Below, one piece after another: positions 1 to 32,624 of a DNA stretch of 32,624 nucleotides. The translations under genes were made by a program, and so were the position numbers. The notes under the pieces are model-generated. The model searched no databases and was not told where the DNA came from. It saw nothing but the letters and a program-made list of their open reading frames with translations. The stretch is from Candidatus Neomarinimicrobiota bacterium (GTDB taxonomy: Bacteria > Fidelibacterota > UBA2242 > B5-G15), in contig JACDNV010000023.1 of assembly GCA_017656425.1 (NCBI GenBank), positions 1 to 32,624 of the forward strand. The letters are read 5' to 3'. The first letter of the stretch is position 1. The number at the start of each line of letters is the position of its first letter.

Positions 1-83
1 CCATCGCTGCGAATCTTGTAGTGAATAGCATCAAAATATACAATGACATAAACTGCCTCTAACGGACGCTGTTGCCAGTCTTT

Positions 84-105
84 TCCCTAATAGGGATCCT
101 ACGGA
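84..105. repeat. 22-bp mini-hairpin insertion, copy A
   Basis: The segment reads TCCCTAATAGGGA followed by TCCTACGGA, two small palindromes in tandem. It sits exactly between codons that would otherwise read EV and KDW in the IS256 transposase. It differs from copy B (199-220) by one base. Confidence 0.85.
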
Positions 106-198
106 GACTTCTTGAAGCACCCTATCGGTAAGACGACTGATGAAGGCAGCGGATAATTCCAGCCCATAAAGATCTTGTAAATGCTCACGGATATCCCG

Positions 199-220
199 TC
201 CCGAATAGGGATCCTACGGA
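199..220. repeat. 22-bp mini-hairpin insertion, copy B
   Basis: The segment reads TCCCGAATAGGGA followed by TCCTACGGA. It is inserted precisely between the SV and RD codons of the transposase. Deleting it restores SVRDIREHLQ. Confidence 0.85.
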
Positions 221-678
221 TACGCTCATTCCTCTGGCATACAAAGAGAGAATCTTACCCTCAAGATCGCCAAATTCACGTTGATGCCTGGCAATCAGCA
301 ATGGCTCAAATTCCCCTTCACGGTCTCGGGGCACATCTATTGCAATGCTACCAAACTCCCCTTTTAAATGTTTGGTGCTACTACCATTGCGTGAGTTGCT
401 ACCATGATGCTCTCTCTTCTGATAACGTTCATATCCCAGATGCTGAGTCAGCTCTTCCTGTAACAGCCGCTCAGTTAAGTGTTTGACGAGCTTTTTGATA
501 ACCCCGTTCTTACCAAGCAAATCATCCATTGTTTTTACGGTCTCCAAATCCTTTTCCAGTTTCTGAATGATGGCTTTTTCTAATTTCATGGCAAATACCT
601 CCGTCTGTTAAACGGTTAAACATAACTCTCTGAAGGTATTTACACAACTCAGAAACAGTAAGAAAAATATTCCTTTAT

Positions 679-706
679 CCCATTTACACAAAAATTGGGA
701 CACTCC
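679..706. repeat. IS256-type terminal inverted repeat (one end)
   Basis: Read on the minus strand, the end begins GGAGTGTCCC and continues through AATTTTTGTGTAAATGGG, a form common at IS256-family termini. It lies about 90 bp upstream of the transposase ATG, as expected for that end of the element. The other end is outside the window, so neither the pair nor a target duplication can be checked. Confidence 0.65.
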
Positions 707-709
707 TTT

Positions 710-1885
710 TTACAATTTCATTATCTCATAATATACTCTGCAAGAGCTCTTCCCATCGATATATTTATGAAAAATATTTCTAACTTTAATAATGTCTTTC
801 TTATATAGACTTGGTTTTCGTATTAATTCATCAATATGTTTTAAAATATCATCCCAGCTATACGCTTTTGGTCCAGGTGTAATTTTATCATATTCATAAA
901 CTAATTCTCTCTCATTTCTTATATATTCCTTATAGTCAAATGGGAAAAATATAATTGGCCTTCCCAATAATAAGTAATCAATATAAATCCCTGAATAATC
1001 AGTAATTAGTAAATCAAATCTACCTAAATGTTCATTTATGTTACAACAATCAAATATTGAGGCGTTTTTCATTTGAGTTATTGACTTTAATAATTCTTCA
1101 CTAAATTTATTTGCATAATGTAATCTAACATATAAAAACATATTATTTTTTTCTAAATATTCATCTATTTTATGTTGGTTAAAATTTACTTCTGGAGGAA
1201 ATTTAAATTCAGATCCCACATCACCCCTAAAAGTAGGAGCGTACAGAATTTCAAATCTATCTTTATTATTATAACCGATATTCTTAATAAGCATATCATT
1301 TCTTGGATATCCAGTTATTTTTACTCTGTGTCTATCAATATCAAAACCTTTAACAAACACCTCCTTACTTATTTTTGATGTTACCGTAATCATATCATAT
1401 TCTTCTCTTAGATTAGGAAATAGCGTATATTTTATTTTTTTTATTAAAACATTTGACCCCATATTTTTTTCAATTTTATCGGATTTCCCAACTTTTTTTA
1501 TTGGGACACCATGCCATAATAAGATTTTTTTCGTGTTTTTTGAAATAGCAAATTTATTTACATCAGTTATAAAAGAAGAAGATACTATACATTTACCAGC
1601 TCTTAAGCAATATAAATAACCAAAAATACCATAAGGATAATGGGCTTTATAACCCAACTGCCTTAATTTTTTAATAACTTTTTTATTTTTAGATAACCAT
1701 ATTGCTTTAATATTTTTATTTTTTTTATTTACAAATTCAAAAACTGCCTTACTGTTGTCACTATATTTCTGTCCATACCATGCACCAAATACCCAAACAT
1801 TGCTATTTTTAGGAATTAAGGAAGAAATCCAATATATAGGCATATTAATTAAAAAAATAATAAATTTTAAAATTTCTTTAATCAC
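710..1885 (-). CDS. CDP-glycerol glycerophosphotransferase-like (TagB/TagF family) transferase
   Basis: This 391-residue protein matches the TagB/TagF family, which transfers polyol phosphate from a CDP-linked donor to a membrane-bound acceptor. An amphipathic or hydrophobic N-terminus (residues 5-25) precedes the family motif [10 protein letters not shown] (residues 124-133, His125 the expected catalytic base). Further motifs are [10 protein letters not shown] and, near the C-terminus, [18 protein letters not shown]. There are no other teichoic-acid genes here, but a phosphonate pathway with a CTP-type nucleotidyltransferase lies upstream, so the donor may be a CMP-linked phosphonate or another alditol phosphate (inference). 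The stop codon lies only four bases from the end of the IS256 element, so a few C-terminal residues may have been lost. It follows the flippase by about 20 bp. Confidence 0.85.
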
Positions 1886-1905
1886 TTTAGGATTAATATA
1901 AGATG

Positions 1906-3432
1906 CTATATTATTTTTAAATACTTTCTAAATTCATTCCTTTCCATTTGTATCGTATTTGGGAAAAAATATAATAGTAAGTAAATAAAAACCAAGTAAA
2001 TAACTCCTGCAATCAAAACAACAAAAATAATATTTACTCGAAATCCAAAAATGGAAAATCCAAATTCAACAATCTTTTTTGAACTATATGCAAAAATAAT
2101 TAACAAAATAACATTCAGTTGGTAAATAACATCTATTTTCCATTTAAACATTTTTGATATTAAAATTATTTGTGCATTTATAGCAATAAATTGTAATAAT
2201 ACCATTTTTATTGTTAACCCTATTGATCCTAACTCCAAGCCTGGGATTGGACTTGAAGATGACGCTATGAAAATATAGGAAACCGGGATACCTAGCAATA
2301 AAAAAAAAGTTACAACAGACATATATTTTTTTGTTTTTTCAGTCGCCAAAAACATAGCCGAATTAATTTGACCCAACGATTGATGTATCGGATAAAAAAG
2401 CATAATACCTAAAGGTATATATGCGTCTTTATAATCAGGACCTAAAACTATTAATACAATATATTTCGTCCACATCAATAAAAAACATGTAATAACTGCT
2501 CCTACAAAATAAATTAATCTGGAAGTCTTCCTATACAAATTAAACAATTTTTTTTTATCATTATTTTTATTTGCCTCAGATATTTCTTTCCAAAATATTT
2601 TTATAATAGAAGAAGTAACCAAAAGACTTATCATTCCAAGTTTCTGTGAAACTGAAAAAAAACCCTGTTGTATTGATCCTCCGAAATGCTGAAGAAGCCA
2701 CTTATCAAAAAATATATTTAAAAAAGACATTATATAAAGCAATACTAAAGGAGAACAATAAGCATAATACTTTTTTACAATTTCCACTAAGGGCTCTTTT
2801 CCTTTATAAAAACAGTCATTATTTATTTCTAAAACTTTTAAGGATATTAAAGAAATAGTTACATATTCAACTATTATTATAATAAATAAATTACTAATAG
2901 TAATTTTATTTATTGATATTAAAATTAAAATGAAAAGAAAATGTAAGAATCCAACAGATACATTCATTAACTGAACAACAATTGTCTTTCTTAAAGATTC
3001 TCCAATATAAATAATTGTTTGCCATCCTTGATTCTTAGAAAAAGTAGCTATAAAAGCCAATATAATTAAGCTTTTATCATGGTTTTGCCAAATTATATTA
3101 ACCCATTTCTGCGGTAATATTATTGCAATTAATATTATAACACCTATAAATTGTAAGATTTGCCACAAAAAATAGACTATATAGAAATAAATTGTTTGTT
3201 TTTTCTGTGAAATGAAAGTATAAAATGCTTTTGAAGTCCCTAATTCTAAAAGCTCTCTAAATCCAATAAAAACTCCTATTAAAAAGGTGAAATTACCATA
3301 ATTACTAGGTCCTAGTTTTCGAGCTACTATTATTCCAGTAATAAAATTTATAATCATATATAAAAAGTTTGCTAATATTGAAACAATAGCTCGTTTCTTT
3401 ATACTTGGAGCTCCTATTTCTACATTGAACAT
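1906..3432 (-). CDS. wzx: Wzx-type flippase / polysaccharide transporter (MATE-like superfamily)
   Basis: This 508-residue, strongly hydrophobic protein has about 12-14 predicted membrane segments. The N-terminus [19 protein letters not shown] and [15 protein letters not shown] (about residues 35-50) is typical of the polysaccharide transporter family that flips undecaprenyl-linked repeat units to the outer face. Its place in the operon, between a LIC12162-family transferase and a TagF-like transferase, fits export of the cluster's glycan. Flippases diverge quickly, so the substrate cannot be read from sequence. Confidence 0.88.
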
Positions 3433-3476
3433 TTATTTATAAATATCCTTTATTTTTAATTTTCTTATATTGCCAA

Positions 3477-5156
3477 TTAAAGTTTCCAAAGTGTTTTAAT
3501 CCATTTCCAAAGCCAGCAGCGGTTAGTAAGTGCATATTTCTGACACCACTCTCGCACAGCCATTTGTATCTCTTCCTGAGACCACCATGCCTCTATATTA
3601 TTCCATACTTCATTTACCTTAAACGCAGCTTGCTCCCCTGAAGAGAAAATAATACCAACTTTTTCTAATCTGTCAAATATTTGTGTAGCTTGACGGCAAA
3701 GAGACCAAGAATTTTTATCCCAGAATCCAATAGTAGGTATATTTGCTGACAGAGAAATATTGAGTGTCGTCCCTGGATGATCTAAAACTATCAGTTTAGC
3801 TTTCATCATATCCTGATGTAATCTCCCATTTTTTATCATTAAATCTTTAAATTTAATGCGAAAATAATTATAATTATTTAATGCACCACTTTCATTTGGA
3901 TATGAATAAAATATTGTGTTATGGAAAACGTTGCTATCTAAATTATTTAAAAAATCAATCTTATGCTTTCTAGATTTTATTCTCTCTAATGGTTGAGGTA
4001 CAGATGCTAATCTATATGGAAAAATATATTCACGCGTGCTCACTAAAAGTAACTTACTTTTATTTCCAAAGCTTTTTCTTTTGAACTTTATCAAATATGG
4101 CGAAGGTAAGGGGATTATATTTCCGCCATAATCCTCCTGCTCTTCCCATCCCCATGAGAAAAAAGCTAAGTGATTATATTCAAATTCTGCTGGGAATGAA
4201 TATACTTTAGATATTCCACAATTACCCCCGTGTTGAGTACAAACTAGGTGTTCTCCATTTTCAACAGCACAAGCTAATTCAAATTTATCATCTTCATTCC
4301 AAAATAATAAAGGTCCGATTAAACGTATTTTACCTTCTTTAAATTTTCTTTTATTAGTGTTCTCAATGTTTCGAAATCTTAACGGCATAGTTTTTTCAAT
4401 CAACCACATAATATCTATCATCCAAGGTAATTGAATTGCGTTTTTTTCATTTATCTTGTCTTCCTTATAATCTATCTTTATCTTAGGTTTATTATGTAAT
4501 AATATAGATAGAAGAATAGAATTAAACAACCCTATTCCATATACTCCATAGCATCTGAAATGATGAAACAAATGACTTCTTAATGAATTTCTTAGTCCAA
4601 TTCTCTTTTTTGTTTTTAAGGGAAGTGTAACGCTTTTTTCGATATAACTAACTTTCCATTTTTTTGGTATAATCGCTTCAAATAAACGTGAGAAAAGCCA
4701 TTCATTATAATCCGGATTCAAAACACCCCGTTCTAAAAAATCGATAGAATCAATAAAATCCCATTCTATATCATTTTTTATTATATCGATAGAAATAATT
4801 TCATTTCCAAATTTTTTTAATACATATTCAATCCTTAACTGCTTTTCCCAAGTAGTATGCAAAAGTGTTAAAAGCCAAGGCTTTAAAATAATATTCCAAA
4901 ATTTCTCGGAGTATTGACAATTATTAATGACATTTAATTTTTTTACTAAGTCTGGTAATAAAGTGTTAATGTATCGAATAATATTATCCGAATCATTTTT
5001 CATATCATCAGATGATTGATATGGATCTGGAACTATTTTTAAAAACTCTATGTGCTCGAGATATTTTTCCCTATTATAGCAACACCACGGACCTATTAAT
5101 ATATCTTTAGAAATATCAAAATCATCCGGTACTGTACCAATTATTAATCTTTTCAT
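3477..5156 (-). CDS. LIC12162-family putative surface-carbohydrate transferase
   Basis: This 559-residue soluble protein resembles the LIC12162 family named from a Leptospira surface-carbohydrate locus that also carries nonulosonic-acid genes. Supporting features are the start RLIIGTVPDD with ILIGPWCC, a central FWNIILKPWL, and a C-terminal half with LVCTQHGGNCG, FYSYPNESG and LIVLDHPGTTLNISLSANIP. The last resembles the donor-site region of GT-B transferases. The exact reaction is not established; transfer of a nonulosonate-type sugar is an inference from the repeated co-occurrence. It is 12 bp downstream of the CBS-nucleotidyltransferase gene and clearly in the same operon. Confidence 0.75.
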   Translation of the reverse strand: MKRLIIGTVPDDFDISKDILIGPWCCYNREKYLEHIEFLKIVPDPYQSSDDMKNDSDNIIRYINTLLPDLVKKLNVINNCQYSEKFWNIILKPWLLTLLHTTWEKQLRIEYVLKKFGNEIISIDIIKNDIEWDFIDSIDFLERGVLNPDYNEWLFSRLFEAIIPKKWKVSYIEKSVTLPLKTKKRIGLRNSLRSHLFHHFRCYGVYGIGLFNSILLSILLHNKPKIKIDYKEDKINEKNAIQLPWMIDIMWLIEKTMPLRFRNIENTNKRKFKEGKIRLIGPLLFWNEDDKFELACAVENGEHLVCTQHGGNCGISKVYSFPAEFEYNHLAFFSWGWEEQEDYGGNIIPLPSPYLIKFKRKSFGNKSKLLLVSTREYIFPYRLASVPQPLERIKSRKHKIDFLNNLDSNVFHNTIFYSYPNESGALNNYNYFRIKFKDLMIKNGRLHQDMMKAKLIVLDHPGTTLNISLSANIPTIGFWDKNSWSLCRQATQIFDRLEKVGIIFSSGEQAAFKVNEVWNNIEAWWSQEEIQMAVREWCQKYALTNRCWLWKWIKTLWKL

Positions 5157-5168
5157 AAAAAGTATTAT

Positions 5169-6233
5169 TTAGAATAATTTTAAATATTTGATCGTTTCTT
5201 TATACTCTTCCCATTGCCCGACATCTAACCATGATTTTTCTGAAATTGGGAAGACTCCAACTCTTTTACCTTTTTTTAATATTATTTTAATTAAATCAGT
5301 TATATCAAAAGCTTCATTTTTAGGTATATAATCTAAAACCTCTGGATTAAAAATGTACATTCCTGTATTTACAAGTAAATCATAGCGGGGTTTTTCAATA
5401 AACATTTTCAGAATTCCACCATTTTCTATTTCACATATCCCATATGGAATTATATGGTGCTGCAATGAACATACGATTGTAATAATATACCCATTTTTTT
5501 TATGGAACTTATAAATCTCTGTATAATCACTCTTTATAATAATATCACAATTTGAAACGCAAAATGGAGTGTAAATCTCTCCTACTAGATATTTCAATGC
5601 ACCTATTGTTCCTAATGGTTTTTCCTCTTGGATAAAGGAAATATTATAATCGCCAGCAAAATCTTCAAAATATGCTTTTATCATTTTACCTTTATAATTT
5701 ATAGAAATATAAAAATTTTTCATCCCAAACTTAGCATACTCATCCATAATAATTTCTATAACAGTCTTATCACCTATAGGAATAAGGGGTTTGGGAAGAA
5801 TCCGCGTAAAAGGATCCAGTCTCTCACCTCTTCCACCTGCCATTATAACAACTGGTAAATTTATCTGATTGTATTTTATAGATTCTTCCCCACTATAAAA
5901 CTTCTCTTTTATAATTAAATCTACTAACTTTCCATTTTTAATAACCGGAATATGTTTGATTGGATTCTTCTTAAATATGTCTTTAATCTCCTTATCACTA
6001 TATTTCGGATCTATACTTATAAACCTCTTATTTGCAATCTTAATAACATCATCATCTAATGATACCCCTTTTAATATTGCTCTACGAAAATCCCCATCAG
6101 TAACAACACCACATATTTTACCAAACTCATTAGTAACTGCTATAAAACCTATTCCAATTTCATCCATTCTTTTAATGGATTCTCTAATTGTATAATTGTA
6201 CATGATAGTGTACTTATCAATGATTTTACTCAT
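5169..6233 (-). CDS. CBS-domain sugar-1-phosphate nucleotidyltransferase, PtmE-like
   Basis: Residues about 5-118 form a CBS pair (GVVTDGDFRRAI at 42-53; HIPVIKNGKLVDLI at 94-107), and residues 125-354 form an NTP-transferase domain with the nucleotide-binding signature GGRGERL (133-139) and KPLIPIGDK (148-156). The same order of domains is found in Campylobacter PtmE, which makes GDP-glucosamine for legionaminic acid. In this NeuB-containing operon the same role is likely. The CBS pair may sense nucleotide levels. The gene starts 30 bp after the cytidylyltransferase gene. The exact sugar and NTP are inferred. Confidence 0.8.
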   Translation of the reverse strand: MSKIIDKYTIMYNYTIRESIKRMDEIGIGFIAVTNEFGKICGVVTDGDFRRAILKGVSLDDDVIKIANKRFISIDPKYSDKEIKDIFKKNPIKHIPVIKNGKLVDLIIKEKFYSGEESIKYNQINLPVVIMAGGRGERLDPFTRILPKPLIPIGDKTVIEIIMDEYAKFGMKNFYISINYKGKMIKAYFEDFAGDYNISFIQEEKPLGTIGALKYLVGEIYTPFCVSNCDIIIKSDYTEIYKFHKKNGYIITIVCSLQHHIIPYGICEIENGGILKMFIEKPRYDLLVNTGMYIFNPEVLDYIPKNEAFDITDLIKIILKKGKRVGVFPISEKSWLDVGQWEEYKETIKYLKLF

Positions 6234-6262
6234 AACACTATTTCTCCATTAATTAATACTAA

Positions 6263-7069
6263 TTAAAGTTTTATCTCATTTATTTTTCCCTTTTCATCTA
6301 TATACTCTAAACTAACTTTGGCTTTTGTTCTTTTCCAATATTTTTTTTCTAAAAAATTATTAATCTTTACAATTTCAGGCCGCTTTTTTATAAGATTTAA
6401 TATATCATCGAAATGGAATATTTCTCCCTCTTTATATAATTCTCCAAAAATTACTTTGAAAAATTCAAAGTCCTCTGGATAATCAAGCGTAAGTCGAATA
6501 TTGTCATAGATATGGTTCTTTGATATAGGTTCTATATCTAGGTGCTTACACAATCCTGTCTTTGTAAAGTAGTATATAAAACCCGTATCATTACGTTTAG
6601 TTTTATATCTCTTATAAACTTTTTTTATTGCGTTCATGGAAAAAGATTGTGAACCAACTCCCAATGGTAGACTATAACATGTCACTATGTCCAATGTATT
6701 GTATGAAATCAATTTCTCCATTGTTAAATCCATATAACGTGGTTCAGCAGTGATATTATCTCCATTTATCTCTATTACATAATCAAAATTAAATTCATTA
6801 ATGGCATCGTAAAATCTTTTAATTATATCATTTCTCGATCCCCTGTAAACACTTGCACCATAACTCTTAACAATTTCCACTAACGGATCGTCTGAAACAT
6901 CATTTGTTGTACATACTACAACATTTTCTTTAGTTAAATATTTTGAGTTAAATACTCTATCTAATAAGTGACAGACTACAGGCTTACCACACAAAATTTT
7001 GATAGCTTTATTGGGTAATCTTTCAGATGTTAATCTTATAGGAATTAAAGCTCCAATCTTGGGTTTCAT
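6263..7069 (-). CDS. Cytidylyltransferase of the NeuA/SpsF type (probable CMP-nonulosonate synthetase)
   Basis: This 268-residue protein begins with a nucleotide-binding loop, ALIPIRLTSERLPNKAI (about residues 7-23), characteristic of CMP-sugar synthetases. It continues with VCTTND and GSRNDIIKRFYDAI, features closer to SpsF-like members than to classical NeuA. YVIEINGDN (about residue 97) supplies acidic residues expected to bind metal. In this operon it probably activates the NeuB product with CTP; SpsF-like specificity for another sugar acid cannot be excluded. Downstream genes follow with short gaps. Confidence 0.75.
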   Translation of the reverse strand: MKPKIGALIPIRLTSERLPNKAIKILCGKPVVCHLLDRVFNSKYLTKENVVVCTTNDVSDDPLVEIVKSYGASVYRGSRNDIIKRFYDAINEFNFDYVIEINGDNITAEPRYMDLTMEKLISYNTLDIVTCYSLPLGVGSQSFSMNAIKKVYKRYKTKRNDTGFIYYFTKTGLCKHLDIEPISKNHIYDNIRLTLDYPEDFEFFKVIFGELYKEGEIFHFDDILNLIKKRPEIVKINNFLEKKYWKRTKAKVSLEYIDEKGKINEIKL

Positions 7070-7089
7070 TATTTTTTATCCTTATTTAA

Positions 7090-8268
7090 AATAATTGATC
7101 GTTTTTTTTAATGCCTTGATCTTGGGTTCTGCCTCTTCAATACTTCTGTAATTATTAACAAACTGCATAATTTTAGGTTGAATTTCCTCTGCTACCGGGT
7201 AAATACCTCCACTATAAGAAATATTCTTATATAAACATGGACATCTTTTTTATATCCTTCAGATGAAAAAAAGGCTCTCCTCATATATTAATGTCCAAGC
7301 GACATAAATTCCATCTCCACCAAAATCAATATATTTTTTCTGAATTCTTGCCAGGGGACATTCTTAAGCTCATATTTAACTGCAACAGTCCAATATGTAT
7401 TTACATATCCTTCAGGTGTTTTTTGTGGAATTAAATATTCCCAATCTCTCATGACATCTAAAAACATATTCGTTATATCAATTCTTAATTTAACAAATGA
7501 ATCTATCTTTTCTAGCTGAGCTAATCCTATTGCTGCCCGCAACCTCAGACATTCTATAGTTTAATCCAAACGCATCATGCCTTTTATAGTTAGGATATTG
7601 AAAAACATTCTTATCCATTATACGTATTCTTCCACCTGCAGATTTCATGATCGCGTATCCTAAACTTCTAAATATTTCATTGTTTGAGCAAGCTCTTCAT
7701 CATTTGTAACTGCAATACCACCATCTTCTATTGTTATATGCTTTGAATTTTCCAAGCTATAGACAGTTATATGCGCAATTTCAGCGATAGAATGACCTTT
7801 ATACATAGCCATATGGGCTTCTGCGGCATCGTAAATGACATATAAATTATATTTTTCTGCAATTTCCATCATCTGATCTAAATCACATGATAATCCATAT
7901 AGAGACACAGGCATTAAAGCTTTAGTTTTCGGAGATATTTTATTTTTAATATCTTCCAAGTCTATATTAAATGTATCAGGATCAATATCTGCAAAAATCG
8001 GGACTGCATTTTGAGCTAATATTACCACTGCATTATAGATAACAGTTAATGGAGGGATAATAACTTCATCACCTGCTTGAACACCAACAGCGTCAAGAGC
8101 AACATGCAAGTCACTAGTACCAGAATTAAATGTAACTGCATATTTTGCACGAACTTTTTTTGCAAACGCTACTTCAAATCGTTTATTCATATTACCAGAT
8201 GGTCCTGACATTTCTCCATATTCTGGAACTTCTTTTAGATATTTAAAATCATTTCCTTTAAATCTCCA
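7090..8268 (-). pseudogene. DegT/DnrJ/EryC1/StrS aminotransferase, frameshifted (decayed)
   Basis: Three segments in different frames together cover one PLP-dependent sugar aminotransferase. The first segment, 8268-7660, includes YAVTFNSGTSDLHVALDAVG, AAEAHMA and the lysine motif ENSKHITIEDGG. A frame change near KYLEV leads into SLGYAIMKSAGGRIRIMD and DAFGLNYRMSEVA. Another shift leads to AAIGLAQLEKIDSF, and a final shift to FGGDGIYVAWTL and the tail YPVAEEIQPKIMQF. Several independent shifts make a pseudogene more likely than one sequencing error. It sits between neuB and the cytidylyltransferase. No ATG of its own is visible: the frame begins next to the neuB stop. Confidence 0.85.
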
Positions 8269-8271
8269 TTT

Positions 8272-9312
8272 TCAAAAAAGATATTCCCATTTTATGATTT
8301 CATCTTCCTCAATATCTCTATTTACTTTCCTGCCTATGACATATTTTAGCTCATCAGGCCTAATTTCGGTACCTGGGCGTTTAAAATCTAAATCTTCTTC
8401 TTTAATTATTTCACCTTTTTTAATATATCTCTTGGCCACAATACTTCTTCTAAATAAACCTCTTTGTTCCATTTCTGCATTTGAAATTACTCTTTTGTAT
8501 TCCCCTAAAGCATTTACTATTCTCTTTCCTTCTTTTATTATTATTTCCATTTCTTTTGAATTAGCGGAAATAGCATGATCCCACCCGGGTAAATTTTTAT
8601 CTAGAGTAAAATGCTTCTCAATTATTTTCGCTCCTAAAGCAATAGCAGCTAGAGGAATTGAAATCCCTATTGTATGATCAGAAAAACCAACGGGAACTTT
8701 AAACACATTCCCTAACATAATTATATTTCTCAGATTTATAATCCTATCGTCAGGTGGGTAAATTGATACACAATGCAATAAAACTACTTCTCTATTACCC
8801 GTTTTATAAATCTCATTTAAAGAAGTTTCTATTTCAGCTAAACTTCCCATTCCTGTAGATAAAACTATTGGTTTTTTCTTTTTTGCTATGTACTTCAAGA
8901 ATGGTAGATTATTTAAATCCATTGATGCAACTTTAAAAAAAGGAACATTTAACTCATCTAAAAGGTCAACCTCTTCTGGTGAAAACGCACTTGAACAAAA
9001 TGTGATGTGTCTGGTTCTACAATGCTCACTTAGTGTAATTAAATCATCTTGAGAAAGAGCAAATTTCTCTACCATTTGCTCAAGTGTTCCGAACCTTTCA
9101 TCTGAAAAGCTAGATCTTTCTTTATAAAAGCTCATCACAAATAATGATTTTTTTGACCAAGACTGAAATTTTGCTGCATCACAGCCTAATTTTGAAAGTT
9201 TATCAACCATTTTCTTTGCTAATTCAATATCGCCGTTATGATTTGCACCGATATCAGCAATGATATAAGGTTCTTTTCTTTCTATTATCTCCTGATAAAA
9301 ATTATTACGCAT
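8272..9312 (-). CDS. neuB: NeuB-family nonulosonic acid synthase (N-acetylneuraminate/legionaminate synthase type)
   Basis: The protein is 346 residues, the usual length. Residues 1-260 form the NeuB TIM-barrel domain, with YIIADIGANHNGDIELAKKM near the start, AAKFQSW, FFKVASMDLNN, LSTGMGSLAEIE, GFSDHTIG and IEKHFTLDKNLPGWDHAIS. Residues 285-343 form the C-terminal SAF (antifreeze-like) domain, with RRSIVAKRYIKKGEII. The family condenses PEP with a 2-acetamido sugar to form a nine-carbon sialic-type acid. LegB and LegC relics and a PtmE-like gene in the cluster suggest the legionaminate branch, but NeuB specificity cannot be read directly. The start overlaps the glycosyltransferase gene by eight bases. 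Confidence 0.93.
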   Translation of the reverse strand: MRNNFYQEIIERKEPYIIADIGANHNGDIELAKKMVDKLSKLGCDAAKFQSWSKKSLFVMSFYKERSSFSDERFGTLEQMVEKFALSQDDLITLSEHCRTRHITFCSSAFSPEEVDLLDELNVPFFKVASMDLNNLPFLKYIAKKKKPIVLSTGMGSLAEIETSLNEIYKTGNREVVLLHCVSIYPPDDRIINLRNIIMLGNVFKVPVGFSDHTIGISIPLAAIALGAKIIEKHFTLDKNLPGWDHAISANSKEMEIIIKEGKRIVNALGEYKRVISNAEMEQRGLFRRSIVAKRYIKKGEIIKEEDLDFKRPGTEIRPDELKYVIGRKVNRDIEEDEIIKWEYLF

Positions 9313-10216
9313 ATTTACTCCATTTATTTATCGGTAAAATTTCACTCCACCAACCGCAAAAGATTCTATCATAATTGTAGTTAATTACTTCCATATACCT
9401 TTCTCTAAACCCTGGATTTTTCAATTTATATTTCAATTCTTTCATTTCGTCAAGTTTTCTTTTATATAGCAATTTTTCTTTTTCTAAGTGATTCCCCTCA
9501 CAAAATTCTATAAGATTTTTATAATGATTTGTTTTTACTTTTATCCCTAGCATAAGTCTTTTTTCATTAAGTTTATTACAGAATCCAACTAAATTGATCT
9601 CTGACTGACGATAATAGGTTTTTACCTCTTTGATAAATCTTCCCTTGCAACCATTCAATAATAATACAGTAAATATCCACCAATCAACTGCAATAATGTC
9701 TTTAGGAATATATAAGGATTTTATTTCTTTTACATTAACGGCCGTGTTTGACAATCCAAAGTAATTTTTATCTATAATTTCATCAATATTATCATATTCC
9801 ATTTTAACTCCCAAATGTAATAATACATTTGATCTAATTTTTTTCTTCTTAGAATCAACAAGTTCAATTTCATTAAACACAAAGGAATAATTTTTCAACA
9901 TTTCTTCTGAAAGAGAAATTCTATTTTTTGAATAGTAATCATCTGCATCGGTGAATATTATTGTCTCATATTGATTTTGAATTCCATATAATATTCCTTC
10001 ATATCTAATCTGCGCGAAGGACATTTTATCCTCAATATTAATTATTTTAATTCTTTTATGACATATCTTACTAATATCTAAATTGGCCTGATCATTTAAT
10101 ATTAACAAATCAAAATCATGTTCTATTTGAAATAATATTGTTGAAAAATAATCCTTTAAAAATTTCTCGACTCCTGGATAGACAACAACGATAACAAGTT
10201 TACTAGATTTCTTCAT
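9305..10216 (-). CDS. Glycosyltransferase-like protein (GT-A fold, family 2 type)
   Basis: This 303-residue protein starts with a beta-strand region (KLVIVVVYPG) and carries FTDADDYY (residues 88-95), a DXD-type motif for a nucleotide-sugar-bound metal. IDKNYFGLSNTAV and AVDWWIF follow at about residues 148-180. The length and layout fit a cytoplasmic GT-A glycosyltransferase that builds the surface glycan. The N-terminal donor-binding segment is weak against classical GT2, so the family assignment is moderate. Its end overlaps the neuB start by eight bases, indicating translational coupling. Confidence 0.65.
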   Translation of the reverse strand: MKKSSKLVIVVVYPGVEKFLKDYFSTILFQIEHDFDLLILNDQANLDISKICHKRIKIINIEDKMSFAQIRYEGILYGIQNQYETIIFTDADDYYSKNRISLSEEMLKNYSFVFNEIELVDSKKKKIRSNVLLHLGVKMEYDNIDEIIDKNYFGLSNTAVNVKEIKSLYIPKDIIAVDWWIFTVLLLNGCKGRFIKEVKTYYRQSEINLVGFCNKLNEKRLMLGIKVKTNHYKNLIEFCEGNHLEKEKLLYKRKLDEMKELKYKLKNPGFRERYMEVINYNYDRIFCGWWSEILPINKWSKYA

Positions 10217-10256
10217 TTTAAAAAATTTTAAATGTTTTGTACTTCATAAAACATAT

Positions 10257-10895
10257 TCATTTTATTCTCTTCCCAGGGTTTCCAACGATAACTGCATTAT
10301 CCGGAATATCTTTTATTATAACACTCCCTGCACCAACAATAACATTTTTTCCTATTCTTACACCTTGAATTATTGTGCTCCCAATACCTATAAAACTTAA
10401 ATCTCCTATTTCTACACCACCTGAAATGTGGGCACCAGGTGCAATATGACAGTGATCTCCTATTCTGCAGTCATGGTCTACTTGCGCGCCTGTATTTATA
10501 ATAGTATTCTTTCCTATGGTAGTATCAATATTAACCACACAACCAGGCATAATAACTGTCCCATCTCCTACTTCTACAGTTTTATCAACAATAGCTTCAG
10601 GTGAGACTATGACAGGAAATTTAAATCTTAATTTTTCAGAGATTTTAAATAATTCTAATCTCTTCGTATTATTTCTTATGCTACCAATAGTAATTAAGGC
10701 ATGAGTTATACCTTTTTTTCGGAAATACTCCAAATTCTCATCTGTGCCTATAACTTTAACTCCTTCTACTGAATTCCCTACACTATTATTATCAACAATG
10801 CCTATGATTTTAAAACATTTAAGTTTATTTAAAACAGAAATAATAACTTTACAATGGCCACCACCTCCTATTAAAATCAATAAGGGCTTTTTCAT
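10257..10895 (-). CDS. neuD: NeuD-family sugar acetyltransferase (left-handed beta-helix)
   Basis: This 212-residue protein has the NeuD/PglD layout. Residues 1-75 form a Rossmann-like N-domain with LILIGGGGHCKVIISVL. Residues 95-205 are hexapeptide repeats (VEVGDGTVIMPGCVVN, GDHCHIAPGAHISGG, IGIGSTIIQGVRIG), ending in DNAVIVGNPGKRI. Members use acetyl-CoA to N-acetylate an amino sugar precursor or O-acetylate a nonulosonic acid. Next to legB/legC relics, N-acetylation of the 4-amino sugar made by LegC is a strong possibility. It is separated from the legC pseudogene stop by 34 bp. Confidence 0.85.
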   Translation of the reverse strand: MKKPLLILIGGGGHCKVIISVLNKLKCFKIIGIVDNNSVGNSVEGVKVIGTDENLEYFRKKGITHALITIGSIRNNTKRLELFKISEKLRFKFPVIVSPEAIVDKTVEVGDGTVIMPGCVVNIDTTIGKNTIINTGAQVDHDCRIGDHCHIAPGAHISGGVEIGDLSFIGIGSTIIQGVRIGKNVIVGAGSVIIKDIPDNAVIVGNPGKRIK

Positions 10896-10929
10896 ATTTT
10901 ATTCACTTTTAATAGTTCAATTATATATT

Positions 10930-12053
10930 CTATTTTATTATTTTAAAATTTACTGAAAATAGGATATTTAAAGTTTTCTCAAGCATATCATAAGCTTTCT
11001 CAATTTTATTGCGCTGACAATTTAAATAAGGATTCTGTAAATGTAAATGACGTAGATACCATATAGGCCGTGTTTGGACTCTGTTTTCATACAGGTATGC
11101 CATTAATTATTCCCTAACCTTCCCATATACCATTTTATCAATCTGTAGACAGTAAAACTAATAATTGGAGACCGCACAATCTTGAGTATCTGCAAGATGT
11201 AAACAAGGAATATTATCTGTCTTTCTCTTATAAAGCAAATAATTCCGCTTTTTATATTAATATAATTTATTAATTGTTCTAATTGAGCTAAGCATAAAGC
11301 TGCCTGTATATTAATTAAACAGAAATTATAGTCGATTTAATATATCGTATAGGATTATCCTTTGCTTGTGTTGTTAGATATTTAGCTCTCTCAGCGTATT
11401 TTCTATTTGTTACAATCATTCTTCCACCACCAGCTGCAATAATTTTATTTCGATTAAAGGAGTAACAACTAATATCACCAACAGGTTCTATGTAGCAATT
11501 TTTTAAGGGAACTTTGTAATAATAAGTTCATAGGCTTTCGGCAACATCCTTCACAACCTTAATATTTTTTTCATTATAGATTGTTAATAACTCTTTCATT
11601 TTAACTGCATTTCCAAATATATGAACTGGAATGATTGCTGATATTCTTCTTTTCGTCTTTTTATTATATGTAGACCCATTCTTTAAAAAGTCATTTTTTT
11701 AATAAATTATAATGTTTTCTCGACATCAATATTGTAATAATCATCACAATCTATAAAAATAGACTCAGCATTTAAGTATCTAACTACATTAACTGTAGCA
11801 ATAAAGGTCATAGTAGGTACAATAACTTCGCCTTCAGGCATTACACCTACCAATCGAATTGCTACATGTAAAGCCGAAGTTCCATTTATACAAGCAATTG
11901 TATATTTTGCAACTGTAAATTTGCAAATGTAATTCTCAAATTCTTCCACATATTTACCAGATGAAATACCCATTCACTATCTGGGCATTCTTTAATAAAT
12001 TTCCACTCATTACCTTTAATACTTGGTACCGACAAAGGAATAAAATCAGACAT
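10930..12053 (-). pseudogene. legC-type PLP aminotransferase, decayed
   Basis: From ATG 12053 the reading begins MSDFIPLSVPSIKGNEWKF, a typical LegC start. A one-base shift near position 11970 leads into GKYVEEFENYI, INGTSALHVAIRLVGV, VPTMTFIATVN and FIDCDDYYNID, where a stop occurs. Past it, in other frames, are ISAIIPVHIFGN, CYSFNRNKIIAAGGGRMIVT (with the PLP lysine) and the tail RVQTRPIWYLRHLH to KIEKAYDMLEKTLN, ending with TAG at 10930. The span corresponds to about 374 codons, nearly full length. The enzyme would aminate the 4-keto sugar from LegB. Multiple stops and shifts show it is no longer functional. Confidence 0.9.
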
Positions 12054-12129
12054 TATAAATCCTTGTCTTATAAATATCCAAATTGTTCTCGAACCATTCT
12101 ATGAGTCCACTTAAAGAACTGATATTTAT
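12046..12129 (-). pseudogene. C-terminal remnant of legB-type NAD-dependent dehydratase
   Basis: About 27 codons read INISSLSGLIEWFENN then LDIYKTRIYNV and a stop that overlaps the ATG of the legC pseudogene. The IEWF...N...YKT.IYN ending is characteristic of LegB-type UDP-GlcNAc 4,6-dehydratases, and legB directly preceding legC is the usual order. Immediately upstream the frame is closed (TAG at 12130-12132) and the body of the gene is missing. The matching N-terminus is at 19050-19298. Confidence 0.75.
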
Positions 12130-12295
12130 CTATTCCATGTTTTTTGCTTATTCGGAGACATTCATTAAGGATAATATTCACTTTCTTTTGTAATCCTGAC
12201 TAATGCTTTCTTTGGAGTTCAGGACAACTATATATGAACAAGATTTTCAAGAAAAAGACAAAAAAGCAAACATCTTCACCGATGGGCCTGATATA

Positions 12296-12470
12296 TTAGT
12301 AAATCCTGCTAAAATTTACCATTATTGAATTACAAAAGGCATAGAGCATAGTTTTAAACCAGCATCTGACGAGTAGTTTGCCCTTCCAGTTAAACCTCTT
12401 TAGAAACTCCTTTATTGTTGCTTCAATATTTGAATATAATGTTCTACACTCCAATGTTAATTTATACTCT
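12296..12470 (-). pseudogene. Transposase C-terminal remnant
   Basis: On the minus strand an open stretch reads SNIEATIKEFLKRFNWKG, KLLVRCWFKTMLYAF then CNSIMVNFSRIY before a stop at 12296. The pattern EAT..EF...KGKL.VR followed by an AF..I.VN..RI tail resembles the C-terminus of several DDE transposases. No catalytic domain is left. It sits directly beside the legB C-terminal remnant and may mark how that gene was broken. The rest of the gap between 12130 and 12578 holds no gene I can recognise. Confidence 0.5.
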
Positions 12471-12578
12471 TACATTAAAACACTGCTTAACAGGAAATTC
12501 TATCAAGTGGAATCCTATAAATCCTGCCCCAACTGAAACCAAAGTAATATATTGTGCCAATGTCATTTTTACCCTCAA

Positions 12579-13718
12579 CTACAATATATTTTTCAATAAT
12601 TGTACTAAATCATCCTTACTGATAATTCGTGGATTATTTATCATCCGTTTAGGATTAAATCCATTTTTTACAATAATACTTATACCCTCTTTGTTAATTC
12701 CCAACTTTAATAATCTTGTTTCTAATCCAATTTCTTTCATAGTACTAATAAATTTATCCCTTGCCTTTTGATAAGTGTCTACATTCAAAATTTTAAAAAG
12801 ATTAAACATTATTTTTCTTACAAACATTACTCCTCTATTATCTTGCAAGTTATGAGAGTCAACATCACAATTAAGTCTCATAAGATATGGTAATGTTAAA
12901 GCAACTGCATGTCCATGGGGAATATTATAATAAGATGTTAAAGGATAAGATAAAGAATGAGCAGCTGTGGTTTTAGCAATATTGATTGCTTTACCTGCGA
13001 GATTACTACCTAATAGCATATTTTTTCTTGATATTTTATCTGGATTGTTTACAGCATTTACAATATTATTTAAAATTATTTTTAATGCTTTTTTACTATA
13101 CTTCCTCGATTCTTCAGTTGAATTAACGGACCAATACGATTCAATTGCATGACATAATGCATCCATTCCAGAACATGCAGCAACATACGGTGGAAGACTT
13201 TCTGTAAAAACTGGATCTAATATAGCATAGTCAGGCATCAACAAATCATTTTCTAGAGAAAACTTTTGTTTATTAATATATATAACTGAGAAACAGGTCG
13301 ATTCAGCTCCAGAGCCCGCAGTAGTGGGTATCGCAATTGTAGGAATTTTTTTTTTGGTTGTTAGCGAATTATTATTAATAATTTTTTCTATATCATCCTC
13401 TTGTGTATATAAAATTGAAATAGATTTCGCCATATCTAAAACACTGCCGCCTCCAATCCCAATTATTAAATCAGATTTTGACTTTTTAAACTCCTTAATC
13501 CCTTTTTTAATATCTTCAATTTTTGGGTTTGGATCAAAGTCATTAAATTTAATTGTATCATACTTATTAAAAACAACCTTAAATAAATTTTTAGCACCAC
13601 ATAGTTCAAAAGATTTTTTGCCAGTTACAACGAAAATTTTTTTAGGATTATGTTTATTTAAAATATCTTTTAATTTCTTATATTTACCATATCCAGCATA
13701 TATTATTTGATTCACCAA
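12579..13718 (-). CDS. Iron-type alcohol dehydrogenase, probable phosphonoacetaldehyde reductase
   Basis: This 379-residue protein is a group III (iron-containing) alcohol dehydrogenase. It has the NAD(P)-binding motif GIGGGSVLDMAK (87-98) and PTTAGSGAESTCF (131-143). Metal ligands are predicted as Asp186 and His190 (GMDALCHAIES), His254 (AAHSLSYPL) and His268 (IPHGHAVAL). Directly after a phosphonopyruvate decarboxylase, members of this family reduce phosphonoacetaldehyde to 2-hydroxyethylphosphonate, pulling the unfavourable mutase equilibrium forward. Its start is one base from the stop of the decarboxylase, indicating coupled expression. No aminoethylphosphonate transaminase lies in the operon, which favours the hydroxyethyl product over 2-AEP. 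Confidence 0.85.
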   Translation of the reverse strand: MVNQIIYAGYGKYKKLKDILNKHNPKKIFVVTGKKSFELCGAKNLFKVVFNKYDTIKFNDFDPNPKIEDIKKGIKEFKKSKSDLIIGIGGGSVLDMAKSISILYTQEDDIEKIINNNSLTTKKKIPTIAIPTTAGSGAESTCFSVIYINKQKFSLENDLLMPDYAILDPVFTESLPPYVAACSGMDALCHAIESYWSVNSTEESRKYSKKALKIILNNIVNAVNNPDKISRKNMLLGSNLAGKAINIAKTTAAHSLSYPLTSYYNIPHGHAVALTLPYLMRLNCDVDSHNLQDNRGVMFVRKIMFNLFKILNVDTYQKARDKFISTMKEIGLETRLLKLGINKEGISIIVKNGFNPKRMINNPRIISKDDLVQLLKNIL

Positions 13719-13719
13719 T

Positions 13720-14847
13720 TTACTCCTTTAAAAAGTTCATAAAATCTATCTTGTTTTGTTTCGGGGCAATAGTAGGCCTACCCAAATTTTTTCTAGCTCC
13801 TTTATTTATTTTTAATTCCAATAACGAAGGCCCATCTATGGATTTTAATTTCTCTAGTGATTTTATAATTCCTTTTTTTGTTTCTGCACTAAACACATTC
13901 CTATAGCCACACGCCTTTGCTATCTCTGGGATATTTATTTTAAAAGCAACCGTTTGTAATCCACCCACTGAATCATGTGCACCATTATTAAAAACAATGT
14001 GTTTAAAATTTCTGGGGGAAATCGCTCCCACAGTAGCTAGTGCACCCATATGCATTATTAAAGCACCATCACCATCAAAACAATAGACATTCCTATTTGA
14101 TTTTTCAGTAGCTATCGATAAAGCAATTTGTGATGCATGTCCCATGGATCCTATTGTCAAAAATTCTTTTTCGTGTCCCTGCCTTTTTAATTCCCTATAC
14201 TCAAATAATTCTCTTGAAATCTTTCCAGTAGTCGAAACAATTATATCATCTGGATCCAAATTATCAACTATCAATTTTAAAGCTTCTTCCCTATATAAAG
14301 TATATGATAATTCTTCGTTTCTCGATGATTGATACTGAGAAAAAGTCCCCTTCCTAACAACGAATGCATACGGACATTTATTAAGTTTTATAATTTTAAC
14401 TGCCTTTTTAATTTCCTCTGAAGTCTCTTCCATATCCTCAGGTAAAATAGAATAAGGAATTTCTAATACTTCTAGTAGCTTTAATGTAATTTTACCCTGT
14501 TTTACATGTTGAGGTTCGTCCTTTTTACCGGGTTCGCCTCGCCAACCAATTAATAAAATCATCGGTATACCATATACTTCTATGTCAGCAAGCGATACAA
14601 GTGGATTAATAGCATTTCCTTGTCCAGAATTTTGCATATAAACAAGACCATACTTCCCCGTTGCAAGATAATAACCTGCAGCTAATGCAACAGCATTGCC
14701 TTCATTTGCAGCTATTATATTTTTCTTACCTTCGACATTATCATATATGAATGAACAAAAGTCTTTTAATAGAGAATCTGGAACTCCAGTAAAAAAATCT
14801 ATGTTATTACTTAACAACAAATTATAAAATTGCTCACATTGTATCAT
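13720..14847 (-). CDS. aepY: Phosphonopyruvate decarboxylase
   Basis: This 375-residue thiamine-diphosphate enzyme has the N-terminal half FFTGVPDSLLKDFCSF and NEGNAVALAAGYYLATG (catalytic Glu region), followed by YMQNSGQGNAINPL and IGWRGEPGKKDEPQH, which are diagnostic of phosphonopyruvate decarboxylases. The C-terminal half has the ThDP/metal site GDGALIMHMGALATVG followed by FNNGAHDSVGGLQT. It converts 3-phosphonopyruvate to phosphonoacetaldehyde, the irreversible step of most phosphonate pathways. It lies 25 bp after the mutase gene and one base before the dehydrogenase. Identification is firm. Confidence 0.95.
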   Translation of the reverse strand: MIQCEQFYNLLLSNNIDFFTGVPDSLLKDFCSFIYDNVEGKKNIIAANEGNAVALAAGYYLATGKYGLVYMQNSGQGNAINPLVSLADIEVYGIPMILLIGWRGEPGKKDEPQHVKQGKITLKLLEVLEIPYSILPEDMEETSEEIKKAVKIIKLNKCPYAFVVRKGTFSQYQSSRNEELSYTLYREEALKLIVDNLDPDDIIVSTTGKISRELFEYRELKRQGHEKEFLTIGSMGHASQIALSIATEKSNRNVYCFDGDGALIMHMGALATVGAISPRNFKHIVFNNGAHDSVGGLQTVAFKINIPEIAKACGYRNVFSAETKKGIIKSLEKLKSIDGPSLLELKINKGARKNLGRPTIAPKQNKIDFMNFLKE

Positions 14848-14872
14848 AACTGCCCTTCTTACTTTTTTATAC

Positions 14873-16189
14873 CTATTTACTTCCTGGGATTAAAGTTATT
14901 AATTCTTTTATAGGGAAACAATACTTCTCAGCTTCTAACGCTCTACCATTTTTTAGGATAGTCTTAGCAACTTTAACCATAGCTGGATAAGCACTCCTTA
15001 GTAAATGATTTGCATATATAACTAGATTCACTCCTGCATCCACCAACTCACTTTCTGTTATTCCATTATATGTCGTTGGTACTACAATCAGTGGCATTCT
15101 CTTTCGTAACTTATTATATTCTTTACAAAATGATAATATTTCTTTAGGAGATTTTTCTTTACTGTGAATTAATATTCCATCAGCACCGGCATCAATGTAT
15201 GCTTCAGCCCTTCTTAATGCATCAGGTAATCCTTTTTTAAGAATCAAGCTTTCAATTCTTGCAATAATCATAAAATCATTTGTTATCTGGGCTTTTTTCC
15301 CTTGCTTAATTTTATATGACATACTTTCTATTGAATCTTGGGTTTGTAAAACCTCTGTTCCGAAAAGAGAATTTTTCTTTAGGCCAATTTTATCCTCAAT
15401 CACAACAGCAGATACACCTAATCGTTCTAAAGTTTTTACCATGAAAACAAAATGTTCTGGTTTACCACCAGTATCTCCATCAAAAATTATGGGTTTAGTT
15501 GTAACCTCAAGTATTTGATTTATAGTATTAAGTCTAGAAGTAAAATCTACGCATTCTATATCTGGTTTTCCTTTTGCTGTAGAATCTGTTAAGCTACTAA
15601 GCCATATTCCATCGAACTCTTCAATTTTACCGTTTTTGTCTACTTTTATGTTTTCAATTATTAAACCAGTTAATCCATTGTGTGCTTCAAGAAATTTTAT
15701 TATAGGTTTATTGTCTATTAATCGTTTTAACATACTAAGTCTAATTTCTGGAGTCGTTCCTATTTCTAAAATCTTTGATTTTATATAGCTTGAAGACACT
15801 CCCTTCGTATAAGGAACCTCTATTAATTGTCCCCCCCACTCTTTTAACACTTCAGTAACTCTTTTTCTTACTTTTCTTTGGACCCCAGTCCTCCAATCAT
15901 CTCCATGCACCACATAATCTGGTTTATATTTCCTTAAATTAGGGACATAATCAAGAGTTTCTTGAGGTACTACTTTGCTTACACCTTTAATATTTTCGAC
16001 AATCCTCTTTCTTTGTTCAAAAGTAAGAAAAGGTACTCTTTTATAACTAGCAATAGCTGTATCAGTAAGTAATCCAACTATTACTTCTCCTAACTCATGT
16101 GCTTTTTTAATTACGTTTATATGTCCGTGATGAATTATATCTGCACTCATTCCTACATAAACTTTTTTTGTTTTGATTGGTTTCATCAT
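14873..16189 (-). CDS. aepX: Cytidylyltransferase-like domain fused to PEP phosphomutase
   Basis: This 438-residue protein has two domains. Residues 1-142 are a TagD/GCT-type nucleotidyltransferase with [21 protein letters not shown] (the HXGH motif is residues 20-23), [10 protein letters not shown] (93-102) and a [12 protein letters not shown] motif (129-140) in the place of the family's RTxGISTT. Residues 150-438 are PEP mutase, with IIFDGDTGG (234-242), the diagnostic [10 protein letters not shown] loop (265-274) and [12 protein letters not shown]. The mutase makes phosphonopyruvate; the N-domain probably activates the final phosphonate with CTP (inference). The fusion is known in other bacteria. 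AGGAAGGAG directly abuts two ATGs, so the second codon may be the real start. It heads the aepX-aepY-dehydrogenase operon. Confidence 0.93.
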
Positions 16190-16350
16190 CTCCTTCCTAT
16201 CTTATTTTTTAGCATCAAATTAACAAATATTATATTCAATATATTCATATTAATGAAAGCTTTGAATTAATTCCTATTTTTATATTTTCTGGTAATTTTC
16301 TCAGGAATCAGTAATCAATTTTTTTGAATTTGAGGATAATTTTGATGAAG

Positions 16351-16715
16351 TTACCCAATTCTAACTCCAACTATTTGAAAATTCAACCCCTGAATTGGTC
16401 TTTTTTCGACCTTCTCCGTAAGACTAAAACCAACAAACCGTTGAAAACTCAAGCGATCGATCAGTGCATCTTCCAGTACCGGATCACTTAGATTATATAA
16501 ATATTGCAGAAAAAGAATCTTTATCATTATACTACCCAAGAATACTGGATCTGCCACTACGCGAAGGCTTATAGCTCTTTTATACCGCCTCTACAAGGTA
16601 GGACCAATATATCAACTGGTTAACCTTTTGCAATAATTTGTCTGTTCTCGCTCGTTTCTTGCGATTAGAAAAAGCAGTATCTAAAAGATTTAGTTTGCCT
16701 GCAGGTTTTCTGATC
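16351..16715 (-). pseudogene. IS5-type transposase N-terminal remnant
   Basis: One frame reads KPAGKLNLLDTAFSNRKKRA and TDKLLQKVNQLIYW, then a stop. After a shift, the next frame reads IMIKILFLQYLYNLSDPVLE and DALIDRLSFQRFVGFSLTEK before ending at 16351. These blocks in this order are the N-terminal dimerisation/DNA-binding region of IS5-family transposases. The catalytic part is missing. The fragment separates the DegT gene from the phosphonate operon. The remaining 16190-16350 and 16716-16850 hold nothing I can identify. Confidence 0.75.
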
Positions 16716-16851
16716 AGCTGATTTACCTCCTATCTTCCATGTTTTTCAAGAAGATAGCTTTTCTAAGGATAAAACTCAATACAAAAATCATTGTTGATAT
16801 ATTTCAATTAAATCAAAGATTTCTCTTAATTTAATTCTGGCTTTGTTTCTA

Positions 16852-18024
16852 TTATTTTTTTTCATTTCTATACCCACTTGGAATATTTACAATTCTATCC
16901 TCAAACCATTCAGAGTTATCTAAGTTACCCTTTTGACAATCTTTATACATTTCCAATTTATTCATCAATCGCCAAATCGGACGTGTCATTACACCATTTG
17001 AATTTGTCTCTTCGAGAAATTTATCTCGTTCTTTTTTGTCTTTTAATTGAACACAATTAAGCCAGAAGTTAGATCGTGAGTTTTTGGGTTCATTTACAAA
17101 TTTAATAATTTCATTATCTGATTGCTCAAGTGCCGAAAAAAAGCTTTTATATAACTTAGCAGTTTGGCGTTTGTTTTCAATTATCATCTCTATATTTTCC
17201 ATTTGGGCTACACCGATTGCTGCGGTTACGTTTGTCATACGATAATTGTATCCAATTTCGTCATGAATATATTCCCATTTATGTGGTACTTTCGCTGTTG
17301 TGGTAATATGTTTTGCTTTTTCCGCAAATGCTTCATCATCGGTGATAATCACTCCCCCGCCGCCTGTGGTAATTGTTTTATTGCCGTTATAACTGATGAT
17401 TCCAGCTAAACCAAATGTTCCAGTGTGCTTATTTTTATAAAGAGAACCCAGTGACTCTGCAGCATCTTCAATTACTGGAATATGGTATTTATCAGCAATC
17501 TCAACAATCTCATCAATTCTGCAGGGGAAGCCGAATGTGTGCATGGGAACAATTGCAGATATCGGTTGGTTTGTTGATTTATTGATTTGTTGATTTGTGT
17601 CTGGATCATATTTGCTGTTTTTAGATAGCCAGTCATCTAATTTTTCCGGTGACATCCCCATGGTGTCTAAATCCACGTCTATAAAAACCGGGTTAGCACC
17701 GCAGTGTGATATGGCATTTGCAGTAGCGACAAATGTCAAAGGTTGAGTAATGACTTCATCCCCGGGTTTAACTCCGGCTAATTGTAGCGCTACTTGCAAA
17801 GCAGTCGTTCCGTTAACAACAGCTACTGCATACTTGGCACCGGTGTATTCAGCCGTCATCTCTTCAAATTGAGTAACATATTTACCCACATAAGAAACAA
17901 ACGTTGAATCAATGCAATCATTGATATATTTTTTTTCGTTACCCAAAAATACAGGCTCGTGAAGGATAACCTGCTCTTTATTCCCATAAATTTTCTTGAT
18001 AAACCTAACCACTTTCTCAAACAT
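16852..18024 (-). CDS. DegT/DnrJ/EryC1/StrS PLP-dependent sugar aminotransferase
   Basis: The protein is 390 residues and complete. Family motifs are YAVAVVNGTTALQVALQLAG (65-84), QPLTFVATANA, IEDAAESLGS (185-194) and the PLP lysine in SYNGNKTITTGGGG (Lys216). The C-terminal MTRPIWRLMNKLEMYKDC resembles LegC-type enzymes that aminate 4-keto-6-deoxy sugars. It may have taken over from the decayed legC, although the upstream dehydratase gene is of a different type from legB. An unusual segment NQQINKSTNQP (144-154) lies between two strands and is encoded by a TTGATTTGT-like simple repeat. The start is three bases from the stop of the epimerase gene, so the two are co-translated. Confidence 0.9.
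   Translation of the reverse strand: MFEKVVRFIKKIYGNKEQVILHEPVFLGNEKKYINDCIDSTFVSYVGKYVTQFEEMTAEYTGAKYAVAVVNGTTALQVALQLAGVKPGDEVITQPLTFVATANAISHCGANPVFIDVDLDTMGMSPEKLDDWLSKNSKYDPDTNQQINKSTNQPISAIVPMHTFGFPCRIDEIVEIADKYHIPVIEDAAESLGSLYKNKHTGTFGLAGIISYNGNKTITTGGGGVIITDDEAFAEKAKHITTTAKVPHKWEYIHDEIGYNYRMTNVTAAIGVAQMENIEMIIENKRQTAKLYKSFFSALEQSDNEIIKFVNEPKNSRSNFWLNCVQLKDKKERDKFLEETNSNGVMTRPIWRLMNKLEMYKDCQKGNLDNSEWFEDRIVNIPSGYRNEKK
17560..17600. repeat. In-frame simple repeat inside an aminotransferase gene
   Basis: The plus strand reads TTTGTTGATT, TATTGATTTG, TTGATTTGTG in near-tandem units of about 8-9 bases. On the coding strand this yields NQQINKSTNQP, inserted where related proteins have a short loop. 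The reading frame is kept. Confidence 0.7.
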
Positions 18025-18027
18025 TAC

Positions 18028-19002
18028 TTAAATATTCCTATATTTTGATGAATATGGATCTGAAATTATCCCATCTTTTAAAACACAATGAATTTCTTTT
18101 AGTCCTTGAGGTACAGTTTTAGTAATTTCAAACCCTAATTCGCTTTTTATCTTAGAAAAATCGACTCTATAATCTCTAGGGTCTTCGTCCTTTTGTACAT
18201 ATTTTATTTTTGCCTCGGGAACAATTTTCATTATCTCCTCTGCAATCATTTTCTTTTGATAATTCTCATTTGTTGCGCCTACTCCATATACATCCTGTTT
18301 CACTTTCTCTTTCGGGCTTTCTAAAACTAATATGCAAGAGCGCACTAAATCTTCAACATGACAATAGGGTCTCCAAAACTGTTCTCCAAATATGATTAAC
18401 TCTTTCCCCAATGTTACATCTCTAATAAATTCGTTAACTGTTAAGTCAAATCGCATTCTTGGTGACAAACCATAAACCGTAGAAAATCTTAAAGCTGTTG
18501 GAATGAAGTCTTTTCTAATTTCGCTTTCTAATAAGTATTTTTCAAATTTTACTTTTAATCGGGCATATAATGATACAGGATTTAGCGGTGATTCTTCATT
18601 AACATATCCATTGCCTTCCATCTTACCATAGATGCTGCAAGTTGAGGCAAAAACGAAATGTTTAACATTTGTATCATCATTACAAAAATCATATAGAAAC
18701 TTTGTAGCCCTCCAATTAATAACTTCAGCTAATTCCGGTTGTTTTGCGCAAGCAGGATCCCCCACAATTGCAGCAAGATGCACAACATCTGTTACATCTG
18801 TTAATGCTTTTTTCACTGTTTGTTCATCTCTCACATCACCTTTAATAAATTCAAAGTTAGGATGGTTATAAATACCTATCAAAGATTCTCCACCAAAAAG
18901 AAGCACATCAAAACCTTTGACGTAATAGCCTCTTTCTAAAAGTTGTCTTACCAAGACACTACCGATATAACCGGCTGCACCAGTAACTAAAATTCTTCTC
19001 AT
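18028..19002 (-). CDS. NAD-dependent nucleotide-sugar epimerase/dehydratase (extended SDR)
   Basis: This 324-residue protein has an N-terminal NAD-binding motif, VTGAAGYIGS (6-15), then GDVRD (55-59), VVHLAAIVGDPAC (73-85), FASTCSIYG (118-126) and the catalytic pair Tyr146/Lys150 in LYARLK. ALRFSTVYG and FWRPYCHVEDLV place it with extended SDRs acting on NDP-sugars. The exact reaction is unresolved. It is not LegB: the FNSWG signature found in the relic just upstream is absent. It precedes the DegT gene by three bases, suggesting a dehydratase/epimerase plus aminotransferase pair for an amino sugar. Confidence 0.85.
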   Translation of the reverse strand: MRRILVTGAAGYIGSVLVRQLLERGYYVKGFDVLLFGGESLIGIYNHPNFEFIKGDVRDEQTVKKALTDVTDVVHLAAIVGDPACAKQPELAEVINWRATKFLYDFCNDDTNVKHFVFASTCSIYGKMEGNGYVNEESPLNPVSLYARLKVKFEKYLLESEIRKDFIPTALRFSTVYGLSPRMRFDLTVNEFIRDVTLGKELIIFGEQFWRPYCHVEDLVRSCILVLESPKEKVKQDVYGVGATNENYQKKMIAEEIMKIVPEAKIKYVQKDEDPRDYRVDFSKIKSELGFEITKTVPQGLKEIHCVLKDGIISDPYSSKYRNI

Positions 19003-19049
19003 ATTTTATTTTCCTAATTACATTTATTAATAATACTATAAAATTACTT

Positions 19050-19298
19050 CTATGTATTATGATGAAAAACGGCATCAACTACCCTCATTGCTTCATAAAC
19101 ACCATTTGGGTCGCGAACATCACCGGGAAATATTTCTATACTTTCTTTGACTTGTTTATCAAAAGTATTAATTCATCCCCAGGAGTTAAATGAATTATAA
19201 TGGACAAATGCTTTCACCTTATATCCAAGTTCGACTAAACGTTCAGCAAGATGACTTCCAATAAACCCACTGGCTCCCGTGACTAGGATTTTTTTCAT
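19050..19298 (-). pseudogene. N-terminal remnant of legB-type NAD-dependent dehydratase
   Basis: From ATG 19298 the reading is KKILVTGASGFIGSHLAERL, then KAFVHYNSFNSWG, an in-frame TGA where LegB has tryptophan, then IEIFPGDVRDPNGVYEAM and VVDAVFH. GxxGxxG, NSFNSWG and GD[IV]RDPNG are a recognisable LegB combination. The homology stops just before the HLAAL block, at about position 19055. The missing middle of about 230 codons is nowhere in the window, but the C-terminal tail is at 12046-12129. Confidence 0.85.
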
Positions 19299-19504
19299 TG
19301 ATTATTTTCCTGTTGCGTTTTACGCTTCTCAATTCTATTATTTCCCATAATCTGCTCCCCTTTTCTTCTTTTTCCTATTTCTATAAATTTACTGTTTGGA
19401 TAGTTCGCTTTTAGTCATTTTTTATCTCTTTTGGAATTCGCAACGTAACAAAAAGTTTTTTTTACTTTAATTAATACGTGGTGCACTTTGCGCACGTTGC
19501 GAGA

Positions 19505-19552
19505 GGTATTATAATCCATTGACGATACATTTATAATACCATTCTTTTTTTC
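19505..19552 (+). terminator. Possible AT-rich hairpin terminator
   Basis: Perfect 10-bp arms GGTATTATAA and TTATAATACC are separated by 16 bases and followed by ATTCTTTTTTTCTT. The stem is AT-rich, so termination strength is doubtful. There is no plus-strand gene for it to end, and it might instead be the end of a lost mobile element. Confidence 0.3.
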
Positions 19553-19617
19553 TTACTCCATCAGGAGATCCTTTTGGGGCAAATTAGCTCTGATGGTTTT
19601 TACCCTCTCACTATAAG

Positions 19618-19802
19618 TACGGCTTCGCCACCTCAGTCACATTGTACTGAGATGGCATAGTAATTAATGAAGTAGAAAGTTTAACTAATTTGATTTATAT
19701 CACCCAACTTTTAGTGTTAAACAACTTACTTCAATTATTGCCACATATTTTTTTAAATCGCGGTAAAATTTATATTTATAATAATATTTATGCAAGAGAA
19801 AA
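19618..19802. repeat. Dispersed ~185-bp repeat, copy 1
   Basis: It starts TACGGCTTCGCCACCTCAGT, forms a hairpin with ACTGAGATGGCATAG, and continues through AGTTTAAC.AATTTGA.TTATATCAC and AAATCG.G.TAAAATTTATAT to TTTATGCAAG. The second copy is at 28867-29015, and copy 1 is longer by an internal stretch of about 35 bases. It is non-coding. Confidence 0.75.
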
Positions 19803-19840
19803 TTTGAAGTTTTATATGCTAGCCCTGAAGGTTCATAGAA

Positions 19841-19898
19841 TTCCTTTAGAGGGTCTCTTTCCCATAGGGATCTCTTCCCCAGAAGGATCTCTACCATG
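19841..19898. repeat. Cluster of mini-hairpin repeat units
   Basis: The segment contains TTCATAGAATTCCTTTAGAGG, cut here into CATAGAATTC and CTTTAGAGG, then TCTCTTTCCCATAGGGA and TCTCTTCCCCAGAAGGA. The small TCCC-ATA-GGGA palindrome is the same kind of unit as in the two insertions at 84-105 and 199-220, and a related cluster lies at 25289-25373. Confidence 0.6.
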
Positions 19899-19961
19899 TT
19901 AATAATCAAGTATTATTTTACAAGGTTAACATTTGGATGCCTCCCACTGGGTTAGTTCTTA

Positions 19962-20022
19962 AAGAACATTTTGTGCGAGAATGGGCTATTTTGTATTGCT
20001 CGTCGGAGCACAAAATGTTCTT
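19962..20022. repeat. 15-bp perfect inverted repeat downstream of the IS110 transposase
   Basis: The arms are AAGAACATTTTGTGC (19962-19976) and GCACAAAATGTTCTT (20008-20022), with a 31-base loop. It lies about 240 bp beyond the transposase stop. It could be part of the non-coding end of the IS, a terminator or an unrelated palindrome. Confidence 0.7.
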
Positions 20023-20262
20023 CTTTTTCTCTACCCATTTTGCTATCCAGGAATCATCGAATATTCTCATGAATCAATCTACCATTCGCGATAGTCTTAT
20101 GGATTACTACCAATCTTGACTTCGCACGCTTACATTCGATTATTTCGGGGCGTTGCAAACTTCGAGAAGAAATAGTCTTTAACCTTTTCAGAGACCCCTT
20201 AGCAATCACTCCGTGATGTTTGATTTCAAGAATATTCTTCATTCCTGTTTTCTTACAATGAC

Positions 20263-21324
20263 TCAACATATTCCAATAACATATGGTTCTTCGTAAAGTA
20301 ATATTCTGCGCACTCTTCGAGCCAGGCTATTTGCTATGGAAATTATAGCCTTTGTCTTTGCTTTTCCATGAGAAACACGATTGAATTTATCAAGCAAAAA
20401 TGGATCACGGCGAATTGCTTGCCAGGATGCCTCAACAAATATATTGCGTAGAATTCGATTTCCCATATGTGTCAATGAACCTCTTCGTATTTGTTCGCCA
20501 CTGGAATGTTCTGAGGGCGATAACCCTATATACGAAATAAACTTATAATAACTTGGAAAACGATTAATATCACCAACTTCTAATATAATTGTCATTGCTG
20601 ATAAAAGACCTATTCCAGGAACTGTTCTTAATAATTTTACCTTAGCCTGATATCTTTCCAATCTAGATAACTCAACGATTATTCGGTCTAACCTGTAAAT
20701 ACTACTTTTGATCTCTTCGTATTCATCCAGCATAAAATTGAATGCCTTATGATAATATTTATCTTCAAATGGAGGAGAACGTAACCACATTATAAAGTCC
20801 TTTGACCAATATCGGTTCCTATTATCTGATAGTCGTATACCATAAAACATTAAATCAGATTTTATCTGATTCTGTATAATCACCTTACGTTTCATAAATT
20901 GTGCCCTTTTCCTGAGTATGCTGCGATGATATACCTCCTCAGATTCCGGAATCCTTATAGCAACCAGATCACCTCTTGCTAGTTCCCTTGCCAATCTACG
21001 ACTATCATTTTTATCTGTCTTTACGCAACTACCCGGTTTAATAGGTATGTTTTGAGGTGACACTATGATAGTTGAAATGCCTATGCCGTTTAGATAATTA
21101 GCAAGCCCATAACCAAAACAACCTGCCTCATAAACAGCCTTAAATTGTGCACCAGGAAAGTGTGCCTTTAATGTTTTCACTAACTTCTCTTTCTCAGGTG
21201 GTGCAACAAAACTCTTGTGTTCACAATGCTTGCTCCTTATCGTAACTGACCATTTTTTTCTATGTAGGTCAATTCCTATGAATAATGTTTGCCCCGTCCA
21301 ATCCTTAATATTACCTTTGTCCAT
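20263..21324 (-). CDS. IS110-family transposase (DEDD, RNA-guided type)
   Basis: This 353-residue protein has the IS110 architecture. The RuvC-like N-domain carries the DEDD tetrad at about Asp19 (FIGIDLHRKKW), Glu66 (YEAGCFGYGL), Asp104 and Asp107 (KTDKNDSRRLA). The C-terminal domain has LLRTVPGIGLLSAMTIILE and IGLSPSEHSSGEQIRRG, containing the candidate nucleophilic serine (Ser274/275), then THMGNRILRNIFVEASW. It is full length and probably active. Members of this family recombine DNA with a bridge RNA encoded in a non-coding end of the element. The element ends lack terminal inverted repeats and I cannot place them. Its RBS is held in a hairpin. Confidence 0.92.
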   Translation of the reverse strand: MDKGNIKDWTGQTLFIGIDLHRKKWSVTIRSKHCEHKSFVAPPEKEKLVKTLKAHFPGAQFKAVYEAGCFGYGLANYLNGIGISTIIVSPQNIPIKPGSCVKTDKNDSRRLARELARGDLVAIRIPESEEVYHRSILRKRAQFMKRKVIIQNQIKSDLMFYGIRLSDNRNRYWSKDFIMWLRSPPFEDKYYHKAFNFMLDEYEEIKSSIYRLDRIIVELSRLERYQAKVKLLRTVPGIGLLSAMTIILEVGDINRFPSYYKFISYIGLSPSEHSSGEQIRRGSLTHMGNRILRNIFVEASWQAIRRDPFLLDKFNRVSHGKAKTKAIISIANSLARRVRRILLYEEPYVIGIC

Positions 21325-21325
21325 T

Positions 21326-21380
21326 GGTAAGCCTCCTTTCGTTTTTTATTTTGAGTATCCTAAAAATAAGGGAGGCTTAC
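21326..21380 (-). promoter_or_regulatory. Hairpin sequestering the transposase ribosome binding site
   Basis: On the coding strand GTAAGCCTCC (21380-21371) can pair with GGAGGCTTAC (21336-21327). The second arm contains the GGAGG Shine-Dalgarno located seven bases before ATG at 21324. Transcripts entering from outside would carry both arms and hide the RBS, whereas a promoter inside the loop would free it. This arrangement is known from other insertion sequences; here it is inferred from complementarity. Confidence 0.6.
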
Positions 21381-21707
21381 TTATTATTAAACATAAAAAC
21401 TTCGAGATGAGATGAGACTGGCTAGCCAGGTGGTAGCAGAACCTTGAACTTCGAAAATTGAGCTTATGGACTTTGAACTTCTACCCTCATTATGCCAAAC
21501 TAACTATGTCTGCAAAGATAAGATACGCTTCTCACAGTGATCTATATAAAATGTAAAAATTACTCCCAATTCCTATAGGGAAATTCATATAAACCTATTT
21601 GAAATCATTGAGTATTATATTATTGAAGAACACATTTTTGATTTTTTGAATAACTTATAAAAACGCTATTTATATTGAGAATTTTAAAAATAAAGAACCT
21701 GTCCAAT
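21381..21707. other. Gene-free spacer
   Basis: It contains GAGATGAGATGAGACTGGC, similar to a stretch at 25378-25400, and a short run of CTTGAACTTCG / ACTTTGAACTTC near 21443-21485. No gene or clear regulatory site is seen. Confidence 0.5.
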
Positions 21708-22463
21708 TTACAAAGATAAATACCTTTTAACCCTTTCTTCAATCCATCTATACGTTATCTTTAAACCTTCTCTCAACGGCATATTCGGTTTCCATCCAAG
21801 TTTTTCCATTATCAATCTATTATCCGAATTCCTCCCTCTAACTCCAGTAGGTCCAGAAATGTGTTTTATCTCAAGTTTTACCCCTGCTATATCCATAACC
21901 ATCTCCGCAAGCTGATTTATTGTTACCATCTCTTCGGACCCAATATTTACAGGACCTGTAAAATCTGATTCCATTAATCTCCTCACACCTTCCAAACACT
22001 CATCTATATACAAAAACGATCTCGTCTGCTTACCATCTCCCCATATTTCTATATACTTCTCTCCTTTTAACTTAGCTGTTGCTACTTTCCTGCATATCGC
22101 TGCTGGAGCTTTCTCCCTACCATCATTCCATGAACCCTCCGGTCCAAATATATTATGAAACCGTGCAATTCTTACATCAAGTCCATAATTCCTATTAAAC
22201 GCTAAATACATCCTCTCACTAAAAAGCTTCTCCCATCCATACTCGCTATCAGGCATCGCAGGATATGCAGATTCCTCTGAACACTTTGGATTCTCCGGAT
22301 CTCTTTGGTTATACTTAGGATAAATACACGCTGAAGAGGAATAAAATACCTTTTTTACCCCGTATTTCACTGCCCAGTTATATGCATTAAAATCTATCAA
22401 TGTAGAGAAATGCATCATATACATATCACTCTTTTTTACAGTAAAGACAAACTGTCTTTCCAC
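21708..22463 (-). pseudogene. GDP-mannose 3,5-epimerase-like SDR lacking its N-terminal NAD-binding domain
   Basis: The open frame of about 250 codons reads YMMHFSTLIDFNAYNWAVKY, KKVFYSSSACIYPKYNQ, YGWEKLFSERMY (the catalytic Tyr/Lys pair) and ARFHNIFGPEGSW. It ends KLGWKPNMPLREGLKITYRW. These blocks match the C-terminal two thirds of GDP-mannose 3,5-epimerases and similar SDRs of about 340 residues. The expected GxxGxxG start (roughly 90 residues) is missing, and the sequence upstream to 22692 does not encode it in any frame I could read. The first dozen residues (MERQFVFTVKK) look unrelated. It is most likely a 5'-truncated relic. Confidence 0.75.
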
Positions 22464-22692
22464 ATTTTTGGTGATAGCTTATATATCTTATTATATCCTA
22501 TATTTATATGCTAGTGGTTCTATAAATTATAGATATTTCAAATCCCTTTCTTTCATACAAAAATCTACTCGCCTAACCTTTTAACCCAATAGCCTACTTA
22601 AAGCCTCATTTTCCATATACCAAAGCCTTTTCTTAATTTTTCTTAACATTAATTTTCCCATCACTATTCTCAAAATTCTACTTTAATATTAT

Positions 22693-23766
22693 TCACAGAT
22701 CCCTATCAATAGAATTTCTATAGTAATCATAAAATTTTTTAATTCCTTCTTTTAAACTTATTCTTGGCTGCCATTTAAATTTTTTAATCCTTGAAATATC
22801 AAGAAGTTTTCTGGGTGTACCATCAGGTTTTGATATATCATACCTTATTTCACCATCAAATCCAACTATTTCTTTTATCATTTCTGCAAATTCTTTTATT
22901 TTTACATCTTTTCCAGTCCCGATATTTATAAATTCTCCAATATCTTCAAAGTTGTATCTATCCATTAAAAATAAACAGGCATTAGCTAAATCATCCACAT
23001 ATAAAAATTCTCTGTAAGCATCTCCTGTTCCCCAGATTAAAACAAAATCCTTTGTTATTCCTATTTTTTCAAGATTTTGAACAATTGAATTCTCATCTTC
23101 TAAATTTATTTTTTTATCTAAGCCAAAGCCAATAGGATATTTTTTCATATCCTTTTTTATACTATCGAAATTTTCTTCTTTTAATAGCTTTGCAAGATGA
23201 AATTTTCTTAATAATGCTGCTGGAACATGGGCTGTTTCTAGATTAAAGTTATCATTTGGACCATAGAGGTTTGTTGGCATAACTGAGATAAAATTTGTTC
23301 CATACTGTTCATTGTAATACTTACAGAGTTTTATTGCTGTTATTTTGGCAATTGCATAAGGTTCATTTGTAGGCTCCAGTTTCCCTGATAAAAGATATTC
23401 TTCTTTCATTGGCTGAGAACAGTTTCTAGGATATATACAAGATGAACCGAGATTGAGCAATTTTTTTACACCAAATTTATAAGCAGAATTTATCACATTA
23501 GCTGCAATCATTATGTTATCATAAATAAACTCAGCGACATAGGTTGAGTTTGCTAAAATGCCCCCGACTTTTGCTGCAGCAAGGAAAACGTACTCAGGCC
23601 TTTCTTTTTCAAAAAATTCCTCTGTATCTTTCTGTCTTCTTAAATCGAGTTCTTTACTGGTCCTAAAAACAAGATTGTTATATCCCTCTTCTTTCAATTT
23701 CCTGACAATAGCAGAACCCACCATTCCTCTGTGCCCGGCAACGTATATTTTTGAGTTTTTATTCAT
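22693..23766 (-). CDS. fcl: GDP-L-fucose synthase (long form)
   Basis: This 357-residue protein begins with YVAGHRGMVGSAIVRKL (NADPH-binding GxxGxxG). It carries FLAAAKVGGILANSTYVAEF, NLGSSCIYPRNCSQP and the catalytic EPYAIAKITAIKLC (Tyr/Lys), followed by MPTNLYGPNDNFN and REFLYVDDLANAC. The insertion between about residues 190 and 230 makes it longer than the ~320-residue E. coli enzyme; long forms are common. It converts GDP-4-keto-6-deoxymannose to GDP-L-fucose, completing the pathway started by the gmd gene 258 bp upstream. Confidence 0.92.
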   Translation of the reverse strand: MNKNSKIYVAGHRGMVGSAIVRKLKEEGYNNLVFRTSKELDLRRQKDTEEFFEKERPEYVFLAAAKVGGILANSTYVAEFIYDNIMIAANVINSAYKFGVKKLLNLGSSCIYPRNCSQPMKEEYLLSGKLEPTNEPYAIAKITAIKLCKYYNEQYGTNFISVMPTNLYGPNDNFNLETAHVPAALLRKFHLAKLLKEENFDSIKKDMKKYPIGFGLDKKINLEDENSIVQNLEKIGITKDFVLIWGTGDAYREFLYVDDLANACLFLMDRYNFEDIGEFINIGTGKDVKIKEFAEMIKEIVGFDGEIRYDISKPDGTPRKLLDISRIKKFKWQPRISLKEGIKKFYDYYRNSIDRDL

Positions 23767-24024
23767 AATGACTCCTTATCAAAGAAATTGTTTTTTTATA
23801 TCCTACAAGATTTTTCATATTGTCATAAATTTTCCGTAAATATTTATAATCCCTATTAATCTTATCATTTGTGAATAATTCAAAACAATCAGGTTTTACT
23901 ATTATCAATTTTTAAAATAAAAATTCTAAAATCTATTTTTGAATTTTTACAAAAAACCAATCCTTCAACTTTTATATATTATTTTTAATAAAAACGTTTA
24001 AACCTATTTCTACCATATTCCTAT

Positions 24025-25155
24025 CTATAATTTCGAAATTCTATGCTCTGTGTAACCAAAGCCTTTTTCTTCTGAAATCTTTATCCCTTCTCCTTGTGGT
24101 TCAAGACCAACTGATTTCATGTCATAATCAACCATAATTTTTATAAGCTCATCAAAAGTTGTTCTTGGTTGCCACCCAAGAACTCTTTTAGCTTTTGTTA
24201 TGTCTGCCAGAAGAAAATCAACTTCTGTCGGGCGAAAATATCTTGGGTCAATTTCAATTATTACATCACCTGTTTTTACGGCAGTTACATTCTTTTTTAC
24301 ACTTTTTACAATACCTCTTTCATTAACTCCCTCTCCCTTCCATTCAATTTCTATCCCCGCATAGGAAAATGCCTTCTCAACAAATTCCCTTACAGAATGG
24401 CTTTCTCCTGTTCCTATAACATAATCATCTGGAGAATCCTGCTGTAAAATCAGCCACATTACTTCAACATATTCAGGAGCAAATCCCCAGTCCCTTTTTG
24501 CTTCTAAATTACCAAGATAGAGTTTTTTCTGTTTTCCTGTAATTATATTAGCTACTGCTCTCGAGATTTTTCTTGTTACAAAAGTTTCACCTCTCCGGGG
24601 GCTTTCATGGTTAAAAAGAATCCCATTACTCGCAAATAAACCGTAACCCTCTCTATAGTTTTTTACCATCCAGTATGCGTATACTTTAGCACAGGCATAT
24701 GGACTTCTTGGCTGAAATGGTGTATCTTCATTCTGTGGTGGTGAGGATGAGCCAAACATTTCACTGCTTGATGCCTGATAAAACTTTGTCTTTATACCGC
24801 TTCTTTTTATTGTTTCTAAGATTCTGGTTGTGCCGAGTGCTGTAATATTTCCTGTATATTCTGGAATATCAAAAGAAACTCTCACATGAGATTGTGCTCC
24901 AAGATGATAAATTTCATCAGGTTTTATGTTGTAAATAACATTTGTAATCTGTTCCCCGTCTGCTAAATCTCCGTAGTGAAGAAAAAACCTTGCTCCTTTT
25001 GTGTGAGGGTCTACATAAATATGGTCAATGCGACTTGTATTAAAGGTACTTGCCCTTCTTATAATTCCATGCACCTCATAACCCTTTGAAAGTAAAAATT
25101 CTGCTAAATAAGATCCATCCTGTCCAGTAATTCCGGTAATTAAAGCTTTTTTCAT
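24025..25155 (-). CDS. gmd: GDP-mannose 4,6-dehydratase
   Basis: The protein is 376 residues, the normal length. The NADP-binding start [18 protein letters not shown] (4-21) is followed by [39 protein letters not shown], the catalytic [10 protein letters not shown] and [32 protein letters not shown] and [13 protein letters not shown] are near-diagnostic for Gmd. It makes GDP-4-keto-6-deoxy-D-mannose in the cytoplasm for L-fucose or related deoxysugars in the surface glycan. Confidence 0.95.
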
Positions 25156-25239
25156 AATTCAAATCCTTTTTTATTAATTTGATACTTTTTCAATGTTATT
25201 GCGTACAACAATTTAGCGTTCCTGGTAATTTTGTTTAGA

Positions 25240-25437
25240 ATTTTTCTTGCTTGCTGGCTTTCAGGCTATCAAGCTTGCAGGCTTGCCCCGAAGGTTCGAT
25301 AGAACTCCTTCGGAGGGTCCCTTTCCCATAGGTTCATAGAACTCCTTCGGAGTATCTCTTTACCAAAGGGATCTCCTTGAGATGAGACGAGATGAGACAA
25401 GCTGGCCGGCTTGCAGGCTTGTTCGCTTATTAGCTTG
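25240..25437. repeat. Repeat cluster: mini-hairpins and GCTTGCAGGCTTG units
   Basis: At 25289-25373 are units containing ATAGAACTCCTTCGGAG (twice), TCCCTTTCCCATAGG and TCTCTTTACCAAAGGGA. They have the small CTCC-TTC-GGAG and TCCC-ATA-GGGA hairpin pattern seen at 19841-19898 and in the IS256 insertions. Around them are GCTTGCAGGCTTG-type repeats, with related sequence at 25800-25830 on the other side of the four-helix-bundle gene. Confidence 0.6.
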
Positions 25438-25788
25438 TTACCCGCTAATCTTCTTATAAAACCTCCAAAGGAGTTTCCCAAGTTGACTTCTAATACTTTC
25501 CAAATTCTGATAGCTGCTTTCATCAAGGTAACCTAATTTGAAAGAAAAACTTAATAGATATTCCACCTCCGCAAGAGAACCTATAGCTATGTTTACAAAC
25601 CTTGTTAATTCTTTATCGCCTTTTCTTGAATAGCCTTCTACAATATTTGTTGGAATTGATACTGCGGCTCTTCTTAACTGTGAAACTATGCCAAACATCT
25701 CTTCTTTTGGGAATGTTCCTGTGGTCTTATATACTTCATAAGCAAATTCATCTGCCAATTTCCAGACCTTTAAGTTTTTATAGGTCAT
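25438..25788 (-). CDS. Four-helix bundle protein (23S rRNA intervening-sequence protein family)
   Basis: This 116-residue protein starts YKNLKVWKLADEFAYEVYK and carries FGIVSQLRRAAVSIPTNIVEGYSRKG and SLAEVEYLLSFSFKLGYL, the conserved blocks of the S23/IVP-like four-helix bundle family. Members often lie in repetitive accessory DNA or inside 23S rRNA genes; their molecular function is not settled. Here it is bounded on both sides by related GCTTG/GCTAAC-type repeats, as if carried as a cassette. The family assignment is firm. Confidence 0.9.
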   Translation of the reverse strand: MTYKNLKVWKLADEFAYEVYKTTGTFPKEEMFGIVSQLRRAAVSIPTNIVEGYSRKGDKELTRFVNIAIGSLAEVEYLLSFSFKLGYLDESSYQNLESIRSQLGKLLWRFYKKISG

Positions 25789-25864
25789 GATGGATGTGAA
25801 GCTTGTTAGCTAGCAGGCTAACAGGTTTGTATGCTTTTACGCTGGCAAGCTCGCTCGCAATGGA

Positions 25865-25902
25865 ACCTTAAACTATGAACATTGAACTTCGGAACTTATA
25901 AA
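25865..25902. repeat. Short TTGAAC-type repeat at ATPase 3' end
   Basis: It reads AACCTTAAACTATGAACATT then GAACTTCGGAAC, a degenerate form of the right-hand arm of the larger bipartite repeats. It abuts the stop codon of the ATPase gene. Confidence 0.55.
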
Positions 25903-27216
25903 TCACCCCAACGCCCACTGATAAAAAGGCTTGACTTCAATCTCTAAGCCATTTCGCTCAAAACTCGCTCTCAGGTCTCTGGTAATGATAAGAGCTTTGC
26001 TTACCTTGAATTCCTTTGCCGCCAGTTCCAACGCACGAATCTCTCGAGTCTCACTTTTCTCCGACGTTAAATCGTAGCACACCTGGATAAGAGGGAATTC
26101 ATCATTCTGACCGAAAAACTGTGGCAGAACAAAATCAACTTCATACCCGCTGGAACTCTTCCAGTAATAGAGGTCGTCATATTTTCGATAAAGATGGCAG
26201 AAGACCATGTTTTCAAGAAGGCGTCCCCAGTCCTTTTCCTTAATAAAAGATGTTACCTGATACATTCCATTATCCAGTAGATAGAACTTTTTCGGATACT
26301 GGAGCTGGTCCTTCACCAAATAGGAAAATATGGATACCGTCTTCCCTAAAAACGCATCTTCAAGATAGCCCAGATACTCAATCAGCGTGCTTTTGGACAC
26401 CTTGAATCCGATCGACTCTAAACTTGCAGCCATTTTCCCCATACTAACCAGACAGGACATCTGGCGGGTGAGAATTTTTATAAAGTTATCCAGTACTTTT
26501 ATCTGACGGATGCTGTAACGTTGAACAATATCAGCGAAAAAAACGGTGTGAAGATACTCTTTCAGGATAGCCTCTTTTTCCTGCATCGTCTCCGCCAGCA
26601 CAACTTCAGGGAATCCACCATACCTCATATATTGTGAAAAAAAGAACAGAATTTCATTCTTTCGACCGGAATAGGGCAAACGATCTATTTGAGGAACCTG
26701 TACCCCTTTGAAGCCCAGATATTCTCGAAAAGAAAGGGGAAACACTTTATATGTCAATGTACGCCCCCTGAGAGCCGTAGCAATATCAGAGCTCAACATT
26801 TTTGAATTCGACCCAGTTATAAACAACTTAACATTGGCTTCGGTCTCATAAATCCGCCAGATGACTTTCTCCCAGTTTGGAACGTTTTGAATTTCATCCA
26901 GAAATAAAAAGATTGGCGCCTCAGGAGCAACCTCAAAAAACTGCCTGTATACATCCAGCAGTTTCGCAAGTTCTCCACCCTCGAATGGTAAAAGCCTATC
27001 ATCTTCATAATTAATATAAACTATATTCTGCGATGGCACATCTTTCCTTAACTTACTAATAAGCTGAAAAAAAAGAGTGCTCTTGCCGCTTCTCCGAGGA
27101 CCAATGAGAACAGGAATTAACCGTGTATCAAGCAGACCGTCATAACCATTTCTTTCAATAAATGGTGGAATCTGATACTCAAACCACCATTGCAAAATAT
27201 TCTTTAATTTCTCCAT
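25903..27216 (-). CDS. AAA+ ATPase with DUF4143 nuclease-like C-terminus (first of three)
   Basis: The best start is ATG 27216; a TTG two codons upstream (27222) is also open. Counting from the TTG, Walker A is GPRRSGKST (41-49), Walker B is IFLFLDEIQ (104-112), and sensor/arginine features are LFITGSNSKML and LRGRTLTY, followed by YGGFPEVVL. The C-terminal DUF4143 region has YPKKFYLLDNGMY, RLLENMVFCHLYRK and YYWKSSSGYEVDFVL, a restriction-endonuclease-like motif. The family is abundant in repeat-rich genomes and its role is uncertain. It is not a close duplicate of the other two here. No Shine-Dalgarno is visible; instead AATATCGTTTAAT occurs twice, 33 bases apart, just upstream. Confidence 0.9.
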   Translation of the reverse strand: MEKLKNILQWWFEYQIPPFIERNGYDGLLDTRLIPVLIGPRRSGKSTLFFQLISKLRKDVPSQNIVYINYEDDRLLPFEGGELAKLLDVYRQFFEVAPEAPIFLFLDEIQNVPNWEKVIWRIYETEANVKLFITGSNSKMLSSDIATALRGRTLTYKVFPLSFREYLGFKGVQVPQIDRLPYSGRKNEILFFFSQYMRYGGFPEVVLAETMQEKEAILKEYLHTVFFADIVQRYSIRQIKVLDNFIKILTRQMSCLVSMGKMAASLESIGFKVSKSTLIEYLGYLEDAFLGKTVSIFSYLVKDQLQYPKKFYLLDNGMYQVTSFIKEKDWGRLLENMVFCHLYRKYDDLYYWKSSSGYEVDFVLPQFFGQNDEFPLIQVCYDLTSEKSETREIRALELAAKEFKVSKALIITRDLRASFERNGLEIEVKPFYQWALG

Positions 27217-27220
27217 TGCC

Positions 27221-27266
27221 AATATCGTTTAATGTATAATTCGATTTGCTTATAATATCGTTTAAT
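27221..27266 (-). promoter_or_regulatory. Duplicated 13-bp motif upstream of ATPase 1
   Basis: AATATCGTTTAAT occurs at 27221-27233 and again at 27254-27266 on the plus strand, with a 33-base period. The proximal copy touches the start region. It is a candidate operator. Confidence 0.45.
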
Positions 27267-27406
27267 ATACTATACAATACACCAGATTCCAAACTTTAAA
27301 ACCCTAAACTTTGAACATAGAACCTTGAACTCCTGAACTTCAAATCTAACCCCACAACTTTATCCACAGCCCCACCGCCTTAGCCACATCGGGACAAAAG
27401 CGGAAG

Positions 27407-27815
27407 CTATACAACTATCCTAATCTGGTTAATAAACTCCAGAACTTCGTCGAGATTATCTCGTGCGTAAAGGCAAATCTTATCCTTACTGAGCGTGTCA
27501 TAATCATGAGCTAAAAAATTTCTGAATCCTGCAATCCTGGCAAAAGAATAGGCAAATTCCTTATCTAAAATGCCGTTTTCTCCCAAAATATCAAACGCCT
27601 CTGCATAGCTCTGTGGTGGTCTAAGATTTTTATATCTGATAACCATCTCGGCAATAGCCACACAGGAATCAGCTATTAGATATAGATAGTGTAGTAAAGC
27701 ACCCCGGTAAATTTCCTCATCAAATCTTTTTTTCACAGTCAGGAGCTAACTCTTTAACAATTTTAACGTATTTTTCCAGTCTGAACAGTTTTTGTTTCAA
27801 TCTTTCTATTGTCAT
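27407..27815 (-). pseudogene. hepT: HepT-type HEPN toxin, frame broken at an A7 run
   Basis: The ATG at 27815 overlaps the mntA stop (ATGA). It begins MTIERLKQKLFRLEKYVKIV then KELAPDCEK before running into TGATGA. The rest (DEEIYRGALLHYLYLIADSC to the end at 27407) is in another frame, joined at GTGAAAAAAAGATTTG: six A's instead of seven would give one continuous protein of about 135 residues. The HEPN RNase motif RNFLAHDY (RX4HXY) is intact. The downstream part alone could start from the GTG at 27736. HepT is neutralised by MntA-catalysed AMP transfer in studied systems. The shift may be a mutation, a slippage site or a base-calling error. Confidence 0.85.
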
Positions 27816-28204
27816 ACTCCTATAATCATCTTTCTTTGATGCATGAAATCAAGGGCCTGATGGTGAATTCGTACCTCATAGTCTAATCGCACCTCCGGAT
27901 TTGAGTCGAAAATGACAGTTCCATTGGTAACAATTTCATCGGCCAGAATCAGATTCCGCAAATTGTTTAAAATAATGACATCTATATCATTCCGCTTCAG
28001 AAGCCGTGTACAATCTGTATATAGAGCCAATTTAAGATCGAATGCATCTTCCTGTGAGTCAACATAAAACGCAAGGTCAATATCACTCAATGGGGAATAA
28101 TCATGGCTTGCTGCGGTACCAAATAGATAGGCAAATACAATCCTGCCCTTATAAGCTTTAAAAAGAGGTTGCAATTCCTTTTTAATCATTTTGAATCTAT
28201 TCAT
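27812..28204 (-). CDS. mntA: MntA-type nucleotidyltransferase antitoxin
   Basis: This 130-residue minimal nucleotidyltransferase has FGTAASHDYSPLSDIDLAFYV, a GSX10DXD motif in which the serine is replaced by threonine (Gly29-Thr30, Asp41, Asp43). A third acidic position lies in RNDIDVIILN (about Asp75). LADEIVTNGTVIFD and LDYEVRIHHQALDF follow, as in antitoxins that AMPylate HepT. Its stop overlaps the hepT ATG. No promoter was identified. Confidence 0.9.
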   Translation of the reverse strand: MNRFKMIKKELQPLFKAYKGRIVFAYLFGTAASHDYSPLSDIDLAFYVDSQEDAFDLKLALYTDCTRLLKRNDIDVIILNNLRNLILADEIVTNGTVIFDSNPEVRLDYEVRIHHQALDFMHQRKMIIGV

Positions 28205-28290
28205 CGTGTAAAACTCACCTTAACCTGGGAATGAATTCTCGCAAAGCATACCGCGACCTTTTTGCCTTCTGCAAAGTACACAAAGTTTAC

Positions 28291-28577
28291 CTACATACTT
28301 TTTTCATTCGCTATATATCCCGAATCTTTCAATAATCTCAGCCAATACTTAGCCTCTTTTACTTCCTTATAATGCTATATTCATCTTAGCTAAAAACTCT
28401 CTCTTACTCTACGCTGACTCAGCCTCCTCAACATTCGCACCTATCAACGTCCCAGATCTCAAAAGTTGCTTTGAGAAAACAAATTCTTTTTTATGCTCAA
28501 TTAAAAGTTTATAAACCTCTATCATATCTAATGCAAACTCATAACTTTTATTCAATATCAAATTATTTCCAACTATT
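28291..28577 (-). pseudogene. Four-helix bundle (S23-like) protein, decayed
   Basis: On the minus strand the reading is GNNLILNKSYEFALDMIEVY then KLLIEHKKEFVFSKQLLRSG and TLIGANVEEAESA, followed by a stop. SKREFLAKMNIAL continues past the stop, and after a frameshift EVKEAKYWLRLLKDSGYI. SKQLLRSGT.IGAN.EEA is the family's hallmark. At least one stop and one shift show it is inactive. Confidence 0.85.
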
Positions 28578-28579
28578 TT

Positions 28580-28690
28580 CAACCCCTAATTCTCAATTCT
28601 TAATTCTCCATTCTACACTATCTATCAATCCTCTAATTCTACATTCTCAATTCTACATTCTACATTCTTAATTAAGCATTCTACATTATC
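28580..28690. repeat. Low-complexity ATTCTACATTCTCAATTC tract
   Basis: It consists of repeated, imperfect TTCTCAATTC, TTCTTAATTC and TTCTACATTC decamers with no coding sense. A complementary-style tract (AATGTAAAATG units) lies at 29017-29075, beyond two other repeats. Confidence 0.7.
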
Positions 28691-28716
28691 TTTTACGGTT
28701 TCACAACCCTTCGATG

Positions 28717-28866
28717 TTAAAGAGTTCAACGTTAAGAAAGTTCAACGTTCAACGTTAAAGAGTTCAACGTTAAGAAAGTTCAACGTTCAACGTTAGAGAG
28801 TTCAATGTTACCACCTGCGCAAACTTAGAACGTAAAACCTTGAACCTTGAACTTTGAACTTCAAAT
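28717..28866. repeat. Bipartite GTTCAACGTT / TTGAAC repeat, unit 1
   Basis: The left arm has GTTCAACGTTAAGAAA and GTTCAACGTTCAACGTT repeats. A conserved core, ACCACCTGCGCAAACTTAG and AACGTAAAACC, follows. The right arm is CTTGAACCTTGAACTTTGAA, roughly the inverse complement of the left. The core is nearly identical to that of unit 4. Confidence 0.85.
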
Positions 28867-29015
28867 TACGGCTTCGCCACCTCAGTCACATTAACTGAGA
28901 TGGCATAGTAATTAACGAGGAAAAAAGTTTAAACAATTTGACTTATATCACTACCATATATCTTTTCAAATCGTGCTAAAATTTATATTTATGTCAAGGT
29001 TTATGCAAGGAAAAG
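28867..29015. repeat. Dispersed ~150-bp repeat, copy 2
   Basis: It matches 19618-19802, from TACGGCTTCGCCACCTCAGT to TTTATGCAAG, with about 35 bases fewer in the middle and a two-base shorter hairpin loop. It lies directly against the right arm of repeat unit 1. Confidence 0.75.
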
Positions 29016-29016
29016 A

Positions 29017-29075
29017 ATGAGTAATGAATAATGAATAAAGAATAATGTAAAATGTAAAATGTATAATGTAAAATG
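29017..29075. repeat. Low-complexity AATGTAAAATG tract
   Basis: Imperfect repeats of AATGAATAATG, AATGTAAAATG and AATGTATAATG make up the tract. It is non-coding. Confidence 0.65.
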
Positions 29076-29139
29076 TTTACGAGTGATGGTGGTTTTTATT
29101 GTTGATTGAATTTGCTATGGAATTTATAAACTTCTATTT

Positions 29140-29195
29140 TCTCAGGAAAAAATCAAACGCCCTTTCCAGCACTAAATTATTTCCTCTCACAATTA
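29140..29195 (-). pseudogene. Possible N-terminal scrap of a second four-helix-bundle gene
   Basis: A short minus-strand reading, VRGNNLVLERAFDFFLRK and a stop, resembles the first helix of the relic at 28291-28577 (GNNLILNKSYEFA). It is too short to be sure. Confidence 0.35.
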
Positions 29196-29236
29196 ACACA
29201 CCATACTTCACTCTTCATTATACATTATACTTAGGA

Positions 29237-29567
29237 GAGTTCAACGTTAGAAAAGTTCAACGTTCAACGTTTAGGGAGTTCAACGTTTAAAAAGTTCAAC
29301 GTTCAACGTTAGGAGAGTTCAACGTTAAGAAAGTTCAACGTTCAACGTTTAGGGAGTTCAACGTTAAGAGAGTTCAATGTTCAACTTTAGGAAGTTCAAT
29401 GTTTAAAGAGTTCGACGTTAGAAAAGTTCAACGTTCAACGTTATGAAGTTCAATGTTACTACCTGCATAAATTTAGAACGTAAAACCCCGAACCTTGAAC
29501 TTTGGAACCTTGAACTTTGAACTTTGAACTTTGAACCTTGAACTTCGGAACTTTGAACTTCGAACTC
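29237..29567. repeat. Bipartite GTTCAACGTT / TTGAAC repeat, unit 2
   Basis: This is the longest left arm (to about 29455), with many GTTCAACGTT copies spaced by AGAAA or AGGGA. The core is diverged (ACTACCTGCATAAATTTAG then AACGTAAAACC). The right arm of TTGAACTTTGAAC units runs up to the stop codon of ATPase 2. Confidence 0.85.
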
Positions 29568-30851
29568 TTACTCCACACTCCACTTCCAGAAGGGTTTTAT
29601 TATTACTGTTATGCCATCTATTTCCTTTATTTCCTCATTGTCGAAAGTAACGACTACAGCTTCTTTTAGATTAAAGCGCTTTGCCGCCTCTATTACCCCT
29701 CCCAATTCCCTTTCTTTGTTATCCTCATCCAACTTCCATGTCACCTGAAAGACCATAAACCTGTCATCACTTTTCACTATAAAATCGCATTCATATCTCT
29801 CCTGAAAATAAAAGACTTCATACCCTTTTCTTCTCAACTCTATAAAAACTGCATTCTCTAACAGACGCCCGTAGTCCATTGAGCTAACTCTTCTGGACAA
29901 TCCAACGTCAATGAGATAAACCTTAACTGGATTTCTCATCCTTTTATAGGTCGATTCAGCAAACTTTTTCACTTCAAAAATTAACATGCTCTCAAGAAAA
30001 TATTTATAGTAAGCATAAAGACTATCTTTGGAGAAAGAAAACCTACCTTTATATTGCTTATAAAAAGCAGTTAAGGAAAATCTCGTTGAAAAGGACGAAA
30101 ATAATTTATCCCATAAAGCGTCTAATAAAACTATATTCCCAACTTTAAACCTTTCAACAATATCTCTAAAAAACATTGCATTAAGATATTCTTTCAATAC
30201 CTTTCTCTTGTCAAATTCAGTTGGAGAAAAAGTTACTTCCGGAAATCCTCCAAACTTCAAATACTCACCAAAACAATTCTTCGTATATACTTTTCCACTC
30301 CCATAAAATAGTTTTTCTCTTGAAAGATCATACCCTTTTGAAACTAAAAACTCTCTAAATGAGAAAGGAAAAACTTCCAGACTCCAGACTCTACCCCTTA
30401 AGGATGAATGGATTCTCCGGGGAGTTATCTCAGATGAAGAACCCGCACAATATACCGATATACCTTCCTTTTCAACCAACCTCCTTACAAATCTTTCCCA
30501 TAACCCAGTATCCTGAATTTCATCAAATAGAAATACTACATTATTCTGGGATAACAAATGGGGTTTTAACTCAAAAAATGCTTCTCTAATCCTATCAATC
30601 TCCTCAATCTTAATATTAGAAAGCCGTTCATCTTCAAAGTCAATGTATAACGAGCGCCCCCTATTCTTTCGAAACAAATCATAGAGAATAAAACTTTTGC
30701 CACTCCTTCTAACACCATGAAATACTACCACCTTCTTTAAATTTTCCGATGGGAGCGCTATCCCTTCCCTCGGGACAACACCTTTTATCTGACCTATAAT
30801 AAAGTTCTCGTTTTCTATGATTATACTCTTTATAAGCTCATTACTAACCAT
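29568..30851 (-). CDS. AAA+ ATPase with DUF4143 C-terminus (second of three)
   Basis: The protein is 427 residues. Walker A is GVRRSGKS (46-53) and Walker B is VVFLFDEIQ (105-113). YCAGSSSEI, LRGRVWSLEVFPFSFREFL and FGGFPEV follow. In the C-terminal part are NPVKVYLIDVGLSRR, RLLENAVFIELRRKG and RYECDFIVKSD, the DUF4143 nuclease-like region, then AVVVTFDNEE. Its 5' side faces the left arm of repeat unit 3 and its stop abuts the right arm of unit 2. AAAAGGATAAAT supplies an RBS before ATG 30851, and the same RBS-like block is repeated 33 bases upstream, where it precedes a six-codon frame (ATG to TAA). Confidence 0.9.
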   Translation of the reverse strand: MVSNELIKSIIIENENFIIGQIKGVVPREGIALPSENLKKVVVFHGVRRSGKSFILYDLFRKNRGRSLYIDFEDERLSNIKIEEIDRIREAFFELKPHLLSQNNVVFLFDEIQDTGLWERFVRRLVEKEGISVYCAGSSSEITPRRIHSSLRGRVWSLEVFPFSFREFLVSKGYDLSREKLFYGSGKVYTKNCFGEYLKFGGFPEVTFSPTEFDKRKVLKEYLNAMFFRDIVERFKVGNIVLLDALWDKLFSSFSTRFSLTAFYKQYKGRFSFSKDSLYAYYKYFLESMLIFEVKKFAESTYKRMRNPVKVYLIDVGLSRRVSSMDYGRLLENAVFIELRRKGYEVFYFQERYECDFIVKSDDRFMVFQVTWKLDEDNKERELGGVIEAAKRFNLKEAVVVTFDNEEIKEIDGITVIIKPFWKWSVE

Positions 30852-30903
30852 ATTTATCCTTTTAATAAGGACAAACTATCATATATTTATCCTTTTAAAA
30901 AGG
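30850..30903 (-). promoter_or_regulatory. Duplicated RBS/palindrome motif upstream of ATPase 2
   Basis: ATATTTATCCTTTTAA occurs at 30850-30865 and 30883-30898 on the plus strand. On the coding strand each copy gives TTAAAAGGATAAATAT; the distal copy sits in the near-palindrome CCTTTTTAAAAGG and is followed by its own ATG with a six-codon frame. This may be an operator pair, a leader peptide or both. Confidence 0.5.
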
Positions 30904-30908
30904 TTAAA

Positions 30909-31171
30909 TAGTTCAATGTTAGAAAAGTTCAATGTTAAGAGAGTTCAACGTTCAACGTTAGGAAAGTTCAACGTTTAGGGAGTTCAACGTTTAAAAAGTT
31001 CAACGTTCGACGTTTAACATTTACTACCACACAAAACTTTGAACTCTGGAACCTTGAACGTTGAACTTCGGAACTTTGAACTTTGGAACTTTGAACTCTG
31101 AAACCTTGAACGTTGAACCTTGAACGTTGAACCTTGAACGTTGAACTTTGAACTTCGGAACCTTGAACTCC
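30909..31171. repeat. Bipartite GTTCAACGTT / TTGAAC repeat, unit 3
   Basis: The left arm runs to about 31020. The core is the most diverged (ACTACCACACAAAACTTTG). The right arm has perfect CCTTGAACGTTGAA tandems and reaches the end of ATPase 3. The right arm is open in one minus frame (FKVPKFKVQ-like), which is an artefact of the repeat. Confidence 0.85.
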
Positions 31172-32356
31172 TTAAATTGCACATGCAGGAATAATCCCTT
31201 TCTCATCCACATAATCCTTTGAAACAACGAAATACCTATCAATCCCCATTCCTTTTGCCAGTTTTCTCAGCCTATCGTAATCTGCTCTTATACCTCTACT
31301 TTTAACTCCAAACGCAATACCCGCCTCAGGAAGTACAAAATCCACTTCCCCACCTCTCCTTTTCTGATAGTAACACAACTTCCCATACTTCCTGAGATTT
31401 AAATAAACCGCATTCTCCAGGAGCCTACCTTCCCCCACTCTACCAAAAAGATTCAATATTCCTGTATCACAGACATATATTTTCTTTGCTCCACTCACTT
31501 CTCTATCCACATTCCCGGAATAAGGAGGAACCATAAAAAGAAAGTAAGTTCCTTCCAGAAATGAAAGATACGAATAAACCGTCTCTCTTGTCACACCCAG
31601 CTCGGACGAAAGCCTTGTAATATTTAACTTTGAACCTACTCTCTGAAGAATCAAAAACATCAACTCCCGAAAAACCTTCATACTCCTGAAATCAGCAAGA
31701 CTTCTAACATCCTTTTCAAAATATGATGAAAATATATCTTTAATGTGCGATTCTTTACGCCTGATGTCATCGGCAAGTACAACCTGAGGAAATCCACCGT
31801 ACATCAGGTATTCTTCATAATACTTTTTTACCTTTTCATACAGAACAATTGTTTTAGTACTCTCCTTCCGTTCAAAATCCTCCGGGAAGCTTATATCAAG
31901 CTCCTTAAAAGTCAAAAACTCGTCAAAAGATAGAGGAAACAGCTCGAAAACCACCTTTCTTCCAGCAAGACTTTCCGGAAACATGTTTTTAAAATAAAAA
32001 CTACTTGAACCAGTCAAAAAGAACTTAACATCGTAATGGTCGTAAAGGTATTTAACAACTCTCACCACTTCTGGTGCTGACTGTATCTCATCAATAAAAA
32101 TATATGCTTTCTTTTTCTTATCTACCCCAAAAGAGGCAAGATTCAGCCATACATTATTGAAATCCACTTCATCAAACACCCTTTGCTCAATAATATTCTC
32201 CATATCCAGCATAACCTTGTTGGTGGAGTCTACCTTATCATAAATCATCTTCAGGAGAGTTGTTTTTCCCGTTCTCCGCATTCCTGTGACAACGATTATT
32301 TCCTTCGAGTCTATCCAGGGTTCTATTTCCTTTAAGATCCTTCTTGGATACAGCAC
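31172..32356 (-). CDS. AAA+ ATPase with DUF4143 C-terminus (third of three)
   Basis: The longest frame opens at TTG 32371, but that codon overlaps the junction with the -10 box; GTG 32356 (codon 6) is the better start and may begin a leaderless message. Numbering from the TTG, Walker A is GMRRTGKTT (30-38) and Walker B is YIFIDEIQ (90-97). FFLTGSSSFYF and LAGRKVVFELFPLSFDEFL follow, then YGGFPQVVL. A winged-helix-like segment, ITRLSSELGVTRETVYSYL, precedes the DUF4143 part GAKKIYVCDTGILNLFG, RLLENAVYLNLRKYG and GGEVDFVL. It is bounded by repeat units 3 and 4. Confidence 0.88.
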   Translation of the reverse strand: MLYPRRILKEIEPWIDSKEIIVVTGMRRTGKTTLLKMIYDKVDSTNKVMLDMENIIEQRVFDEVDFNNVWLNLASFGVDKKKKAYIFIDEIQSAPEVVRVVKYLYDHYDVKFFLTGSSSFYFKNMFPESLAGRKVVFELFPLSFDEFLTFKELDISFPEDFERKESTKTIVLYEKVKKYYEEYLMYGGFPQVVLADDIRRKESHIKDIFSSYFEKDVRSLADFRSMKVFRELMFLILQRVGSKLNITRLSSELGVTRETVYSYLSFLEGTYFLFMVPPYSGNVDREVSGAKKIYVCDTGILNLFGRVGEGRLLENAVYLNLRKYGKLCYYQKRRGGEVDFVLPEAGIAFGVKSRGIRADYDRLRKLAKGMGIDRYFVVSKDYVDEKGIIPACAI

Positions 32357-32362
32357 GATATT

Positions 32363-32391
32363 AGTATACAATTTATATACAAAATTGTCAA
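32363..32391 (-). promoter_or_regulatory. Consensus sigma-70-type promoter for ATPase 3, with repeated TTGTATA
   Basis: On the coding strand TTGACA (32391-32386) is followed after exactly 17 bases by TATACT (32368-32363). Transcription would start near 32356, on the GTG codon. The spacer contains TTGTATA twice, 11 bases apart, which could be an operator overlapping the promoter. Confidence 0.65.
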
Positions 32392-32414
32392 CTATAAACC
32401 GACATTTGGGGATG

Positions 32415-32624
32415 AGAGTTCAATGTTAGGAAAGTTCAACGTTAAGAGAGTTCAACGTTCAACGTTAGGAGAGTTCAACGTTAAGAGAGTTAAACGTTCA
32501 ACGTTATAGAAGTTCAATGTAACCACCTGCGCAAACTTAGAACGTAAAACCTTGAACCTTGAACTTTGGAACCTTGAACTTTGAACTTTGAACTTTGCAC
32601 TTTGAACCTTGAACTTCAGAACTC
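32415..32624. repeat. Bipartite GTTCAACGTT / TTGAAC repeat, unit 4 (runs off the edge)
   Basis: The left arm of GTTCAACGTT units with AGGAGA spacers is followed by the core ACCACCTGCGCAAACTTAG and AACGTAAAACC, identical over about 30 bases to unit 1. The right arm of TTGAACTTTGAAC units continues to the window end. Confidence 0.85.

Follow-up and report, generated by a model that had tools for sequence, protein, structure and literature searches.

The end of a contig from Candidatus Neomarinimicrobiota carries palindromic repeat units that separate small genes, and this region is probably part of a repeat-bounded cassette array whose modules have been exchanged laterally, most likely by homologous recombination between direct repeats, the latter step being our inference. 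The window analysed here is the whole of contig C23 (32,624 bp) of the source genome G000, a 2.8-Mb draft of 50 contigs and 99.7% completeness. Genome-wide counts given for G000 derive from pattern and family searches.

The original prediction had described four bipartite units at the end of the window, and all four were found in their places with left-arm words, core and TTGAAC right-arm words. On the plus strand the units read from left to right (GTTCAACGTT…)n, core AGTTCAATGTTACYACCTGCRCAAAYTTAGAACGTAAAAC and (TTGAACN)n. Unit 1 (28717-28862) consists of a left arm at 28724-28809, a core at 28799-28838 and a short right arm at 28836-28859, and unit 2 (29236-29567) of a long left arm at 29239-29457, a core at 29447-29486 and a right arm at 29490-29566. 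Unit 3 (30908-31170) has a variant core at about 31015-31044 and a long right arm. The contig ends within unit 4 (32412-32624), which has a left arm at 32418-32505, a core at 32511-32550 and a right arm truncated by the contig end. Within the window GTTCAACGTT occurred 84 times with up to one mismatch (1.7 expected from shuffles) and the 19-base core three times with up to three mismatches (0.01 expected). Left-arm words preceded right-arm words in every dense cluster. The left arm showed a super-period of 16+23 = 39 bases, and the right arm a period of seven with occasional 8-base steps.

The core design that had been proposed for all units is shared by units 1, 2 and 4, but unit 3 carries the variant TTTACTACCACACAAAACTTTGAAC, which the core search missed. 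Units 1 and 4 are indeed identical in their cores, over roughly 47 bases (from about 28810 to 28856) rather than the 30 or so claimed before. The 40-base cores have a mean identity of 93% (80-97% between genera) and are more conserved than the remainder of the unit; sequence differences between units amount to 8-25%, the repeats being about 75-92% alike. Arm length is variable and arm ends are not fixed, so that target duplications cannot be read. Units 2-4 folded more strongly than shuffled sequences, folding was weak for several shorter units elsewhere, and for several units it hardly exceeded that of shuffles. The mean folding z over units was -2.8 for the top and -3.5 for the bottom strand, the bottom strand folding better in 11 of 16 units. 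Cruciform formation, suggested earlier, is conceivable from this predicted folding.

ATPase 2 (29568-30851, minus strand, 427 aa) and ATPase 3 (31172-32371, minus strand, 399 aa from a TTG start), both with Pfam domains AAA_14 and DUF4143, each lie between the right arm of one unit and the left arm of the next, as had been described. The right arms had also been said to reach the stop codons, and this is nearly exact: the stop codon of ATPase 2 is one base beyond the right arm of unit 2, and ATPase 3 is 2-4 bases from the right arm of unit 3. The distance from the start to the next left arm is about 60 bp for ATPase 2 and about 47 bp for ATPase 3. Both cassettes contain a promoter-like site of their own, a good one for ATPase 3 (TTGACA-17-TATACT, 32391-32363, minus strand) and a weaker one for ATPase 2 (30907-30878, minus strand). 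The interval between units 1 and 2 (28863-29235) has no intact gene and contains plain 7-base arrays (AATGAAT, TAATGTA) at 29016-29076. The ATPase 1 block (25864-27335, minus strand) includes a gene at 25903-27222 with the same AAA_14 and DUF4143 domains, and right-arm remnants at 25864-25893 and about 27290-27335. A HepT-like gene (27407-27736) and an MntA-like nucleotidyltransferase gene (27812-28204), both on the minus strand, adjoin the array and are not located between two full units.

Mapping of the core across the whole of G000 with up to three mismatches returned eight matches, three at the end of C23 and five at the start of contig C11, all on the plus strand; alignment added unit 3 and one more unit on C11. 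Such units, in the same polarity, form both the end of C23 and the start of C11, so these contigs may adjoin each other in the genome. Variant or partial units occur on C27, C14 (at its end) and C4. These are solitary and stand beside other MITE-like repeats. Among 100 relatives the only other true carrier was G001, a genome of the same family and a second genus, and among 244 genomes of the phylum searched at the nucleotide level, unit-wide matches to the C11 array occurred in G000 and G001 only. A core match in G047 lay within a coding frame, had no arms and was not counted as a unit. The exact core in Vibrio penaeicida, the single GTDB match, likewise lacked arms and is at chance level for a 19-mer in 257 Gb. 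Searches of viral contigs, plasmids and phages for the repeats gave no match.

The units on C23 enclose the gene-less interval, ATPase 2 and ATPase 3. Those on C11 enclose a MITE-like block (twice), a DUF2283 gene, a fourth DUF4143 ATPase, a DUF2283/DUF4258 pair and HicB, beside which a HicA-like stretch has no intact frame. The modules of G001 are a counterpart of ATPase 1 with a DUF6364/PIN pair, HicAB, DUF2283 and the MITE-like block, and another contig of that genome adds a coiled-coil gene and AbiEii with an AbiEi-like partner. Whether DUF4143 ATPases and HepT/MntA genes are enriched between cores had been posed as a check. The ATPases fit this, five of the six DUF4143 genes of G000 lying in roughly 14 kb that bear the repeats, while the HepT/MntA genes of the window adjoin the array. 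Three of the six are strictly between two full units, two are beside partial or variant units and one (on C16) has no units nearby. Tandem duplication of one ATPase as the origin of the array was ruled out, since the five DUF4143 proteins near units are only 24-36% identical to each other.

Evidence for exchange came from the comparison of G000 with G001. The ATPase 1 block is 97.5% identical over 1386 bp to a unit-bounded block on G001 contig C242, the HicAB block 86% over 750 bp and the DUF2283 block 87% over 417 bp. The MITE-like block plus unit matched at 94%, the AbiEi end plus its unit at 93%, and the ATPase on C27 matched G001 contig C274 at 93%. Common blocks are thus 86-98% identical against a background nucleotide identity of 64-72% for other genes in 20 kb of C11. 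They lie on three separate G001 contigs and have different neighbours there. Module order differs too, with DUF2283-HicAB on C11 and HicAB-DUF2283 in G001. A simple inversion fails to explain this swap because genes and units keep their strands. Within C11, positions 100-466 and 2812-3179 are 95% identical and span unit to unit, which represents a duplication. The ends of common blocks are mostly in or directly beside repeat arms, with the exception of the C11 end of the DUF2283 block, which is outside any unit. In every array the units stand head to tail whatever the direction of the genes, and gene strand varies between modules. Cores without genome-wide spread and modules common to a second genus, there in other order and with other neighbours, support the idea of repeat-gene-repeat cassettes that are gained, lost or exchanged.

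Some caution applies to these comparisons. Both genomes are drafts (G001 is 86% complete), short-read assembly can misjoin at repeats, and the one carrier relative has its units on short contigs. Assembly error could explain a given module order, but not an identity of 86-98% against a background of 64-72%. The 3.7-kb contig C242 could be misbinned. It would then stem from a third lineage, because a divergence of 13-14% separates its HicAB and DUF2283 blocks from their G000 counterparts.

We propose that head-to-tail palindromic units separate small self-contained modules, either ATPase or toxin-antitoxin genes, and that these modules are acquired or lost, duplicated, rearranged and transferred among related bacteria at the repeats or beside them. 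Movement would occur by recombination between directly repeated units. In its simplest form, RecA-type homologous recombination would excise a circle of one module and one unit, which could reinsert at another unit. Single-stranded or broken DNA at the palindromic arms may help, and the toxin-antitoxin genes would help the array to be retained. RecA-type pathways ordinarily recombine direct repeats that have 30-50 identical bases in common, and head-to-tail units regardless of gene direction fit the insertion and loss of circles at direct repeats. The occurrence of the core at the ends of only two contigs, the similarity of the cores and the promoter-like site inside the ATPase 3 cassette further argue for a cassette array. 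The divergence between unit pairs would lower homologous recombination and counts against it, as do similar heptamer arrays without the core between ordinary genes elsewhere and the breakpoint outside any unit.

Could the units instead be true site-specific recombination sites? A distant or unrecognised recombinase, integron-like or of the Xer/dif-module type, might act on the 40-base core or on a folded strand, which we consider unlikely. Besides the better conservation of the core and the uniform polarity, it would account for the folding of most units above shuffles with the bottom strand favoured, as in attC sites (PMC2727003), and toxin-antitoxin modules are also carried by dif modules (PMC6449649, PMC13141974). 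Profile PF00589 matched two full Xer-type genes (on C10 and C5) and three broken relics in G000 and nothing in G001, and there was no integron integrase among these matches in either genome. The two full genes, of Xer size, count slightly in favour of this reading; XerC and XerD are present in most bacteria, and their presence says little. Paired attC boxes R'' (RYYYAAC) and R' (GTTRRRY) were found by pattern in 3 of 19 units, unit 2 being unscored since the core finder missed it, and no dyad in the core exceeded chance, the dyad test being a weak one. The best dif-like dyad (two 11-base arms with a 6-base spacer) scored 7 of 11, which 200 of 500 shuffles reached, but E. coli dif itself scores 6 on this measure, which fails to single it out either. 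The several units that fold hardly above chance also speak against a site of this kind. Core conservation and average folding nevertheless keep a site-specific or strand-folding mechanism open. A broader version, improbable in our view, is a dedicated cassette-exchange system without IntI that would shuffle ATPase and toxin-antitoxin modules at the 40-base core or folded strand, with the heptamer-flanked DUF4143 islands of other families as relatives using other words. Three further explanations were considered. That the heptamer arrays are debris of slippage and chance spread in gene-poor islands, where toxin-antitoxin genes accumulate and general instability causes the apparent shuffling, we regard as rather unlikely. 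Many other 7- and 8-base arrays exist in G000, and in other genomes arrays occur between ordinary genes and, among the matches listed, across the G036 chromosome, but debris would not explain a core conserved between genera and absent from the rest of G000, the fixed polarity, the unit-to-unit blocks or the exchange of order with strands kept. It is very improbable that the units serve as transcription terminators or regulatory RNA hairpins of the adjoining genes. In favour of this, the stop codons of ATPases 2 and 3 abut right arms and long hairpins could form in transcripts, yet a terminator model found no terminator-like site in 28600-32624 where shuffles gave 2.1, an Rfam search of the units had no match, unit orientation is independent of gene orientation, and several units show hardly any folding beyond that of shuffles. 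An origin of the units as independent MITE- or REPIN-type elements inserted between genes would be suggested by the solitary variant units near other MITE-like repeats, and this we likewise hold to be highly unlikely. The core is confined to one array, arm length varies without fixed ends, and insertion alone fails to explain module exchange. A RAYT/REPIN identity found no support either in this confinement or in the Y1_Tnp profile, which matched once in G000, inside an 817-aa frame, and not in G001.

The preferred reading, a cassette array moved by homologous recombination, can be compared with known systems. Of the known ways to maintain shuffled arrays of small gene cassettes, integrons and dif modules are the main ones. 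As in integrons and CALINs (attC clusters lacking integrase), small modules with toxin-antitoxin content lie between palindromic sites and their order is shuffled between relatives; the sites of the array all point the same way, and the modules that they separate have been exchanged. Unlike in integrons, there is no integron integrase, which a CALIN would not require; unlike in both, attC box pairs are rare, the arms are long tandem heptamers and gene strand is not tied to the site. In dif modules, neighbouring sites alternate in orientation, unlike the units here, which are all head to tail and in whose core the weak dyad measure singled out no dif-like dyad. Shared with dif modules are the two Xer-type recombinases of G000 and the shuffling of toxin-antitoxin modules, which on Acinetobacter plasmids takes place between repeats that are XerC/XerD sites (PMC13141974, PMC6449649). 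REP sequences and REPINs with their RAYT transposases are also intergenic palindromes in several copies, but the present units are clustered in one array, much longer and without a clear RAYT gene. Known heptamer repeats such as TAACTGA in Beggiatoaceae and Bacteroidetes (PMC4679880) and heptamer satellites (PMC6749651) share the 7-base tandem words between genes and the unexplained origin. Those are direct repeats, however, whereas the units here combine two arrays in inverted orientation around a conserved core and delimit exchanged modules. We found no description of such an arrangement in the open-access literature searched. An array with the layout, polarity and toxin-antitoxin content of integrons or dif modules but without their sites would mean either that repeats and ordinary recombination suffice to produce a cassette organisation or that there is a further recombination system.

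Other genomes of the phylum also carry plain heptamer arrays that lack this core, some of them between ordinary genes. G036, which belongs to another family and consists of a single contig, has an island at C1:2144000-2156000 (L193, about 2150-9150 in the locus) that encodes a HigAB-like pair, two DUF4143 ATPases, an AbiE-like remnant and an IVP-type gene, all on one strand, with the HigAB, AbiE and IVP assignments made by eye. Between its modules stand composite units built from different heptamer words (AGTCGAA, GTGACGC, AATTCAT), which among the matches listed are spread over the chromosome. A strand bias of these arrays along the chromosome, again among the matches listed, was striking at first and was then dropped. 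In 19 DUF4143 regions from other genomes, a period-7-type array was present within 400 bp of 10 of 23 DUF4143 frames and of none of 22 other frames (p = 0.0006, an optimistic value, the regions having been picked non-randomly for DUF4143 matches and several coming from the same genomes). The association of DUF4143 with heptamer arrays is wider than the family of G000 and G001, and a cassette array may explain why, in some genomes of the phylum, these ATPases and toxin-antitoxin genes are located amid heptamer repeats.

Several smaller observations concern the same loci. An IS110-type transposase gene (Transposase_20, 20263-21324) is situated about 4.5 kb away from the array and has beside it, at 21434-21487, a short and degenerate stretch that resembles a right arm. 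A 23S_rRNA_IVP (four-helix) gene or remnant with a plain ATTCTAC/AATTCTC array is found at 28313-28690 of the window and at 5574-5884 of C11. The two copies with their array are 85% identical and resemble a cassette with another repeat type. Intergenic regions of G000 and G001 often contain octamer arrays (GCTAACAA and GCTAGATG words) and a MITE-like repeat, GTCATTGCGAGGAGTCC...GACGAAGCAATCT, for example at 25249-25450 and 25800-25865 of the window, L057 5160-5330, and L174 1-170 and 3080-3260. Both ends of the G001 contig C242 (L053, 3682 bp) are within the same MITE-like block; either two copies of it flank this contig or the contig is a closed circle of about 3.7 kb. The DUF4258 partner of DUF2283 on C11 (L038, 3305-3756) is absent in G001 (L053, 111-395), where a left arm begins just upstream of the DUF2283 start codon. 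In both genera a coiled-coil protein family (MPVVTVKKPLREKLGDDG...) has the same left arm directly after its stop codon (L055 191-634; L057 about 5733-6057, minus strand; L130 3244-3576, minus strand).
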